64,000 nt of DNA, from NCBI RefSeq assembly GCF_004340665.1, contig NZ_SLWO01000004.1, positions 434,001 to 498,000 on the forward strand. The letters run 5' to 3'. Positions 1 to 64,000 of the stretch are shown one piece after another. Within the stretch, counting starts at the first letter, position 1. Each line of letters begins with the position of its first letter. A program made the position numbers and the translations under genes. Origin of the DNA: Pedobacter psychrotolerans. GTDB taxonomy: Bacteria; Bacteroidota; Bacteroidia; Sphingobacteriales; Sphingobacteriaceae. The notes beneath the pieces are model-generated. The model did not search any database, was not told the DNA's origin, and worked only from the letters and a program-made list of their open reading frames with translations.

Positions 1-606
1 AGCGGATCTGGCAAAACTTTTTTTCTAAACTGTTTCCTTCATCATTTTAAACAGGATGAAGTAACACTGGTTTCTCAGGATGATTATTACATTCCTGCCG
101 GAGACATGAGTCAGGAAGAAAATAAACTTTATAATTTTGATCTTCCATCTACAATAGATAGTCAGCAATTTTTGAAAGACATTAAACAATTGTTAGATGG
201 TGAAGTAGTTTATAAAAAGGAATATAGTTTTAATAACCCATTGGCTGTTGTCAAAATCCTGGAGATTAAATCAGCACCTATCATAATTGTCGAAGGACTC
301 TTTATTCTACATTTCAAAGAAATTTCAGACTTATTGGATCATACCATTTTTGTTGATGCAGATGAACAGGTAGCCTTAGACAGGCGTGTAAAACGGGACG
401 GTTTAGAACGCGGTTATCCTGAAGATGATGTAATTTACAAATGGCATAATCATGTGGTACCTGCCTATAAGGAATATCTTCTACCCTACAGAGAAAGTTG
501 CAATAAAGTGGTGATGAACAATACCAATGAACCGGATGAACTGATTGCCATTACGGAAGACATTTCAAATGACCTTCGAAATAATATTTTGGTAAACATA
601 TATTAG
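1..606 (+). CDS. uridine kinase-like P-loop kinase, 5' end outside window
   Basis: The reading frame is open from base 1 and starts inside a Walker A loop (SGSGKT), so the real start lies upstream of the window. A DDYY motif follows at about residues 27-30. Further on come a hydrophobic strand with VEGLF (Walker B region) and DRRVKRDGLERG, the basic lid helix of uridine kinase/phosphoribulokinase-type P-loop enzymes. The family phosphorylates uridine or cytidine with ATP or GTP in pyrimidine salvage, in the cytoplasm. The visible 201 residues fit a protein of about 205-210 residues, so only a few residues are missing. Substrate is inferred from the family; some Bacteroidota paralogues annotated this way are untested. 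Confidence 0.8.
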   Translation, partial: SGSGKTFFLNCFLHHFKQDEVTLVSQDDYYIPAGDMSQEENKLYNFDLPSTIDSQQFLKDIKQLLDGEVVYKKEYSFNNPLAVVKILEIKSAPIIIVEGLFILHFKEISDLLDHTIFVDADEQVALDRRVKRDGLERGYPEDDVIYKWHNHVVPAYKEYLLPYRESCNKVVMNNTNEPDELIAITEDISNDLRNNILVNIY

Positions 607-642
607 AACACTGTATCATAATTATGAATTTGTATTAAAATT

Positions 643-713
643 TGTCATGTTGAGCTTGTCGAAACACTTTTAAGAACAGTTTTTAAAAGTCCTTCGACTG
701 GCACAGGATGACA
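643..713. repeat. palindromic intergenic repeat, family A
   Basis: An imperfect inverted repeat. The left arm begins TGTCATGTTGAGCTTGTCGA and the right arm ends CACAGGATGACA, with an AT-rich middle. Outer arms of the TGTCAT...ATGACA type, with an inner TCGAA/TTCGA match, are typical of short palindromic repeats dispersed between genes in Bacteroidota. It follows the kinase stop and may also act as a transcription end. No transposase is present. Confidence 0.6.
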
Positions 714-804
714 GCAAAGGTTGAAAGATTACTTTACGCATTCATTCTCGCGATCGGCACCCTATTATTCACTCCATGCTATCCAAATTCTACTCCCTCT
801 CCAT

Positions 805-1803
805 TCAAATCGATCCTCCTTCAACCAAATGCGACTCATCAATAATGGTTTGTGCGAATGAACTTCCGGCAATACAGCGCATCATTCTGTTTAAGGCAAG
901 TTTCCCCAACTTAAAACCGCTGGTTTCGGCATAAGTAATCTCTGGATAGAATAATTTCGGTATCATACCATCACTGATGCTGATAATGCCTATATCCTGT
1001 GGAAACTTCAAGCCCTTGCGCTGTACAGCTTTCATTACGCCAGCAAGGATTTCATCACTCATGCAGAATATGGCAAGATACCTCCCTTTAAAATCGGCGA
1101 GTGCAGTTAAAACGATCTGTTCTGCCTCATCAGCACTGCTTGCATTCACGCTTTGCAGTTGAATCTTCTGATTACCTTCATTAAGCACCTTATGAAAGGT
1201 ATGATAACGAACCTGGGTGATCGACATATTTGGATCACCAAAAATACCCAATACATTTTGAACACCCTTTTTCAAAATTGCTGAAGCCGCCAGTAATGCC
1301 GCATGCTCATCGGCTACGCAAATTTTATTACACAGTTCACAAGCAGGTACTTTATCAAAAAAAATCACCGGGATACCATATTCATCCAGTTTTAAAAAAG
1401 GCGCAATATCTTTGGTTTCCGTTGTGACGGAAATAAATACACCAGATACCCGCTTAAGTCTGCAACTTTTTAAAATTTCTAATTCAATCTGCGGATCATT
1501 CGAAGAACGGTAGATAAATACAGAATACCCGTGTTTCCTCGCTTCCTCCTCAATTGAACTGATGAAAGAGTGATAAAAGAAATTGGATAAGCTAGGCACC
1601 ACAATGGCAAACTCCTTATTGTTGTGTGTGCGCAGGTTTACCGCATAAGGATTAGGGTCATATTCAATCAGTGCGGCTAGCTCATTAATTTTTCTTTTGG
1701 TTTCAATAGAAATATCCGGATGATCTTTTAAAGCTCTGGAAACTGTTGAAATACTAACATTCAGTTGCGCTGCAATTTTTTTAAGTGTTGGGCTAGGCTT
1801 CAT
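805..1803 (-). CDS. LacI-family transcriptional regulator
   Basis: 332 residues, the usual LacI/GalR length. Residues 6-26 form the helix-turn-helix (KKIAAQLNVSISTVSRALKD), followed by the hinge region (ISIETKRKINELA, then YDPNPYAVNLRT) and a periplasmic-binding-protein-like sugar sensor domain from about residue 65 (FAIVVPSLSNFFYHSFISS). The start at 1803 gives the canonical LacI N-terminus. A perfect 32-bp palindrome with the AACGTT core expected of a LacI operator lies 51 bp upstream of the start, and a minus-strand -7 box TATATTTG sits at 1821-1828, so autoregulation is likely. The genes it faces (MFS remnant, SusC, SusD, trehalase) suggest a trehalose- or maltose-type effector; that is inference from context. 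Confidence 0.9.
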   Translation of the reverse strand: MKPSPTLKKIAAQLNVSISTVSRALKDHPDISIETKRKINELAALIEYDPNPYAVNLRTHNNKEFAIVVPSLSNFFYHSFISSIEEEARKHGYSVFIYRSSNDPQIELEILKSCRLKRVSGVFISVTTETKDIAPFLKLDEYGIPVIFFDKVPACELCNKICVADEHAALLAASAILKKGVQNVLGIFGDPNMSITQVRYHTFHKVLNEGNQKIQLQSVNASSADEAEQIVLTALADFKGRYLAIFCMSDEILAGVMKAVQRKGLKFPQDIGIISISDGMIPKLFYPEITYAETSGFKLGKLALNRMMRCIAGSSFAQTIIDESHLVEGGSI

Positions 1804-1820
1804 TTAAATATTTGGTTAAT

Positions 1821-1828
1821 CAAATATA
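1821..1828 (-). promoter_or_regulatory. -7 promoter box of the lacI-type gene
   Basis: On the minus strand this reads TATATTTG, a full match to the Bacteroidota -7 consensus TAnnTTTG. It lies 17 bp upstream of the regulator start codon. No convincing -33 element is seen at the usual distance. Confidence 0.45.
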
Positions 1829-1853
1829 AGTTTTCTCCAACAAACATTTCCGC

Positions 1854-1885
1854 AATTATTACCGCAAACGTTTGCGGTAATAATT
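1854..1885. promoter_or_regulatory. 32-bp perfect palindrome, probable LacI-family operator
   Basis: The inner 18 bases read ACCGCAAACGTTTGCGGT. The symmetry continues without a mismatch for seven further A/T bases on each side, and stops at C1853/A1886. The centre GCAAACGTTTGC has the CG-centred symmetry bound by LacI/GalR proteins. It lies between the LacI-type gene and the SusC/SusD operon. A -7-like TAGTTTTA at 1898-1905 on the plus strand would put the palindrome at about -27 to -58 of a rightward promoter, where a bound repressor would block RNA polymerase. The regulator-operator pairing is inferred. Confidence 0.8.
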
Positions 1886-2191
1886 AATTCATTTTCATAG
1901 TTTTAAATGTGAATTTAGCATACCTTCACAGTATTAAAATGCAGTAACCCATTAAAGCGATCCCGGCTTTAAATCTGCAGATAACCAAATATGAATTGTT
2001 GAGATGGATAAAATCCATTTTCAGCCTAACCGTACGTGATATGAGACTAAATCTTTTATATATTTTATATTTTCCTGATTTATTTACTGCACAGAGTAAT
2101 ACTCATAAGGCCAATTTACATCCTAAAAAGTCGGTTGCAATGCAACAACAGTCGTTTGAGTTATCGTTAATGACAATCAAAGAGCGGTAAA
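1886..2191. other. non-coding region between operator and MFS remnant
   Basis: About 300 bases, AT-rich. It includes the -7-like TAGTTTTA at 1898-1905. An open frame at 1996-2190 has no recognisable protein character and is treated as chance. Nothing else was identified. Confidence 0.4.
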
Positions 2192-2516
2192 ATGATTAAC
2201 ATTCAACCTGTAAAAACGGAAAACGTTTTAACTGCTATGCAACTTAATTTAAGTTCCATCATTGCCATGCACATGGGCTTTTTTGGCATTCCATACAGCT
2301 TCAGTTTCCAGGAAACCCATATGGTACCCATTTATGCTTATTTAGGACTCAATGCAAATCAGTCACCATTATTAAATTTAGTCAGCCCTGTAACAAGCTT
2401 ACTCATTGAGCCTGTTATAGGCGCAATGAGTGATAAAACCACTTCAAAATTCGGAACCTGGCACCTGCATCGATGATGCCCTTAAAACGGTTAAAAAAAT
2501 TAAAAATCTTCTATAA
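2192..2516 (+). pseudogene. truncated MFS sugar transporter (N-terminal remnant)
   Basis: Codons from ATG 2192 encode about 90 residues matching the N-terminus of SLC45-like MFS sugar transporters: a first membrane helix (MGFFGIPYSFSFQETHM), then a second helix ending PVIGAMSDKTTSKFGTW, which carries the loop 2-3 motif (GxxSDxxxxxxGRRxP in intact members). After SKFGTW the frame runs into a stop at 2474-2476, leaving 1-2 of about 12 helices. Bases 2472-2516 in another frame read DDALKTVKKIKNLL then stop, which looks like the C-terminal end of a lost gene joined to the break at about 2470. A deletion is the simplest explanation. Intact trehalose/maltose loci of relatives carry such a transporter here. 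Confidence 0.65.
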
Positions 2517-2629
2517 TTACCTTTCAAACAACTAACTAAAACCAATATAAACATGATTAGCACACTACCACCTTAAAGGCACATTTGATTTTAAATCAAT
2601 TTTTTACTTACCAACTAATTAAAACGAAT

Positions 2630-5600
2630 ATGAACTTTACTTTACTTAGCAATCAGACTGTTTTTAACTATAAACAGAAATTGCATTTCCTACGAAAGCT
2701 GACGACCCTCATTTTTTTAATGATAGCGCTCAGCATGACCGCCTTTGCCCAAACAGTGGTAAAAGGAATTATCTATGATAATGACAAACTGCCATTGGTT
2801 GGCGCAACCATACAGGTAGCAGGCACCAACGTAAAAGCTCAAACAGATGCTGAAGGGAAATATCAGATCGCCGTACCTTCTGCAACTTCAAAATTGATTG
2901 TAAGCTTTGTAGGCTTTGAATCTCAAACTGTTAGCGTTAACAATCAAACTTTACTAAACATTACACTTAGCTCTCTGAATAATCTGGATGCAGTTGTAGT
3001 TGTGGGTTACGCCTCCGTTAAGAAAAGTGATCTTACAGGAGCTGCCGCTACCGTTTCAGCAAAAGATTTTAATAAAGGGCCACTTAATGCCCCAGATCAG
3101 CTTATCCAGGGAAAAGTAGCCGGCGTACAAATGATCAGCAACAGTGGCCAGCCAGGTGGTTCCTCTACGGTTCGCATCAGGGGAAATTCGGCCATTACCG
3201 GATCCGGACAACCTTTGTATGTAGTGGATGGTGTGGCATTGGACGGACGTTCAGCCAGGCCTTCTACCAGTGCAGGGATTGGTACTGCTCCTGACGGAAA
3301 TCCACTCAATTTCATCAACCCGGCTGACATCGAATCCATGGAAATTCTGAAAGATGCATCAGCTACAGCCATTTATGGCTCAAGAGCAGCTTATGGCGTA
3401 GTTTTAATTACCACTAAGCGTGGAAAATCTGGTGATACTAAAATAGACATCAGCGCTTCTGCAGGTGTGGGAAATGTTGCCCGCAAGGTTGATGTTTTAA
3501 CAGGTGATGAATATCGGGCCGCACTCAAAAAATATGGTTTAACCAGCGGCGACTTTGGTACCAGCGTGAATGCTTTAGATGAAATTTTAAGAACCGCTTA
3601 CAACCAAAACTATTCTGTAGGCATCAGTGGAGGTACTAATGGCAATACATTCAGGGCATCTTTAGGTTACCAAAATCAACAAGGAATTATTAAAGGCTCT
3701 GATTTTAAAAAATACAGTGCAGGTTTCAACGGTAACTTTAAGTTTCTGGAAAGCAAAAAGCTTGGTTTGGATGTAAACATGATCAGCAATCAGTATTTGG
3801 AAAGTATTGCACCAATTACCACAGATGCAGGCTTCACCGGAAGTTTGATCAGTCAGGCATTATCCTGGAACCCAACTCAATCTTTCTACAATCCAGATGG
3901 AAGCCTGTTTATTGATTATGGTTCTACCACCATCAATCCTTTAGCGGCATTAGCGGCAAACAGCGATAAAGCAAAAGTATCGACCATTTTAGGAAGCGTT
4001 TCGCCTTATTACAAAATTACACCATGGCTGGAATACAGAATGTTAGCCAGCGTAAATTATAGCACAGGGATTAGAAGAGCCTCAACCAGAAGTACACTGA
4101 ACTTACAAGGTATTCAACCTTCGGGAGACTTTTTAGGTGGTTATGCCAGCTATTCTAACACTGAATTAGTGACACAGCAGTTTACCAATACCTTAAATTT
4201 TAACAAAGAGATTGTTATGAAGCTGAATTTAAATGCCGTAATCGGTTATGAATATTCAAATTTTATAAATAAGAGTGCAGTAAATACAGCCACAGGTTTC
4301 GGAAATCTGCCTCTTGATTATACGGATGCTTTTGAGGCAACACTTAAGGCGAACAGAACTTTTGTAACCAGTCAGGATCCAACAACAGAGTTACAATCAT
4401 ACTTTGCCAGGGCTATCTTTAACTATGATAATAAATATATACTAACGGCAACCGTTAGAGCTGATGGTTCAACAAAGTTTGGTGCAAACAATAAATATGG
4501 TTATTTCCCATCATTTGCTGCAGCATGGAATATTAAAAAAGAAAGTTTTCTTGCTAATGTAGTCTGGCTGGATTTATTAAAAATCAGAGCAAGTTATGGT
4601 ATCACCGGTAATCAAGATTTCCCTTCGGGCTCATCTCAACAACGTTTCGTATATAGAACACCAAGCAAAGCTGGAGATCCTATTCCTCAAGTTGGTATAA
4701 ATAATCAGAACGATAATTTGAAATGGCAAGAAGATAAACAAACCAATGTTGGTGTAGATTTTGGCTTATTTGGCAATAAACTAACGGGATCTATTGATTA
4801 CTTCAATAAAACCACAAAAGATTTATTATATCCGCAAACAGCATTTGCTCCGGCCGAGCAAGGCAATGTAATCACATGGAAAAATTTAAGTGGTGAGATT
4901 ATTAACAATGGTGTGGAGATGAGTTTAAATGCAAACATTATTGAAAAAGATAACTTATCATGGTCTTTAGGAGGTAACGTAACCTATATTAAAAATAGAG
5001 TTGAAAACCTGAATGACTTGATCAAAACCGGCTCATTAAGTGGTCAGGGATTAAGTGATGTAACCACAGAAGTGATTCAAAATGGCTTACCATTATTTGC
5101 CATGGTAACCAGACAATATAATGGTTTAGATGCCAATGGATTCTCTTTATATACTGATGATGGATTTACAAAATACTATGTTGGCAACCCTAATCCAAAA
5201 TTCATTATGGGTTTAAGCACAAATTTAAGATACAAAAAATTATCTTTCACGGCTAACTTCAATGGTTCATTCGGACAAAGTGTTTATAACAATACAGCAA
5301 ATTCAGTTTTAGCGATTTCCAACCTGGGTTCCAGAAATGTGTCATCAGGCATTCTTTCTTTACCAGTTCAGGAATCTCTCGCCAATCCAATTGCTGCATC
5401 TTCGAGATACATAGAAAAAGGAGATTATGTAAAATTAGCTAACGCAACTTTAAACTATAATTTCGGCAATATCGGCAAAGCAATCAAATCATTAAATGTT
5501 TACGTCAACGGCCAAAATCTTTTCGTAATTACAAAATATACAGGTTTTGATCCGGAAGTAAATGTAAACAAAAGTGTAAATGGTGTTCCTTCTGCCGGTA

Positions 5601-5662
5601 TAGATTATACAGCATATCCAACAGCGAGAACATTCAATTTTGGTGTTAATTTCTCTCTTTAA
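2630..5662 (+). CDS. SusC-like TonB-dependent outer-membrane receptor
   Basis: 1010 residues from ATG 2630. A TTG 45 bases upstream is also in frame but gives an unusual leader. The order is: signal peptide ending MTAFAQ, a carboxypeptidase D regulatory-like Ig domain (VVKGIIYDNDKLPLVGATIQ to about residue 110), the SusC linker LDAVVVVGYASVKKSDLTGA, a plug domain (VRIRGNSAITGSGQPLYVVDG; DIESMEILKDASATAIYGSRA), then a 22-strand barrel ending in NFGVNFSL with a terminal aromatic/hydrophobic pattern. No N-terminal STN domain is present, so it is not expected to signal to a FecR protein. It imports oligosaccharide across the outer membrane with the SusD partner that starts 18 bp downstream. Trehalose or a trehalose-containing glycan is inferred from the neighbouring trehalase. 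Confidence 0.93.
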   Translation: MNFTLLSNQTVFNYKQKLHFLRKLTTLIFLMIALSMTAFAQTVVKGIIYDNDKLPLVGATIQVAGTNVKAQTDAEGKYQIAVPSATSKLIVSFVGFESQTVSVNNQTLLNITLSSLNNLDAVVVVGYASVKKSDLTGAAATVSAKDFNKGPLNAPDQLIQGKVAGVQMISNSGQPGGSSTVRIRGNSAITGSGQPLYVVDGVALDGRSARPSTSAGIGTAPDGNPLNFINPADIESMEILKDASATAIYGSRAAYGVVLITTKRGKSGDTKIDISASAGVGNVARKVDVLTGDEYRAALKKYGLTSGDFGTSVNALDEILRTAYNQNYSVGISGGTNGNTFRASLGYQNQQGIIKGSDFKKYSAGFNGNFKFLESKKLGLDVNMISNQYLESIAPITTDAGFTGSLISQALSWNPTQSFYNPDGSLFIDYGSTTINPLAALAANSDKAKVSTILGSVSPYYKITPWLEYRMLASVNYSTGIRRASTRSTLNLQGIQPSGDFLGGYASYSNTELVTQQFTNTLNFNKEIVMKLNLNAVIGYEYSNFINKSAVNTATGFGNLPLDYTDAFEATLKANRTFVTSQDPTTELQSYFARAIFNYDNKYILTATVRADGSTKFGANNKYGYFPSFAAAWNIKKESFLANVVWLDLLKIRASYGITGNQDFPSGSSQQRFVYRTPSKAGDPIPQVGINNQNDNLKWQEDKQTNVGVDFGLFGNKLTGSIDYFNKTTKDLLYPQTAFAPAEQGNVITWKNLSGEIINNGVEMSLNANIIEKDNLSWSLGGNVTYIKNRVENLNDLIKTGSLSGQGLSDVTTEVIQNGLPLFAMVTRQYNGLDANGFSLYTDDGFTKYYVGNPNPKFIMGLSTNLRYKKLSFTANFNGSFGQSVYNNTANSVLAISNLGSRNVSSGILSLPVQESLANPIAASSRYIEKGDYVKLANATLNYNFGNIGKAIKSLNVYVNGQNLFVITKYTGFDPEVNVNKSVNGVPSAGIDYTAYPTARTFNFGVNFSL

Positions 5663-5680
5663 TCATTCAATTGAAATCAA

Positions 5681-7189
5681 ATGAAAAATAAATATATAAT
5701 CGGCTTTATAGCAGCAACACTAGCGCTATCTGGCTGTACCAAACTAGATGAGAATTTAAATGGTCAGGTAAATTCTGGTACACTTTCTCAAGGAAACGTA
5801 CCAGGGTTAATTTCTGCAGCTTACATCGCCATGAGAGGTCCTTATCAAGCACCTTGGAACTGGTCTGCTTTGCAGGAAGTAACATCTGATGAAGCCATTG
5901 TTCCAACAAGAGCAGGTGATTGGGATGATAACGGCGCATGGAGAGCACTTCATTTACACAAATGGGCTGCAGATGATGGCAGAATCTCTGGTGTATTCAG
6001 AGATTTAAATAGTATAAGTTATGCAGCTACTACAGTTTTAAGATTTAGTCCAACTCCCGCACAATCAGCTGAGGCACGTTTCCTGAGGGCTTTTGCTCAA
6101 TTCTCTATTTTAGATGGCTGGGGCCAGGTTCCTTACCGCGAAACTGGTGAGGGTGTAATTCTTCCTTCCAAAGTGAGAAATGCATCTGAAGAAATTGCTT
6201 ATTTAATCTCAGAGTTAACTGCAATCATTCCAGACTTACCAAATGGTCCTGCAAACGTATCAAACAAGAATGCAGCAAGAACTTTATTGATGAAAATCTA
6301 CCTTAATAAAGGCGCATTCTTAAACCGTAACGCACCTACATTTGATGCTGCTGACATGGCAAAAGTAATTTCATTGGCTGATGAAATTGCAACAGGAGGA
6401 TATTCACTTTCCACCAACTATTTTGACAACTTCGCTCCTTCAAATAATGTTATTTCCAGAGAAAACATTTTTACTGCAGAGAATACCGCCGGAAATGATG
6501 GAAGTGATTTAGATGGTATGTGGAAATGTACCCTACACTACAATCAAAATCCGAACGGTTATAATGGATTTGCAACTTTATCAAATTTTTACGACAAATT
6601 TGAGGCTACTGATAAAAGAAGAGGTGATACCTATACGGGGCAAACCAATATATCGGGCATTAGAGTAGGCTTTTTAGTTGGTCAGCAATTTGATCAGACT
6701 GGCCTGGCTTTAAAAGACAGAAAAGGAAACCCATTAGCCTTTACTCCAGAAGTAAGCATTATCGAAAGGGATCCAAATCACCTGGAAGTGGCTGGAATTC
6801 GTGTTGTTAAATATCCTATTGATTATGCAAATGCTGGTTCAAGAAAACCAGATAACGACTGGGTATATTACAGGTATGCTGACGTTTTATTGATGAAAGC
6901 AGAAGCTTTGCTTAGAACGTCACAGGCTGGCGCAGCCCTAACCATTGTCAATTCCATCAGAACAGTTAGAGGCGCATCCACTTTAGGAAGCTTGACCGTG
7001 GATAACCTGTTAGATGAACGCGGACGTGAATTATACTGGGAAAGTTTTAGAAGACAGGATTTAATTCGTTTTGGTAAATTCCTGGCTGCTTGGCAAGAAA
7101 AACCAGCCAGCGATGCGAAATATCTTTTATTTCCGATTCCTGACAATCAACTCGGTAATCCAAATCTTGTTCAGAATCCTGGATTTTAA
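5681..7189 (+). CDS. SusD/RagB-like surface lipoprotein
   Basis: 502 residues. The signal peptide ends at a lipobox (ALSGC, Cys19), so the protein is lipidated and exposed on the outer membrane. SusD hallmarks follow: TPR-like helices (EARFLRAFAQFSILDGWGQVPY near residue 145), NKNAARTLLMKIYLN, and the C-terminal segment YYRYADVLLMKAEALLRTSQ, RGRELYWESFRRQDLIRFGKF and FPIPDNQLGNPNLVQNPGF. It caps the SusC channel and binds the glycan. It begins 18 bp after susC and is followed by a strong terminator, so susC-susD is one transcription unit. Confidence 0.93.
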   Translation: MKNKYIIGFIAATLALSGCTKLDENLNGQVNSGTLSQGNVPGLISAAYIAMRGPYQAPWNWSALQEVTSDEAIVPTRAGDWDDNGAWRALHLHKWAADDGRISGVFRDLNSISYAATTVLRFSPTPAQSAEARFLRAFAQFSILDGWGQVPYRETGEGVILPSKVRNASEEIAYLISELTAIIPDLPNGPANVSNKNAARTLLMKIYLNKGAFLNRNAPTFDAADMAKVISLADEIATGGYSLSTNYFDNFAPSNNVISRENIFTAENTAGNDGSDLDGMWKCTLHYNQNPNGYNGFATLSNFYDKFEATDKRRGDTYTGQTNISGIRVGFLVGQQFDQTGLALKDRKGNPLAFTPEVSIIERDPNHLEVAGIRVVKYPIDYANAGSRKPDNDWVYYRYADVLLMKAEALLRTSQAGAALTIVNSIRTVRGASTLGSLTVDNLLDERGRELYWESFRRQDLIRFGKFLAAWQEKPASDAKYLLFPIPDNQLGNPNLVQNPGF

Positions 7190-7210
7190 AAGACCTTAAT
7201 ATTTAATACA

Positions 7211-7258
7211 AATGCTAAGTCCGGCCCTGAATATTCAAGGCCGGACTTAGCATTTTTT
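7211..7258 (+). terminator. rho-independent terminator after susD
   Basis: A perfect 16-bp stem (AATGCTAAGTCCGGCC at 7211-7226 with its complement at 7239-7254), a 12-base loop and a following T tract. It ends the susC-susD unit. Confidence 0.9.
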
Positions 7259-7265
7259 ATGTCTT

Positions 7266-7560
7266 TAAAACTGGAGAAGTTCTGCCCTGCTTTTAACTTA
7301 CGAAGTTTCGGCAGATTTGCGTCGTGCTGGGAAAACTTTGCATTCGACTCAACTTACGAAGTGTAGCTGGATTTGCGGGCCAGAAAAACTTCGTCAGTTT
7401 AATGGTAAATCTTGAAGCTCCTTTACCAACTTCACAAGAACTAATGGCTAAAATTTAGCCTTTTAAATAAAGTCTTTAAATATCTTCAAAACTGGCGAAG
7501 TTCTGACCTGCCTCAGGCCTTTGAAACTTCGCAAGTTAACCTAACTAAACTTCGCAAGTT
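7266..7560. repeat. cluster of AACTTCGCAAGTT-type palindromic repeats
   Basis: Two copies of a segment AAAACTGG(A/C)GAAGTTCTG(C/A)CCTGC lie at about 7268-7290 and 7488-7511. AACTTCGCAAGTT occurs twice (7525-7537, 7548-7560), and diverged forms (CTTACGAAGT, AACTTCGTCAGTT) lie between. The segment AACTGGCGAAGTT at 7490-7502 pairs with 7525-7537 with one mismatch. On the minus strand these hairpins follow the trehalase stop codon and could act as its transcription end. Confidence 0.6.
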
Positions 7561-7565
7561 GACAT

Positions 7566-9119
7566 CTATCGCTTCAACAGCTTAAGCAATACACCATTGG
7601 TCCAGCCGAAACCATCCTGTAATGGATATTCACCCCCTCCTCCACCTTTACTATTGGTTTCCACTACATTGTATTTTTCCATCAACTTACCCGTATTCTT
7701 AAAAACAGCTATGTTCAGATTAACCCATCTATTGGTTATCGTATCAGCTAATTTATGGTAGCCATAATGATGTAATCCTGATATACTCACCCATTGTAAG
7801 GGAGCCCAGGCATTTGGAGCATCCCACTGTTCTTTGGTTGTTTTTAGTGTTGTAATTAATCCACCCGATTTAAGAAAGTCTTTTTCTAATTTTTCAGATA
7901 CAGCCTTGGCCTGAACTGCAGTAGCCAATTTGAAATAAAGCGGAAAAGAAGCCGCTAGGGTTAATTGCTTAGAAAAACTTTTATTTTTCCAGTTATAGTC
8001 TGTGAAGAAATTTTGTTGAGCATTCCAAAAATATTTCAATATTGCAGCTTTGCGTTTATTTGCTCTGGCAGAAAACAGACTGGCTTTTTTGGTATCTCCT
8101 GCCTCTTGATTAGCAGCTGCTATGGTACGCTCCAGATTATACATCAACGTATTTAAATCAACAGGTAAAAGATCAGTGGTAATAATCTGACTAAAGCTTA
8201 AGCCATCGGCAAACCAACGACTACTAAAATCCCAGCCTGACTCTGCAGCGGAACGCACATTTCTTAAAAAGGTAGCTGGGTTTTGTTTCGTTGACTTTGC
8301 TGCTTCATAATCTTCCCTGTATGATTCCTCTCTCGGCTGATCACCAGCATCATAATATCGGTTTAAAATGGCACCATCACTCAGCTTAACCACGTGATTA
8401 ATGGCGTTACCTGGTTTCAGCTGTTCAGCACCCTTCATCCAGAATTGGTATTCCTTTTCCAAAGCATCTTTGTATTCATTTAGTTTAACGTCTGGATTAT
8501 CCAGTACAAGCAACTGAACCATCGCTGCAAAAAAAGGCGGTTGCGAGCGGGTAAGATAATAGCTTCTGTTTCCATTGGGAATAAAACCATAGGTATTGAT
8601 CAGGTATGCAAAATTATCGACCATATCTTTCATTAATTTTGTTTTACCTGCTTCTTTTAAACCCAACATAGTGAAGTAAGAATCCCAATAATAAACCTCT
8701 CTAAATCGTCCTCCGGGTACTAAGTATGGCTTTGGCAAGGGAAGTAATGAAGATTGATAAGTGGTAGTGGTATCAGGATTTCGTTGTAAAACAGTCCATA
8801 AAGTATCTAAATGCCTTTCGATACCAGCCTTTATATCCGATTTATACAAGGCAGTGTGGCTTTCAGGCAAACTAAAATGCGAATCAACAAAATTTTTGAG
8901 GTTAAAATCCTTACTACTTTTTTGATTCAGATAAGCCTTCATAATCGAAGCAGGATCTGCTTTCGGCACTGCATCAGCAAAAGATTTCCCATCTGCATAT
9001 ATCCTGGATAATTGCACTTCCTCAAATAAACCTGGATAAATTAATCTTGGCGATTTTTGATGCTGTGCAAATAATGCGTTTGAAACAAAAAGGAGGAAGT
9101 AAATAATAGTTTTTTTCAT
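7566..9119 (-). CDS. treA: secreted trehalase, glycoside hydrolase family 37
   Basis: 517 residues with a signal peptide (ends NALFAQ), so it acts in the periplasm. It hydrolyses trehalose to two glucose. GH37 signatures are present: PGGRFREVYYWDSYFTMLGL near residue 135 and QWDAPNAWAPLQW near 433. By comparison with E. coli Tre37A the catalytic acid is the Asp of SGWDFSSRW and the base is the Glu of GGGGEYPLQDGFGWTNG; both are present. It is transcribed towards susC/susD. The length matches periplasmic TreA enzymes, and it looks intact although the neighbouring transporter is broken. Trehalose could then only be used as released glucose, unless a transporter is encoded elsewhere. Confidence 0.93.
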   Translation of the reverse strand: MKKTIIYFLLFVSNALFAQHQKSPRLIYPGLFEEVQLSRIYADGKSFADAVPKADPASIMKAYLNQKSSKDFNLKNFVDSHFSLPESHTALYKSDIKAGIERHLDTLWTVLQRNPDTTTTYQSSLLPLPKPYLVPGGRFREVYYWDSYFTMLGLKEAGKTKLMKDMVDNFAYLINTYGFIPNGNRSYYLTRSQPPFFAAMVQLLVLDNPDVKLNEYKDALEKEYQFWMKGAEQLKPGNAINHVVKLSDGAILNRYYDAGDQPREESYREDYEAAKSTKQNPATFLRNVRSAAESGWDFSSRWFADGLSFSQIITTDLLPVDLNTLMYNLERTIAAANQEAGDTKKASLFSARANKRKAAILKYFWNAQQNFFTDYNWKNKSFSKQLTLAASFPLYFKLATAVQAKAVSEKLEKDFLKSGGLITTLKTTKEQWDAPNAWAPLQWVSISGLHHYGYHKLADTITNRWVNLNIAVFKNTGKLMEKYNVVETNSKGGGGGEYPLQDGFGWTNGVLLKLLKR

Positions 9120-9149
9120 ATTGAAATTTATACAGATTAAATTTTAACG

Positions 9150-9197
9150 GAACTGATATGTATCTCTATCCAAATTACTAGGCCAGCATATCAGTTC
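9150..9197 (-). promoter_or_regulatory. hairpin upstream of the trehalase gene
   Basis: An 11-bp perfect inverted repeat (GAACTGATATG at 9150-9160, CATATCAGTTC at 9187-9197) with a 26-base loop. It lies 31 bp upstream of the trehalase start, so it may form in the 5' leader or be a dimeric protein-binding site. No T tract follows. Confidence 0.35.
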
Positions 9198-9480
9198 TAC
9201 ACGTAACAATTTATTGAATCTAAAGCCTGCCGTCAACCAATTTTAGACCAAAATTTAGTTAAAATATAAATAACATTAGCGTTTTACTTTTCAATAAATT
9301 ATTTCTAAAAATACACATTCTATTGAAAGGACTCCTAATTTTTATTACTACACCATAATTAAGTTTAAAACATTTTAGTATGGTTTTGATCACGTTAAAA
9401 AAATTATTTTTATAATTTCTACACTAGATAAGAATATCTTGTAAATTACTCCTAAGTTTTTTTAATTTAGCTGCTGAAAA
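9198..9480. other. AT-rich non-coding region upstream of trehalase
   Basis: No coding character and no clear promoter consensus were seen. Together with the adjoining hairpin and inverted repeat it makes up most of the 499-bp gap between the trehalase and AraC-type genes. Confidence 0.4.
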
Positions 9481-9623
9481 ATTGATGCTGCTGGTAGTAG
9501 ATAATAGTAAGCAAAGCCTTACGCGTCAGGCGCTCAGCAAATGTTGTGGTGAGGTCAGGAAAACCTGTTATTGAGAAGGGACAAAATCTACGCGATCGGC
9601 GTTCCTTTAACAGCAGCATCAAT
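9481..9623. repeat. 13-bp terminal inverted repeat enclosing a 117-bp segment
   Basis: ATTGATGCTGCTG at 9481-9493 is the exact reverse complement of CAGCAGCATCAAT at 9611-9623. The enclosed segment is noticeably more G+C rich than its flanks and contains a smaller hairpin (AGGTCAGGAAAACCT). The right arm overlaps the last codons and stop of the AraC-family gene. It could be a small mobile-element remnant or a structured RNA; the sequence does not decide. Confidence 0.45.
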
Positions 9624-10398
9624 CTTCATTATTGCTAAACTGCGATACAGAAATACCTTTGTAACGTCTGAAATTGGTACTAAAATTTGTTGCATTTGGG
9701 AAGCCCAAAATATATGAAATTTCATCTATGGAATATTCACTATGCAGCAATAACAATTCAGCTTCTCTCATTACCCGATCTTTAATTAATACAAACAGAC
9801 TTTTTCCAAGGATACGATCCAGAAAAGCATTTAATTTTCTAGGGCTCATTGCCATTTGATTGGCATAAAACTGAATAGACTTTTCTTTTTTATAGTACTT
9901 TTCAAAAACCGCTTTAAATCTCAGTATCTGCTGTAACTCATCCTGTGTAAGGGCGGTCAGGTATCCATCAAAGCCAGCCGTAAAACCTAAAAATAAGGAG
10001 AGGCATTGAGACAGTAGTAGCGAATCTTTTTTTAAGTCCATTTCTTTTTTCAATTGCGCTAGTAAACTGAATGCTTTCTTAAGCGCATCGCCACTCCAAT
10101 CTCTAAAAGACAAGTTAAGGAAAAGGTTTTTGGCTAAAGGATCTAAATGTTGCTTGAGAAATTCGGAGTATAACGAACTACTAAAATTTAACCAATAGCC
10201 TTGAAGAATTTCACCTTCAATTCTTACCAACCCCTCCTCGGGGATAAAAAATATTCTGCCATTTTTTAATTCATAATCTCCCGAATTCATACAAAGAAGT
10301 CCATTTCCATCTTTGATTACCAGAATTCTCATAGGATGAGTTGCGGTTAATGCAATTTCTCTTTTAAAGATTCCTTTAATAAGTTCCAGTTTTATCAT
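9619..10398 (-). CDS. AraC-family transcriptional regulator
   Basis: 259 residues. An N-terminal cupin-like sensor (to about residue 110; IFFIPEEGLVRIEGEILQGY) is followed by a C-terminal AraC/XylS DNA-binding domain of two helix-turn-helix units: FYANQMAMSPRKLNAFLDRI, then IDEISYILGFPNATNFSTNF with the family signature FPNATNFSTNFRRYKGIS. It has the same orientation as trehalase, about 500 bp upstream. Whether it controls trehalase, itself or another locus is not shown. Confidence 0.87.
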   Translation of the reverse strand: MIKLELIKGIFKREIALTATHPMRILVIKDGNGLLCMNSGDYELKNGRIFFIPEEGLVRIEGEILQGYWLNFSSSLYSEFLKQHLDPLAKNLFLNLSFRDWSGDALKKAFSLLAQLKKEMDLKKDSLLLSQCLSLFLGFTAGFDGYLTALTQDELQQILRFKAVFEKYYKKEKSIQFYANQMAMSPRKLNAFLDRILGKSLFVLIKDRVMREAELLLLHSEYSIDEISYILGFPNATNFSTNFRRYKGISVSQFSNNED

Positions 10399-11043
10399 TG
10401 TACTTGAATGCGCTATCTTTTTTTCTGGGTTAGATTAACTTCCTGCTGTATGGTTACATATTATTTAGCTGGTGTTGATTTAAAGAAAACAATTTGATCA
10501 ATTAAGGGATATTTTGGGTTTTACTTTCCTTTAAATCCGCTTTGCCATCAAGGCTATGGTATTGTTGAGAGAATTGATTGATCTACAAAAATATTATTTC
10601 CATACATATTTCCATCAAAATCAAATTATTAAGCTCTTCATGAATAGAATATTACCCATAATAAAATAAGCAACCTCTAATCAAATAATTGTTTTTTTGT
10701 AATTTTTCATCTACCAATAGTCAACAAAAAATACAAACTTAATACATGTTAATCAAGATTATTTTAATAAATCCTCAACAATCTGGAAATCATTCATATG
10801 ATTATGAATTCATAAGCAAATAAAAATAGGAGGAATTATAAATCAGATTTACGCTGTTTTTTTAGGTTTAGCGATCACTCCTCTCTTGGTAAAAGTAACA
10901 GAAATCTAAATAGGGCCTTACGTATAATAGATATTTGAAAATAGTTCAACTCACGTAACATCAAGAATATCAAATATTTGAAACCAATTATCAATATTGC
11001 CTGTTTGTAATAATAAATCTAACCGTCATAAAATAATTATACC
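10399..11043. other. 645-bp non-coding region
   Basis: Divergent intergenic region between the AraC-type gene and a small orphan gene. It is very AT-rich. TTATGAATTCATAA at 10802-10815 is a perfect 14-bp palindrome. No convincing TAnnTTTG box or coding frame was found. Confidence 0.4.
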
Positions 11044-11226
11044 ATGATAAATGTAAACAAGAAAAGTTCTACGCAACAACTTGATGAAGTTAAACAAGGT
11101 GATATCATCAAAGACGAAACAGGCAAAATAGGCGAAGTTGAAAATATCGAAGTGATTAGCCGAAAAAATGAAACACAATATTATTATAAGATTAAAAACG
11201 ACGGGACGGTTTTAGTGATTAAATAA
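11044..11226 (+). CDS. small hypothetical protein, 60 aa
   Basis: Begins with ATG and has a hydrophilic, lysine- and glutamate-rich composition. DEVKQGDIIKDETGKIGEVENIEVISRKNETQYYYKI alternates polar and branched residues, as expected for a small all-beta (SH3-like or KOW-like) domain; this segment is given here only as an indication at residues 14-51. No signal peptide or membrane helix. I do not recognise a family. It ends 90 bp before the HAD gene. It may be real because codon use looks ordinary, but the short length and lack of a clear promoter leave doubt. Confidence 0.45.
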   Translation: MINVNKKSSTQQLDEVKQGDIIKDETGKIGEVENIEVISRKNETQYYYKIKNDGTVLVIK

Positions 11227-11316
11227 ATCGATCTTAATCTTTAACAGCTTTCTTATTTTTTAAAAATTATAGCGCCTAATAATTAATGATGATATTTGCA
11301 AAAAGTTCAAACACTT

Positions 11317-11952
11317 ATGCAAAATATTAAAAACATCATTTTTGATTACGGAAACGTAATTTTCGACATTGATTTTAAAATTGCTCAGGCATCATTTCAA
11401 AAGCTTGGCATTACCGATATCGAAAACTTTTTTGCCCATAAAGCTCACAATCAACTGTTTGATGATTTTGAAACTGGTGCAATTTCACCTGCCGAGTTTC
11501 GTGAAGGCATTAGAAAAGCTGCAAACAAACCCGAGCTTACTGATGCCCAAATTGATGAGGCTTGGAATAGCTTATTGATTGGAACCATTCAGGAAAACCA
11601 TGATGTTCTTTTGAAAGTGAAAGATCAATACCGCACATTTTTGTTAAGCAACAACAACGAAATCCATTACGACTGGATCATTAACTATTTAAAAACTACC
11701 TTTAATTTAAATAATTATGATACCTATTTTGAGAAGGCCTATTTCTCTCAACATATGAAATTGCGTAAACCAAACACCAATATATTTGAACAGGTTTTAA
11801 AGGATAATCATCTTAATCCTGCAGAAACCTTATTTATTGATGATAGTCCGCAACACATAGAAGGTGCAAAAAAAGTTGGTTTAAATACTTTACTTATGAC
11901 AGAAAAGCCGGCAAAATTAGCATCTTTTTTGGAAGCCAACGGAATTATATAG
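11317..11952 (+). CDS. HAD-superfamily hydrolase (YihX-like)
   Basis: 211 residues from ATG 11317; a TTG 21 bases upstream is less likely. Motif I is FDYGNVIFDID, the DxGxV variant seen in YihX/epoxide-hydrolase-N-like HAD phosphatases. Motif II is LLSNNNEIH, the motif III Lys is in MKLRKPNTNIF, and motif IV is FIDDSPQHIEGAKKVG. Family members are cytoplasmic phosphatases acting on sugar phosphates such as alpha-glucose-1-phosphate, or on FMN-like substrates; the exact substrate is unknown. All four catalytic motifs are present, so it should be active. The cap domain is the helical C1 type (residues about 20-85). Confidence 0.87.
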   Translation: MQNIKNIIFDYGNVIFDIDFKIAQASFQKLGITDIENFFAHKAHNQLFDDFETGAISPAEFREGIRKAANKPELTDAQIDEAWNSLLIGTIQENHDVLLKVKDQYRTFLLSNNNEIHYDWIINYLKTTFNLNNYDTYFEKAYFSQHMKLRKPNTNIFEQVLKDNHLNPAETLFIDDSPQHIEGAKKVGLNTLLMTEKPAKLASFLEANGII

Positions 11953-11954
11953 CA

Positions 11955-12188
11955 GTCATCAAACTGAATTCATTTCAGGGTCTTAATAGCGAAAAGATGC
12001 TGAAATAAATTCAGCATGACGGGCTTAATAAATGAACGGTCGTCATCCTGAATTCATTTCAGTGTCATAATACCAAAAAGATGTTGAAATAAATCCAGCA
12101 TGGCGAGCCTGATAAATGAACGGTCGTCACCTGAATTCATTTCAGGGTCTTAATATCAAAATGATGCTGAAGTAAATCCAAAATGACC
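11955..12188. repeat. three tandem copies of an ~85-bp palindromic repeat
   Basis: Units start at about 11955, 12042 and 12126. Each has arms of the form GTCAT..CTGAATTCATTTCAG and GATGCTGAAATAAATTCAGC..ATGAC, so each unit is itself an inverted repeat, and copies are joined by AATGAACGGTCGTCA. The third copy is the most diverged (ends AAAATGACC). Such GTCATcCTGAA repeats are common between genes in Pedobacter-like genomes. The array sits between two genes that both end here (HAD forward, PRODH reverse). Confidence 0.75.
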
Positions 12189-12220
12189 AGTTATATCATA
12201 TCTCACTGAAATCGTAAACC

Positions 12221-13405
12221 CTATACCTTCCTTCTTTTCAATTCCCTTTCAATTAATCCTAACTCTCTTCCGGTTTGGCCGGCAACGGAAGTATTTTCCT
12301 GAGCCCTTCTAAACAAATAAGGCATTACGGCTTTAATTGGGCCATAAGGAACATATTTAGCTACGTTATAATTAGCATCAGCAAGGTTAAAGCTTAAATT
12401 ATCACTCATACCCAAGAGTTGGGCGAAATATACATGAGGATGATCATGAGCTATCTTTTTCTCATTTAGAAGATAGGTAAGCAAACGGCTACTGTCTTCA
12501 TTATGTGTTCCGCAAACAATGGCGATATCTTCAATGTGATCAACACAATAACGCAACGATAGGTTATAATCTTGATCGGATGATTCTTTATCAGGCTGAA
12601 TTGGAGATGGATAACCCATTTCAGCAGCACGTTTGCGCTCTTTTTCCATATACGCCCCGCGAACCATTTTTACACCCAAAATAAAACCAGCAGCTTTCGC
12701 AATTAAGTGATCGGCTTTCATATCGGCCAGTTTATCATGGCGATACATTTGATAAGTATTATAAACGATAATACGCTCTTGATTAAATTTACGCATCATA
12801 TCTAAAGCCAACTCATCAATTGTATTCTGAATCCAGGTTTCCTCGGCATCAATCATAATGGGCACACTCTTTTCAAAAGCTGTTCTGCAGATCATCTCAC
12901 AACGCAATTTTACTTGATTAAACTCAGCTTGTTCCTCAGCAGATAAAGTTTTTTTAGCGTCTAATTTCTCTAATAATGCAAATCGACCTATCCCAGTAAT
13001 CTTAAAAACCGTAATGGGAATGTTTGGATCACCATCTGCACGAAGAATCGTTCTGATGATCTCCTGGCAAGTTTCGTCAAAAACAATTTCCTCTTCCTCA
13101 CCTTCAACGGAATAATCCAAAATGGTTCCTACTCCACCCTTAGCCAACTGAGCAATGGCATGGTCACATTCTGCAATGGTTTCACCACCACAAAATTGCT
13201 GGAAAATAGTCGCCTTAATGGCACCCTGAACTGGCAAGCCTATATTCAAAAAGAAATTAGTAATCGGTGGGCCTACTTTTGTTAGAAAGTTGCTGCCAAT
13301 CATTTTGAAAAGCCAGAATGCTTTTTTGAGTTCGGCATTTGTTTTTTGACGGAATGCTACCTCTGTATTGTCGAAATTAGGCTGTTTATTGGGGGATAAT
13401 TCCAT
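12221..13405 (-). CDS. proline dehydrogenase
   Basis: 394 residues, a stand-alone PRODH as is usual in Bacteroidota, not the bifunctional PutA. It oxidises L-proline to delta-1-pyrroline-5-carboxylate with FAD and passes electrons to quinone at the inner membrane. Barrel motifs are recognisable: PIMIDAEETWIQ, LGVKMVRGAYMEKERKRA, IVCGTHNEDS, QLLGMSDNLS, and near the C-terminus YVPYGPIKAVMPYLFRRAQE followed by NTSVAGQ, the conserved arginine pair that binds the proline carboxylate. No P5C dehydrogenase gene lies nearby. Confidence 0.9.
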   Translation of the reverse strand: MELSPNKQPNFDNTEVAFRQKTNAELKKAFWLFKMIGSNFLTKVGPPITNFFLNIGLPVQGAIKATIFQQFCGGETIAECDHAIAQLAKGGVGTILDYSVEGEEEEIVFDETCQEIIRTILRADGDPNIPITVFKITGIGRFALLEKLDAKKTLSAEEQAEFNQVKLRCEMICRTAFEKSVPIMIDAEETWIQNTIDELALDMMRKFNQERIIVYNTYQMYRHDKLADMKADHLIAKAAGFILGVKMVRGAYMEKERKRAAEMGYPSPIQPDKESSDQDYNLSLRYCVDHIEDIAIVCGTHNEDSSRLLTYLLNEKKIAHDHPHVYFAQLLGMSDNLSFNLADANYNVAKYVPYGPIKAVMPYLFRRAQENTSVAGQTGRELGLIERELKRRKV

Positions 13406-13433
13406 TTTAGCTATATAATAAGTCAGTTGGATG

Positions 13434-13492
13434 CAAAATTATAAAAAGCATCCATTGTTAAAACTAAAAACCTGTAAATAATCGTATTTTTG
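13434..13492. promoter_or_regulatory. divergent -7 boxes for PRODH and the S4-domain gene
   Basis: On the minus strand 13434-13441 reads TAATTTTG, upstream of proline dehydrogenase. On the plus strand 13485-13492 reads TATTTTTG, eight bases before the ATG at 13500. Both match TAnnTTTG. The plus-strand box would give an almost leaderless transcript of the S4/aroB operon. The -33 elements are weak. Confidence 0.4.
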
Positions 13493-13499
13493 CAACTAA

Positions 13500-13706
13500 A
13501 TGATACAATTCAAATTAGAAGGCGAATTTATTCCATTAATCCAGCTGTTAAAGGCTACGGGATTAGTTGGCACCGGTGGAGATGCTCAGGCTGCCGTAAT
13601 GGATGGATTAGTAAAATGTAATGGAGAAGTGGAATTTCGTAAACGATACAAAGTTAGAGTTGGCGATATCATCACTTTTGAACAAGATAAAATCGAAGTC
13701 ATATAA
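13500..13706 (+). CDS. RNA-binding S4-domain protein (YbcJ-like)
   Basis: 68 residues, essentially one S4 domain: FIPLIQLLKATGLVGTGGDAQ, AAVMDGLVKCNGEVEFRKRYKV, then RVGDIITFEQDKIEV. This matches the small YbcJ/YaaA-type family that binds structured RNA, possibly rRNA. Its stop codon overlaps the aroB start by one base (TAATG), so the two are translationally coupled. A functional link to aromatic synthesis is not implied. Confidence 0.85.
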   Translation: MIQFKLEGEFIPLIQLLKATGLVGTGGDAQAAVMDGLVKCNGEVEFRKRYKVRVGDIITFEQDKIEVI

Positions 13707-14764
13707 TGGAAACTTTAACCAGCGCAGGCCATTCACTTTACTTCGAAAGTAATTTAGATGCCTTAAAAACCTTATTGGAAAGCGGCAAATACAGCAAAGT
13801 ATTTATTCTTGCAGATGAAAATACCAGTGAAATCTGTCTGCCCGTTTTTCAAGCCTTAATGGATGATTTTTCTGACTTCGATTTGATTGAAACATCAGCC
13901 GGTGAAGAAAATAAAAACATTGATTTTTGTATTGGCATTTGGAAAACCCTTCTGGATTTTGAGGCTGACCGCAAAAGTTTGATGATTAACCTTGGCGGTG
14001 GCGTAATTACCGATATGGGTGGTTTCATCGCTTCAACCTACAAACGCGGCATCGATTTCATTAATGTGCCTACTACCCTGCTTTCACAAGTTGATGCTTC
14101 TGTAGGTGGCAAAACTGGGATTGATATTGATAATGTGAAAAACATGGTGGGTACTTTTACCTTACCGCAAATGGTTTTCATTGAAACTGAATTCTTAAAA
14201 ACTTTGCCAGATCGTGAGCTTTTATCGGGTTTTGCTGAGATGATTAAACATGGTTTGATTTACGATAAAACTTACTATGAAAAACTCAAAACCACCAATT
14301 ACCTAAAGCCATCAGCTGAAGACATTTACCGCTCTGTTGAAATTAAAAATGAGGTAGTTACCATTGATCCACATGAAAAAAATCTACGCAAGATTTTAAA
14401 TTTTGGCCATACGATTGGGCATGCTGTAGAAAGTTATTCGCTGGCAAATGATGAAAATCCACTTACCCACGGTGAGGCTATTGTGATTGGTTTCGTCTGC
14501 GAGGCAGCATTATCCATTAAAAACAGTGAATTAACAAAAGAAGAATTGAAAGATATCAGCGATTATTTATTGTCACTATATCCGAAATACCAGATCAAAA
14601 AAGAAAGTTTCGAAACGCTTTTGGAATTAATGCAAAGCGATAAAAAGAATGAAGATGGAAATATTTTATTCTCGCTTTTAGAAACTACAGGCAAATGCAC
14701 GTTTAACTGCCGTGTAAGCAACGCCGATATTTTAAGCAGTTTAGATTATTATAACAGTTTATAA
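13706..14764 (+). CDS. aroB: 3-dehydroquinate synthase
   Basis: 352 residues. Catalyses step 2 of the shikimate pathway, the NAD- and metal-dependent cyclisation of DAHP to 3-dehydroquinate. Visible hallmarks: NLGGGVITDMGGFIASTYKR (NAD-binding glycine loop), NVPTTLLSQVDASVGGKTGI, GFAEMIKHGLI with the metal ligand Glu, and metal-ligand histidines in NFGHTIGHAVE and THGEAI. It overlaps the S4-domain gene by one base and is followed after 1 bp by the sterol-desaturase-family gene, so all three probably form one operon. Confidence 0.95.
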   Translation: METLTSAGHSLYFESNLDALKTLLESGKYSKVFILADENTSEICLPVFQALMDDFSDFDLIETSAGEENKNIDFCIGIWKTLLDFEADRKSLMINLGGGVITDMGGFIASTYKRGIDFINVPTTLLSQVDASVGGKTGIDIDNVKNMVGTFTLPQMVFIETEFLKTLPDRELLSGFAEMIKHGLIYDKTYYEKLKTTNYLKPSAEDIYRSVEIKNEVVTIDPHEKNLRKILNFGHTIGHAVESYSLANDENPLTHGEAIVIGFVCEAALSIKNSELTKEELKDISDYLLSLYPKYQIKKESFETLLELMQSDKKNEDGNILFSLLETTGKCTFNCRVSNADILSSLDYYNSL

Positions 14765-14765
14765 G

Positions 14766-15731
14766 ATGACATTTACCGAAAGTGATATTTCTGTAGGCGG
14801 ATTATTTGGCTTTGTGATTGTTTTAACCTTGGTTGAAATGTACTTTAGCTATGCGCACGACAAAAAATTATATACCAAACGCGACACCTGGACCAACATT
14901 TATTTAATGACTGCCGCTGTAGTGATTAATTTGGGCATGAAGACCGCCACTTTTTTTCTACTGGAATATTGCTATCAGTTCCGTTTATTCCAAATCTCCA
15001 ATGTGTGGATTTATTGGCTGGTATTAATTTTAGCACAGGATTTCTTGTACTGGTTTTTGCACACTGTTGGTCATTACGTTCGCTTTTTCTGGGCTATGCA
15101 TGTTACCCATCATTCGTCAGAACATTTTAACTTAACAACGGGATTTCGATCAACCGTTTTCGAACCTTTGTATCGGGTATTCTTTTATTTGCCATTGGCA
15201 TTTATGGGTTTTACCGCAATGGATATTTTGTTTGCTTACCTCGTAACACAAATTTATGGTAACCTGGTGCATACACAGTATAAAATTAACTTCCCGAAAT
15301 GGTATGAGTATATTTTTGTAACGCCATCCCACCATCGTGTGCATCACGCCAGTAATGTGCGTTACCTGGATAAAAACATGGGGATGGTTTTAATTCTTTG
15401 GGATAGGTGGTTTGGAACTTTCCAGGCAGAATTATCTGAAGATATCATCAAATATGGCTTAACTACTCAACCAAAAGATACAGGACCAGTCAACATTATT
15501 TTCCATGAATTTATTGCCTTAAATGCTGATATAAAAAAGGCCCCCACTTTTATGGATAAGCTAAAGTATATTTTTAATCCCCCAGGCTGGAGTCATGATG
15601 GCAGCACGAAAGTTGCTAAAATTATGCAGCAGGAATTGTGGGAAGCGGAACAGCTGGCTAAGCAAAACCTAGACAATCATAAGGTTAAAGATTTCAACGA
15701 ACAGCGAAGAACATTAAATTCAACAGGATAA
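14766..15731 (+). CDS. sterol desaturase/fatty-acid hydroxylase-family membrane protein
   Basis: 321 residues with several membrane helices in the first 160. The three di-iron histidine boxes of the family are present: HTVGH near residue 98, HVTHHSSEHFN near 110, and HRVHHAS near 190. Related enzymes hydroxylate or desaturate lipids (sterols, alkylglycerols, carotenoids, ceramides) at the membrane; the substrate here is unknown. It starts 1 bp after aroB, so it is co-transcribed with a shikimate gene without an obvious metabolic reason. Its C-terminal 60 residues are hydrophilic and cytoplasmic. Confidence 0.85.
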   Translation: MTFTESDISVGGLFGFVIVLTLVEMYFSYAHDKKLYTKRDTWTNIYLMTAAVVINLGMKTATFFLLEYCYQFRLFQISNVWIYWLVLILAQDFLYWFLHTVGHYVRFFWAMHVTHHSSEHFNLTTGFRSTVFEPLYRVFFYLPLAFMGFTAMDILFAYLVTQIYGNLVHTQYKINFPKWYEYIFVTPSHHRVHHASNVRYLDKNMGMVLILWDRWFGTFQAELSEDIIKYGLTTQPKDTGPVNIIFHEFIALNADIKKAPTFMDKLKYIFNPPGWSHDGSTKVAKIMQQELWEAEQLAKQNLDNHKVKDFNEQRRTLNSTG

Positions 15732-15735
15732 AATT

Positions 15736-15766
15736 AACGGTCTGTATTTTACAGGCCGTTTTTGAT
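15736..15766 (+). terminator. terminator after the sterol-desaturase-family gene
   Basis: AACGGTCTGTA and TACAGGCCGTT form an 11-bp stem with one wobble pair and a very short loop, followed by TTTTTG. Confidence 0.75.
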
Positions 15767-15845
15767 TTACAAAATTTGGAAATGTAGTGGTTTTGAAATT
15801 TAGCACATTCAGTCCTGTTACCCACTCCAATCTTTTAAAAACTTC

Positions 15846-15931
15846 TGTCATGCTGAGGCACGAAGCATCTGTATTATAATGGGCAGGTCCACTCTGTAGC
15901 TGCTTCGCGGTCTTCTTGCGTAGGAATGACA
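15846..15931. repeat. palindromic intergenic repeat, family with TGTCATGCTGAGG ends
   Basis: The left arm is TGTCATGCTGAGGCACGAAG and the right arm ends AGGAATGACA, with inner GAAGC/GCTTCG matches (ACGAAGCATC against AGCTGCTTCG). This is a different family from the repeats at 643 and 11955. No protein is encoded. Confidence 0.6.
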
Positions 15932-16032
15932 GCATATTCAGGGTTGCTGCAATTTTATATTTGTTTCCATTGCTATCAGGTTCAAGAACATGTAATTAAG
16001 TTCTTAGAAAAAACATTTTCAACACTATAATT

Positions 16033-16048
16033 TAATTTTGTATTTTTG
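16033..16048 (+). promoter_or_regulatory. tandem -7 boxes upstream of the toxin-antitoxin pair
   Basis: TAATTTTG (16033-16040) is followed directly by TATTTTTG (16041-16048). Both match TAnnTTTG, and the second ends 18 bp before the antitoxin ATG. Confidence 0.4.
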
Positions 16049-16066
16049 AGTAAAGCCGATCTTATT

Positions 16067-16258
16067 ATGACAACATTAACGATACAAGTAAAGGATAACG
16101 ATACTCAATTTCTTTTAGAAGTATTGAAAAGAATTGATGCGAAGGTTATTCAAAGTTCTAAAAAGCAAAATTTGCTTGATGGAATCAAACAAGGATTAAA
16201 AGAAGCTAAAGATATTAAGTCCGGCAAAATTGCACCATTATCGCTAACTGATATTTGA
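16067..16258 (+). CDS. antitoxin of a type II toxin-antitoxin pair
   Basis: 63 residues from ATG 16067 (an in-frame TTG lies 21 bases upstream). It is hydrophilic: a short beta strand (LTIQVKDNDTQFLLEVLKRI) is followed by helices and the segment KQGLKEAKDIKSGKIAPLSL, typical of small antitoxins paired with RelE/ParE toxins in Bacteroidota. Its TGA overlaps the alternative TTG start of the toxin, or precedes the GTG start by 2 bp, so translation is coupled. It neutralises the toxin and probably represses the shared promoter. Confidence 0.72.
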   Translation: MTTLTIQVKDNDTQFLLEVLKRIDAKVIQSSKKQNLLDGIKQGLKEAKDIKSGKIAPLSLTDI

Positions 16259-16260
16259 CA

Positions 16261-16584
16261 GTGGGAATTAAAATTATATATTCCCCTATTTTCATCAAAA
16301 AATCCAAACAGCTTAAAAAGAAACATATATCATTAGTCAACGATTTAATTCATTTAGAATCAATACTACAACTCAAACCAAAAACTGGTGTTGATTTAGG
16401 TAACGGCATTTTCAAGATCAGGCTTGCAATTAAAAGCAAAGGGAAAGGAAAGAGTGGAGGATATAGAGTCATTACTTATCTTCAAACCGAAAATGAAATC
16501 ATAATGATTTATATTTATGACAAATCTGAAGAAGCTACAATTTCAAAGAAAGATATTCAGAACATTATTAATAATTTATTTTGA
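16261..16584 (+). CDS. RelE/ParE-family toxin
   Basis: 107 residues from GTG 16261; a TTG at 16255, overlapping the antitoxin stop, would add two residues. The fold pattern is RelE/ParE: IIYSPIFIKKSKQLKKKH, then GNGIFKIRLAIKSKGKGKSG, then YRVITYLQTENEIIMIYIYD and a C-terminal helix. The KIRLAIKSKGKGKSGGYRVI block is characteristic of HigB/RelE-type proteins annotated as RelE/ParE toxins. Such toxins cut mRNA on the ribosome or poison gyrase; the target is undetermined. The pair sits inside the aromatic amino-acid gene cluster, suggesting insertion there. Confidence 0.75.
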   Translation: MGIKIIYSPIFIKKSKQLKKKHISLVNDLIHLESILQLKPKTGVDLGNGIFKIRLAIKSKGKGKSGGYRVITYLQTENEIIMIYIYDKSEEATISKKDIQNIINNLF

Positions 16585-16669
16585 AGTTTAAATCAACATT
16601 CCATACCCATCTCCAAAACAGTCTAAATCAAACAAAATTAAATTTTATTAAAAATAATTTCATTTTCCT

Positions 16670-16700
16670 ATTGACAAATTAAATTTTGTTGCTACATTTG
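16670..16700 (+). promoter_or_regulatory. promoter of the pheA leader transcript
   Basis: TACATTTG at 16693-16700 is a perfect -7 box (TAnnTTTG). A TTG-containing -33-like element (ATTGAC, about 16670-16675) lies about 18 bp upstream. Transcription should begin near 16707, about 12 bases before the leader-peptide ATG. Confidence 0.7.
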
Positions 16701-16718
16701 GCTCATTCAAAAACGAAA

Positions 16719-16781
16719 ATGAAATTATTCAACACATATTACTTTGGTTACTTTTACTATTTTAGTAAGAGCCGGGGCTAA
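16719..16781 (+). CDS. Phe/Tyr-rich leader peptide of the pheA attenuator
   Basis: A 20-codon frame, MKLFNTYYFGYFYYFSKSRG, in which 9 of the 12 codons 4-15 specify Phe or Tyr (four Phe, five Tyr). It is followed by a stop at 16779-16781. It lies between a good promoter and a strong terminator, directly upstream of prephenate dehydratase, the first committed enzyme of Phe synthesis. This is the expected form of a ribosome-sensed attenuation leader: scarce charged tRNA-Phe or tRNA-Tyr would stall the ribosome on codons 7-15. It is too short for normal gene calling. The role is inferred, but the codon bias and RNA structure agree. Confidence 0.88.
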   Translation: MKLFNTYYFGYFYYFSKSRG

Positions 16782-16850
16782 TATGCAAAATGATAGATAA
16801 CAATATTAAAATGTATAAAAAAGTCCCGGCAAGTAGCCGGGACTTTTTTT
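16771..16850 (+). promoter_or_regulatory. transcription attenuator of pheA (antiterminator and terminator)
   Basis: Terminator: AGTCCCGGC (16822-16830), loop AAGTA, GCCGGGACT (16836-16844), then a T run to 16850. Antiterminator: GCCGGGGCT at 16771-16779, which is the last leader codons plus the first base of the stop, pairs with the same AGTCCCGGC over nine pairs with one G-U. The two structures exclude each other. A ribosome reaching the stop codon covers 16771-16779 and lets the terminator form. A ribosome stalled at the Phe/Tyr codons leaves it free, so the antiterminator forms and pheA is transcribed. Confidence 0.85.
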
Positions 16851-16862
16851 GTTTACGCAAAA

Positions 16863-17696
16863 ATGGAAACGACAAAACGAGTAGCAATTCAAGGCATTAA
16901 AGCATCCTTTCATGAAGAAGCAGCCTACAAATTCTTTGGTCAAAACATCGAAACTGTAGAATGTAATTCATTTAAAGAAACCTGCGATAAGCTGGAAAAA
17001 AACGATGCCGACTTCGTGGTGATGGCCATTGAAAATTCAATCGCCGGAAGTTTATTACCGAATTACACGCTGATCCGCGATTATGGATTCTCAGTCGTAG
17101 GCGAAGTTTACCTTCCTATCCAATTGCACTTAATGGCATTGCCTGGGGTGAAATTTGAGGACATTAAAATCGTAACCTCCCACCCTATTGCTATTCGTCA
17201 ATGTATCGATTTCTTTTACGATTATCCACATATTAAAATTGTAGAAAGCAACGATACTGCTGCTTGCGCAAAACGGATTCAGGAAGAAAAATTAACCGAT
17301 ACAATGGCTATTGCAAATACTTTAGCCGCAGAACTTTATGGTTTAAACATTTTAGAGCGTAGAGTAGAATCAAACAAGAAGAACTATACCAGGTTTCTCA
17401 TTCTTAAAAAAGACAAAACAGACGAAGGAAAAAAAATAAACAAAGCATCCATCTGTTTTCAGGTTGGCCATAAAGCAGGCTCACTGGCAACAGTATTAAA
17501 TATCTTCGCAGAACAAGAGGTAAGCTTAACAAAAATACAATCTATGCCGGTATTAGGGAAACGAAACGAATATTACTTTTATGTCGATCTGGAATGGCCA
17601 AGCACAGAAAAATATGATAAGGCCATTAGAAAGGCATTAAAATATACCTCGAACTTCAACATCCTTGGAGAATATTTGAAGAACGATAAAGTTTAA
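16863..17696 (+). CDS. pheA: prephenate dehydratase with ACT domain
   Basis: 277 residues, monofunctional, as usual in Bacteroidota where chorismate mutase is fused to DAHP synthase. It converts prephenate to phenylpyruvate. The catalytic part (residues 1-180) has the periplasmic-binding-like PDT fold: VAIQGIKASFHEEAA, MAIENSIAGSLLPNYTLI, the conserved TRF motif in NKKNYTRFLIL, and SNDTAACAKRI. The C-terminal ACT domain (about 193-275; ICFQVGHKAGSLATVLNIF) is the Phe feedback-inhibition site. The start at 16863 is 13 bp after the attenuator T run, so expression should follow Phe/Tyr supply. The downstream gene is 119 bp away. Confidence 0.95.
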   Translation: METTKRVAIQGIKASFHEEAAYKFFGQNIETVECNSFKETCDKLEKNDADFVVMAIENSIAGSLLPNYTLIRDYGFSVVGEVYLPIQLHLMALPGVKFEDIKIVTSHPIAIRQCIDFFYDYPHIKIVESNDTAACAKRIQEEKLTDTMAIANTLAAELYGLNILERRVESNKKNYTRFLILKKDKTDEGKKINKASICFQVGHKAGSLATVLNIFAEQEVSLTKIQSMPVLGKRNEYYFYVDLEWPSTEKYDKAIRKALKYTSNFNILGEYLKNDKV

Positions 17697-17815
17697 GATG
17701 AAAAGTTGTTAAGTTGGTAAGACATATATTATTCCATTTCATCAATTTAACAACCAAACAACTAACCGATTCATAAAAAAATAAACGAATTATAAAATAT
17801 TACAATCCATAAATC

Positions 17816-18955
17816 ATGAAACTTAATTTAAACATTCAACCCTTAAACACTTGGTTAAACGTAAACAACGAACCATTAATTATCTCTGGACCGTGTAGTG
17901 CTGAAACTGAAGAGCAATTGTTAACTACAGCACATTTATTAGCTGCAACTGGTAAAGTATCAGTTTTAAGAGCTGGTATCTGGAAACCACGCACCCGTCC
18001 GGGAGAATTTGAAGGAATTGGAAGTATCGGTTTAGAGTGGTTAAAACGTGCTAAAGCAGAAACAGGTTTACCAACAGCTGTTGAAGTGGCAAATGCAAAA
18101 CATGTTGAAGAAGCTCTAGCTGCAGGAGTTGATATCCTTTGGATTGGTGCACGTTCTACTGTAAACCCTTTCACTGTTCAGGAAATTGCTGATGCTTTAA
18201 AAGGTCACGATGTACCTGTATTAATTAAGAACCCAGTTAACCCTGACTTACAGTTGTGGATTGGTGCTATTGAGCGAATCAATGGTGCAGGTATCACTAA
18301 AATTGGTGCAATTCACCGAGGTTTCTCTTCATTCGAAAAAAGCTCTTTTCGTAACGAACCAATGTGGGAAATGGCTATTCAATTAAAAACTTTATGCCCT
18401 GAATTGCCAATCATTAACGATCCAAGCCACATTTGTGGTAACCGTGAATTAATCCCTTACATCGCTCAAAAAGCTTTGGATTTAGACATGCAAGGTTTAA
18501 TGATCGAATCTCATGTTGATCCTTCAGTAGCCTGGACAGATGCCAAACAACAAGTTACTCCAGCTGCATTAGCAGAATTGGTTGAGCGTTTAACGGTTCG
18601 TGAACCAGAGGCACCAAATGAAGCTTTCGCAGATAAATTAGCTGATTTACGTAAATCAATTGATAAAATTGACGATATTTTATTACAGAAATTAGCAGAA
18701 CGTATGTCCATCGTGGAGAAAATCGGTGAATTTAAACGTGATAACCAGGTAACCATTTTACAAGTAAACCGTTGGGATGCAATCATTAAAAAAGGGCATG
18801 CCTTTGCAAAAGCTTTAAAATTAGACTTAAATTTCACAGAAAAATTCTTAGAATTGATGCACGGTGAATCGATCCGTAAACAAACTGAAATTATGAACGC
18901 TGGTAAGTCTGAACAAGGAATTGCAGCTGAACAACATACTGAAGTTAAAGCTTAA
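17816..18955 (+). CDS. bifunctional DAHP synthase/chorismate mutase
   Basis: 379 residues. Residues 1-265 are a KdsA-like (type I beta) DAHP synthase: PLIISGPCSAETEEQLL, LRAGIWKPRTRPGEFEGIG, LIKNPVNPDLQLWIGAIE, GAIHRGFSS and NDPSHICG. This joins phosphoenolpyruvate and erythrose-4-phosphate. Residues about 275-365 are an AroQ-type chorismate mutase (LADLRKSIDKIDDILLQKLA, then ERMSIVEKIGEFKRDN) making prephenate for PheA. Fusing the first and the branch-point enzymes lets prephenate or aromatic products control entry into the pathway. The 17705-17757 gap upstream holds a 12-bp imperfect inverted repeat (GTTGTTAAGTTG). It is probably transcribed with pheA and so also subject to the attenuator. 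Confidence 0.93.
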   Translation: MKLNLNIQPLNTWLNVNNEPLIISGPCSAETEEQLLTTAHLLAATGKVSVLRAGIWKPRTRPGEFEGIGSIGLEWLKRAKAETGLPTAVEVANAKHVEEALAAGVDILWIGARSTVNPFTVQEIADALKGHDVPVLIKNPVNPDLQLWIGAIERINGAGITKIGAIHRGFSSFEKSSFRNEPMWEMAIQLKTLCPELPIINDPSHICGNRELIPYIAQKALDLDMQGLMIESHVDPSVAWTDAKQQVTPAALAELVERLTVREPEAPNEAFADKLADLRKSIDKIDDILLQKLAERMSIVEKIGEFKRDNQVTILQVNRWDAIIKKGHAFAKALKLDLNFTEKFLELMHGESIRKQTEIMNAGKSEQGIAAEQHTEVKA

Positions 18956-19000
18956 GAATAAAGCTGAAAGACTAAAGCGAAAAGCAAGGTCTAAGCACAA

Positions 19001-19112
19001 CGTCATAGCGAGGTACGAAGCAATCTTATTTTAATTGTTTCAAACCTCACATCAATGATTTATAAATTTGCAAGTACTAAGCTCATTATAAAGCCCTCCC
19101 TTCTAGGGAGGG
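19001..19112. repeat. half palindromic repeat and hairpin before aroA
   Basis: CGTCATAGCGAGGTACGAAG at 19001-19020 resembles one arm of a dispersed CGTCATTGCGAGG-type repeat. CCCTCCC-TTCTA-GGGAGGG at 19094-19112 forms a 7-bp G+C hairpin 26 bp before the aroA start, without a T tract. Confidence 0.4.
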
Positions 19113-19137
19113 TTGATGAGACTAAAACCAGAATACC

Positions 19138-20406
19138 ATGTCTAAAAATGCCTTAGTTTCTTTTAAAGGAACCAAGAATATAAATACGGAAATCCAATTA
19201 ACCGGTTCTAAAAGTGAATGCAACAGGGCATTAATTATCAGTGCTTTAAGTAATAGACTTGTTAAAGTTGAAAATTTATCTAATGCAGCAGATACTGTTA
19301 CGCTTGATGGGATTTTAAATTCCTTGAGGGAAGACTCCGAACTAAAGACTCAAGACTCAAGACTGGTTGACGTTGGCCCGGCTGGAACAGCTATGCGTTT
19401 TCTTTCTGCTTACCTATCGGCAAAAAATGGAAATTTCTTGTTAACTGGAACTGAACGCATGAAAAAACGCCCCATTGGTATTTTAGCTGAAGCGCTTAAA
19501 ACCATTGGTGCCGATATTTCCTATGCTGAATCTGATGGATTTCCACCCCTAAATATCAATGGTCCCTTAAATCAGACAACCGCGGAAGTGAAGATCAAAG
19601 GTGATATCAGCAGTCAGTATATTTCTGCATTGCTGATGATCGCCCCTATTTTGCCGAAAGGGTTAACTTTGGAAATTGAAGGTGAACTGACCTCCAGACC
19701 TTATGTAGACATGACTTTGGATATGCTTGCAGAGGTCGGCATTAAACATACCTGGAGCGAAAATTCAATCACCATTGAACCGCAAGCTTTTAAAGCCGGA
19801 ACCCTTGTTGTAGAACCAGACTGGAGCGCAGCATCTTACTGGTACAGCATTGCGGCTTTGGCAGATGAAGCAGAAATCAGTTTACCGGCATTGAAAGAGA
19901 AAAGCCTTCAAGGTGATAGCCAGATTCAAAAAATCATGAAGATTTTTGGTATTGCAACGAGCCAAACGGAAACAGGAATTTCGATTAGTAACCTGGGGTT
20001 ATCACTTGATACAAATCAGGTTATGGATCTAAAAACCTGTCCTGATTTGGCGCAAACCATTATTGTTATTGCAGCTGCCTTAGGTAAAAATATGTCTTTC
20101 ACAGGTTTAGAAACCCTTAAAATTAAAGAAACTGATCGTGTTGCTGCTTTACAAAACGAACTGGCTAAAATCGGCGTAACGTTAACAGAAAATAATTTGG
20201 TTTACACACTAAATACTGATGAACTTCATTTTCCTGAAAAAATAACCATTGCTACTTATGAAGATCACCGGATGGCGATGGCTTTTGCACCACTTGCGCT
20301 ATTAATCAACGAAGTGGAAATTGAAGACATGCAGGTAGTTGAAAAATCTTATCCTCATTTCTGGGAAGATTTGAAAAAAGCAGGGTTTGAAGTAAAAGAG
20401 ATATGA
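19138..20406 (+). CDS. aroA: 3-phosphoshikimate 1-carboxyvinyltransferase (EPSP synthase)
   Basis: 422 residues. It transfers enolpyruvyl from PEP to shikimate-3-phosphate. Signatures: LTGSKSECNRALIISAL (shikimate-phosphate site), GPAGTAMRFLSAYL (PEP site), GTERMKKRPIGILAEAL, GDISSQYISALLMIAP, SRPYVDMTLDML, KETDRVAALQNELAKIG and YEDHRMAMAFAPLAL. Residues 66-76 (REDSELKTQDSRLVD region) are encoded by a stretch of GACTCAA repeats, an unusual loop that resembles intergenic sequence. It is otherwise a normal-length protein. It lies in the same direction as aroC, 117 bp upstream. Confidence 0.95.
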   Translation: MSKNALVSFKGTKNINTEIQLTGSKSECNRALIISALSNRLVKVENLSNAADTVTLDGILNSLREDSELKTQDSRLVDVGPAGTAMRFLSAYLSAKNGNFLLTGTERMKKRPIGILAEALKTIGADISYAESDGFPPLNINGPLNQTTAEVKIKGDISSQYISALLMIAPILPKGLTLEIEGELTSRPYVDMTLDMLAEVGIKHTWSENSITIEPQAFKAGTLVVEPDWSAASYWYSIAALADEAEISLPALKEKSLQGDSQIQKIMKIFGIATSQTETGISISNLGLSLDTNQVMDLKTCPDLAQTIIVIAAALGKNMSFTGLETLKIKETDRVAALQNELAKIGVTLTENNLVYTLNTDELHFPEKITIATYEDHRMAMAFAPLALLINEVEIEDMQVVEKSYPHFWEDLKKAGFEVKEI

Positions 20407-20523
20407 AAATTGAGACACGAGGTGTGAGACTCAAAAACAATAAAAAAAATCTAACCTGATTTAGATATACTTTGAGGGAAAAATCTCAAATCTAATATCT
20501 CAAATCTAACATTTAAAATAAGC

Positions 20524-21621
20524 ATGGCAGGCAATTCATTCGGACAATTATTTCGCATTACTACTTTTGGTGAATCTCATGGCGTAGCTATTGGAGTCAT
20601 TATTGACGGCTGTCCGGCGCAATTGGATCTGGATCTGGATTTTATTCAGTCAGAATTAGATAAACGAAAACCAGGTCAATCCAAAATTACCACACAAAGA
20701 AAGGAAAGCGATACCGTTCAGATTTTATCTGGCATTTTTGAGGGGAAAAGTACCGGAACACCGATAGCATTATTGATTCCGAATGAAGACCAGCGATCAA
20801 AAGATTATGGACATAATGTAGATGTATATCGGCCAAGTCATGCAGATTATGTTTATGATGCAAAATATGGGATCCGCGACCACCGTGGTGGTGGACGTTC
20901 ATCTGCACGCGAAACAGCCGCACGTGTTGCCGCAGGTGCCATTGCTAAATTATTCCTGAAACAACAAGGCATTGAAATTTTTGCTCATGTTACTTCGGTA
21001 GGAACCATTGAGGCACCAAATTTAGAAAGCAACGATTTATCAGCTTTGTTAAATATCAGAGAAGAGAACATTGTTCGCTGTGCTGATCCTGCTACCGCTC
21101 ATGAAATGATTGAATTTATTGATGCCATCCGAAAAGATGGTGATACCGTAGGTGGTAAAATCAGCTGTGTAATTAAAGGTTGTCCTGCCGGTTTAGGCGA
21201 GCCGGTTTTTGATAAATTACATGCAGATTTGGGCAAAGCAATGTTAAGTATTAATGCCGTTCATGGTTTTGAATATGGTTCGGGCTTTGCCGGAAGTGAA
21301 TTAAAGGGTTCACAGCACAACGATATTCCTCAACCTAAAGCCGCTGATTCAAAAATTTTCAAAACCACTACCAATTTTGCTGGTGGTATTTTGGGCGGAA
21401 TTTCGAATGGGATGGATATTACGTTTAAAGTGGCCTTCAAACCTGTTGCTACCATCATGCACAATCAGCAAACCATAAATGCAGCCGGAGAGATTTCAGA
21501 AATTAAAGGTAAAGGCCGCCATGATCCTTGTGTAGTGCCAAGAGCGGTAGTGATTGTAGAAGCAATGGCTGCCTTGGTTTTAGCCGATCAGTTTTTAAGA
21601 AATAAAGTGAGTGTGATCTAA
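20524..21621 (+). CDS. aroC: chorismate synthase
   Basis: 365 residues. It performs the last shikimate step, the FMNH2-dependent anti-1,4-elimination of EPSP to chorismate. The N-terminus [20 protein letters not shown] is canonical, and the signatures follow: [60 protein letters not shown] and [20 protein letters not shown]. Full length. The product feeds the chorismate mutase domain encoded at 17816. Confidence 0.96.
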
Positions 21622-21627
21622 TATTAT

Positions 21628-21652
21628 GTCGTCATTGCTAGGTAATGACGAC
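21628..21652 (+). terminator. hairpin after aroC
   Basis: GTCGTCATT (21628-21636) pairs perfectly with AATGACGAC (21644-21652). The following bases are only weakly T-rich, so it may be a repeat arm rather than a strong terminator. Confidence 0.45.
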
Positions 21653-21676
21653 TATTTAATTTGTAATTAACAAACT

Positions 21677-22285
21677 ATGAAAATCTTCCCTATCCTATTA
21701 CTTTTCATTAGTTTAAATACTTTTGCTCAATCCTATTCCGAGCAAATTACCAAGCATCGTGAGGTGTATAAACAAGATTTTCTAAAGGATAGTCATTCGC
21801 CATTAAAGGAAGCAGATTTACAACAGCTGCATTTCTTTGAAATAGATAGTGCTTACAGAATCATGGCAAAAGTAGATATTTTAACAAACGAAAAGATTTT
21901 TAAAATGCCGACCTATGATGGTACCAGTAAAGAATTTTATCGTTACGCTAAAATCAGCTTTAATTTAAGTGGAACGTCAGTCAACATGACGCTTTATAAA
22001 AATGTAGCACTCTCCATGAATCCGGCTTATAAAGATTTACTCTTTTTGCCCTTTACAGATCAAACAAACCAAAAGGAAACCTATGGTGGTGGTCGATATA
22101 TCGATTTAAGGGAAAAGGATATTAAAGACCATCAAATCGAAGTTGATTTTAATAAAGCTTATAATCCTTACTGTGCTTATAGTGATGGTTATCGATGTCC
22201 TGTACCGCCAGAAGAAAATGATCTTCAAATAGAAGTCAAAGCTGGCGAAAAATTATATACCGGTAAAAAAAAGCATAAGAATTAA
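21677..22285 (+). CDS. DUF1684-family secreted protein
   Basis: 202 residues with a signal peptide (FISLNTFAQ). DUF1684 features are visible: an N-terminal segment with ITKHREVYKQDFLKD and SPLKEADLQQLHFFEID, then MPTYDGTSKEFYRYAKISF, LLFLPFTDQTNQKETYGGGR, YIDL, and the conserved C-terminal NPYCAYSDGYRCPVPPEENDL. Function is not known; members are beta-rich proteins found in the periplasm or cytoplasm. It follows aroC by 55 bp, but a hairpin separates them. Confidence 0.85.
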   Translation: MKIFPILLLFISLNTFAQSYSEQITKHREVYKQDFLKDSHSPLKEADLQQLHFFEIDSAYRIMAKVDILTNEKIFKMPTYDGTSKEFYRYAKISFNLSGTSVNMTLYKNVALSMNPAYKDLLFLPFTDQTNQKETYGGGRYIDLREKDIKDHQIEVDFNKAYNPYCAYSDGYRCPVPPEENDLQIEVKAGEKLYTGKKKHKN

Positions 22286-22461
22286 AACATTAAGGTTTAA
22301 TATTGTGAGACTTTTCTTAATCATTATGTAATCTAACCAACGATTTATAAATAAAAGATAATAATTTTTAAATTCTCTTAAGTTATTGGGAATTTGAATT
22401 ATATTTAATGCCTGTATAATATGTTATCCTATATTATATTGATTTCAATAAATCCCCCTGA

Positions 22462-23214
22462 ATGCGCTACAAATGTTTGATTGTTGATGACCATGAGATC
22501 GAAAGAGATGCTCTGGAAATGCATCTGCGAAAAATCTCACCATTAGAAATTATAGCCGTTTGTAAAAGCGGAATTGAGGCCGCTGACATATTATCCAGAA
22601 ACAGCATCGATATTGTATTTTCAGATATCGATATGCCAGAATTGTCGGGAATTGAGTTATTAAAAAGCTTCAAAAACCATCCACTTTTCATATTTATTAC
22701 GGCACATGGCAAATATGCTGCTGAAAGCTATGAGGTAGATGCCATTGATTTTATTGTCAAACCTGCAACTTTTGAAAGGGTATTAAAGTCTGCAAACAAA
22801 GCGATAGAATACCTCGAATTGAAAAAACAGGTGAGTCATGTAGCCGAAAATGCTTACAAGGCGCCGACCAACCAAGATGATCATTTCTTTTTTAAAGAAA
22901 CAAAGGGAATTACCAAGCTAAAATACGATGATGTGATTTATATTGAGAGTATGGGCGATTTCTCTAAAATCTTTACCAGAAACGATATGCATATTATTTT
23001 GGTGAGTTTGAAGAATTTAGAAAAGCAACTCCCTAAGAATTATTTTTCCAGGGTACACAAGCAATATATCATTAATGTAAACCATATTGCCACTTTAACC
23101 AATCATGAAGTGCATCTGAATCACGATTTTGTGGTTCCAATCAGTGCGGCTAATCGCCAGGAGCTACTCGAGCACGCAATAGATAAAAAAATCTTATCCA
23201 GATTTATCAAGTAA
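22462..23214 (+). CDS. LytTR-family response regulator
   Basis: 250 residues. Receiver domain residues 1-118, with Asp9-Asp10 (CLIVDDHEIE), the phospho-acceptor Asp55 (IVFSDIDMPELSG), Thr in ITAHGKYA and Lys in DFIVKPATF. LytTR DNA-binding domain residues about 140-245: FFKETKGITKLKYDDVIYIE, KQLPKNYFSRVHKQYIINV. Such regulators are usually driven by LytS-type kinases, but the adjacent kinase gene is a TPR/HisKA sensor transcribed convergently, 51 bp away. Confidence 0.9.
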   Translation: MRYKCLIVDDHEIERDALEMHLRKISPLEIIAVCKSGIEAADILSRNSIDIVFSDIDMPELSGIELLKSFKNHPLFIFITAHGKYAAESYEVDAIDFIVKPATFERVLKSANKAIEYLELKKQVSHVAENAYKAPTNQDDHFFFKETKGITKLKYDDVIYIESMGDFSKIFTRNDMHIILVSLKNLEKQLPKNYFSRVHKQYIINVNHIATLTNHEVHLNHDFVVPISAANRQELLEHAIDKKILSRFIK

Positions 23215-23265
23215 AAGCTGAAAACGACCTAATAAACAGGATGCTGAATTGCGTTTGAATTTAAT

Positions 23266-25605
23266 TTATTTAGGTAAGCTAATGGTAAAAATGGTCCCTG
23301 CAGGATTATTTTTAGTTGCACTTATTTTACCGCCCATAAGGTCTATAAATGTTCTGCAAAGTATTAAGCCTAACCCGGTTCCCTTTTCTTTTTCAGTACC
23401 CAAGGTACTGATCCCCGCACCGTTATAACTGGTTTTATTAAAATGTTCCATTTGCTGATCACTCAGGCCTATACCATCATCAGCTATGATGATATGCAGC
23501 TCATTCTCTAAACTTTTATCTGATAAAGTAATTAACCCGTTTCTTGGTGTAAACTTGATGGCATTGCTGATCAGGTTGCGAACAATTAGCGAAAGCATAT
23601 TGGCATCTGCTTCAACATGCATTTCTGGATCAGTTTTATTTTCTATTTTGATGTTTTTAGCATCTGCATGATGGAGCACAGCATCCATCACCCCGTTAAG
23701 TAACTGATGAATATTCAAGGTTTCCATATCGGGATGAAAACCCTGCATCTGACTGGCTGCCCAATTTAAAAGATTCTCCATCATCGTTGACGTATAACTC
23801 AAATTATGCTTGAGTGTAGCTGCATATCTGGTGAGTTTTTCCTGATCGATGTTCCCACCTTCCAATAGCTGAATAAACGAAATTAGTGCGTTCACCGGAG
23901 TGCGCATATCATGACTTACCACACTGAAAATCTTATCCTTAACCCTGTTTAATTGTTCGAGTTCTTGCCTTTGTTGATTAATGACCTTATTTAAAAGTTT
24001 GGTTTTGCGCTGATTATAATAGATGATAGCAGCGATAAAAAGTACAAGTGCAAGGCCGATGGAGAGGAAAATTTTGATTCTCCAATCGAACTTAATTTGT
24101 TGCTCTTGTTTTGATATTTGTTTGTCTCTAAGAGAGGTTTCGTATTTCGCCTGAAGTTTGGCACGTTCAAATTTCCCAGACTGATTTTTTTGGGCAATTT
24201 CCAGATCTAGCTGCTTTTTTAAAAAAGTAAGGCGTTGCAGGCTTTTTTCCTGGTCACTTAATGCCAGTTGTTGTTTTTTTAAATAGAGCTCTTGTTGTTG
24301 TTGCTTAGCCAGAAGTACCTGTTTTTGCAATTCTATTCCCGTAATCTTTTGTTTATAGCGATATTCATTTTCTTTGAAACCAAAATCAATTTGCATTTGT
24401 CGCCTGGTGATTTCTTTTTCCTTATCCTCATTAAAAATCTGATCTCTCAGCACAATATATTGTTTATAAAAGCTGAGCGATTGGTTATAGTCTTTTAATT
24501 CATTATAGGAATCACTCAGGCCAAGTGCTGCATTTCTTTTCAATTCAATAAGATTATTTTCATCAGCCATTTTGTAGCTATCTTTAAATAGCGCCAAAGC
24601 ATTTGCATGATCATGTTGCTGCTGGTAAAACATTCCTAAAGCATATAGACAGTCTACGTAGCTTGATTTATCATCAAGATCTTTGCCAATCTGAATGGCT
24701 TTTTGATAGGTGCTTAAGGCCAGGTCTTTTTTATCCATTGCATTGTAAACATCTCCCATACTTTTCCTCACGGATGACATGATGCTTTTATCATTTAAAA
24801 GATCTGCTACCTTTAATGATTTTTGATAGTATTGCAAAGCCACACCTAAACGATCCTTAGGAAGAATACCCATTTTTTTCAATTCAGAGGGATTGGCCTC
24901 ATAATACGCAGTCCCGATTAATTCATTGACTACTGCTACTCCTCTTGACTGTGCACTCTCATTGGTGAAGATTTTTAATGCCATATTCAGGTAAACCAGC
25001 GATTGGCTATGGTTTCCAAGACTTTGGTAAACAGCAGAAAGATTGGTATAACAACTCGCCAAATCAGATTCATTGCCCATTTGTTCATAAATGGCAATTG
25101 CTTTTTGATTGACTTCTAAACATTTTGCATAATCAGGAATCGCAGTATATAAAGCACCTAAATTTAAATATGTTCCGGCAACCATATCTAAATTTTTAGC
25201 TAGTTCAAATTCAGTAATCGCCAGATGATAGTATTCTTCGGATTTTGTAAAAACAGTTTTGCCATGATAAAATTTTGCCCGGCGATACAAAGCAAAACCT
25301 GATATGTTCCGCAATTTTAACTTTTGGGCCAAGGCAACGGTTTTATCTACATATTCTTCAAATTTACCGACATCTTTTAACTTCAAATAACCTTTATAGA
25401 TCTGTTCAAGTAGCATAACTTTAACCGAATCAACTTGGGGATGCGATTGATTGAGCGCTAACAAGCTATCTACCTTTTGAGATTGATTATTCTTTTGTGC
25501 ATGCCCTTCCTGACAGAGGAGAAAAGTGAAGAAAAAAAAACAGAAAATCGATTGTTTCCAGTACCCTGAACAGGTATAAACCAAATCAGCTAATAAATTC
25601 TCCAA
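23266..25605 (-). CDS. TPR-containing sensor histidine kinase
   Basis: 779 residues. The only start seen is TTG 25605, which precedes a hydrophobic signal (SIFCFFFFTFLLC, then HAQ). Six or seven TPR repeats follow in the periplasmic part to about residue 390 (for example AGTYLNLGALYTAIPDYAKC), then a charged coiled coil with QQQ/KKQ runs, and one membrane helix (IKIFLSIGLALVLFIAAIIYY). The cytoplasmic HisKA H-box is FSVVSHDMRTPVNALISF and the HATPase_c domain has NLISNAIKF (N box), DDGIGLS (G1) and EKGTGLGLILC (G2). TPR sensors of this kind are common in Bacteroidota and their ligands are mostly unknown. The convergent LytTR gene is the nearest candidate partner. Confidence 0.9.
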   Translation of the reverse strand: MENLLADLVYTCSGYWKQSIFCFFFFTFLLCQEGHAQKNNQSQKVDSLLALNQSHPQVDSVKVMLLEQIYKGYLKLKDVGKFEEYVDKTVALAQKLKLRNISGFALYRRAKFYHGKTVFTKSEEYYHLAITEFELAKNLDMVAGTYLNLGALYTAIPDYAKCLEVNQKAIAIYEQMGNESDLASCYTNLSAVYQSLGNHSQSLVYLNMALKIFTNESAQSRGVAVVNELIGTAYYEANPSELKKMGILPKDRLGVALQYYQKSLKVADLLNDKSIMSSVRKSMGDVYNAMDKKDLALSTYQKAIQIGKDLDDKSSYVDCLYALGMFYQQQHDHANALALFKDSYKMADENNLIELKRNAALGLSDSYNELKDYNQSLSFYKQYIVLRDQIFNEDKEKEITRRQMQIDFGFKENEYRYKQKITGIELQKQVLLAKQQQQELYLKKQQLALSDQEKSLQRLTFLKKQLDLEIAQKNQSGKFERAKLQAKYETSLRDKQISKQEQQIKFDWRIKIFLSIGLALVLFIAAIIYYNQRKTKLLNKVINQQRQELEQLNRVKDKIFSVVSHDMRTPVNALISFIQLLEGGNIDQEKLTRYAATLKHNLSYTSTMMENLLNWAASQMQGFHPDMETLNIHQLLNGVMDAVLHHADAKNIKIENKTDPEMHVEADANMLSLIVRNLISNAIKFTPRNGLITLSDKSLENELHIIIADDGIGLSDQQMEHFNKTSYNGAGISTLGTEKEKGTGLGLILCRTFIDLMGGKISATKNNPAGTIFTISLPK

Positions 25606-25817
25606 CCGCTTAAATGTTATAAAAATGGAAGAAGTTTAAAACAGGCAAAATGGCACCAGCTATTCCACTGAAAGCAATTACATGAAACATAAATGGGACG
25701 ATAATAGATAACTTCACCTAAGATATCTATTTTACCATTAATTATAAAAGATTTTTAAAATTTAAATTGAGTCCGGATTTATATTATATAGAGCAAGACC
25801 TTCCGCCAGCTACAGCA

Positions 25818-28241
25818 TTAATAAATTGCTGGAAACTGACCCGGATTGGTTTCATGCATCATTTCATAAATGGTTTCAATAATATCATCAACAGAAGGTT
25901 TGCTAAAATAATCACCATCTGATCCAAAAGGCGGACGATGCGCCTTGGCACATAGTGTTCTAGGTTTTCCATCTAACGTAAAATACCCGTTTTGATCTTC
26001 CAGTACTTTTTGCAAAATGTAAGCTGAGGCACCTCCCGGAACATCTTCATCTACAACTAAAAGTTTATTCGTTTTGGCCAGAGAGGCCGCACAAACTTTA
26101 TTCAAATCAAATGGCAATAAGGTTTGAGGATCAACAATTTCCACTGAGATACCAAAATTAGCCAATTCTTCTGCAGCTTCCTGTACCAATCTTAAAGTCG
26201 ATCCATAAGATACTACTGTAATATCCGAACCTTTTTCCAGTACCTCTGCCTTTCCAAGTGGTACCGTAAAATCACCGATGTTATTGGGTAATTTTTCTTT
26301 TAAACGATAGCCGTTCAGACATTCGATTACTACTGCTGGTTCATCGGCTCTGAAAAGCGTATTATACATTCCAGCTGCCTGAGTCATATTTCGTGGCACA
26401 CACAAATGCAAGCCTCTTAACGAACCCAATAACATACTAATGGGGGAGCCTGAATGCCAAACGCCTTCTAAACGATGTCCTCTTGTTCTAACAATAACAG
26501 GCGCTTTCTGAATGCCTTTGGTTCGGTATGAAAGGGAAGCCAAATCATCGCTCAGCACATTTAAGGCAAAGATCAGATAATCTAAATATTGAATTTCAGC
26601 AATAGGTTTTAAGCCTCGCATAGCAAGACCAATCCCTTGGCCCATGATAGTCATTTCCCTGATACCAGTATCAGTAACCCTCAGTTCACCAAACCTAGCC
26701 TGCAAACCAGCAAAACCTTGATTAACATCCCCTATATTCCCTAAATCCTCACCGAAAGCCACCAAACGTTGATCACGAGCGAAGTTCTCATTGAAACAGG
26801 CATTAAGCACTTCTCTCCCATCCACCATTTTTGAGAGTTCATCGTATTCGGCATCAATCACAGCAATTTTACCTGGACTTTCTATCCCATTTGTATGAAG
26901 TTTTGAATTATAACGGTCGAAACTTAATGCTTCCTGATCTTGATACCATGTTAATAGTGCTGTTCTTTCTTCAGTATCAAATTTAGCTGATAAGCGAATG
27001 GCTTTACGGGCAGCGCTGAATACCTCTCTCCGCTGTGCATCTGCAGTTGCAGCTAACTGTGCCGCTATCTTCGCTAATTCTGGTTGATGTTTAGCGAGCC
27101 CGCCTATTAAATCAATCACTGTTTTTTGCTCTGGTTTGATGCTATCTAAAAACTCATTCCAGGCTTCTTTTTGAGCATTACGGACAAATACTTTTGCTTT
27201 TTTCTCTACTTCAGTGATTTCTTCTTCAGTAGCTATCGCAGAATCCAGCATCCACTCCCGCATCTTGAGCAAACAATCATATTCGCTTTCCCAGGTAAGG
27301 CGATCCTTAGATTTATACCTTTCATGAGAGCCCGAAGTGGAATGCCCCTGAGGTTGTGTAAGTTCGGTTACGTGAATCAGTACAGGAACATGCTCTTCTC
27401 TGCAAACCTCTATGGCTTTTTCATAAACTTCACATAAGGCTGGATAATCCCAACCCTTAACCTTATATATTTCGTATCCGGGTTGATCAGCATTACGCTG
27501 AAAACCTTTTAAAACTTCTGAAATGTCTTCTTTAGTTGTTTGGTATTTTGCCGGCACAGAAATTCCGTAAGCATCGTCCCAAATGGATATAGCCATCGGA
27601 ATCTGTAGTACGCCAGCAGCATTTATGGCTTCAAAAAAAACGCCTTCGGAAGTTGAAGCATTGCCAATGGTACCAAAGGCAACCTCATTACCATTAACGG
27701 AAAAATGCTTGAGGTAATCAAGTTCCTTATTGTTTCTAAATAATTTTGATGCATATGCCAGGCCAACCAGACGAGCCATTTGGCCTCCTGTTGGAGATAT
27801 ATCAGAAGAACAATTTTTGATTTTTGTTAAGTCATTCCAGGTCCCATCCTCATTAATGGATTTGGTTGCAAAATGACAGTTCATTTGTCGTCCACCTGAA
27901 AAAGGATCGGCACCATTTGTAGGATTAGCGTATAGCTGAGCAAAGAATTCTTTAATGGTTGATATGCCTGTTGCAAAGGCGAAAGTTTGATCTCTGTAAT
28001 ACCCTGAACGCCAGTCGCCATTTTTAAAAGCCTTAGCCATAGCCACTTGAGGAACCTCTTTACCATCGCCAAAAATGCCAAATTTAGCCTTTCCCGTCAA
28101 CACCTCTCTGCGACCCAATACACTAGCTTGTCTGCTTTCGTAGGCGATCTTATAATCATTCATTACGATTGTTTTAAAATCGTTAAATGTTAATTCAGAA
28201 TTGTCAATAGAATTGGTTATAAATTTTTCATTCTGCATCAT
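25818..28241 (-). CDS. 2-oxoacid dehydrogenase E1, fused alpha and beta subunits
   Basis: About 807 residues from ATG 28241 (a TTG two codons upstream is also open). The N-terminal half is E1-alpha: GRREVLTGKAKFGIFGDGKE, YYRDQTFAFATG, and the thiamine diphosphate motif around EVAFGTIGNASTSEGVFFEA and ISIWDDAYGISVP. The C-terminal half (from about 465) is E1-beta: VAFGEDLGNIGDVNQGFAGL, TDTGIREMTIMGQGIGLAM, APVIVRTRGHRLEGVWHSGS. The fused form in Bacteroidota is usually annotated as branched-chain 2-oxoisovalerate or pyruvate dehydrogenase E1. E2 and E3 are not nearby, so the substrate is undetermined. The enzyme is cytoplasmic, decarboxylating the 2-oxoacid and passing the acyl group to E2 lipoamide. 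Confidence 0.92.
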   Translation of the reverse strand: MMQNEKFITNSIDNSELTFNDFKTIVMNDYKIAYESRQASVLGRREVLTGKAKFGIFGDGKEVPQVAMAKAFKNGDWRSGYYRDQTFAFATGISTIKEFFAQLYANPTNGADPFSGGRQMNCHFATKSINEDGTWNDLTKIKNCSSDISPTGGQMARLVGLAYASKLFRNNKELDYLKHFSVNGNEVAFGTIGNASTSEGVFFEAINAAGVLQIPMAISIWDDAYGISVPAKYQTTKEDISEVLKGFQRNADQPGYEIYKVKGWDYPALCEVYEKAIEVCREEHVPVLIHVTELTQPQGHSTSGSHERYKSKDRLTWESEYDCLLKMREWMLDSAIATEEEITEVEKKAKVFVRNAQKEAWNEFLDSIKPEQKTVIDLIGGLAKHQPELAKIAAQLAATADAQRREVFSAARKAIRLSAKFDTEERTALLTWYQDQEALSFDRYNSKLHTNGIESPGKIAVIDAEYDELSKMVDGREVLNACFNENFARDQRLVAFGEDLGNIGDVNQGFAGLQARFGELRVTDTGIREMTIMGQGIGLAMRGLKPIAEIQYLDYLIFALNVLSDDLASLSYRTKGIQKAPVIVRTRGHRLEGVWHSGSPISMLLGSLRGLHLCVPRNMTQAAGMYNTLFRADEPAVVIECLNGYRLKEKLPNNIGDFTVPLGKAEVLEKGSDITVVSYGSTLRLVQEAAEELANFGISVEIVDPQTLLPFDLNKVCAASLAKTNKLLVVDEDVPGGASAYILQKVLEDQNGYFTLDGKPRTLCAKAHRPPFGSDGDYFSKPSVDDIIETIYEMMHETNPGQFPAIY

Positions 28242-28343
28242 AATCAAATATTGGTTCTGGCAAATATATGCAAAATTAAAAGCTTGCCTTAATCTTCAAT
28301 TGTAAAATTATATATGGACTGACAAAATATAATTGGAATAGTT

Positions 28344-28372
28344 TTTGTTTTAATACTAAATTGTTAAATTTG
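28344..28372 (+). promoter_or_regulatory. promoter of the DUF1573 gene
   Basis: TTTG at 28344-28347, a 17-bp spacer, and TAAATTTG at 28365-28372 match the Bacteroidota -33/-7 consensus. The start codon follows at 28409. Confidence 0.65.
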
Positions 28373-28408
28373 TTTTAACCGTTTAAAAAAAATAATTTCT
28401 CATATAAC

Positions 28409-28801
28409 ATGAAAAAGATCTTAGTATTATTCGCCTTCGTTTTAGGTTTTGGCGTGATTGCAAATGCGCAATCAAAACCTGCAGATTTTAAGTTTGAATC
28501 AGAAACTCACGATTTCGGTAAAATTCCGATGGGTAAGCCAGTGACATATGATTTTAAATACACCAATGTTGGTGAAGAACCATTAATTATTACTAAGGCT
28601 GAAGCTAGTTGTGGTTGTACTGTTCCTAAATATACTTCTACACCAATTAAAAAAGGTGAGACTGGTGTAATTTCTGTAACTTTTAATGCAGCTGCTGGTC
28701 CATCAGCATTTTCTAAAGCAGTAACTTTAACTTCAAACGCAAAAACACCAGTAAAAGTTCTTTACATTAAAGGTGAAACTGTTGCAGCAAGCTCAAAATA
28801 A
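28409..28801 (+). CDS. DUF1573 secreted protein
   Basis: 130 residues with a signal peptide (GVIANAQ). One Ig-like DUF1573 domain: FKFESETHDFGKIPMGKPVT, YDFKYTNVGEEPLIITKAEA, SCGCTVPKYTSTPIKKGETG, with the conserved Ser-Cys-Gly-Cys-Thr. Function is not established; such proteins are abundant, periplasmic or outer-membrane associated in Bacteroidota. It has its own promoter and terminator. Confidence 0.9.
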   Translation: MKKILVLFAFVLGFGVIANAQSKPADFKFESETHDFGKIPMGKPVTYDFKYTNVGEEPLIITKAEASCGCTVPKYTSTPIKKGETGVISVTFNAAAGPSAFSKAVTLTSNAKTPVKVLYIKGETVAASSK

Positions 28802-28823
28802 TTTTTCTAGAAATAATATTTGT

Positions 28824-28855
28824 AAAGTCCCGATAATCATCGGGACTTTTTTATT
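28824..28855 (+). terminator. terminator after the DUF1573 gene
   Basis: AAAGTCCCGAT with ATCGGGACTTT forms an 11-bp stem with a 4-base loop, followed by a T run. It ends nine bases before the aminotransferase start. Confidence 0.88.
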
Positions 28856-28863
28856 TTTGTGCC

Positions 28864-30063
28864 ATGCCAAAGATTTCACTAAAGGGGGAGCAAATGCCAG
28901 CTTCGCCAATCAGAAAGTTAACGCCATATGCTGATCAAGCTAAAAAAGATGGTAAGAAAGTTTACCACTTAAATATAGGTCAGCCAGATATTGAAACACC
29001 CGAAGGAATGTTGAATGCCATTAAAAACATAGATTTCAATGTTTGGGCTTATACGCCATCCGAAGGAACACTTGCCTACCGTTTAAAACTTGCAGAATAC
29101 TATAATAAATTAGGTTACGGCATTACTCCAGAGGATATCCTAGTAACCGTTGGAGGATCAGAAGCCATTACCATTGCGATGCAAACTTGTGTGAATGAAG
29201 GTGATGAAATTATCATCCCTGAGCCTTTTTACGCTAATTATAATGGTTTTGCCTGCATGAGTAATGTAGTTGTAAAGCCTATTTTATCTGTGATTGAAAA
29301 TGGATTTGCCTTGCCTCCTATTGCTGAATTTGAAAAACTGATTACTGAAAAAACGAAGGCCATTATTATCTGTAATCCAAATAACCCTACGGGCTATTTA
29401 TATTCAAGGGCAGAACTAGAAGCATTAAAAACACTCTGCAAAAAATACGACTTGTTTTTATTTTCTGATGAAGCTTACCGTGAATTTTGTTATGATGGCC
29501 GTGAATTTATTTCACCAATGCATTTAGACGGATTGGAAGAAAATGTAGTGATTATGGATACTGTTTCTAAACGTTACAGTGCCTGTGGTGCGCGTTTAGG
29601 TTGTTTGATTACCAAGAATAAAGCAGTAATTGCTTCCGGATTAAAATTTGCCCAAGCCAGGTTAAGTCCAGGTATGGTTGAACAAATAGCTGGTGCAGCT
29701 GCAGTAGATACGCCAGATAGTTATTTTGAAAAAGTAAATCAAGAATATACGCTACGTCGTGATACCTTAGTGGGTCGTTTAAATCAGATTGAAGGCGTAT
29801 TTTGTCCCAATCCAGGCGGTGCTTTTTATGTAGTTGCAAAATTCCCGATTGATGATGCGGATCTATTCTGCCAATGGATACTGGAAGATTTTGCACATGA
29901 GAACCAAACCGTGATGATGGCACCTGCCACCGGATTCTATTCAACGAAAGGTTCTGGAAAACAGGAAGTTCGTATGGCCTATGTACTGAATACAACTGAT
30001 TTGAATGCAGCAATGGACTGTTTAGAAATCGCATTAAAACTATATCCTGGAAGAACGATATAG
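28864..30063 (+). CDS. pyridoxal-phosphate aminotransferase, class I/II
   Basis: 399 residues, fold type I. Features: N-terminal YHLNIGQPDIETPEGML, the cofactor loop VTVGGSEAITIAMQTC, IICNPNNPTGYLYSR, LFSDEAYREFCYDG, and the Schiff-base Lys in DTVSKRYSACGARLG. The C-terminal carboxylate-binding Arg is in QEVRMAYVLN. In Bacteroidota, aminotransferases of this type act on aromatic amino acids or aspartate and often sit between pheA and tyrA; here it lies 11 kb downstream. Substrate is inferred only as an amino acid/2-oxoacid pair. It starts nine bases after a terminator, so its promoter is probably within or upstream of that hairpin. Confidence 0.9.
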   Translation: MPKISLKGEQMPASPIRKLTPYADQAKKDGKKVYHLNIGQPDIETPEGMLNAIKNIDFNVWAYTPSEGTLAYRLKLAEYYNKLGYGITPEDILVTVGGSEAITIAMQTCVNEGDEIIIPEPFYANYNGFACMSNVVVKPILSVIENGFALPPIAEFEKLITEKTKAIIICNPNNPTGYLYSRAELEALKTLCKKYDLFLFSDEAYREFCYDGREFISPMHLDGLEENVVIMDTVSKRYSACGARLGCLITKNKAVIASGLKFAQARLSPGMVEQIAGAAAVDTPDSYFEKVNQEYTLRRDTLVGRLNQIEGVFCPNPGGAFYVVAKFPIDDADLFCQWILEDFAHENQTVMMAPATGFYSTKGSGKQEVRMAYVLNTTDLNAAMDCLEIALKLYPGRTI

Positions 30064-30136
30064 TTTACATTACAGGTTTTCAATTTGAATTTAGATGCCA
30101 AATATTAGTTTACAGCTGTATTTGGCATTTTTTTTG

Positions 30137-30144
30137 TACATTTG
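30137..30144 (+). promoter_or_regulatory. -7 box of the tmRNA gene
   Basis: TACATTTG, a perfect TAnnTTTG match, 49 bp before the mature 5' end. This leaves a leader of about 40 bases for RNase P to remove. Confidence 0.5.
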
Positions 30145-30193
30145 TCGTTCGGTTTTACTCGATACAGAAGAATTGAGATAAAACTAAAAAACC

Positions 30194-30556
30194 GGGGCCG
30201 TTCTTGGATTTGACAGGGTGGCGAAGGTTATGTTAGCATGCAGTGCGTTGTTCGGAGAGCACTTAAAGTGAACGATCACATTTTAGTTGGCGAAAACACT
30301 TACGCCTTAGCTGCCTAGTTTAGAACTAAACAGCTTTTGTCCCTCTAACTGTTGCATTGTTGGGTTAGAAATCGGGGCATCGAAACAACAAAGCTGGCTT
30401 CAAGTAGATACGACTTGAAGTGAGATAAAGTATCTAAGGTTATAAACAAGGTCGGTTTTCAGCCCGTTTATAGCTCGAAAATTAATTGAAAAATAAGCAT
30501 GTAGAAGGTATAATTTATCTCACAACTGGACAAGGGTTCGACTCCCTTCGGCTCCA
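30194..30556 (+). ncRNA. ssrA: tmRNA (SsrA), trans-translation RNA
   Basis: The 5' end GGGGCCG pairs with CGGCTCC at 30549-30555 to form the tRNA-like acceptor stem (one G-U), with A30556 as the discriminator base. CCA is not encoded and must be added afterwards. The 5' region reads TTGGATTTGACAGG, and the T arm AAGGGTTCGACTCCCTT is seen near 30533. The tag frame at 30289-30318 encodes GENTYALAA then TAG, preceded by the usual TAGT context. tmRNA with SmpB rescues stalled ribosomes and marks the partial proteins for proteolysis. The length of 363 bases is normal. Confidence 0.95.
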
Positions 30557-30570
30557 CAAAATTAGTATTA

Positions 30571-30608
30571 AAAGCCTGCAAATGAATCATTTGCAGGCTT
30601 TTGTTTTT
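30571..30608 (+). terminator. terminator after ssrA
   Basis: A perfect 14-bp stem (AAAGCCTGCAAATG, 30571-30584; complement 30588-30601) with a 3-base loop, followed by TTGTTTTT. Confidence 0.88.
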
Positions 30609-31209
30609 GTATTTAGTGACTTTTGACACCGCTTTTTTCATATGTTTGGTGAGTAATTTGCACAAATAACTACGAAAAAATTCGGACTCTACTTATACCC
30701 GAGAAAGCAAACCCCTCAAGAACCTATCCTAATACCGGACAATAATCCGCTCCATAAAATGGATATAATGATGTGATGTTCGAAAAGTGCCTGGTGGATT
30801 CTACGCCTATAGGTTCTTTCAGTTTTGCAGTGTCAACATAGTGCATGTTATAAAGGCGCTAAAAATGGCCTGTACTAATTCAACATCTTCAATGGATAAT
30901 GTCAGAAATGAAGCAGCATTTTAATTAAATTGTTAGGATAAACACGATTTAGCCCAGTCGTTAAGGGTAGTCTATGCATCTCAACAGTGGCTATCTTATA
31001 CACTGTCTACCCATCGCCATTGGAATGACAGACTTACTATGTTTCTTTAGTGACACTGAATATTTGTAAAAAGCAGAAGTATAATCAAACCTCCATCAAA
31101 ATTCCAGAAGCTAAGCTACAGTTGACCTATGGGCAGAGTAGTTTCGCAGCCCTTTTCAGAGCTCCGGAATTAATAGGTTAGTTTTATACTGTGAAACCTT
31201 CATAAGTGA
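30609..31209. other. 600-bp gene-free region with a decayed LysR remnant
   Basis: All frames are broken by many stops. Only the short remnant at 30922-30991 is recognisable. The rest shows nothing I can assign. Confidence 0.5.
30922..30991 (-). pseudogene. remnant of the 3' end of a LysR gene (copy of the 58.3-kb locus)
   Basis: About 70 bases align well, at roughly 80 percent by eye, with 58311-58384, which cover the last codons and downstream flank of the LysR gene. Shared blocks include GATTTAGCCCAGTC and ATTAAATTG with AGGATAAA. Read on the minus strand, ATVEMHR corresponds to FVEMYR at the LysR C-terminus. The rest of the gene is gone. It points to a former duplicate of the LysR region near the NmrA gene. 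Confidence 0.5.
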
Positions 31210-32187
31210 TTAAAACGTCAGCTTCTCACCTTGCCAGCCAGTGGCATGTAAAAACTGTTCCCAATTCATGCTGTTTTGATTAACATGCCGGCTCCAATGT
31301 AAGTCGCGATCTTTTTTAAAATAACCATATTCAACTGCGTATTCTGCCATTCCCAATATCTCACTAACTAACAACTCATTATCGGCAAATTCTGGAAAAT
31401 GACGAAGCATCTGCTCACGCGTAAAAGCAGAACTATATACCGCCTTCTTTCCTGTAACCCGGATAAAAGTATTAACCATTTCCTGTGGAGAGATTATATC
31501 GCCGATTACCGGCAAGGACTTACCGACATAAATCCCGGGATGTGAAAAAATCTCCATCACAGCCGGTCCGGTAGCCGTAAGTGGATCCACAAATGGCGCA
31601 CAGAAATCCTTAGGTAGATAAATAGGGAACACCATTGTATCTCCCTCCATACAGGGAGTGTAAAATTCTATAAGGTTGGTATAGAAAAAAGCCATGTAGA
31701 TAAATGAGCTCTCGACTGGAAGTGTACGTATATATTCTTCGATTTTGGCTTTATCTGTAAAATGAGGTGCAAATTTCCTTCCCTGAGTAATTTTATCTAC
31801 ATTTTCCAGACTGCTAAAAATGATATGCTTCACCCCTGCTTCAACTGCTGCGTCGGCTAACTCAATACCCAGTTCCATCTCATGGGTCTGAGGAGGTGCA
31901 ATGCTTGGTGTCATCATGAAAACACCATGTGATCCCCGGAATGCTTCGACTAAATCTTCTTTATAACCTATGTTAAGCGGTATGCCCATCAGTTCAACGC
32001 CCTGTTCTTTCAAATACTGCGCTTCCGGGGAATCAATCCTACGGGTGATCCCACGCACACGGTACTCTCCGCTGCCTAACAACGTCCGCGCAGCACTCAG
32101 TCCCTGTTTACCTAAAATACCAACGATGGTAATCAGGGGTTTCTCTTTTACTTTCCTGACTTCATTTACTTTTAAGTCTGATTTCAT
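31210..32187 (-). CDS. NmrA-family NAD(P)-binding protein
   Basis: 325 residues. The Rossmann glycine motif is VGILGKQGLSAARTLL (GxxGxxG) near residue 22, followed by VRGITRRIDSPEAQYLKEQG, HGVFMMTPSIAPPQTHEMEL and HIIFSSLENVDKITQG. These match NmrA/HSCARG-like atypical SDR proteins, which bind NADP and act as redox sensors or reductases; the usual SDR Tyr-x-x-x-Lys is replaced. The N-terminus has 15 extra hydrophilic residues. A broken AraC-type gene lies directly upstream on the same strand, so its original regulation may be lost. Confidence 0.85.
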   Translation of the reverse strand: MKSDLKVNEVRKVKEKPLITIVGILGKQGLSAARTLLGSGEYRVRGITRRIDSPEAQYLKEQGVELMGIPLNIGYKEDLVEAFRGSHGVFMMTPSIAPPQTHEMELGIELADAAVEAGVKHIIFSSLENVDKITQGRKFAPHFTDKAKIEEYIRTLPVESSFIYMAFFYTNLIEFYTPCMEGDTMVFPIYLPKDFCAPFVDPLTATGPAVMEIFSHPGIYVGKSLPVIGDIISPQEMVNTFIRVTGKKAVYSSAFTREQMLRHFPEFADNELLVSEILGMAEYAVEYGYFKKDRDLHWSRHVNQNSMNWEQFLHATGWQGEKLTF

Positions 32188-32323
32188 TATCTATTGCCTT
32201 AAATTAACTATAGAAATTATAGTTGCAAAAGTATTTTTAGTAAGCTAGATTAGCAATAACTATCTAAAAAGATAGGCCCAAAATTATCAACGAAAACAAA
32301 ATTTATCCCTGATTATGTAATAA

Positions 32324-33024
32324 CTAAATGGAAAGGTTTATCCCAGTACGGTAAGTATTGCAATGGATTTGATAGGCGGTAGAAATGTTTAATAGACCAG
32401 CGTATTCGCCAGGCCGTTTGAGTGTACGGTAATTGGCCTTTAGTGATTGCCTGAACGTTTTTGCAACTATTTCAAATCTGGAAAGATTGGCTTCTGACTT
32501 ATGTTGATCCAGAAACTGTGAGGTCAAAAAAGCAACCAGAGTATTGAACTGTCTTTTAACAAATGAAAACTAAGCCTATTGGCTTTTTGATTAAAAAACT
32601 TCAGACAAAGCGAAAATATTTCCGAAAAGATAAGGTTGCTTTCTTTGGTTAGTTTCAATGGCTTTGCAGGTGCTATTTCTTCCAGAAACTTAAGATAATC
32701 GGGATTCAGGTTTTCGTTTTTGATTGCCAGAGAGCAGACTGTAATATTTCCAAACTCCAAAATCCGATGCACTTGATTCGGGTGCATATAAACAACCGCA
32801 GGTCCTATGATTTTATATTTTATAAAATCGATTTCAATATGCACCATTCCCTTTTCGACGATGTGAAAGGTATACCCCTCATCACGATGCGATTGCGTTA
32901 AATTTTCGTATTGATGGGCTGTTTTAAAGTCGGATTTGTTAAAGCTGTCCCCGTCTACTGATATACTTTGACAAAAATTGTCGGTCATCGCATTAACGGG
33001 AATATTCTTATTGTTTCTAGGCAT
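32324..33024 (-). pseudogene. broken AraC-family regulator
   Basis: From 33024 the frame encodes an AraC N-terminal cupin sensor (residues 1-150: FHIVEKGMVHIEIDFIKYKI, GPAVVYMHPNQVHRILEFGN). It ends early at SSILWLLF. The neighbouring frame (to 32324) continues the protein directly: NTLVAFLTSQFLDQHKSEAN, TLKRPGEYAGLLNISTAY, so one base was lost near 32545. The continuation then stops at NLSI, before the second helix-turn-helix, so the DNA-binding domain is incomplete as well. At least two lesions make it non-functional. It precedes the NmrA-type gene that it probably once controlled. Confidence 0.8.
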
Positions 33025-33640
33025 TGAATTTTCTCAGGCAATTAAATATTTACAGAAGCGGTTAGGGTTACCGATAAAGGTTTATACCTTACTCTGTTGG
33101 GAAAATCAGGAAACCTGAGCTCAAACCATGTGCTAAAGATAAATTAAATAACTAAACCTTGTCCTTTATTCTTCGCCCGCTAAAGCCAACTCCCTGTTCT
33201 ATGTGTGCGTCAGCTTATCAGATATAGTCCGGGCTTTTGTAAAGACTGAATTGTCGTATGATTAAAGAAAGCAAATAGATGCTAGCACGAAATTGTTAGG
33301 TGAAACAAAAAAGAAGCAGTTAAAACTTGGAACGCAGCATATCAATTATGAGTATAAGTTACCCTGAAGACTGCTAACGGATAGCATATTGTGCGGCAAT
33401 GGGCAGTTCTGATTTCTAGCACTTATTATTTAAATATGTATGCTTCCGTGAATGGCAGCTTTTTTTTTGTGGAATTGACTTTAATGAAGAAGAAGGTAGA
33501 AATAAATAAGGACGTCATGTTAATGAGCAGATACAATATAATTTCGCCATATTTGACTTAATGGAAAATCATGAGCTTTTAAAACAAAAGCCCAAAACTC
33601 AATGGTTGAAATAAGAGTGATGAAATTTGGAAGTATTTTT
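33025..33640. other. gene-free region upstream of the LprI-like gene
   Basis: Short interrupted frames only. The in-frame ATGs at 33602 and 33620 belong to possible N-terminal extensions of the next gene. No promoter consensus, repeat or RNA was recognised. Confidence 0.4.
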
Positions 33641-34051
33641 ATGCAGTTAAAAAAGAGTGTCTTAGCAGGAATTTGTATTGGGATCATGTTTGTCTTTTTC
33701 ACTTCTTGCACTTCTGCACAGTCTAGAACAGCTATAAATATGCAGGCGGGTAGCGGATATGAGAAAGCAGATAAGGAACTTAATTTGGTATACAAACAAA
33801 TTTTGAAAGAATACGCTGCGCAGCCGCTCTTCATAAATAAACTAAAGATTACTCAACGATTGTGGGTCCAGTTAAGAGACGCGGAACTTGGTGCTAGATT
33901 TCCTGAAACCGACAAATATGGCTCCGTGCAGCCTACCTGCGAAGCAGGATACCTTGAGCAACTGACCCGAGAAAGAATAAAGTTCTTAAAGGTTTGGTTA
34001 AACGGAATACCGGAAGGAGACGTTTGCAGTGGATCTGTAAAAATTAAGTAG
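33641..34051 (+). CDS. LprI-like (DUF1311) lipoprotein
   Basis: 136 residues if translation starts at ATG 33641, which gives a proper lipoprotein signal (MQLKKSVLAG, then VFFTSC lipobox). ATGs at 33602 and 33620 are in frame but add a poor leader. The mature part has the DUF1311 pattern EKADKELNLVYKQILKEY, then LKITQRLWVQLRDAELGARF, and two later Cys (PTCEAG, GDVCSGS). The family includes lysozyme-inhibitor LprI of Mycobacterium; function here is inferred. It is convergent with the OmpA-like gene, whose stop lies one base away. Confidence 0.78.
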   Translation: MQLKKSVLAGICIGIMFVFFTSCTSAQSRTAINMQAGSGYEKADKELNLVYKQILKEYAAQPLFINKLKITQRLWVQLRDAELGARFPETDKYGSVQPTCEAGYLEQLTRERIKFLKVWLNGIPEGDVCSGSVKIK

Positions 34052-34052
34052 A

Positions 34053-35069
34053 TTAAGCGCTATCTTTTAACTTTATTAATTCCACCCTCCGGTTTTTAGC
34101 TTTGTTTTCTTCTGTTGTGTTGGCGACCAGTGGTTTTTTGGAGCCAAAGCCATTTGAGATGAGTCGTTCGTCTGCAATTCCTTTTTTAATTAATGCAGAA
34201 CGCACTGCAGCAGCTCTTTCTTTTGAAAGGATCAGATTTCGTGCTTCATTCCCTGTATTGTCAGTATGCCCATTGATCGCAATTTTCAAGCTGATATCAG
34301 CACTGAGCACCTTATTGATTTCTTCTACTGCGGTTTGTCCTTCGGGCTTTAAAGATGATTTGTCGGTATCAAAGTTGATATATAGAACAGCTTTCCCCGC
34401 ACGATCTAATTGTTGTTTAATTTCATCCGCTTTAATTAGCGAGATCGTCTGATGAAAACTTCCTTTCTCCGCAATTTGTATTGCGCCGCTGGTGCTGGTG
34501 GTTTGCAGCTGGATATAAACTATATCGCTATCTGAACGTTTGATTAAATAAGTTTTAATAGGGATATTGCTCCAATAGTCAAAAGATCCTTCATCACCAC
34601 TTTTCAATTTATCTTTTCCTACACGGTCAACTTCCTCTTTAGTTACTACTTCCTCAGCTATTTTTACCCCACCTAAACTTACAATCATATCTTCATAGCT
34701 ATTATCTACATAGAATTGTTGCCACTCTTCCCCATCGGCAGCTTGTATGTATGCACTAAAAGAAGGTCCCTCTACAGGAGTCAATATGCCGTTGACCGGG
34801 ACATACGTTTGATCAAAGTCTTTTTTCTTTCCGCCGCCATTGATGTAAACAGTTTTTTTAGGTGCTGAAAAATAAGGGAATACCCCAAGATCTTTTTTAG
34901 TGACAGGAATGTTGCGGATATCAAACCCTCGCTTTTCGACAGGTTGCGCTTTGCTTGAATCAGCAGCCGGGTTTTGAACTGTATCAGCTACTGTACTTTG
35001 TTTGGTGTCTGGATTTGAACAGGAAACCACCATTAATGCGAATGAAAGGAAATAAATCAATTTTTTCAT
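34053..35069 (-). CDS. OmpA-family lipoprotein
   Basis: 338 residues. Lipobox LMVVSC with Cys17. The middle domain (60-210) is unrecognised and beta-rich. The C-terminal OmpA/Pal peptidoglycan-binding domain (about 225-335) is clear: VLYINFDTDKSSLKPEG, INGHTDNTGNEARNLILSKE, RAAAVRSALIKKGI, SNGFGSKKP and ENKAKNRRVEL, including the Asp and Arg that bind diaminopimelate. It anchors the outer membrane to peptidoglycan. A second lipoprotein gene lies 24 bp upstream on the same strand, so the two probably form an operon. Confidence 0.9.
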   Translation of the reverse strand: MKKLIYFLSFALMVVSCSNPDTKQSTVADTVQNPAADSSKAQPVEKRGFDIRNIPVTKKDLGVFPYFSAPKKTVYINGGGKKKDFDQTYVPVNGILTPVEGPSFSAYIQAADGEEWQQFYVDNSYEDMIVSLGGVKIAEEVVTKEEVDRVGKDKLKSGDEGSFDYWSNIPIKTYLIKRSDSDIVYIQLQTTSTSGAIQIAEKGSFHQTISLIKADEIKQQLDRAGKAVLYINFDTDKSSLKPEGQTAVEEINKVLSADISLKIAINGHTDNTGNEARNLILSKERAAAVRSALIKKGIADERLISNGFGSKKPLVANTTEENKAKNRRVELIKLKDSA

Positions 35070-35093
35070 AGGATGTATTGTAAATTCGACGTA

Positions 35094-36035
35094 TTAGATT
35101 TTAAACAGGATACCCATCACTTGACTGGCAATGTGTACTGCGTCTTTCGAATAATTATAGACAGGTGAGGACTGCTGAATTTTCATTTCTTCAGGACTTA
35201 TTTTTGTGGCTTCAACCTTTTTAAAGCGATATATAATGGCCACATGCTCGTCTGTAGTATAAAAAACTTTCAGTTTCATTATTCCGCCTTTTTCATTGAT
35301 ATATAAGGGATTTAAGAAGTTAACTGATGATGGCATTTGATCTGAAGACCAAACCTCTATCTTAGCGACTGTAAGGGAATTAGATACCAATCGAGGGTTG
35401 TTTGCATTACCCGGATGCTTCAAGGTATAAATGCTTTTTTTGCAGGTAAAACCTGCGATGTTTTCAATAATAGGTGTCTTTTCTATTGTATAGTCTTCAC
35501 TGCGTATCGTAGATTGAATACCCGCTTTACCGAGTTCATTTTTTTGATAAGTGAAGGTGATTTTCTGGTTCTTATTATCCTGTGTACTGATAAAAAAGGT
35601 ACCGTGCCCAGACTTATCGTCCACCGTATTTTCGCCATGATAAGTTAAAGCGTCAAACTTCGCTGTTGCTTTACCTGGCTTTAGGAAAATGGATGATTTC
35701 CAGGGTAACAGCATAAGGTTGAGTAGCATCATGGGATTTTTATTACTGATGGACTCAAATTCCAGCTTTGTTTTAGGGCTTGATAATTTGATAGCATTTT
35801 CGAGCTGTTTACGGACATTTCCTTTTTTAGAATCTACACTTCGGAAAATTTCCCCCAATGATGTTCCAGGGGTGGTAATTTCGATTTCAATTTTACCTTC
35901 AGTAAACTTTTGCCGATTATCCTGAACAGTATTTTGATCATTATTTTTATCTAATACCTGTTTTTTATCAGCGTTAGGAGCTGTGCAGGAACTTATGGCC
36001 AACAAATAAAATGTCAACACAAATAGTTTTTTCAT
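35094..36035 (-). CDS. hypothetical lipoprotein
   Basis: 313 residues. Signal and lipobox LLAISSC, then a charged, unstructured linker (DKKQVLDKNNDQNTVQDNRQ). The body contains FTEGKIEIEITTPG, SSIFLKPGKATAKFDALTYH, IENIAGFTCKKSIYTL and VEVWSSD-like text (KIEVWSSDQMPSSVNFLNPL). The pattern of a cysteine in an AGFxCKK context followed by a W-S/T strand recalls DUF4412-like lipoproteins, but I cannot assign it firmly. It is probably co-transcribed with the OmpA-family lipoprotein downstream. Confidence 0.7.
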   Translation of the reverse strand: MKKLFVLTFYLLAISSCTAPNADKKQVLDKNNDQNTVQDNRQKFTEGKIEIEITTPGTSLGEIFRSVDSKKGNVRKQLENAIKLSSPKTKLEFESISNKNPMMLLNLMLLPWKSSIFLKPGKATAKFDALTYHGENTVDDKSGHGTFFISTQDNKNQKITFTYQKNELGKAGIQSTIRSEDYTIEKTPIIENIAGFTCKKSIYTLKHPGNANNPRLVSNSLTVAKIEVWSSDQMPSSVNFLNPLYINEKGGIMKLKVFYTTDEHVAIIYRFKKVEATKISPEEMKIQQSSPVYNYSKDAVHIASQVMGILFKI

Positions 36036-36337
36036 AACGTTTGGTTCATGCCTAATAGTGAAATAGCACTATAGTTAAAAGATATTCTATATAATTTTAA
36101 GTTGTATTCTGATCCTGACTGTCACTTTCAGTATCATATGCACAAAATTATTTCGGCAGCACGGGCCATACAATACCTGTTTACATGTAATTGTTTCTAC
36201 CGGTTTTTAGGTATTTTGTTCTTGTTGAATGTTTTCGAGCAACACTAATCGCTATAATTGCGGTGTACTATTATAGCTGTTTTGGGTTTATAATCGTAGC
36301 AAAATTTTCAGCAGCTCTATTTACTTAACTCATATAA
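36036..36337. other. non-coding divergent region
   Basis: 302 bases between the lipoprotein operon and the broken kinase. AT-rich; no clear promoter box, repeat or small frame. Confidence 0.4.
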
Positions 36338-37340
36338 ATGGCAAAAAAATATATACTTGTTCTTTTAATATTGCCGTTGTGCATCGCCTGGTGTAAAGCG
36401 CAGTTACCCTTAAACCAGGAATCATATGCAGACAGCCTGAATAAGAGCTTAAAGCTGAATGTATCTGACAGCACAAAGGCCAGGAAATTTTTTCTTTTAT
36501 CATATTATTACCACAATAAACATGAAGATCAGCAATCAAAGTGGTGTTTAGATAAGGGCCGGGAATTGGGTAACAAATACCCCTACCTGCAGGCCATTTC
36601 CTATTTTTACGAATCTATAGTATTCCTGGAAAGCGATACTTTAAAAAGCCAAAAAGCAAGAATTGAATTACCAGCAGGAACTGAAATACATGGTTCAGCA
36701 ATATCAGGTTAAACTAACGCGTGCGATGATTAATGGGCAGGATGAAGAGCGGAACAGGTTAGGCCGCGATTTGCACGACGGACTTGGTGGGATGCTTGCG
36801 GCTGTTAAAATAAACCTCTCGGGATGGTCTGCGAAGTCAAGTATGACCGATGATCAGGAATTGGGATCAATTGTGAATCGCCTGGATAATTCCATCACTG
36901 AATTGAGATCAATTGCAGGTAATCTGATGCCTGTTTCCTTACTTAAATTTGGCCTTGAAGTTTCTTTAAGAGATTTATCTGAGTCATTTATGTCAGATAG
37001 CTTAGTGATTGATTTTCAATGCCTTGACGTAATTGATGGTTTGCCTGTTGATCAGCAGATGACCATCTATCGTATCGTACAGGAGCTATTAAATAATGTT
37101 GCAAAGCATTCAAAAGCAAAAAATGTGTTGTTGCAATGTAGCCTGTCCCTGAATAATTTTATGATTACTATTGAGGATGATGGTGTAGGCTTTGATATGG
37201 AAAGCTTGAAAGAAAAGAAAGGAATGGGGATCAGTAATATCAAGACACGGGTAGCCTATTTGGATGGAAAATTTGATATCGTTTCAGGTAATAATGGACA
37301 GGGAACCCATGTTAACATAGAATTAAAAGTTTCCATTTAA
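36338..37340 (+). pseudogene. NarL-type sensor histidine kinase with internal deletion and frameshift
   Basis: ATG 36338 begins a signal peptide (LLILPLCIAWCKAQ) and one TPR-like stretch (ARKFFLLSYYYHNKHEDQQS) to about residue 105, after which the frame goes wrong and ends at 36712. From about 36663 another frame gives the cytoplasmic kinase: QQELKYMVQQYQVKLTRA, ERNRLGRDLHDGLGGMLAA (HisKA_3 H-box), then HATPase with QELLNNVAKHSKA, EDDGVGFD and KGMGISNIKTRV. The remaining TPR repeats, coiled coil and membrane helix (several hundred residues in intact relatives) are missing, so the break joins two distant parts. The kinase half could still be translated from TTG 36663 as a soluble fragment. No LuxR-type partner regulator is adjacent. 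Confidence 0.75.
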
Positions 37341-37449
37341 TTGTTTGTCAAAGCATTAAGAAAAGACTTGATAATTTCTTGTAAACTACCTATAAATCAG
37401 CAGATAAAAAGCCCTAAATAAAGGGATTTCATTTACCTAATCTATGCGA

Positions 37450-37457
37450 TAGTTTTG
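37450..37457 (+). promoter_or_regulatory. -7 box upstream of the small secreted protein gene
   Basis: TAGTTTTG matches TAnnTTTG and lies 25 bp before the ATG at 37483. The -33 element is not clear. Confidence 0.4.
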
Positions 37458-37482
37458 CACTGTACCTTATTAATCATAAACT

Positions 37483-37932
37483 ATGAAAAAGATCATGATC
37501 ATTTGCGCTGGCCTAATGTTATTCGGTTCAACATTAACAAAAGCCCAAGCCATTCTTGACAAAATCGACAGAGCGTCTGACAGAGCAGACCGTGCCGGCC
37601 GCACTGCCGACCGGACAAAAACTACCGGTGACAAAATAATGGGTTTGTTTGGAAAAAAGAAAGATGGTACATCTTCCGGAACCAGAACTACTGTAAAACT
37701 CAGTGGGGTTGATTTTGCAGCACTGAAAAGCCTCAATGAAAAACTCCAGGGGGTAAAAGGTATTGAAAGTACGAAAATGAAATACAGTACTTCAGGATCT
37801 TCGATTACACTTCAGCATTCAGGTACTACCTCGGACATCCTCAAAGCCTTGCAAAAAGCTTCACCTGTAATATTTGCGGAAAAGAATATAGATGGCATGG
37901 ATGATGGTGAGATCTCTGTTAAGCTAAAATAA
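37483..37932 (+). CDS. small secreted protein with a DRADRAGRTADR linker
   Basis: 149 residues. Signal peptide (MLFGSTLTKAQA), then a repetitive charged segment IDRASDRADRAGRTADRTK (residues 27-45), a K/G-rich linker, and a C-terminal domain (about 70-149) of alternating strands and helices: VDFAALKSLNEKLQGVKGIE, STKMKYSTSGSSITLQHSG, TTSDILKALQKASPVIF. The latter has a ferredoxin-like beta-alpha-beta pattern such as seen in small heavy-metal-associated or ACT-like folds, but without a CxxC. I do not recognise the family. It has its own promoter-like -7 box and stands alone. Confidence 0.65.
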   Translation: MKKIMIICAGLMLFGSTLTKAQAILDKIDRASDRADRAGRTADRTKTTGDKIMGLFGKKKDGTSSGTRTTVKLSGVDFAALKSLNEKLQGVKGIESTKMKYSTSGSSITLQHSGTTSDILKALQKASPVIFAEKNIDGMDDGEISVKLK

Positions 37933-38226
37933 AGATTTTTCATTCCTTATATATTCTATGAAAAATCTGAAATAAGAGTACAACTTGCAGTATTAGCTTT
38001 GGCAATACTTGGCTTGTCTCCAGCATATTATTGGATTTCCATCTAATTAAATCTATCAAAAGTTCAAAGAGTACATAATATTGAATATACTCTTTGAATA
38101 ATTGATTTAATTTTCTCTACACATTAAAGAAGTTGACAAATTTGATAGTATCGATAAATCTGCAATAAAATAGTTCGATGATTGTTCATGTTGAGTTCAC
38201 TAACAAAAAAAGCACTTCAAAAGTCA

Positions 38227-38472
38227 CTAAGGAGCGCTTTTTTCACACCTCTGACCTAAAATTTTTACCCATTTTTTCTCCGATTGCGTAATAGTGTCTA
38301 AATTATAAATAAGTGTTGACCATTTTGATGGATCAATATAGTCTTGGTTGATTACCAACTTTTCATGTACTCTAACATTAACCACTTTCATGTGTAAGCT
38401 AGCAGCTAAAGGGATAAAATCTATAGAAGACTTGATCGGCGCTGCGATGTTAGATAAAATGATTATGACCAC
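38227..38472 (-). pseudogene. C-terminal fragment resembling flavin reductase
   Basis: The frame reads SSIDFIPLAASLHMKVVNVR, VHEKLVINQDYIDPSKWSTL and IYN, then loses resemblance. This is the C-terminal pattern of FMN-binding split-barrel flavin reductases (a strand pair with V-N-V, then I-D-P-x-K and L-I-Y). The N-terminal FMN-binding part is absent on either side, so it is a remnant rather than a small gene. Confidence 0.45.
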
Positions 38473-38954
38473 TGGATACGTAGAGTACAGAATTCACGCA
38501 CTTTTATCATTACGTCAATAGGGAAAAACAACATATATGAAAGGCTAGAATTGGAAATTTAGTAGAATAACTTTCGGTAAATGATAATTTACTGTTTTGT
38601 TCACCACTAAACTTTTTCGACGGCCAGAGCCACAAGATCTACGATGAATTCCTGAAATCTACAAACATAATTTCTAACTTAATCCATCTGTTATTTTTAT
38701 ATAGTTGCTAATAAAATTTCACACTAGGTGTTCTGTTAATCCAAAAAATTTAATGGCTAATCATTTTGCTATCTTCGAGTTTATCTAAATAATAGCGGAT
38801 CAAAGCGCCTGCATTAGAAAAATAAATTCCAGATTAAATATTAATTATCATGGCAATTTATAGAAAAACACATTTTATTTTCAATTGCTAATAATACACT
38901 TTGACAAATATCAAGAAATGACAGGAAACCTATGTTTTGTAAATCTATGAATAC

Positions 38955-38962
38955 TATATTTG
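38955..38962 (+). promoter_or_regulatory. -7 box upstream of the unknown 39.1-kb gene
   Basis: TATATTTG, a perfect TAnnTTTG, with TTTG at 38936-38939 (15-bp spacing, slightly short). It lies 166 bp before the ATG at 39129. Confidence 0.35.
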
Positions 38963-39128
38963 CCGCAATAAAATATAAATTACCCAGCTATTCCGTTAAA
39001 TAGGCACCTTATATCAGTAGTTGTTTAACGTAAATTAAAACCATTTTTCACCAGAAAGGTGGATATGGAATTGAATTTACCATTAGATAAATAAGGTTAA
39101 ATATTACTAGATAGTGATTTCGAAGTCA

Positions 39129-39827
39129 ATGAAATTCATACCACAAACACCAGATCTCGATTTACTTGTTCCGTCTTCAGACACGGTCAAATTCAAAAGG
39201 GATAAATGGCTTGAAAATAGCTGGTTTCCGGATACCACAATCATAGTTAAGGCAAAATTCGAAAGCACTCATCCTTTCTTTGGGTTAATCAACCAGATTT
39301 CAATAAATGAATTTATTTTTCTGAAAACTTCGTTCCAGGCGATAAGTATGCAGGTGGATTACTTACATATAGAAATGGAAAAAATAAAGGATTTAGTTGG
39401 GAAACAAGTAAAGACACTAAAAAAGAGGCTGATACTTCTGCAGGAAATTTTATCAAAAATTGAAATAAACCACATAGGCATCAGCATAGAAGCGGTCAAA
39501 ACTTCAAATGAAATCTTAACTATCCAGTATGAAATAAATAATCTATACCACCATAAAAAATATAACCTCCTTTCCGACCGTTTATCCCGGGTTAGCATAA
39601 CTCCAATTGATACACTTGAGGAAAATGAACTAGCCAATTTGATTAGATTAGGCCTCCTGGAGAAAATACTACCTCCCTTTACCCAAAAAAGGGAAACCGA
39701 AACATCGGATAACGATAAAGCTATTGGCGCTGATCTAAATGTGAACCAAAGTATGTATGGTTACTCAAAACTTGGGCTAGCGTTCATGAAAGCATGTGAG
39801 CAAGAAAACCGTAGATTTAAGGAGTAA
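39129..39827 (+). CDS. unrecognised cytoplasmic protein
   Basis: 232 residues from ATG 39129 (an in-frame GTG lies 15 bases upstream). No signal peptide or membrane helix. The centre (about 85-165) is strongly helical and charged (EKIKDLVGKQVKTLKKRLIL, then LQEILSKIEI), probably a coiled coil. The C-terminus has LEENELANLIRLGLLEKILP, then MYGYSKLGLAFMKACEQENR, a pattern like the small winged helix that ends DUF4393/Abi-alpha-type proteins (rLGLI...LT..G..F..AC). That similarity is weak and by eye. It stands alone between a gene-poor region and a signalling gene. Confidence 0.6.
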   Translation: MKFIPQTPDLDLLVPSSDTVKFKRDKWLENSWFPDTTIIVKAKFESTHPFFGLINQISINEFIFLKTSFQAISMQVDYLHIEMEKIKDLVGKQVKTLKKRLILLQEILSKIEINHIGISIEAVKTSNEILTIQYEINNLYHHKKYNLLSDRLSRVSITPIDTLEENELANLIRLGLLEKILPPFTQKRETETSDNDKAIGADLNVNQSMYGYSKLGLAFMKACEQENRRFKE

Positions 39828-40037
39828 CTTCAGATATGAAATAATATTCATAATCCTGTGTTGAATTGATATTTGAGATTGCCCATGCCCTTTTAATGTT
39901 TTATAGGAAAAGGCATTAAATTCTTTGATAAATATATTTTTCAGGTAGAAAAACTTAGTGTTATGCTTCGCCTTGCATGGCTAAAGCATTCTAATCTAAC
40001 CATGTTATTTTTAGCAGAATTAAATTGGAAAACATGT

Positions 40038-40045
40038 TAACTTTG
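40038..40045 (+). promoter_or_regulatory. -7 box of the GAF/PAS protein gene
   Basis: TAACTTTG matches TAnnTTTG, 31 bp before the ATG at 40077. Confidence 0.45.
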
Positions 40046-40076
40046 TATTAATAAATTAACGTATTTATACTATCAT

Positions 40077-41165
40077 ATGAAATTTGGGAAAAATAGAGGT
40101 GATAAGTATCTCAACGAATTTAAAAACATAGACTTTTCCCAAACTGAAGAGTTTCAAACCATCATAGATCTGGCTATTGAAATCTCTGGTAAAAAAATCG
40201 CACTTGTAACTTTTCTGAATGAACAATATACATTAACTAAAGCTGACGATTACCAGGATATTGATCTTATAGCCCTTAAAAACACCTTCAATCACAAAAA
40301 ACAACAATCGCCTGATATATTCATCATTGAAGATACACAAAAAGATCAGCCGTTAGCTCATTACGCTGACGTGAAAGAAAGTAAAGATATTCGCTTTTAT
40401 GCTTATTTACCAATCCTCTCAAAAGATGGATACAAACTTGGCGAACTTTGTCTGTTTGATGCCTCTCCCGGAAATTTGTCGGAGCAACAGCGAAGAATGC
40501 TCAATATGCTTTCTAAACAGATCATCTACTTGATGGAAATGAAAAAAAGTCAAGAGCTGTTAGAAGAAGCGCTTGAGCGTACGGAGCGACAAAAATCTGC
40601 TTTAAAGCAAATTGCCTTTATTCAGTCCCATGAAATCCGGCATCCACTCACCACCATTATGTCTTTAGTTGATCTGGCTAACAAAGGTTCATTCACTTTC
40701 AATCAAAAATGGATTGCTATGCTATATGAGGCGGCAATAACGCTTGATGAACGCATCAGAGCCATTGTTGACGAAACTTACACGGAAAAAGACGTCAAGC
40801 TTGTTCGATTTAACAGGATGGTTCAAGAGATCGAAGATTATGCTATACTTCTTTTAGATGAAGACGGAAAGATAGAAAATTGGAATTTGGGTGCAGAATT
40901 GGTAAAGGGATATAAGCGAGGAGAAATTATTGGCAAAAATTTCAGTGTTTTTTATAGCCCGGAAGATGTTGCTAACGGCAAACCTCTTAGCCTTATTACT
41001 GAGGCAAAGAAACTTGGTAAGGCAAGAGATGAGGGGTGGCGGGTTCGTAAGAATGGGTCTCGTTTTTGGGCCAGCGTACTTATCACAGCAATCCACGATG
41101 TAAACGGCGGAGTAATTGGTTTCACCAAAGTGACAAAAGACCTTGGTGAGCCTGGTATCAGATAG
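40077..41165 (+). CDS. GAF - histidine-box - PAS protein lacking a kinase ATPase domain
   Basis: 362 residues, cytoplasmic. GAF domain residues about 20-150 (FQTIIDLAIEISGKKIALVT, DIRFYAYLPILSKDGYKLGE). A coiled coil (ELLEEALERTERQKSALKQI) leads to a dimerisation/phospho-acceptor segment FIQSHEIRHPLTTIMSLVDL with His185 in an SHEIRHP H-box. A PAS domain follows (about 250-350: YAILLLDEDGKIENWNLGAE, GYKRGEIIGKNFSVFY, NGSRFWASVLITAIHDVNG). It ends with VTKDLGEPGIR and has no HATPase_c domain. It could be phosphorylated by another kinase or serve as an adaptor. A single-domain response regulator follows 129 bp downstream. Confidence 0.85.
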   Translation: MKFGKNRGDKYLNEFKNIDFSQTEEFQTIIDLAIEISGKKIALVTFLNEQYTLTKADDYQDIDLIALKNTFNHKKQQSPDIFIIEDTQKDQPLAHYADVKESKDIRFYAYLPILSKDGYKLGELCLFDASPGNLSEQQRRMLNMLSKQIIYLMEMKKSQELLEEALERTERQKSALKQIAFIQSHEIRHPLTTIMSLVDLANKGSFTFNQKWIAMLYEAAITLDERIRAIVDETYTEKDVKLVRFNRMVQEIEDYAILLLDEDGKIENWNLGAELVKGYKRGEIIGKNFSVFYSPEDVANGKPLSLITEAKKLGKARDEGWRVRKNGSRFWASVLITAIHDVNGGVIGFTKVTKDLGEPGIR

Positions 41166-41294
41166 CAGGATTATTGGCTATCCTACTTAAAATCTATTTT
41201 ATAGACCAATTGTGAAGATGAGATCACGACAAACATTTTAATTATTAAAAAACAAATACTAAGCGGCAAAGGTTACTACATTAACCTTTAACAA

Positions 41295-41693
41295 ATGAAT
41301 AAAACTGTTTTAATGATTGATGATGACCCTTTTGCGTTATTTATTAATCAAGAAATCATACAACCTCTTATTATATCTGCCCCGAAAACATACTTTCTGG
41401 CTAAAGATGCATTGGAATTTTTGAAAGAAAATCACTCTAAAGATACACAGATTCTTATTTTTTTAGATTTAAATATGCCTGAAATGAATGGTTGGGAATT
41501 TCTGGATGAAATTGACAAATCTGATTTGAAGAAAAACATATATGTTGTCATTATTACTTCTTCAATAGATCAGCGGGATTACAAAAAAGCCCAGCAGTAT
41601 CCTAATGTAAGTGATTTTATAGTTAAACCCATCAACCAGCAGGTTATTAAAAACCTAGTGCAAAATCGGCAAATCTCTAATTTCTTCAAATAA
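41295..41693 (+). CDS. single-domain response regulator (CheY-like)
   Basis: 132 residues, one receiver domain. Asp9-Asp11 acidic pocket (LMIDDDPFAL), the phospho-acceptor Asp58 (IFLDLNMPEMNGWEFLDEI), Thr/Ser in VVIITSSIDQ, and Lys in FIVKPINQQ. No output domain, so it acts by protein interaction, as in phosphorelays. It follows the GAF/H-box/PAS gene, its likely partner. Confidence 0.9.
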   Translation: MNKTVLMIDDDPFALFINQEIIQPLIISAPKTYFLAKDALEFLKENHSKDTQILIFLDLNMPEMNGWEFLDEIDKSDLKKNIYVVIITSSIDQRDYKKAQQYPNVSDFIVKPINQQVIKNLVQNRQISNFFK

Positions 41694-41726
41694 GACCACT
41701 GATCTATTAATAAAATAGTTATTTAA

Positions 41727-43466
41727 CTATAATGAAACTGCAAGACCAATATTCCACCCAATCCAACTTCCAGAACTATTATTTCCATCATCGTATCCCT
41801 TTGTTATAGAAGCTTTTTGATCACGATAAACCGAAACATCATTGGACAATCCTTTCAAATAACTATAACCCGGTCCGGCAAAAACTTCTAGCCTGGATAA
41901 GACCTTCAATTGAATGAGCGCTTGTAGCCGGTAGATCAGATCTGCCGTTTTAAAATGATCTGGTGATAAGGATTGAATGGATCCTTCTGCGGCGATGTTA
42001 ACATTTTTGTTCAATAGAAATTCATGACCAAATCCCAATCCGAAAGTAAGTAATCGTGTAGTATCCGAAAAATTTCTACCTACAATCATTAAGGAATAGA
42101 ACTTTGCAGTTCCTGTTTTAAAGGCAATATTGGTATTGACCAGTTCATTGGAATAAAAATTAAACTTTCGGTAGCCATTCTTATAAAGGTTGATTAAACC
42201 AACACCTATACCTGAGGCAGAATCGGCCAGGTTCAGCAAGCCAAACTGAAAGCCATCCATCCTTTTGGCGTAATTCACCAGCCCTGAAATCTGCCCTCCT
42301 TTTAATCGATCACCGACTTTGTTTAGCATGCCTGCCAGTTGTAGCCCACTAATATTTTTACTGGTGTTAACGATTCCGGCCAGCTGTATGCCCTGAACCT
42401 TTTCCCTGGTAATGTTGTAAATGCCTGCAAGTTGTATTCCGTTAACATTCCCATCTACCCTATTTACAATGCCTGCTACTTGTATTCCATCGGTATTGAG
42501 TTTTACCCTATTATAAGTTCCTGATAACTGAAGAGCCTTTACTGAGCCGCCTACTACATTGAATAAGCCAGCGAACTGGATTTTTTTGATGTTACCCTTT
42601 GTTAAATTGAACAGCCCGGCAATCTCAAGGCCATTCGTTCCACCAGTATAACCTCCAAACACATTTAAGGAGACTTTATTGATGATGTTAGAACCCATAC
42701 TGCCATGAGAACTTAAACCCGGCACTAAAGATGCTTGAAAAGGGGTCTGAGCGAAAAAACCTGAAATATTCAGATCCTGTATTCTCTGCCTTGAGGACAA
42801 TAAAAAGCGCCAGATACCTTTCCCACTAAACGCATGCGAAAAAATAGCACTACTATCCTTATTGCGGTCTTTATATTTTGCAGGCTTTATGTTTACATCT
42901 GCCAGGAAAACCAGTGCGCTATCCCGGTAGTTCTCTTTACTGGCCGTTAAGATTACACCTTTTTGCTGGCCTTTAAACCGAAGTTTAAAATAACCATTTT
43001 GATCCGTAAGTGTGGATTGGAGTAAGTGCTTTTCGTAAACGCTGGCTTGTCTGACCATATTCCCGGTTCGCGTATCAATGACGAAGCCGCTAATCATATA
43101 TTCATTTTCAGTATTCTCAATCAGCGATGCCTGAATTGTCAGGCGGTTTTCGGCAGGGCGCAAAATAATATAACCAGCATCTTCCTTGTAATCCACTTTG
43201 CCGCTAAAAAGGCGATCCAAAACTTCCCGCACCTGAATGCCTTTTACGTCCATATCCACCAAGCTATCCTGACTGAACAAAATTCCATTATACGAAAAGT
43301 AAAATTCACCGGCTTTACTTATTAATTGTAAAATATCGCTGATGCGCTTCTTTTTTACATTTAATGTTACGGTTTTCGATAAATTCAACTGGTTATTTAC
43401 TTTGCCAGACTGGGCTGCGCAAAAGGTTGATAATAAAAGAAAAAAGGCAACTAATACGATCTTCAT
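41727..43466 (-). CDS. STN-domain protein with GIQLAGIxN surface repeats
   Basis: 579 residues. Signal peptide (LLSTFCAAQS). STN domain, residues about 33-105 (VKKKRISDILQLISKAGEFY, VDMDVKGIQVREVLDRLF), the domain that contacts FecR-type anti-sigma factors in TonB-dependent transducers. A carboxypeptidase D regulatory-like domain follows (about 124-195; ISGFVIDTRTGNMVRQASVY). Residues 279-431 are nine or ten repeats of 14-16 residues of the form (I/L)QxAGxxNxxxxxxxG, matching the LA_2272-type surface-repeat family, which probably folds as a beta-solenoid or barrel segment. The C-terminus (about 435-579) is beta-rich and ends in an aromatic/hydrophobic strand (WIGWNIGLAVSL), as in outer-membrane barrels. 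There is no TonB plug or receptor barrel. Its start overlaps the FecR stop by one base. Confidence 0.82.
   Translation of the reverse strand: MKIVLVAFFLLLSTFCAAQSGKVNNQLNLSKTVTLNVKKKRISDILQLISKAGEFYFSYNGILFSQDSLVDMDVKGIQVREVLDRLFSGKVDYKEDAGYIILRPAENRLTIQASLIENTENEYMISGFVIDTRTGNMVRQASVYEKHLLQSTLTDQNGYFKLRFKGQQKGVILTASKENYRDSALVFLADVNIKPAKYKDRNKDSSAIFSHAFSGKGIWRFLLSSRQRIQDLNISGFFAQTPFQASLVPGLSSHGSMGSNIINKVSLNVFGGYTGGTNGLEIAGLFNLTKGNIKKIQFAGLFNVVGGSVKALQLSGTYNRVKLNTDGIQVAGIVNRVDGNVNGIQLAGIYNITREKVQGIQLAGIVNTSKNISGLQLAGMLNKVGDRLKGGQISGLVNYAKRMDGFQFGLLNLADSASGIGVGLINLYKNGYRKFNFYSNELVNTNIAFKTGTAKFYSLMIVGRNFSDTTRLLTFGLGFGHEFLLNKNVNIAAEGSIQSLSPDHFKTADLIYRLQALIQLKVLSRLEVFAGPGYSYLKGLSNDVSVYRDQKASITKGYDDGNNSSGSWIGWNIGLAVSL
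42174..42632 (-). repeat. coding tandem repeat, ~48-bp units
   Basis: Encodes the 16-residue repeats at residues 279-431. Units are similar in protein (consensus IQLAGIxNxxxxxxxG) but diverged in DNA, so the array is old rather than a recent slippage product. Confidence 0.75.
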
Positions 43467-44419
43467 TAATCTTTGTAAGTGAGTAAAATCTCGTTTCCTT
43501 TACGAGATAATTTTAGATCTAATGTTTCACAGATCACCCGCAAATTTTCATTAACGGAGCCCAACTTTAATGTCGTGCTGATGCTCAGGTGCTTCACATG
43601 TTCGTCAAGTATGATATTGGTATTATAAGCTTCATTCAATGCATTTACTAATTTTAACAGGGCGATATTATTCGCCTGGAATACATGAGATCGGTAATAG
43701 TTGTACAGCTGATCGATACTTTGTTCCTTAATTAATTTTTTCATATTGCTGGTAACCAACATCCTCTCGCCATGGTAAAGGTTCAGTTCCTCATTACCAA
43801 GCCGCACCTTTACGATACCCGTTTCCACATTTAATTCAGTACTATTCTTAGCGTGCCTGATATTGAAAGAGGTACCCACTACCTCTACCATAAGCTGGTC
43901 AATATGGATGATAAAAGGGTGGGTTTTATCTTTGGCTACTTCAAAAAAGACATCACCCTTTTCCATATTTATTACCCTATTTTCCTTAAAATCAGATGCG
44001 TAACTAATTTTACTATGCTTATTCAGCGTGAGGACAGATCCATCAGGTAAATGATCATTACGCACCTGATTTAAAGCAGTTAATACGACATAATTATCCG
44101 GGCCATATGCATCGTACATTAGCCAGCAGCCAACAGCTACAACGAATACCGCAGCCACCTTTAACCATATAGTCTGGAGCTTCCAGGTCTTTATCTTTTC
44201 AGTGTTTTGATTTTCTCTTCTTTTCTTAAAGCTTTCCCATGCCTGATTTTCGTCCCTTTTCTTTCCATTTTTTAGGGTATCGCTTAACTGCCATATCGTT
44301 TTAAGCTGAGCAAAATATTTCTGATTAGCCTCAGCAGCATCAAGCCAATACCTAACTTGTTTATCTTCCTCCTCACTGCTTTCTTTCAGAAGAAATTTAG
44401 CCAATAGTTCATCATCCAT
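43466..44419 (-). CDS. FecR-family anti-sigma factor
   Basis: 317 residues. An N-terminal cytoplasmic DUF4880-type region (LLAKFLLKESSEEEDKQVRY) binds the sigma factor; one membrane helix lies near residues 87-104 (LKVAAVFVVAVGCWLMY); the periplasmic FecR domain follows (LPDGSVLTLNKHSKISYASD, GDVFFEVAKDKTHPFIIHID, VVGTSFNIRH), then a C-terminal STN-like/DUF4974 domain (NALNEAYNTNIILDEHVKHL). It transmits a surface signal to the ECF sigma factor encoded 17 bp upstream, and its stop overlaps the STN-repeat gene (TAATG). Confidence 0.92.
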   Translation of the reverse strand: MDDELLAKFLLKESSEEEDKQVRYWLDAAEANQKYFAQLKTIWQLSDTLKNGKKRDENQAWESFKKRRENQNTEKIKTWKLQTIWLKVAAVFVVAVGCWLMYDAYGPDNYVVLTALNQVRNDHLPDGSVLTLNKHSKISYASDFKENRVINMEKGDVFFEVAKDKTHPFIIHIDQLMVEVVGTSFNIRHAKNSTELNVETGIVKVRLGNEELNLYHGERMLVTSNMKKLIKEQSIDQLYNYYRSHVFQANNIALLKLVNALNEAYNTNIILDEHVKHLSISTTLKLGSVNENLRVICETLDLKLSRKGNEILLTYKD

Positions 44420-44436
44420 GCCTCTTATTCATTAGT

Positions 44437-45033
44437 TTATAAAAACTTTAAATACCATAATCCAATTAAGAACAGAATCAGGAAATCAGCCAGCCGTAGC
44501 CGTAATATTTTCAATGCTTTTCCCATCTGGTTTTCTACGGTCTTGATCGACAGCCCTAAGAGCTCTGCAATCTCGCGGTATTTCAACTCTTCGTACCTGC
44601 TCAGTTGGAAAATGGTGCGGCATTGCTCAGGTAACTGATTAAGTGCTACACCTAAGCGCTCTTGTAGTTCTACAAGTTCTATTTTAGCAGCTGCAGATTC
44701 GTGTTCAGTATCCATCGTATGTAAAGTAAATTCCTGATATTTAATCTTGGTTTTTTCTTGTTTAAGGTAGTTGAGGCTATCATGGTATACACACCTGTAA
44801 AGGTAAGCTTTTATAGAGTGTATCTGGAGATTTTGCCTCTTTTCCCAGAACTTTAAAAACATGCCCTGGACAATTTCTTCCGCAAGATCTTCATCTTTCA
44901 GAATTACCAGGGCATAGGCATGCAAAGCATTATAGTGCGTTTTAAATAACTGCTCAAATGACGTATCATCATTGTATCGATACCTGCTCCCGGAAGCTTC
45001 CGCTGTAAATTCCACTGCGTTAAAATTTCTCAA
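44437..45033 (-). CDS. ECF sigma-70 factor, Bacteroidota FecI-like type
   Basis: 198 residues. Sigma region 2 (FEQLFKTHYNALHAYALVIL, DEDLAEEIVQGMFLKFWEKR, IKAYLYRCVYHDSLNYLKQE) and region 4 (LNQLPEQCRTIFQLSRYEEL, YREIAELLGLSIKTVENQMG). The C-terminus ends in a hydrophobic tail (LILFLIGLWYLKFL), common in this sub-family. No ATG is available at the N-terminus: TTG 45033 gives the longest form and GTG 45015 a shorter one. It directs polymerase to its own locus once FecR releases it. Confidence 0.92.
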   Translation of the reverse strand: MRNFNAVEFTAEASGSRYRYNDDTSFEQLFKTHYNALHAYALVILKDEDLAEEIVQGMFLKFWEKRQNLQIHSIKAYLYRCVYHDSLNYLKQEKTKIKYQEFTLHTMDTEHESAAAKIELVELQERLGVALNQLPEQCRTIFQLSRYEELKYREIAELLGLSIKTVENQMGKALKILRLRLADFLILFLIGLWYLKFL

Positions 45034-45100
45034 ATATAGTAATAGAAGGTTTGTAGAAGACCATTTGAATTGGAATGCTAGACTTACACAATCAAATTCT

Positions 45101-46141
45101 TTAGAAATTAACGGCTAAACCACCTGTATAGCCAAAGAACATGCCGTGTAAAGTACTATTATCGCTATCCCAGGCGTGTAAATAGTGTTTCTGAAGTGCT
45201 TTACCTTCTGTTGTATTTGTTGAGATTAAGTTAAAAGACGGACCAGCGAATATTTCCAGATGGTTACTAATTCTCCATGCAGGAAACAGTTGCATAGTGG
45301 ACTTAAAATAGTTGCCTTTCTTAAAATTCTGCAATGAACTTGCGGTTAGCTCGGTATGAAGTCTGAAATGCTGAGACTGAAAAAAATTTGCACCAAATCC
45401 TGCTTCAAGAGCATAGATCGCATCTTTGTTTTTAAAGTTATACCCTGCACCAATAATGCCATACAACACCCTTCCTCCTGAGCGGAAAGTAGCCATGGTA
45501 GTTAGGTTCTGATCTGTTGTGAAAGCCACACTTTTTTCTCCATCTTTAACAATATTGATAATTCCGATCGGATAGTCACTGCTATCAGCCACATTAATAA
45601 AGCCTGCAAGCTGAACACCTTTTACTTTTTTTGCGATATTGATAAAGCCTGAAATTTGTGCTCCTTTCACATCTGCTGCCTTGTTTAGAAAACCGGCGGC
45701 TTGAACTGCTGAAACGTTTCGAGCAGTCCAGTTCAAAAACCCCGCGAGTTGTATACCGCTATTACCCTTCGATATATTGGAAAAACCAGCCAAAGCAGAT
45801 CTGCTATCATCTCCATAGGTATTGATAAAGCCAGCAAATTGAGTACCTTTTGCTTTACCTCCAATATGATTGGAAAACCCTGCTAATTGAACGCCATATG
45901 TGTTTTTATGTATAATATTGGATATGCCAGCGAAAGAAAGTCCCTTTTCTGTAGCTGAAACACCTACCAGGGCATTACATGAAAAAACATTGGTATCAAG
46001 CGCTGCATGCCTTCCGTTTGTACTTACAGGATATACTAAACCTATATTTACACTTGTCTTTCTATGATTTTGCGAAAAGCTGTTTAGCGTATTGCCTAAT
46101 AATATAATCAGGCCTAATACTAAATACCTTAACTTTTCCAT
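45101..46141 (-). CDS. second GVQLAGFxN surface-repeat protein
   Basis: 346 residues from ATG 46141, which begins a good signal peptide (MEKLRYLVLGLIILL, ending SFSQ). An ATG 48 bases upstream is in frame but gives a poor leader. About eight repeats of 14-16 residues (VQLAGFSNHIGGKAKG, IQLAGFLNWTARNVSA, AQISGFINIAKKVKG) are the same type as in the 41.7-kb protein, but without the STN or carboxypeptidase-like domains. The C-terminal 140 residues are beta-rich and end in an aromatic strand (FFGYTGGLAVNF), suggesting outer-membrane insertion. It lies 67 bp upstream of the sigma gene in the same direction, so it is probably part of the same four-gene unit. Confidence 0.78.
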   Translation of the reverse strand: MEKLRYLVLGLIILLGNTLNSFSQNHRKTSVNIGLVYPVSTNGRHAALDTNVFSCNALVGVSATEKGLSFAGISNIIHKNTYGVQLAGFSNHIGGKAKGTQFAGFINTYGDDSRSALAGFSNISKGNSGIQLAGFLNWTARNVSAVQAAGFLNKAADVKGAQISGFINIAKKVKGVQLAGFINVADSSDYPIGIINIVKDGEKSVAFTTDQNLTTMATFRSGGRVLYGIIGAGYNFKNKDAIYALEAGFGANFFQSQHFRLHTELTASSLQNFKKGNYFKSTMQLFPAWRISNHLEIFAGPSFNLISTNTTEGKALQKHYLHAWDSDNSTLHGMFFGYTGGLAVNF

Positions 46142-46391
46142 AATGTTCGCATTTAAACTGCACTTAATTGTTTTTAAAGTTGTTTTCATTTCTCGTTATT
46201 TTAAAATGAGACAACGAAGTGCAGACTTACCCCTATGTGATGAGAAAAAATATTTATTTTGCAATTGGAAGGACCAATCAATGCAGAGAAATGATCGTGT
46301 CATTATCACTCTTAAAAAAAATATTAAGTAGCAATATGAGAGTAATGAAGATTGCAATCCACCAACAGTTGTTAGTGTTATTGCTTTTTTA

Positions 46392-47138
46392 CTACCACGG
46401 TATTTCGCCTGTTTCCGGATTGCTTTCTTCACTGAAGAATTTGCCAGTCGGGCCATCCTGATCAATTAAGGCATATTTAATGATGCGTTTTGCAGCTTCT
46501 TCAACATCACCTCCATTTTGGTTAGTGAAATCGGTTTTCGTATAACCAGGGCAAACTGCATTTATTTTGAATGCCGTATCACGTAATTCGTATGCTAAAT
46601 GTACGGTGTACATATTCGCAGCAGCTTTAGAAGAACCATAAACCACCATTTTTGCATAATCATAAGGTGGCCAATCTGGGCTGCTCTGGAGCGAAAGAGA
46701 ACCCACGCTCGTGCTTACATTTACAATTCTTGGCTCAGATGATTTTCCTAATAAATCAATAAAAGCCTGTGTAACCCTTACCACGCCATACACATTGGTT
46801 TCATACACTTCTTTAAAGCTGTCGATACTCGATTCGAGTGCGCTTTGTGGTACAATTCCACTAATCCCGGCATTATTGATCAGGATATCCAGATGTCCCT
46901 GCTCCTTTTCAACAGTATTTTTTGCCGATAAAATGGTATCAGGCTGAGTCACGTCTATTTCAATGGCCCTGACATTTTCAAAACCCTTTTCTTTCAACTC
47001 TTTTACAATGGCTTCCCCTTTTCCAATATCACGACTACCTAAATAAACAAACAGTCCTTTTTTTGAAAGTTGTTTTGCCGTTTCCAAACCGATTCCTTTG
47101 TTCGCTCCTGTAATTAATACTATTTTCATTTTTATCAT
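46392..47138 (-). CDS. SDR-family oxidoreductase
   Basis: 248 residues. Classical short-chain dehydrogenase: LITGANKGIGLETAKQL (TGxxxGxG), LDILINNAGISG (NNAG), the catalytic Ser near NVSTSVGSLS, and YGSSKAA (Tyr-x-x-x-Lys). The closest pattern is carbonyl-reductase-like SDRs (GANKGIG). It reduces an unknown carbonyl with NAD(P)H in the cytoplasm. A TTTACCA-tt-TGGTAAA palindrome lies 45 bp upstream of the start, between it and the Crp/Fnr gene, so it is probably a target of that regulator. Confidence 0.9.
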   Translation of the reverse strand: MIKMKIVLITGANKGIGLETAKQLSKKGLFVYLGSRDIGKGEAIVKELKEKGFENVRAIEIDVTQPDTILSAKNTVEKEQGHLDILINNAGISGIVPQSALESSIDSFKEVYETNVYGVVRVTQAFIDLLGKSSEPRIVNVSTSVGSLSLQSSPDWPPYDYAKMVVYGSSKAAANMYTVHLAYELRDTAFKINAVCPGYTKTDFTNQNGGDVEEAAKRIIKYALIDQDGPTGKFFSEESNPETGEIPW

Positions 47139-47182
47139 TTTAAGTTAATGAATCAAAATTGCAACGTTAAAAAAGGAAACCG

Positions 47183-47198
47183 TTTACCATTTGGTAAA
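47183..47198. promoter_or_regulatory. operator TTTACCA-TT-TGGTAAA upstream of the SDR gene
   Basis: A perfect 7+2+7 palindrome. If the minus-strand -7-like CAATTTTG at 47154-47161 is used, its centre lies at about -43, the class II position for Crp/Fnr activators. Very similar sites precede the Crp/Fnr gene (47806) and the hydrolase at 56.6 kb (57560). Confidence 0.7.
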
Positions 47199-47205
47199 AA
47201 GCAGA

Positions 47206-47772
47206 TCAATGAATGTTTTTTCGTATCCTGCTTAATGATTGCTGCGTAACCCCTAAATAAGAAGCAATATAGGCCAGTGGAATGCGGTTAATGAGTGATG
47301 GATGATTTTGCATAAATTCCAAATACCGTGTTGTAGCATCCTGTGAAATGACAGGGCCTTTTCTGGATTTTTGAAACATACATTTTTGAACCATTTTGTT
47401 TTTAATATTATCCCAGCCAACAATGGTTTGAGAAAGCTCTTCCCAATCCTGTTTTGAAAATAGAATCAGCCGGCAATCCGTACAGGCTTGCAAATATTCT
47501 GAGGAGAAAGCATTTGCCTCAAAATTTACATAATCAACTACCAAACTGTTTTCGCTGATTAAGCAACGGGTGATTTCTTCACCTTTATTATTGTAGTAAC
47601 AACCACGGATCACTCCTTCCAACACAAAGCCAACCCGTTTTGGAACTTTCCCTGCTTCAGAAAAATATTCGTCCTTTTTAAGGCTTATTACTGTTACTTT
47701 TTGTTCAATGAAGGTTATTTGTTGTGGGTTCAGGTTGCCGAACTGCAAAATGTACTCAATCAATTCTTTCAT
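47206..47772 (-). CDS. Crp/Fnr-family regulator
   Basis: 188 residues. N-terminal cyclic-nucleotide-binding-like beta roll (EYFSEAGKVPKRVGFVLEGV, IRGCYYNNKGEEITRCLISE), dimer helix, and a C-terminal helix-turn-helix PLAYIASYLGVTQQSLSRIR. The cAMP-contact motif of E. coli CRP (GE followed by RSA) is not seen and there are no Fnr-type cysteine ligands, so the effector is unknown. Members of this Bacteroidota type often sit beside oxidoreductase genes. Operator-like TTTAxCA-TT-TGGTAAA sequences lie on both sides of the gene, suggesting autoregulation and control of the SDR. Confidence 0.88.
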   Translation of the reverse strand: MKELIEYILQFGNLNPQQITFIEQKVTVISLKKDEYFSEAGKVPKRVGFVLEGVIRGCYYNNKGEEITRCLISENSLVVDYVNFEANAFSSEYLQACTDCRLILFSKQDWEELSQTIVGWDNIKNKMVQKCMFQKSRKGPVISQDATTRYLEFMQNHPSLINRIPLAYIASYLGVTQQSLSRIRKNIH

Positions 47773-47805
47773 AGCGGCAAGTTAAGCTAAGTTAGGTTTA
47801 AGGCG

Positions 47806-47821
47806 TTTATCATTTGGTAAA
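47806..47821. promoter_or_regulatory. operator TTTATCA-TT-TGGTAAA upstream of the Crp/Fnr gene
   Basis: The same palindrome as at 47183 with one mismatch, 34 bp before the Crp/Fnr start. Its closeness to the start codon suggests autorepression. It lies also directly after the hydrolase gene stop. Confidence 0.65.
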
Positions 47822-47878
47822 AAGTGCGAGGTAAATGATTGTAGATTGATGTCTTTATCAATTAAGCACCATGATTAG

Positions 47879-48763
47879 TTACAATAAAAACTTAATCATC
47901 GCTTCAGCGGTCTCTACAGGTTTTTCCTCCATAATAAAGTGGCCAGATCCAGCTATAGAGATACAGGAATGATTATCCACTATTTTGCCCAAGGCTTCAT
48001 CCAGCATATGATTTCCTTCACTTGCAATGCCAAGCACAGGTACAGCTAGTTTCCCGTAGTTTTTACTGTCAATCACATCCTGCGGAAATGCCTGATACCA
48101 TTGGTTTGCAGCACGGATGCTTTCTGCTTTATCATAAACAGAGGTGTACACCAAGCGGTCTTCTGCTGTTAAACTGTTTCGGTCGGCAGTAAGATTATCA
48201 AACAGATAGTCAAGCAAGATATGGCTCCTGTTTTCCAGCAGCTTTTCAGGAAGATCTTTTACCTGATTAAAAGCCAGCCACCAAGGGTACATACTGCCAG
48301 CACCATTGCCCGGTGGAGGAAGCATGGGCAGGCGGTATATATCCTCATCAATAGGCCAGGTGTCTAAAAAAACCACTTTAGCCGTTACCTGTTGGAATTG
48401 AGCAGCAAAGCTATGAATGATGGTTGTACTGATGTCATGGCCGGCAATGCAGACTTGGTTAAAGCCGTAATGCTTAACCAGCTCATAAATATCTAAAGCC
48501 ATATTCTTTTTATCATAGCCATTTTCAGGTTTGGTAGAACTGCCCATGCCCCGTACATCAATGGCAATTACCTTGAAATGCTTAACAAGCAATGGCATTA
48601 ATTTATGGTAGGCCCACCAGGTTTGCGGCCAGCCTGGTAAAAGCAGTAATGGCATGCCCTGGCCACCTTCTACTACATGGAGTGTGGTGCCATTTACATC
48701 AATGTATTTATTGGTAAAACCAGGCAGCTTGCTGATTAATTGTTCATCTGTTGATATGGTCAT
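47879..48763 (-). CDS. alpha/beta hydrolase, epoxide-hydrolase-like
   Basis: 294 residues. Oxyanion-hole motif LPGWPQTWWAY (HGxP variant), the nucleophile elbow GHDIST with Asp, and the catalytic His in GSGHFIMEEKP. An Asp nucleophile with GWPQ is typical of epoxide hydrolases and haloalkane dehalogenases. It is a paralogue of the protein at 56576-57505 (shared TWP/LDxxLF, KDLPEKLLE-type segments). Located 24 bp after a TetR gene in the same direction, so probably controlled by it. Confidence 0.88.
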   Translation of the reverse strand: MTISTDEQLISKLPGFTNKYIDVNGTTLHVVEGGQGMPLLLLPGWPQTWWAYHKLMPLLVKHFKVIAIDVRGMGSSTKPENGYDKKNMALDIYELVKHYGFNQVCIAGHDISTTIIHSFAAQFQQVTAKVVFLDTWPIDEDIYRLPMLPPPGNGAGSMYPWWLAFNQVKDLPEKLLENRSHILLDYLFDNLTADRNSLTAEDRLVYTSVYDKAESIRAANQWYQAFPQDVIDSKNYGKLAVPVLGIASEGNHMLDEALGKIVDNHSCISIAGSGHFIMEEKPVETAEAMIKFLL

Positions 48764-48787
48764 GATTATTGTTTTTATCGATAATAG

Positions 48788-49342
48788 CTATAATCCGATG
48801 CTTTTACTGAATGAGTACCAGGCAAAGGATTTGATATCATTCGGTGCCACATCGCCTGATTGTAAGGCATCAATGGTGTTGGTGATCATCCCCCCAAACA
48901 GCGTAAATATCCAGGCAATAGAAAGTTGACTGTGGATTAAATGCTGATCTTGAAGCTGCTCAATTAGTTTAAACCAGCGGTGTTTTATGCTATCAAATGT
49001 TCCGTTTTTCTCCGCTTCAGGCACCTGCGCATATGAACTTTTTCCATATAGTTTTTGTAGAAAAGCGTATTTCGCCCCGCAATCAATCCCTGCATAAAGC
49101 ATGAGCTCTAATTGTTTTTTAGGATCAGCAGAAGCATGGTAAGCGTCGGTCATGGCCTGCTGGCAGGTCACCATCATATCGTTTTTGCAGCACTCGATAA
49201 GTTCCTGGCGGCTTTTAAAATTTAAATGCAGTGTACGGCGATGAACATCTGCCCGCTCAGCAACACAGTCAAGCGAGGCCGATAAGTCATCATTAAAAAC
49301 TTTTATAGCAGCGTCAATTATGATCTGTTTAGTATTTTTCAC
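48788..49342 (-). CDS. TetR-family regulator
   Basis: 184 residues if translated from GTG 49342 (KNTKQIIIDAAIKVF at the N-terminus, normal for TetR). An ATG at 49363 and one at 49399 are in frame but add a Tyr/Cys-rich leader. Helix-turn-helix: LDCVAERADVHRRTLHLNFK near residues 25-44. The rest is the ligand-binding helical domain. Just upstream, 49340-49400 is rich in TATG/CATA inverted repeats, for example CACAAATATGTG at 49366-49377, a likely operator. Its target is probably the downstream hydrolase. Confidence 0.85.
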   Translation of the reverse strand: MKNTKQIIIDAAIKVFNDDLSASLDCVAERADVHRRTLHLNFKSRQELIECCKNDMMVTCQQAMTDAYHASADPKKQLELMLYAGIDCGAKYAFLQKLYGKSSYAQVPEAEKNGTFDSIKHRWFKLIEQLQDQHLIHSQLSIAWIFTLFGGMITNTIDALQSGDVAPNDIKSFAWYSFSKSIGL

Positions 49343-49428
49343 AAAGCAAACATACGAATACATACACAAATATGTGCATATATTTATATTAATATGCATG
49401 ATAAAAAACCAATCTCAATTAATCTGCC

Positions 49429-50409
49429 TTAAAAATAACACTTCGGTCTCCTGCTCTTTTTAGTTTCGATATAATAGCCTACAGAAATTTCGTGCGAACC
49501 ATAATCATAATTACCCAGTTTATTCAAACTATAATCATAACCATAACCAATGCGCAAATTAGATCGGATAAAAAATTCGCTGATGAAACCTGCCGCAGCC
49601 TTACTGTTCAGATCGCGCTGCAGGTTGTCTTTAGGGTAAAGTTTTACCGAGGTACGGTAAACTGCACCTAGCCACAAACGTTCTTTGATCAATAAAAAGG
49701 CATTTAAATCCAATGAGGTTGGCCCATGTAAATCATCCTTAATTAAAAAGGTGGGTTTAAAAACAAAATCTTCATTTACAGTAAATGCCATGCCTGCGGT
49801 GAGGTAGAAATGTGGTTGAATTTTAATGTTAAGCGCATTGTAATCGCTAAATACCGATAGTGATTTAGCCAGAAGGTTGTTTGCAGAAAAACCGATAAAA
49901 AACTTTTCGTTAGAATAATGTATACCGGCCCGTACATCGGGCATGGTTTGACTTACCACTCCTGTAATGATGCGATTATCGCCTTCTTCGATAGGATCTA
50001 ACAAATTGCCGTTTAAGGAAGATTGGATTACGCCTACGCCTAAACCAAAAGCAAGGATATTGGTTTCAGTACGATCGAGTTTTATCCGGTAGGCAAAGTT
50101 TGCCGATGCATTTAAACTATTTTGTGCGCCTATTTTATCTTTGGTAATGATCATGCCAATGCCTAAACTTTCATCATTAATTGCTTCATCTGCAGATATG
50201 GACAGGGTTTGTGGCGCACCCCGAACACCTGTCCATTGTGCTCTTGCAAAAGCCTGGAGATAAAGCTCTTCCTTATAACCCGCATAGGCAGGGTTAATGT
50301 ACAGACCATTAAATACATACTGCCCAAATTGAGCGTCCTGCTGCGCAAAAAGCTTAATGGCTGATGTAATCATGATTAAAACAAAAAATATCACTCTCCA
50401 AATTTTCAT
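49429..50409 (-). CDS. PorP/SprF-family type IX secretion membrane protein
   Basis: 326 residues from ATG 50409, giving the signal peptide MKIWRVIFFVLIMITS, ending LFAQ. A longer in-frame start is unlikely. PorP/SprF signatures: QDAQFGQYVFNGLYINPAYA, GVRGAPQTLSISADEAIN, IGMIITKDKIGAQNSLNAS. A beta-barrel outer-membrane partner usually needed to place T9SS-secreted adhesins. It follows the CHU_C protein gene and forms the last gene of the four-gene operon. Confidence 0.9.
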   Translation of the reverse strand: MKIWRVIFFVLIMITSAIKLFAQQDAQFGQYVFNGLYINPAYAGYKEELYLQAFARAQWTGVRGAPQTLSISADEAINDESLGIGMIITKDKIGAQNSLNASANFAYRIKLDRTETNILAFGLGVGVIQSSLNGNLLDPIEEGDNRIITGVVSQTMPDVRAGIHYSNEKFFIGFSANNLLAKSLSVFSDYNALNIKIQPHFYLTAGMAFTVNEDFVFKPTFLIKDDLHGPTSLDLNAFLLIKERLWLGAVYRTSVKLYPKDNLQRDLNSKAAAGFISEFFIRSNLRIGYGYDYSLNKLGNYDYGSHEISVGYYIETKKSRRPKCYF

Positions 50410-50429
50410 GTTTATATATTTTATCATAT

Positions 50430-51374
50430 TTACCGTATTACAGTTACATAACCTTTGTAATCTTCCCAAGCTGAATTTCCGTTCTTCACCTTAATTATGT
50501 AGAAATAAGTTCCGTCTGCCAGTCCCGGAGCAGTCCAATCATTCTGGTAGTGATTGGATTGGTAAACCGTACTCCCCCAACGGTTAATAATGGTCACTTC
50601 ATTTGATTCAAAGGATTCCAGGAGTTGGATATAAAAAGTGTCGTTCTTGCCGTCCCCATTAGGCGTGAAAACATTTGGTATTCTTAAACCTGAAATCTCT
50701 TTTTGATCGGTTGATTTATTATTGGCCAGGTTCGGATCAAATTCTGTTGCCGTAACCACTGCCGTATTGCTGACCATACCTGGCTGTTTGGATCTTACTT
50801 TAATTACCAGTTCGGCAAACTTACCATTGGCCAAAAAAGGGATGTTCCAGGTAATGGTCTGTTTAAGCTGATCGAAGGTGGCTATGCCATCTGTGGATTG
50901 CCCCAGGTGTTCAAATAATAGGTTTTTTGGAAGTGCATCTTCAATCACCAGATTGGTGGCATCATTAGCCCCATTATTTCTAACGTTTAGATAATAATCA
51001 AAAACCTGGTCAACGACTACAATCTTTGATTCCGATCGCTTTGTGATGGCCACATCAGCAACAAGTCTATGTGGCACAACCACTTCTATTTCTTCAGAAA
51101 TATCAGAGAAACAGCCAAGCGCATTCCATGTAGCCACTCTATAAACTCCTGCAGTTGCGGTAATCAGTGTCTGGTTATTTTGTCCATTAACCAATACATT
51201 ATCTTTATACCAGATATACGAAGCTGCCCCTGCCGAATTTGCACGCAAAACCACTGACGATCCTGGTGCGATCGCAATCGTTTGCCGCCCTTCGGAAGCA
51301 GTCTGGCCCATTGCTGTTTGTATAAAAAACAACATTATAGCCAATAACAGAAAGGAGAATTCCCTTCGCATCAT
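50430..51374 (-). CDS. secreted protein with DUF11 and gliding-motility C-terminal domain
   Basis: 314 residues. Signal peptide (FIQTAMGQ), an Ig-like segment (GAASYIWYKDNVLVNGQNNQ), a DUF11 repeat (HRLVADVAITKRSESKIVVV to about 220), and the CHU_C/T9SS type B sorting domain (IPNVFTPNGDGKNDTFYIQL, NRWGSTVYQSNHY, DGTYFYIIKV). The sorting domain marks it for export by the type IX system and attachment at the cell surface. It precedes the PorP/SprF gene by 20 bp. Confidence 0.9.
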   Translation of the reverse strand: MMRREFSFLLLAIMLFFIQTAMGQTASEGRQTIAIAPGSSVVLRANSAGAASYIWYKDNVLVNGQNNQTLITATAGVYRVATWNALGCFSDISEEIEVVVPHRLVADVAITKRSESKIVVVDQVFDYYLNVRNNGANDATNLVIEDALPKNLLFEHLGQSTDGIATFDQLKQTITWNIPFLANGKFAELVIKVRSKQPGMVSNTAVVTATEFDPNLANNKSTDQKEISGLRIPNVFTPNGDGKNDTFYIQLLESFESNEVTIINRWGSTVYQSNHYQNDWTAPGLADGTYFYIIKVKNGNSAWEDYKGYVTVIR

Positions 51375-51410
51375 TTATACCTTATATTTCAGAAAATGTA
51401 AACCTTCTAC

Positions 51411-52100
51411 CTAGAAAGTAACTGCTGTGGCAGTACCTATTAGGGTTCCTGGCGTAATGGTTGGTTTTGTTGGTTTAGCTGTTACGGTAATATCATGATC
51501 AGCAGTTTGCGGGCAATAGTTTTTGCCGCCAATTACATAACCTACTTTTAACCGATGTTTTTTGGTTCCAACTGTAGCAGGTGCTGATGGGGTATAATCT
51601 TTTGCTATTGCACCAGATATTGCCGTTTCATTTGCACCATCAACTGTATACCATTGATAGGCTAATGTGGTAATGGTAGGGTCTTCCGGATTGGTAACTA
51701 AACCTACCTGTGCCAACGGGCTTTCCAAACAGAAATTGGCAGGTGTAAAATCAACCACCAAAGGCTTAAGTACATACACCGGAATTTCCTGTAACTCAGA
51801 TTCGCAGGCACCTGCTGTGGTTGATTTGGAACTTAAATAATAGTAACCAGTATTTAAATCAGCGGCGGCGATTTTACCTGACACTAGCGTTACGCCTGTA
51901 CCTGGCGTTGTGGTTTGGGTTGCACTGTATTTCACGATCCAGTCTTCTCCAGCTGGCGCAGCAGGCAAGGTAAGATCTGATCCTTTACAGAATAAACTCA
52001 CCCCAGGGGTGGTTGGGAGTACCTGTGCAGATAATTTTGAGAATGCGCAGAAGATTACGAAGATAACTGCGAAGATTGTTTTTGTAGTTGAATTGTTCAT
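51411..52100 (-). CDS. secreted Ig-like protein, 229 aa
   Basis: 229 residues from ATG 52100 (signal MNNSTTKTIFAVIFVIFCAF, ending LSAQ). The body has Ig/SprB-like features: GSDLTLPAAPAGEDWIVKYS, ESELQEIPVYVLKPLVVDFT, FCLESPLAQVGL, LAYQWYTVDG and CPQTADHDITVTAKPTKP. It has no CHU_C sorting domain, so it may depend on the neighbouring protein for display or be released. It lies between the two adhesin-like genes in the same direction. Confidence 0.75.
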   Translation of the reverse strand: MNNSTTKTIFAVIFVIFCAFSKLSAQVLPTTPGVSLFCKGSDLTLPAAPAGEDWIVKYSATQTTTPGTGVTLVSGKIAAADLNTGYYYLSSKSTTAGACESELQEIPVYVLKPLVVDFTPANFCLESPLAQVGLVTNPEDPTITTLAYQWYTVDGANETAISGAIAKDYTPSAPATVGTKKHRLKVGYVIGGKNYCPQTADHDITVTAKPTKPTITPGTLIGTATAVTF

Positions 52101-52122
52101 GGGGACTGATTTTTTTGTTTGA

Positions 52123-55032
52123 TTAATATTGTGATGTAGTTTGTACCAGCACATGCGGTGCTGATGGTTTTGGATTTATTTTAATGTTAAAATTTAGCTG
52201 AGTACTGCAACCTGTTGCATTCTTAAGGGTTAATACGCCAGTGTGCATACCCACCGGGGCATTAGCTGGGATATTAAATGGGATGCTTCCTGCTGGCAAA
52301 AGCTGATTGGTAATGGGGTCAAAACCTGTTGTATTCCAGATAATGCTATAAGTTACAGGGTTATTTAACGGATTGGTATAACTTAATGATGAAGTAGTAA
52401 AGCCCTGGCAAATTTCGGGTTCAGCACCGAGCGTTAAATCTGGCAGAGCACTTACTGCTACCATAAAATCTGTTTTTTTCTCTTCGCAACCTCTGGCAGT
52501 TGCGGTGATGGTTGCGGTACCTGCAAATGTGTTACTCCAGGTTACTTTACCACTGGCGGCATCAATAACCCCAGCCGCTAAAGGCAATAAAGAATATACC
52601 ATTTCTGTGGTGTTGCTAGCAGTTGCCACATAAGTGTCCGTACCAGCACCGACACATTTCTTGTCAGTTAATCCGCTATTAAAAACGGGTATGCTCACCT
52701 TTCCGTTCACGGTAATATTTCCGGTGATGGTTAGTGCATTTCCGGCCGTACCCGTTACGGTGTAAGTTTTTATTGGCCCTGCGGTGGTGGGTGTACCGCT
52801 AATGGTTAATTTCTTTCCTCTATTATCGTAAGCCCAGGTTATACCATTTGGTAATCCGGTAACATTAACATTATTAGTACCTGATGGGATATTAAAAATA
52901 ATATTATCCATCACTGTACCTACACAAACTACTCTATCGCCAGAACCCGTATTGGTTGTAACCGAACTCTGATCATTATTGGTTACCTGATCAGGTTGAG
53001 GGCCTGTAATGGTAGCGGTGTTTACATTCTGGCCAGTTTTTACCACCTTTGCCGTAATTGTTAAACTCATACTGGCATTACTGGCCAAATCTCCAACAGT
53101 CCATATCCCTGAACCCGGATCATAACTTGTACCCTGCGGTGCTACGCTTGATACGTAGGTAAATCCACTTGGAAGCAAATCTGTAACTGATACGCCAACG
53201 GCATTGCCATCACCTAAATTTTCTGCTTTAAGGGTAAATACTACATTGCTGTTTAGTTCCGGGTAGGCTACATTAATCGTTTTAGTTATGGAGCGGTCAA
53301 TATTACAAAGCAAGATGTTTACGGGTAAAGATGGTGCGCTGATACCACATTCTAATTGCGTAGTTACACTATAATTTCCTGATGATGTGGCCACATACGT
53401 ATTATTAGTAGCCTCGTTTATCAGCACACCATTTAGATACCATTGATACGGACCTGCATTTGCTTTAGCGGTTAATGTTGCAGTAGTACAATCGGTTTGA
53501 CTGTAAGTAGGCTGTTCTCCTTTTTCAGGAAAACGTGAAATAAAGTTCGACATCGAAAATCCATTACCTTGTTGTACCATCGAAACCGTAAGCCGATCGG
53601 CGCTGGTTATAGTGATTACCTTTGGCGAGCCAATATCTGCTTTCGTAAAACTTATTAAATACAAGCCAGACGTTCCGAGAGGTTTCCGGGTACCAACACT
53701 TGCTATCGCTTCAATATCACTATTGGTATAATTGGTTGTGCCAAATTGGGTTGTAAGGTAGATTTTAGCAGTGCTTTGTGTAATGATGTAACCAAAATAG
53801 GATAAATCACTATTATTATAAGCGGTGAAATTATTGGTTTCTACCCTCTTAGATCCTGAACAACTGGATATCGGAACCAGGGTGGCTACATCAACTTCGC
53901 AACCACCGCCGCTAGAAATGCCGGCCGTACCAGAAAATACACCTACATTTTTAGTCGCCTCAATTCTTGAAGACGAATACCTGCCTGTATTTATACCCGG
54001 CGGATCTTGCGCACTATAGGTTCCGTCAATAAAACCGTGGTCGAAAGTTTTAAAATCTCCAGCTTGCACCAGCGTAAATGTTACTACGCTTTTCTCCACT
54101 CCATTTTTATCAAAACTCGTAACTTTAACAACAGTATTCGGTTGTGTAGCAATAACTGTTGTTTTTTCTGCAGTGGAATTACCTTCACCTCTAACTACCA
54201 TATATTCCTGCCCCAACGAAGCAATTGGCGGAATGGGATTGTATGCACCATCGCCGCAGCCTCCCGGGGCATCCAGATCTGCGGCAGTGTTCATTACGCT
54301 AGATTGTGAAGATTCAACTAAAGTTCCGATGGGTGCATTGAATAAATAACTCTGTCCGGCATTTAAGGTTGCGGTAGCCACACCACCTATTTTAACAATA
54401 GTATTATTTTGGGTGGCCATAATGCTATAGATCGGCGGGTGTGCAGAACCCTCAAGATTCCCATCCCGATAGTACCCTACCCTAAAAGATGTTCCTATTG
54501 CCGCATCACCAAAACTAAAGAGCGAAGCATTCCCTTTAATATCTGCATCACTACCATCAGTCCCTAAATTATCAGAGGCTACATTTCTTAAATTAACTGA
54601 AATAGATCCTGTAGCCTCTACTATTAATCCGGCTCCGCTTAGCACCTTATTTAATTCGTGTGCAGGTACATCTTTAGGCGGCCCAGTAAAACGATAAACA
54701 AAAGGCGATCCTTGGGCAGAGGTAAAAGTGGTAACAAAAGTGCCATCGCTTTTAGATATGGTGCCGGTAACGGTTCCACTTTCTGATGCAATTACTATTT
54801 CGTTGGCCTTGCTCCAGTATTGCCATGGTGCGGGGGCAATATAATGTAGAGAATAACTGGGTGGAGATAAAAATTTTCCAATGTTTATGGTTTCTGAATG
54901 AGAAAAAGCAGATAAACTATTTAAGCTAATATCTGTTTTGATTTTACATTGCACAACAGTAATATTTACTGCACCAAGCAATATTAATCCAATTAACCAG
55001 TTAAATATAAACAGTAGTAAACCTTTTATCAT
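52123..55032 (-). CDS. large surface adhesin with IgGFc-binding-like N-terminus
   Basis: 969 residues from ATG 55032. A signal-anchor-like N-terminus (GLLLFIFNWLIGLILLG) is followed by a domain of about 450 residues resembling the IgGFc-binding protein N-terminal repeat (QEYMVVRGEGNSTAEKTTVI, RIEATKNVGVFSGTAG, GSKRVETNNFTAYNNSDLSY). Then an Ig-like segment (AGPYQWYLNGVLINEATNNT), a DUF11 domain (ITKTINVAYPELNSNVVFTL), and PKD/Ig-like modules rich in Thr and Gly. The protein ends at PHVLVQTTSQY, without a CHU_C domain. It is the first gene of the operon and is the probable adhesive or binding component. Role in gliding or binding is inferred from domains. Confidence 0.8.
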   Translation of the reverse strand: MIKGLLLFIFNWLIGLILLGAVNITVVQCKIKTDISLNSLSAFSHSETINIGKFLSPPSYSLHYIAPAPWQYWSKANEIVIASESGTVTGTISKSDGTFVTTFTSAQGSPFVYRFTGPPKDVPAHELNKVLSGAGLIVEATGSISVNLRNVASDNLGTDGSDADIKGNASLFSFGDAAIGTSFRVGYYRDGNLEGSAHPPIYSIMATQNNTIVKIGGVATATLNAGQSYLFNAPIGTLVESSQSSVMNTAADLDAPGGCGDGAYNPIPPIASLGQEYMVVRGEGNSTAEKTTVIATQPNTVVKVTSFDKNGVEKSVVTFTLVQAGDFKTFDHGFIDGTYSAQDPPGINTGRYSSSRIEATKNVGVFSGTAGISSGGGCEVDVATLVPISSCSGSKRVETNNFTAYNNSDLSYFGYIITQSTAKIYLTTQFGTTNYTNSDIEAIASVGTRKPLGTSGLYLISFTKADIGSPKVITITSADRLTVSMVQQGNGFSMSNFISRFPEKGEQPTYSQTDCTTATLTAKANAGPYQWYLNGVLINEATNNTYVATSSGNYSVTTQLECGISAPSLPVNILLCNIDRSITKTINVAYPELNSNVVFTLKAENLGDGNAVGVSVTDLLPSGFTYVSSVAPQGTSYDPGSGIWTVGDLASNASMSLTITAKVVKTGQNVNTATITGPQPDQVTNNDQSSVTTNTGSGDRVVCVGTVMDNIIFNIPSGTNNVNVTGLPNGITWAYDNRGKKLTISGTPTTAGPIKTYTVTGTAGNALTITGNITVNGKVSIPVFNSGLTDKKCVGAGTDTYVATASNTTEMVYSLLPLAAGVIDAASGKVTWSNTFAGTATITATARGCEEKKTDFMVAVSALPDLTLGAEPEICQGFTTSSLSYTNPLNNPVTYSIIWNTTGFDPITNQLLPAGSIPFNIPANAPVGMHTGVLTLKNATGCSTQLNFNIKINPKPSAPHVLVQTTSQY

Positions 55033-55654
55033 ATACAAACCATTAGAAAGCCCAATATGCGCCTTAACATGGTTCTGATATTTATTAAAATGTGGGGCAC
55101 ATCTTAATAAATTTTACATAATCAGGTTAATAACTTTTAAGCAGTATCAATCTATTTACGTAAACGAAAAATGTATGGTTTTTGGGGATCTTACAGGCTA
55201 ATGTAAAGAAAAATTTTGCAGTAAAACCTACCATCAATATTAATTTTAAAGCATCTGGAGGCGGTTTAAAACCAATGTTATGCAAAATAAAATAGGCTGT
55301 ATTTCTACTGATACGCAAATCAGAAAAAAAATAATTTAGTTTGTCTGTTTTTTAAATTCTGATTCTTTTCAAATGTCTTTTATTGAGGTTTTTAAATTGT
55401 TTTTGTTTCCTAAATTTACATTAGGAAAAGGTTTTTAGGTTTTCTCTTAAAAAAAAGTGATAAATGCCTACGTCATTTTAAAATTATAGACAAATAGAAA
55501 AAATATGAGGCTGGTGATCTGCATTATTAGGTTTTAGTTTCCTGAAAACGAGTGGTGAAGTTTGTGGTTTCTTCGAAATCCCCAATAAATCACGTCAGAA
55601 ATAATGCTTCAAGTTTTAGTTAAAAAAAATAGGAGATTAAAATCTCCTATTTAA
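55033..55654. other. 620-bp non-coding region and terminator of the NmrA gene
   Basis: No gene is supported. An open frame at 55127-55318 on the minus strand has low-complexity, aromatic-rich text and is likely chance. At 55627-55652 a 12-bp stem (AAATAGGAGATT with complement) is followed on the minus strand by eight T, a rho-independent terminator for the NmrA-type gene that ends at 55655. Confidence 0.55.
55620..55652 (-). terminator. terminator of the NmrA-type reductase gene
   Basis: The stem is 55627-55638 with 55641-55652, loop AA. On the minus strand, T8 follows the stem. It ends the Crp/Fnr-hydrolase-NmrA unit. Confidence 0.8.
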
Positions 55655-56551
55655 TTATTTAACAAAGGTTTTTAAATATGTGAAGCCTGTTGTCCAATCG
55701 ATGTCTGGATAACGTTGATTAGCCAGCTGATGATGATGGGTTGTAAACATGGAATACATATATTGTGCCTGTTGCCATTTGGCATACAATTCATTTTCCC
55801 CAGCCGGGTGATCAGCTCTTTGTTTTTTAATAAATTCCGCAAAATCTTCAAGACTGGAAAGTTGCTGCATCCTAAATTCCTGACCTGTTATTTCTTTTAT
55901 ATCAGTCCATATCATTCGTGGACTGATCTGGAAACTTGCAATCTGTAAATCCCGGGGTGCGTGGTCATCCATGGCGACCGCAGCTGTAAAGGCAGCAGTA
56001 TCATCCATAGTGGTAAAATCCAATTTCCAGTCTTCCTTTTCGCCCCAATATCCTATACTTCTATCTTTCAGATTTAGTATGGGTGTGTAATATTTCAGGA
56101 TATCTGCAAATGCACCATTAAAGATGGATGTTGCTTCAATCGAAGTGCTATCCAGGTAAGTTTTAAATTGTCTTCTTAGATCGAAATTCCTGTTTTCACC
56201 TGGTACCAGGTTATTATAGTCAGTACAAAAATCGGAAGGGATAAATCTTGGCACGCCCGCCTGTATAGCACCGTCCAAAATTCTTTTCTGCAGATCGATA
56301 ATCACATCATCCAGACCTGCCAATGCCGATACCACACATGCTATATCCGAACAGGCATCGGTGATTTCACCAATATTATTTAAATCTGCCAGGATAACCT
56401 TAACACCAATATCTTTTAAGGCTACTATCTTCTCTGGATCTGTAGCGGTTCGGACGATGGCACTTACGTCTGCATCTCTTTTTATCAATTCCCTGCAAAT
56501 TCTATTTCCAAGGTTTCCGGTAGCACCAGCCACTAAAATTGTTTTTTTCAT
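55655..56551 (-). CDS. NmrA-family reductase (aromatic alcohol/isoflavone-reductase-like)
   Basis: 298 residues. Rossmann motif LVAGATGNLGNRICREL at residues 5-21 (GxTGxxG), then DVSAIVRTATDPEKIVALKD, PRFIPSDFCTDYNNLVPGEN and RQFKTYLDSTSIEATSIFNG. These match NAD(P)-dependent NmrA/PCBER-like reductases. It lies 24 bp after the hydrolase gene in the same direction, and forms a unit with it and the Crp/Fnr gene. Substrate unknown. Confidence 0.85.
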   Translation of the reverse strand: MKKTILVAGATGNLGNRICRELIKRDADVSAIVRTATDPEKIVALKDIGVKVILADLNNIGEITDACSDIACVVSALAGLDDVIIDLQKRILDGAIQAGVPRFIPSDFCTDYNNLVPGENRNFDLRRQFKTYLDSTSIEATSIFNGAFADILKYYTPILNLKDRSIGYWGEKEDWKLDFTTMDDTAAFTAAVAMDDHAPRDLQIASFQISPRMIWTDIKEITGQEFRMQQLSSLEDFAEFIKKQRADHPAGENELYAKWQQAQYMYSMFTTHHHQLANQRYPDIDWTTGFTYLKTFVK

Positions 56552-56575
56552 TTTATAAACTATTAATTAATGCTT

Positions 56576-57505
56576 CTATGATGCCAAAAAGTGGAAAACA
56601 GCGTCCAATACTTGTTCAGGTTTTTCTTCAAATAAATAATGGCCGCTTTCTAACACAGGAATTACTTTTAAATTATTTGCTACGTAAGGTAATCCCATTT
56701 TCATGTAATTGTAGCTCACATAACTCCCGATACCAAGTACGGGCATGGCTAGCTGGGGGTATAACTTTGCATCTTCAATATCCTGCGTAAAGGTTTGGTA
56801 CCAGGCGTTGGAGGCTCTGATACTTTCTGCTTCATTATAAACTGAAGCATACAACGCTCTTTCAAATAAACTCATTTTACTCTCATCAATCATTACGTAT
56901 TTAAAAAGCCAATCCAGTAGGTATTGAAAACGACCTTCCAGGATTTTCTCTGGTAATTCTTTCACCTGATTGAATCCCATCCACCAGGCATAAGGCATAT
57001 TGGCATCCATTTTTGTTTTGAAGGTTCCTGCCGCAGGTAGTAATGGCATTTGCATCCTCCCCTCACTCGGGTGTGAGCCATCCAAAACAATTAACTTTTT
57101 TGTAAACTGCGGATAGTTAAATGCAAAACTCATTGCAACCATCCCACCAATATCATGCCCCATGATATGAACGCCGGATAATCCCAACTGCTGAATCAAT
57201 TCCAGTATATCAGTGGCCATGGTTTTCTTATCAAATCCTGATGCAGGTTTTTCAGAACTGCCCATCCCCCTGATGTCTACTATAATTACGCGGTATGTTT
57301 TTGCAAGTGGTAAGGCTACTGAACGGTAAGAATACCAGTTTTGTGGCCAGCCGGGCAAGCAAATTAGCGGGGTGCCGCTACCGCCATCAACGTAATGCAG
57401 CCTCACTCCGTTAACCATCGCATATTGATTGGTAAAGCCCGGAAAATCTTTAATCAGCTCATCATCAGTATATTGAATTTGAGGCAATATCGTTTTATCA
57501 TCCAT
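56576..57505 (-). CDS. alpha/beta hydrolase, epoxide-hydrolase-like (paralogue)
   Basis: 309 residues from ATG 57505; a TTG 27 bases upstream is in frame. Oxyanion motif LPGWPQNWYSYRSV, nucleophile elbow IMGHDIGGMVAMSF (Asp), and the catalytic His in ESGHYLFEEKPEQ. Paralogous to the 47879-48763 enzyme, with the same RGMGSSxKP, NQVKELPEKILE and YNEAESIRASNAWYQ segments. A perfect -7 box TACATTTG (minus strand 57530-57537) precedes it, and the TACCA-AT-TGGTA operator is centred about 43 bp upstream of the expected transcription start. Confidence 0.88.
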   Translation of the reverse strand: MDDKTILPQIQYTDDELIKDFPGFTNQYAMVNGVRLHYVDGGSGTPLICLPGWPQNWYSYRSVALPLAKTYRVIIVDIRGMGSSEKPASGFDKKTMATDILELIQQLGLSGVHIMGHDIGGMVAMSFAFNYPQFTKKLIVLDGSHPSEGRMQMPLLPAAGTFKTKMDANMPYAWWMGFNQVKELPEKILEGRFQYLLDWLFKYVMIDESKMSLFERALYASVYNEAESIRASNAWYQTFTQDIEDAKLYPQLAMPVLGIGSYVSYNYMKMGLPYVANNLKVIPVLESGHYLFEEKPEQVLDAVFHFLAS

Positions 57506-57529
57506 TTGAATCTTAATATTTTGTAGACT

Positions 57530-57573
57530 CAAATGTAGCCTGCTATAGCGTGTTAAAAACTACCAATTGGTAG
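57530..57573 (-). promoter_or_regulatory. promoter and Crp/Fnr-type operator of the second hydrolase gene
   Basis: The minus-strand -7 box is TACATTTG at 57530-57537. CTACCA-AT-TGGTAG at 57560-57573 is a perfect palindrome with the core TACCAnnTGGTA, the same as in the 47-kb cassette. Its centre is about -43 from the predicted start, as expected for class II activation by the adjacent Crp/Fnr protein. Confidence 0.72.
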
Positions 57574-57582
57574 AAAATCAGC

Positions 57583-58146
57583 CTACCGGATATTTTTCCT
57601 AATCCGGCTCAAAGCATTAGGTGTAATGCCAAGTACTGCGGCCAGCTGCTTAACGGGTACCTTTTGTAATAACTCAGGGTTATTCATAAATTCACGATAC
57701 CGTTCTTCGGCAGAAAGAGTCTGAAAATTTAAAATCTGGTCTATCATTCTCACAGTCACCTCCTCCCATATTTTTCTACCAAACTCTTCCCAAACGCTGA
57801 TGTGTCCGTATAAAAAATCCATATCCTTCTTCTCAATTACGATGAGTTTGGTTTCTTCTATGGCCTCGATGTTAAACCTGGAGGGCTTCTGTGGATTAAG
57901 GCTGGAAATTTCAGTGAAAAATTCATTTTTAAATGTTACCCAGGTTGTATTTTCCTGGTCATTTAAATTGTAATAAAATCGCACACCGCCAGACACAATG
58001 AAAAAATATTGATTGGCAATTTGCCCTTTTCTCAGGATTAATTTTCCTTTTGGCACCTGCCTTTCCTTACACCTGGAAATGACCAGTTGTAGATCCAGAT
58101 CATCTATCCAGATCATTTTTCTAATAAATAAAATAAACTCTTCCAT
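57583..58146 (-). CDS. Crp/Fnr-family regulator (paralogue)
   Basis: 187 residues. Cyclic-nucleotide-binding-like fold (GKLILRKGQIANQYFFIVSG, GVRFYYNLNDQENTTWVTFK, EFFTEISSLN), helix-turn-helix PVKQLAAVLGITPNALSRIR. It is a relative of the 47206-47772 protein (recognition helix SLSRIRKNI versus ALSRIRKNI). It lacks a clear cAMP-contact motif. It lies 77 bp upstream of the hydrolase start in the same direction, with the palindromic operator between them. Confidence 0.88.
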   Translation of the reverse strand: MEEFILFIRKMIWIDDLDLQLVISRCKERQVPKGKLILRKGQIANQYFFIVSGGVRFYYNLNDQENTTWVTFKNEFFTEISSLNPQKPSRFNIEAIEETKLIVIEKKDMDFLYGHISVWEEFGRKIWEEVTVRMIDQILNFQTLSAEERYREFMNNPELLQKVPVKQLAAVLGITPNALSRIRKNIR

Positions 58147-58348
58147 TATAATTTTTCAGTTAAAATTGCTACAAAAATTTGGTTACAACAAAGGGTCGGA
58201 AAGTTCATCTTGTCGATCATGATTAAAAGAGGTTCAGTCTTCCTCGAAGCACTTAATCAGAACACGAACAAATCGCTACTTCACCTGGCTTTGATAAAGC
58301 GGCTATTTGATTAAATTGCCAGGATAAATACCGATTTAGCCCAGTCAG

Positions 58349-59212
58349 TCAAGGCTTTCTATACATCTCCACAAAGGCCTTTAAAGCCCTGCTTTGCGGA
58401 ACATTCTTACGAAATATCAGCACGGTTGACATGGTACCCAATTCTTTATTCAGCGAAAATGACTTCAGTTTACGGCCATTATAGTATTGGGCGATCAGTT
58501 CGGCGGGCAAGATACTGATGCCAAGGCCTGCTTCTACAAAGTTTATAATGCCATCAACCGAATTTAAAACGATGCTCTTATACTGGATAATGCCTTTGGA
58601 ATTAAGCCAGGATTCCAGCCTGGCACGAAATACGCAGCCCTGATCAAATACGATAATTTTAACCGGCTGATCAGCCAGTAGCATTTTTAATTCCGGTGCA
58701 TTTGCAGCAGCAAAAATTGCCAATTGCTCATCCTTAATATGCAATTGATCAAGCCCGGGCGTATTAATAGGTGCCGATACAAAGGCTGCATCTAATTTGT
58801 AATTCATCACATCACTTATCAAATCCAGCCGCATTTCAGATTTAAACTCTAAATCTACATTAGGATATGCTTTGGTAAAGCAGGAGAGCATATCAGGTAC
58901 CTTAAAAGCCATTGTCGTTTCAATACAGCCAATTTTAAGCTGACCGTTCACCTGGTTAGATTTTTCTATATCCTCTTTTGCTTCCTGAATCAGGTGGTCA
59001 ATCTGTTTGCTGTAATGCATCAGTGTTTCTCCGGCATTGGTTAGGGCAACTTTGCGTGAACTGCGTTTAAACAGGGCGGTGCCAAATTCTTCCTCCAGGT
59101 TTTTGATGCGCGCCGTCACATTTGATTGTACAGTGAACATGGCTTCGGCAGCTCTGGTGAAACTACCATGAGCAGCAACAGCTTCAAATATTTTCAGATC
59201 GTTGGTATTCAT
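58349..59212 (-). CDS. LysR-family regulator
   Basis: 287 residues. Helix-turn-helix at residues 18-37 (TRAAEAMFTVQSNVTARIKN), then NLEEEFGTALFKRSSRKVAL, and an effector-binding domain (from about 90; LKIGCIETTMAFKVPDMLSC). Divergent from the hydrolase gene at 59296, the classic arrangement for LysR control of its neighbour. A 7-bp inverted repeat ATTAATC/GATTAAT at 59241-59276 lies between them. A remnant of a second copy of this gene end is at 30922. Confidence 0.9.
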   Translation of the reverse strand: MNTNDLKIFEAVAAHGSFTRAAEAMFTVQSNVTARIKNLEEEFGTALFKRSSRKVALTNAGETLMHYSKQIDHLIQEAKEDIEKSNQVNGQLKIGCIETTMAFKVPDMLSCFTKAYPNVDLEFKSEMRLDLISDVMNYKLDAAFVSAPINTPGLDQLHIKDEQLAIFAAANAPELKMLLADQPVKIIVFDQGCVFRARLESWLNSKGIIQYKSIVLNSVDGIINFVEAGLGISILPAELIAQYYNGRKLKSFSLNKELGTMSTVLIFRKNVPQSRALKAFVEMYRKP

Positions 59213-59240
59213 ATCATTATTTATGATTTATTTAATCATT

Positions 59241-59280
59241 ATTAATCGTTTTTGGTAATCAAATATCATGATTAATTTTG
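59241..59280 (+). promoter_or_regulatory. promoter and probable LysR site of the 59.3-kb hydrolase gene
   Basis: TTTG at 59251-59254, an 18-bp spacer, and TAATTTTG at 59273-59280 form a full -33/-7 pair. ATTAATC (59241-59247) and GATTAAT (59270-59276) flank it. The start codon at 59296 leaves a leader of only about 9 bases. Confidence 0.6.
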
Positions 59281-59295
59281 GATAAACAATAACAT

Positions 59296-60273
59296 ATGAA
59301 AACAAGCACTTTAATCAATACCAGTTTAATTACCATTGCAGGCTTACTCTTGTTAAGCAACCTGGCATTGGCTCAATCAACAAAAAACATAAATAAAATA
59401 CATATGGAAACTTCAGCAGTTCATTACCGCAATATCAAAATTAAAGGTTTAAATATATTCTATAGGGAGGCTGGGCCTAAGGACGCACCCACCATCTTAT
59501 TGCTTCATGGCTACCCTACTTCATCGCATATGTACCGTAATCTCATCCCGGTTTTAAGCAAAAAATACCATGTACTGGCACCCGACTTTCCTGGGTTTGG
59601 CTATTCAGACGCACCTGACCGTTCTCAATTTAACTATACGTTTGATAATCTGGCCAGCACGATGCAAGGTTTTATTAACGAACTTGATCTTAAACACTTC
59701 GCCATTTATATATTTGACTATGGCGCACCTGTTGGCTTGAGGCTAGCCTTAGCCAATCCCGAAAAAATTACCGGGATTATTACACAAAATGGCAACGCTT
59801 ATGAAGAAGGGCTAAGTAGTGAATGGAACCCTATCCAAAAGTATTGGAAAGAACCATCACAAGCCAATAGGGATGCACTTAAGGATTTTGTATCTAAAGA
59901 AGCAACATGGTACCAGTACCATGAGGGGGTGTCTGATCCGACACTGATTGCACCCGAAACGTACACTTTGGATCAACACTTTTTGGATCGTTCAGGAAAC
60001 ATTGAAATACAGCTTGATCTTGTAAAAGATTATAGAACCAACGTAGCCATGTATCCGAAATTCCATGCCTATTTCAGGGCGTACAAGCCACAACTTTTAG
60101 CCGTTTGGGGTAATAAAGACCCTTACTTTTTACCAGCTGGCGCCGAAGCCTACAAACAAGATAACCCCAACGCCGTTGTTAAATTTTATAACACGGGCCA
60201 CTTCGCCCTTGAAACAAATGTTAAAGAAATCGGCCAGGATGTTCTAAATTTTTTAAATGGATTGCCTAAGTAA
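59296..60273 (+). CDS. secreted alpha/beta hydrolase
   Basis: 325 residues with a signal peptide (LLLLSNLALAQ). HGYPTSSHMYRNLIPVL (oxyanion hole), the nucleophile elbow IYIFDYGAPVGLRLA with Asp, and catalytic His in NTGHFALE; the family ending DVLNFLNGLPK is typical of haloalkane-dehalogenase/epoxide-hydrolase-like proteins. Unlike the two enzymes at 48 and 57 kb it is exported. The divergent LysR gene is the likely regulator, and a strong terminator follows. Confidence 0.9.
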   Translation: MKTSTLINTSLITIAGLLLLSNLALAQSTKNINKIHMETSAVHYRNIKIKGLNIFYREAGPKDAPTILLLHGYPTSSHMYRNLIPVLSKKYHVLAPDFPGFGYSDAPDRSQFNYTFDNLASTMQGFINELDLKHFAIYIFDYGAPVGLRLALANPEKITGIITQNGNAYEEGLSSEWNPIQKYWKEPSQANRDALKDFVSKEATWYQYHEGVSDPTLIAPETYTLDQHFLDRSGNIEIQLDLVKDYRTNVAMYPKFHAYFRAYKPQLLAVWGNKDPYFLPAGAEAYKQDNPNAVVKFYNTGHFALETNVKEIGQDVLNFLNGLPK

Positions 60274-60435
60274 TGGGATGCATTGAAAAGGAATTATTTT
60301 TTCGATCAGCTTGATCCTGCTACTACTTAAGGGTTAAACAGGGCTTGTTTAGTAGCAAAAGAGTGGTCATATCGTGGACTACAGGAAAAATACAAAAGTT
60401 TAATCTTCAAGTATCTTAACGTGAATATTGTTAAT

Positions 60436-60480
60436 AAATAAGGGGAATCATCCGATGGACAATTCCCCTTATTTTTTTTT
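60436..60480 (+). terminator. terminator after the secreted hydrolase
   Basis: A 13-bp stem AAATAAGGGGAAT (60436-60448) with ATTCCCCTTATTT (60462-60474) and a run of T to 60480. Confidence 0.88.
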
Positions 60481-60538
60481 CATCTTTCACAAGATACCCT
60501 GTTCCTAGAACTGGCTTATGCTATACTTTAAAACCAGG

Positions 60539-61597
60539 CTAATCCGGCTTTTCGTTATTGTAGATTTTCAATACTTCATCCGCAGTTAAAGCCTTATTGT
60601 AGTACCTGATATCATCCATAGATCCTTTGAAAAAAGCAGCACTCGAGAAATAAAACGGACTGGTTTTATCCGTAAAACTCAATATGCCTTTAGGAAGAAT
60701 TTGCCCGATCGCTAAATTTACCGGAGTGGTCAGTGCAAAGGCAGTACCTGCAGCACTTTCAGATCTGGTTTGAACACCATCTACATAAAAGGTAATTGCG
60801 CCGTTCCCCGCCGTAACCACAGCATGATGCCAGGCTCCAACTTCCATTTTTCCTGGATTACTGTCCCTATCATAAGTAGCCGCAGGGGTTTTCAGCGTCA
60901 TAAATAGAAAATTATCAGATTGAAGCTGGAATTTAAAACCATTCCATTTATTCAAAGACAGCAGATAATTATCAGCAAAAGCTTCCTTAACATTGATCCA
61001 GAGGCTAATACTCAACACCTGCGGATTAAGGGCTGCACTATATGGAACCTCAATATAAGCACCCTGATCAAAAGCATAGGCATTACCTGTCTGGCCAAAG
61101 CGATCGGTTGTTGCAACTGGCAAAATTCCACCATCACGGTGATTATCAGCTGTTCCGATAATTCCTGTCATTAAAGTTCCATCATGACCATTACCAGTAG
61201 CATCTGCTGTATTACCTTTAAAAAGCCATTTCGCAACCAGATTGGATGCTGCAACTTCTTCAATTTTTCTGGCACCAAACGCAGTTGCCGCCCGCCTTAA
61301 ATTGGCTAAGGCGTTATTCACTTCCTCCTGCGTATATGCGCCTGAGCTAACTGCACTGGCCAGATCAATAGCAGATTTAAGTTGAACCCGTGCTTGTTTA
61401 GGATACTGACCAATATCATGTCCTTCCGCACTTTGATTATACACCTGCTTTACAGAATCAGTAAGTTGCGTGAGGCTTGATTTGTTAGCTGTATAATCTG
61501 GCAGATTGGCATCATCTTTACAAGATGTAAAAATCGCAACAGCCAGCAATAAATAAAACGGGAATTTAAGCGATGATTTATAATTTTTAAAATTCAT
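60539..61597 (-). CDS. LamG-domain lipoprotein of a glycan-use locus
   Basis: 352 residues from ATG 61597. Lipobox AIFTSC. A FIVAR/coiled region follows (LTQLTDSVKQVYNQSAEGHD, QARVQLKSAIDLASAV), then a LamG/concanavalin-like domain (from about 125): NLVAKWLFKGNTADATGNGH, YIEVPYSAALNPQVLSISLW, ITFYVDGVQTRSES and MDDIRYYNKALTADEVLKIY. A surface carbohydrate-binding protein, 10 bp after the SusD gene, so the same operon. It does not carry catalytic motifs I can see. Confidence 0.85.
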   Translation of the reverse strand: MNFKNYKSSLKFPFYLLLAVAIFTSCKDDANLPDYTANKSSLTQLTDSVKQVYNQSAEGHDIGQYPKQARVQLKSAIDLASAVSSGAYTQEEVNNALANLRRAATAFGARKIEEVAASNLVAKWLFKGNTADATGNGHDGTLMTGIIGTADNHRDGGILPVATTDRFGQTGNAYAFDQGAYIEVPYSAALNPQVLSISLWINVKEAFADNYLLSLNKWNGFKFQLQSDNFLFMTLKTPAATYDRDSNPGKMEVGAWHHAVVTAGNGAITFYVDGVQTRSESAAGTAFALTTPVNLAIGQILPKGILSFTDKTSPFYFSSAAFFKGSMDDIRYYNKALTADEVLKIYNNEKPD

Positions 61598-61607
61598 TTT
61601 AATGGCA

Positions 61608-63065
61608 TTAAAGTTTACCGTTAGCATTTAATTCCGTTTGAGGAATTGGAAAAAACCGGTTATTTGTATAATTAAAATTCGGTGATCCGGGCTTCATTGC
61701 AGCATCGGCATAGGCCTGACCATAACGGATGACATCAAAGAAACGTTGAAACTCCAGAGCAAGTTCTGAACGTCTTTCCCTGCGGATGACATCTCTTAAA
61801 TCTGACTGGTTCACCACGGTTATCGCAGCGAGCAGATCAGCCGGAGGCGTACCATCATAATTTTTTCTTGCCCTTTCCCGCACCTTATTGAGTGGCACTA
61901 AGGCAGCGGCAGATTGACCTGATTCGTTCAATGCCTCAGCCTTAATGAGCAATAAATCTGCAAAACGCAAAGCTTCGTAATTCAGGTTGCCATCGTTTTT
62001 AGTCGTGGTGGGTACCTCGCTCACTGGCTGAATATGCTTTTTAGAAAGGTAACCAGTACTGCTCCATGAAGGATCAAAAGTACTATCATAATAAGGTTTG
62101 CCTGCCCTTTCAATGGTAAGATCGAGCCGTGGATCATTCGCTTCAAAATTATTCACCAGACTTTGCGTAGGAAAAAAAGTGCCTGCACCATTTAAAGAAC
62201 GAGGCGCAAACCAATAATTTAAGGAATTTCCCTGCGAAGGTTGCGATCCACGGACGTGCCACACCGAAAATATTACCTCACTATTGGTTTTGGCAGATGC
62301 ATTGAAATTATCTGCAAAGCGGTCAGTTAAGGCATAACCTAAAGCTTCTACTTGCTCACTGTATTGAATGGCCTGGGCATATTTCTGTTGAAAAAGAGAT
62401 GCCTTTGCCAATAAAGCCAATGCAGCACCTTTGGTTGCCCTCCCCTGATCAGTATTTGAATCCCATTTTTGCGGTAAACCAGCGGCAGCTTCCGTCAGGT
62501 CTTTTTCAATCTGGGTGTACACTTGCGCCTGTGGTGATGCAGCCAGCGCAGCATCTGCGAGCGTACTCACTTTTAAGCGCAACGGAATATTACCGTAAAA
62601 ATTGGTCAGCATGAAATAGTAGTAGGCCCTAAGAAATTTCGCCTGAGAAAGTAATTGTGTTCTGGCTGTTTCAGAGATGTTGGCATTATCAGCCGTAAGC
62701 CCATCTGTAATTACGTTGCAACGATTAATGCCATCGTAATACCTCGCCCATAAAGATTGCACAGCAGCGTTTCCTGGCAGGATATTGTACAGATCAATCG
62801 CAGTGTAGTCCGCCTGCTCACCTGCATTGCCTCCAATAACAACATCATCAGTAGCCACGTCGCCCAATACCCAAACAGGATTGCTCGAAGCATCGGTAAA
62901 TGTAAGCGGAATATAAGCCGCGTTAACAGCAGTTTTTGCTGTAGCTTCATTGCTGAACAGATCGGCATCTGAGTAATAACCCAGTGCAGGCTGATCCAAA
63001 AATTTCTTGCACCCTGTTACAGAAATCAGGCAAATGGCAAGAGAAAGTATATATAATTTTTTCAT
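61608..63065 (-). CDS. SusD/RagB-like surface lipoprotein
   Basis: 485 residues from ATG 63065 (signal MKKLYILSLAICLISVTGC, lipobox Cys19). SusD hallmarks: FLDQPALGYYSDADLFSNEA, FLRAYYYFMLTNFYGNIPLR, KGAALALLAKASLFQQKYAQ, ALRFADLLLIKAEALNESGQ, IRRERRSELALEFQRFFDVI and RFFPIPQTELNANG. It pairs with the SusC gene that ends 4 bp upstream. The glycan is unknown. Confidence 0.93.
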   Translation of the reverse strand: MKKLYILSLAICLISVTGCKKFLDQPALGYYSDADLFSNEATAKTAVNAAYIPLTFTDASSNPVWVLGDVATDDVVIGGNAGEQADYTAIDLYNILPGNAAVQSLWARYYDGINRCNVITDGLTADNANISETARTQLLSQAKFLRAYYYFMLTNFYGNIPLRLKVSTLADAALAASPQAQVYTQIEKDLTEAAAGLPQKWDSNTDQGRATKGAALALLAKASLFQQKYAQAIQYSEQVEALGYALTDRFADNFNASAKTNSEVIFSVWHVRGSQPSQGNSLNYWFAPRSLNGAGTFFPTQSLVNNFEANDPRLDLTIERAGKPYYDSTFDPSWSSTGYLSKKHIQPVSEVPTTTKNDGNLNYEALRFADLLLIKAEALNESGQSAAALVPLNKVRERARKNYDGTPPADLLAAITVVNQSDLRDVIRRERRSELALEFQRFFDVIRYGQAYADAAMKPGSPNFNYTNNRFFPIPQTELNANGKL

Positions 63066-63069
63066 CAGA

Positions 63070-64000
63070 TTAGAAGTTAAGGTTAAGACCAAGCGTGTAA
63101 ACTCTAGCCGAAGGATAAGTTCCCCAGTCGATACCAACGGCTCTTACGCCATCGCCCTGACCATTGCTACTGGTATAAATCTCCGGATCGAGGCCAGTAT
63201 ATTTAGTAAAGGTTAAAAGATTTTGTCCGCTCACATAAATGCGCATCGATGCTATTTTCAAAGCAGAAAGTACTTTCGGACTCAAACTATAGCCAATTTG
63301 CAGGTTTTTTAACCTTAAATATGAGCCATCTTCCAGGAATCGTGTTGATGGTCTTTTATTATTGGTAGAAGAAGCAGAACTCCAGGTTAGGCGGGGAAAT
63401 TGATTGGTACTCCCTTCTCCATTCCAGCTGCCTGTAGCCACACGTTCGGTAATATTAAAGGCACGATAGAATCCTTCAGTATCTGTTGCCACCTGGTTAT
63501 ACAACTTATTGCCATATGCCCCCTGGAAGAATACACTCAGGTCAAACTGCTTAAACTTCAGGTTTCCAGTAAAGCCATAGGTTAGTTTCGGGATAGGACT
63601 TCCTGCAAACTCACGGTCCTTTTCATCAATAATACCATCGCCATTGCTATCTTTATACTTCACATCACCAGGCTGAATGCCTGTACCTTGGTAAGCGTGT
63701 GTAAAAATATCCAGGTCGTTCTGGAAAATCCCTTCCATAGGCAGTAAATAAAATGCGCCAATGGGTTGCCCTACAGCGGTAAGTGTAGCATAATATTCAT
63801 TATCAATTCTTCCACCCACAATCGACGATCCAGCCAGCGAAAGCACTTTATTTTTTAGGGTAGCCATATTTCCGGATACATCATAACTCCAGTTTTCAGA
63901 AATCTGATCGCGATAAGAAATTTGAAGTTCAAGTCCTTGATTACGCACTTTACCAGCATTTACGTACGGACTTCCACCTCCGCCTGCACTTGGTGGCAAA
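63070..64000 (-). CDS. SusC-like TonB-dependent receptor, 3' part only
   Basis: The reading frame is open to the window edge; only the C-terminal ~310 residues of a roughly 1000-residue protein are seen, all from the barrel. Typical text: NAGKVRNQGLELQISYRDQI, GDVKYKDSNGDGIIDEKDRE (calcium-binding-like DSNGDGIID loop), GSPIPKLTYGFTGNLKFKQF, SVFFQGAYGNKLYNQVA, LRLKNLQIGYSLSPKVL and the terminal VYTLGLNLNF. It imports a glycan with the SusD and LamG proteins downstream. Confidence 0.9.
   Translation of the reverse strand, partial: LPPSAGGGGSPYVNAGKVRNQGLELQISYRDQISENWSYDVSGNMATLKNKVLSLAGSSIVGGRIDNEYYATLTAVGQPIGAFYLLPMEGIFQNDLDIFTHAYQGTGIQPGDVKYKDSNGDGIIDEKDREFAGSPIPKLTYGFTGNLKFKQFDLSVFFQGAYGNKLYNQVATDTEGFYRAFNITERVATGSWNGEGSTNQFPRLTWSSASSTNNKRPSTRFLEDGSYLRLKNLQIGYSLSPKVLSALKIASMRIYVSGQNLLTFTKYTGLDPEIYTSSNGQGDGVRAVGIDWGTYPSARVYTLGLNLNF

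Follow-up and report, generated by a model that had tools for sequence, protein, structure and literature searches.

In signalling systems of the FecI/FecR/FecA type, of which FoxI/FoxR/FoxA is an example, an ECF sigma factor, a FecR anti-sigma factor with an STN-like C-terminal domain and an outer-membrane protein carrying an STN domain are encoded together. The soil bacterium Pedobacter psychrotolerans has the same combination of genes in a locus whose STN protein (STN-REP) differs in lacking both the plug and the barrel of a TonB receptor; a repeat solenoid and an 8-stranded barrel are predicted in their place. What could such a protein sense, and which genes would be switched on in response? 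Leaving the nature of the signal aside, the locus is probably a cell-surface-signalling circuit of the FecIRA type with a non-TonB transducer and a promoter of its own, in which case relays from STN through FecR to sigma are not confined to TonB receptors.

The gene row and its products

The window, which is the whole stretch of DNA analysed, is 64 kb long. Four genes follow one another on its minus strand in the order REP2, sigma factor, FecR and STN-REP, at the positions given by the initial annotation, which had also correctly placed a second repeat protein without an STN domain (REP2) upstream. REP2 (45101..46189) is made of a signal peptide, eight LA_2272-like repeats and a predicted C-terminal 8-stranded barrel. 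Its start may be at 46189 or, as in the initial annotation, at 46141, and the latter leaves a typical signal peptide, as judged by eye. The sigma gene (44437..45033) begins with TTG, and its product matches the TIGR02985 profile with 166.2 bits (cutoff 126.4); the genome has 33 TIGR02985 matches, of which 10 exceed the cutoff, and this one ranks first. The FecR-type anti-sigma factor (43466..44419) has a cytoplasmic N-terminus, a membrane helix at about residues 83-103 (located by eye), a FecR domain (PF04773, 65.8 bits) and a FecR_C domain (PF16344, 25.6 bits), both scoring above their cutoffs. Its relatives among the solved anti-sigma domains are 4m0n (2e-15), 4m0h (3.7e-15) and, weakly, 6ovk (0.057). 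The FecR gene overlaps by one base with that of STN-REP (41727..43466, 579 residues), the predicted outer-membrane transducer of the circuit. A terminator scan found no terminator-like site between REP2 and the sigma gene on the strand of the gene row; the scan for sigma-70-type promoters and terminators gave counts at background level. The plasmid records hold no match to the locus.

STN-REP joins an STN domain (about residues 32-104; 43155..43373, minus strand) and a CarboxypepD_reg-like domain (residues 122-188; 42903..43103) to eight LA_2272-type repeats. The protein of the window scores below the Pfam cutoffs for both domains (21.0 bits for STN, cutoff 28.4; 29.5 bits for CarbopepD_reg_2, cutoff 32.2). 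Among its aligned relatives, at E<=1e-3, STN (PF07660) is matched in 48 of 50 and CarbopepD_reg_2 in all 50. In the AlphaFold2 model the STN domain displays the strand-helix order, and for the CarboxypepD part a domain of a SusC homolog was matched (9hfj, E 1.4e-5). Foldseek returned weak matches of STN-REP to the PilQ N0 domain and to a chain of the Dot/Icm outer-membrane complex (E 0.04-0.1). The N-terminus also matches, weakly, frames of about 1100-1240 residues. The front end of STN-REP is thus shared with the SusC-type TonB-dependent transducers of Bacteroidota, in which STN and CarboxypepD are followed by plug and barrel, whereas everything behind the CarboxypepD domain differs.

The repeats relate STN-REP to the LA_2272 surface repeat proteins of profile NF047436, which it matches with 31.1 bits (cutoff 25), in agreement with the initial assignment of STN, carboxypeptidase-like and LA_2272-type parts. 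It is set apart from that family by its STN/CarboxypepD arm and by the coupling to sigma and FecR genes, and REP2 stays far below the cutoff (8.2 bits). REP2 is nevertheless similar to the repeat-barrel half of STN-REP (phmmer 3e-35). A repeat profile built for this purpose scores eight units spaced 15-16 residues apart in each protein; the initial count had been nine or ten, and by eye a ninth unit is degenerate. In the literature, LA_2272 occurs in Leptospira papers.

No plug or TonB-receptor barrel was matched in STN-REP by the profile search at E<=5, and the models agree with the initial annotation on this point. The AlphaFold2 models of both repeat proteins contain a C-terminal 8-stranded transmembrane barrel (STN-REP residues 429-579, 41730..42182; REP2 residues 216-362, 45104..45544; both minus strand) and no TonB-receptor barrel, so the C-terminal half of STN-REP is modelled as a small barrel and not as a standard TonB receptor barrel. 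The REP2 barrel aligns with that of OprF (4rlc) with a VIA-align Z of 15.7, an rmsd of 2.3 and 121 aligned residues. For the STN-REP barrel, the matches listed include the designed barrel 6x9z (VIA-align Z 16.1) and OprF 4rlc (Z 15.7). An OmpA-like fold is thereby suggested for both barrels, with 8-stranded barrels being among the matches listed and families outside that list still possible. Descent of STN-REP from a TonB receptor by decay was rejected: the STN-REP frame is present in all 80 named loci, and there is no plug or receptor-barrel domain match.

The repeats of both proteins (STN-REP residues 263-428, 42183..42680; REP2 residues about 66-215, 45545..45994) look like a beta-solenoid, as judged for STN-REP from the model and the repeat profile and for REP2 from strands, repeats and the weak beta-helix matches of its residues 46-212 (LpxD, Z 13.6 at an rmsd of 9.6; a tailspike, Z 9.2). 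The domain arrangement is poorly fixed in the models (pTM 0.50 for STN-REP and 0.61 for REP2). Since the predicted barrel is even-stranded and OmpA-like in topology, the repeats should face the periplasm, and not the cell surface as had initially been proposed. The possibility that the repeats are themselves strands of a large barrel was also considered and rejected: the unit-wise variation in their number (4 to 11) and the 15-16-residue spacing do not go well with an antiparallel meander, and a separate 8-stranded barrel follows the repeats in the models.

Recurrence of the locus and its predicted promoter

The coupling of sigma, FecR and STN-repeat protein proposed for this locus is borne out in other genomes, where the same gene order recurs. 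In all 80 named loci the STN-repeat protein has FecR immediately upstream, and a sigma gene is present in 79, the remaining locus (L122) ending at a contig edge. A class-wide sample, drawn from 28 families of the Bacteroidia, has FecR in 32 of its 32 loci and sigma in 30; no sigma gene was detected in L189 and L200, and L195 has one. Because the locus recurs, chance association is excluded. The STN-REP proteins were detected in genome contigs by an alignment-based scan; a single-sequence scan with STN-REP (P0001) gave none. REP2 was found in only 9 of the 32 class-wide loci.

The gene row is headed by a predicted ECF-type promoter, newly described here, with the sequence TAGGGGTA-N12-GTTGTCTCA (46207..46235, minus strand), which was recognized by comparative genomics. 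As TAGGGGTA-N12-GTTGTC (searched as exact TAGGGGT-N13-GTTGTC), it has a single copy in the 5.19-Mb genome, upstream of REP2. It is the promoter that marks REP2 as the putative output of the sigma factor. The exact pattern GGGGT-N14-TTGTC is present in 46 of 64 REP2 upstream regions, that of the window included. The core pattern has 58 matches in the 80 named loci (1.06 Mb) and 43 in the 32 class-wide loci (0.41 Mb), against none for the reversed pattern in either set. In the named loci the targets are REP2 (53), a TonB receptor (1) and genes outside the tested classes (4); class-wide they are sigma (10), TonB-dependent receptors (8), REP2 (5), GIN (5), FecR (4) and genes outside the tested classes (11). 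The core pattern stands ahead of a gene from one of the tested classes in no more than 54 named loci (of 80) and 19 class-wide loci (of 32).

The strict promoter and STN-REP tend to occur in the same genomes. All 5 of the 296 phylum genomes with the promoter have an STN-REP match. In the genus, an STN-REP (P0001) homologue at E<=1e-50, a count that takes in type B paralogues, is found in 52 of 54 genomes with the promoter; among the 91 genomes that lack the promoter the number is 40 (Fisher p 1.7e-11, shared ancestry being ignored). Of the 70 genus genomes whose STN-REP is close (type A-like), 20 are without the strict promoter, which is missing as well from at least eight STN-REP-bearing class genomes of the phylum sample (G111, G130, G162, G223, G238, G250, G277 and G325). 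In type B loci, which are without REP2 (n=12), the core lies at -114 from the sigma start in one, is absent in five, and in six is located about 2.6-2.8 kb upstream, where it heads a longer gene row. A looser exact pattern gave 31 matches vs 14 for the reversed control in 59 genomes, so that the background is real. With two mismatches allowed, the genome of P. psychrotolerans itself has 10 matches vs 33 for the reversed control, and for this reason no further regulon members are claimed in it. In relatives further genes have the promoter in front of them: that of the sigma factor, that of a TonB receptor lacking STN, those of small barrel proteins and that of a lipid A acyltransferase. As the only copy in the present genome is that at REP2, a regulon with lipid and barrel-protein genes is seen in the relatives only. 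By comparative genomics alone, a promoter and a limited set of target genes could be predicted for an ECF sigma factor that is widespread, in a genome where about thirty matches to related sigma factors occur. The ECF motif reported for Flavobacterium in PMC9723704, which has a CGT box and precedes type IX secretion genes, belongs to a different regulon.

A possible signalling path and its precedents

By combining these observations with the known systems, the action of the circuit can be sketched. The transducer would consist of a periplasmic STN-CarboxypepD arm and a repeat solenoid carried by an OmpA-like 8-stranded barrel. At rest, the STN domain would touch the STN-like C-terminal domain of FecR while FecR holds the sigma factor, by analogy with the contact between the FoxA signalling domain and the C-terminal domain of FoxR that is reported in PMC11637429. 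A change in the outer membrane, felt by the barrel and solenoid, may then shift the STN-FecR contact, upon which FecR would be processed and sigma released. The free sigma factor would read TAGGGGTA-N12-GTTGTC promoters and drive REP2 and then, by read-through, sigma, FecR and STN-REP; reading of the REP2 promoter together with read-through would amount to positive autoregulation. That the first promoter target is a second repeat-barrel protein is a further difference from the FecIRA type. REP2, being a stand-alone copy of the outer-membrane half of the sensor, might be an effector and possibly also its feedback partner.

A partial precedent is the PUMA3 system of P. aeruginosa, VreA/VreR/VreI, in which, according to PMC2729926, an STN receptor other than a TonB-dependent receptor goes together with a sigma and an anti-sigma factor. 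The initial statement that no such system had been described was too strong, because VreA is known as an STN receptor without a barrel. The two systems share an STN receptor without a TonB-receptor barrel, a sigma factor and an anti-sigma factor. VreA is a small, largely soluble protein that ends in a TolA/TonB-like domain, whereas STN-REP is a predicted integral outer-membrane protein of another fold, from another phylum, with no TolA/TonB-like C-terminus in its model. VreA as a partial precedent aside, titles and abstract openings yielded no description of the present system, and the search for STN domains with FecR (and ECF sigma) in Bacteroidetes or Bacteroides, whose scope left out many subscription papers, found none.

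The nature of the signal

What the circuit senses may well be the state of the outer membrane or of its lipids, a reading with close to an even chance and preferred to a nutrient. It is favoured because the promoter in relatives heads the STN-less TonB receptor, small barrels and the lipid A acyltransferase, and because in relatives the operon has in many cases acquired genes for a GIN-domain protein and for a fatty acid hydroxylase-DUF4833 protein. Envelope-stress sigma systems such as RpoE possibly share this logic, in which the state of the outer membrane is sensed and outer-membrane genes are induced, with a sensor, an anti-sigma type and a promoter unrelated to those of the present circuit. 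More tentatively, the circuit might watch over the outer membrane throughout the Bacteroidia: an OmpA-like barrel with a periplasmic solenoid would sense the membrane or lipid state and relay it by way of the STN arm and FecR to a sigma factor dedicated to this task, which would recognize promoters of its own and turn on outer-membrane barrel proteins, the acylation of lipid A and the hydroxylation of lipids. Such a system would be the functional equivalent of RpoE, assembled from parts of nutrient-receptor signalling. If the envelope reading is true, it would give the Bacteroidia an outer-membrane homeostasis system.

A nutrient signal, which the initial annotation had set aside, is rather unlikely; it would imply a split receptor. 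The STN domain could have been transferred from a TonB-dependent receptor to a barrel protein accompanying it, so that a nearby STN-less receptor binds the ligand and signals to STN-REP; the circuit itself would be the same. Such a CarboxypepD-plug-barrel receptor is indeed present in 18 of the 32 class-wide loci (E<1e-100). Of the 80 named loci 13 have one, most of these loci being of the Chitinophagaceae type, and in 11 it comes directly after STN-REP. The promoter lies ahead of it in 8 class-wide loci; a receptor copy at E<1e-200 is found in 5 genus genomes, and in 4 of these the promoter precedes it in trans. It is missing, however, in 28 of 36 genus genomes searched, many of which keep the circuit, and the genome of the window has no relative of it at E<=1e-60 among the 17 of 88 candidates scored; the regulon, moreover, also includes a lipid A acyltransferase and small barrels. 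The exclusion of a nutrient receptor thus stands for the window's own genome, within that search, and does not hold across the class.

It is improbable that the circuit senses itself, as was initially proposed, by following the state of a surface or adhesive assembly of REP2 and STN-REP. The repeat-barrel half common to both proteins, the finding that in the 80 named loci the promoter mostly heads REP2 and the frequent GIN-domain proteins of the operon (putative adhesins in Pfam) would all fit such an assembly, but the even-stranded barrel topology would put the repeats in the periplasm and REP2 was detected in a minority of the class-wide loci. Equally doubtful is the idea that the motif serves a different sigma factor or acts as an operator, the circuit having other targets. 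The 33 TIGR02985-type matches of the genome offer candidates, many circuit loci are without the motif, and G496 and G495 retain it with no circuit detected; in G496 promoter and REP2 are kept, and sigma, FecR and STN-REP are absent within the 19 kb examined. Against this, the motif co-occurs with STN-REP, and it lies before the circuit's own sigma gene in 10 of the 32 class-wide loci and also in G442.

Gene row and recurrence of the circuit

The genes of the circuit form one row on the reverse strand of the window, transcribed in the order REP2 (46189 or 46141 to 45101), ECF sigma factor (45033-44437), FecR (44419-43466) and STN-REP (43466-41727). STN-REP joins an STN domain and a CarboxypepD arm to LA_2272-type repeats and a predicted C-terminal barrel; REP2 is a repeat-barrel protein lacking STN. 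The FecR and STN-REP genes have one base in common, and the gaps are 17 bases between sigma and FecR and 67 bases between REP2 and sigma. At 40077-41693 on the forward strand, two genes run towards the end of STN-REP: by eye, one encodes a PAS-type sensor-like protein and the other a response regulator consisting of a single domain. This pair is absent from the recurrent neighbours of the circuit.

The composition and the recurrence of the circuit are established by computation. Homologues of the STN-REP protein at E<=1e-50 are found in 92 of the 145 genus genomes, paralogues counted. An alignment scan of named genomes gave 298 candidate stretches and, in these, 257 relatives, the best 80 of which, i.e. 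the closest ones, constitute the named loci (Pedobacter, Daejeonella, Arcticibacter, Hufsiella, Desertivirga, Mucilaginibacter, Dyadobacter, Chitinophaga, Terrimonas, MAGs and others). FecR lies directly 5' of STN-REP in all 80, and sigma precedes FecR in 79, the exception being L122, a locus cut by a contig end. Within the fetched stretches, a REP2-type protein is present in 64/80, DUF4833 in 34/80 and a fatty acid hydroxylase in 32/80.

As the named loci are the closest relatives, 32 further loci were picked by hand from a class search with STN-REP or REP2 (E<=1e-15; 121 of 395 genomes match), the criterion being that the match extends to the STN part or that the frame is long enough for it. 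These loci span 28 families, the window's own included. STN-REP and an adjacent FecR are found in 32/32, sigma in 29/32 by script and 30/32 after a recheck, and REP2 in 9/32. In another set, 35 loci from the genus and the class that have both STN and repeats, overlapping in part with the genomes of the named loci, sigma and FecR are directly 5' of the STN-repeat gene in 35/35; in one of them, L052, the STN-REP frame is broken and both genes still directly precede it.

Stop codons interrupt the STN-repeat genes at G006:C1:213713-214741 (a type B paralogue) and G516:C1:3994108-3995488 (a close, type A-like copy). Two relatives may hold remnants of the circuit. In L293 (G496) the promoter and REP2 are kept, and sigma, FecR and STN-REP were not found in the 19 kb fetched; in L295 (G495, a genome 87% complete) the promoter lies on a 15.7-kb contig where no circuit gene was detected.

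Predicted structure of the repeat proteins

AlphaFold2 models were built from 50 sequences for STN-REP (mean pLDDT 75.7, pTM 0.50; linker 190-262 below 50, residues 290-540 mostly above 85) and 44 for REP2 (pLDDT 83.7, pTM 0.61). In the STN-REP model, residues 429-579 resemble 8-stranded barrels such as 6x9z (Z 16.1, rmsd 2.2, 113 aligned) and OprF, 4rlc (Z 15.7, rmsd 2.5, 123 aligned), and modelled REP2 residues 216-362 likewise match 4rlc (Z 15.7, rmsd 2.3, 121 aligned). Residues 46-212 of the REP2 model resemble beta-helices, namely LpxD (Z 13.6, though at rmsd 9.6), the Dettilon tailspike (Z 9.2, rmsd 3.5, 174 aligned) and 4wa0 (Z 9.0, rmsd 3.5, 149 aligned), matches that, for repeats, may reflect only a common arrangement. 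The repeats are spaced by 15-16 residues and their number differs by single units, and thus they fit a solenoid. Given an even-stranded barrel with a periplasmic C-terminus, the N-terminal repeats should likewise be periplasmic, beside the STN arm.

Predicted promoter motif and candidate regulon

Computation likewise yields a predicted promoter that co-occurs with the circuit. Exact GGGGT-N14-TTGTC, surrounded by the wider CGTAGGGGTA...GTTGTCTCATTT, occurs in 46 of 64 REP2 upstream regions (63 loci plus the window). The window's genome has a single copy of the exact motif. A 32-bp profile built from these regions gives, at score >=13, 64 matches in the 80 named loci vs 2 in one base-shuffle of each. 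The core pattern has 58 matches there, 53 at REP2, and 43 in the class-wide loci, vs 0 for the reversed pattern in both sets; it precedes a tested gene class in 54/80 named and 19/32 class-wide loci. When REP2 is displaced or absent, the motif may precede REP2 3' of STN-REP, the sigma gene, a TonB receptor or GIN.

The strict motif has 81 matches in 54 of the 145 genus genomes (control 0). A homologue of the STN-REP protein is present in 52/54 genomes with the motif vs 40/91 without it (Fisher p 1.7e-11, relatedness ignored), and the motif is carried by 50 of the 70 genus genomes in which the copy is close and type A-like. Among 296 phylum genomes there are 5 matches in 5 genomes (control 0), all with an STN-REP match. 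Those in G000, G415 and G180 lie at REP2; the one in G049 precedes the gene of a small outer-membrane-like protein, and that in G097 is within the circuit gene row, by script not directly 5' of a gene start. At least 8 class genomes of this sample have STN-REP and lack the strict form. A looser exact pattern gives 31 matches in 19/59 relatives vs 14 for the reversed control, so lone unlinked matches to this looser form need support.

Twenty of the 81 strict genus matches were fetched, mostly ones away from the REP2 locus. The first gene encodes a ~189-aa outer-membrane barrel protein (PF13568) in 8, a lipid A acyltransferase (PF03279) in 5, ~330 bases downstream in three of these, a DUF6268 protein (PF19783) in 2, REP2 in 2, sigma-FecR in 1 and another TonB receptor in 1; one has none. 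The Pfam assignments rest on one representative each, the others on visible similarity. In 16 further regions of relatives, 13 chosen for looser-pattern matches (one also a receptor locus) and 3 for the receptor, the motif lies 5' of the 189-aa barrel in 6, plus L230 on reading. It precedes the circuit-type TonB receptor in 4 regions and, once each, an acyltransferase, a 311-aa and a 206-aa outer-membrane-like protein and an alpha/beta hydrolase (by eye); L229 has none. The receptor occurs at E<1e-200 in five genus genomes, with weaker matches in G005, G010 and G016 outside this count. The motif is 14-18 bases 5' of it in four, all away from STN-REP, and G022 is without it.

By comparison with known systems (PMC11637429), STN would contact FecR, FecR would be processed and sigma released. 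Sigma would then read the motif, with REP2 as the probable main output in the window's genome. The most tentative step concerns the signal: judging from the types of gene that appear as targets in relatives, it might be the condition of the outer membrane or of its lipids. The relay is of the known cell-surface signalling type; new with respect to the literature searched are the STN-repeat-barrel transducer and its predicted promoter, descriptions of which were not found there. The sole precedent found for a non-TonB STN receptor is VreA (PMC2729926), which is built differently.

Partner genes and the type B paralogue

At this locus the window's 5.19-Mb genome encodes REP2 plus the three signalling genes and nothing more, as compared with the partners in relatives. 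In Sphingobacteriaceae loci REP2 is mostly 5' of sigma, and in many cases the next genes encode a protein with a GIN domain (PF10988) and a fatty acid hydroxylase-DUF4833 fusion (PF04116, PF16117; one representative scanned), the best NCBIfam match of which, ornithine lipid hydroxylase OlsE, is far under cutoff. Such fusions and GIN-domain (DUF2807) proteins recur by the circuit (L028-L060, L066-L145); in some species the hydroxylase half is shortened or gone and DUF4833 is retained. The sole DUF4833 match in the window's genome is in a 429-aa protein encoded in locus L294 (C6:188500-196000), a stretch where the promoter core was not found. The start of this protein resembles CDP-alcohol phosphatidyltransferase, and its gene adjoins hydroxylase-like and PAP2-like genes (all by eye).

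A ~780-aa TonB receptor with CarboxypepD, plug and barrel is present in 13/80 named loci, mostly of Chitinophagaceae type (L129, L134 and L136 are without it), directly 3' of STN-REP in 11 of the 13; two representatives scanned in Pfam gave no STN match. Class-wide, this receptor at E<1e-100 is found in 18/32 loci. Such STN-less receptors of ~780 aa form a family that accompanies the circuit in several taxonomic families (L122-L145, L061, L062), and at E<=1e-60 occurs in 25/59 relatives, some with several copies.

Several of the genomes with the circuit also encode a paralogue of the whole sigma/FecR/STN-repeat system, called type B, with no REP2 nearby (L047, L050-L060). In a type B clade of six loci, a motif variant 2.6-2.8 kb upstream heads a longer gene row, which ends SDR-sigma-FecR-STN-REP and includes an epimerase/reductase (best NCBIfam matches HpnA, SdmB and OleD, all under cutoff). 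In five of the six type B loci with SDR and epimerase, an RND/MMPL-like transporter, recognized by eye, lies on the opposite strand.
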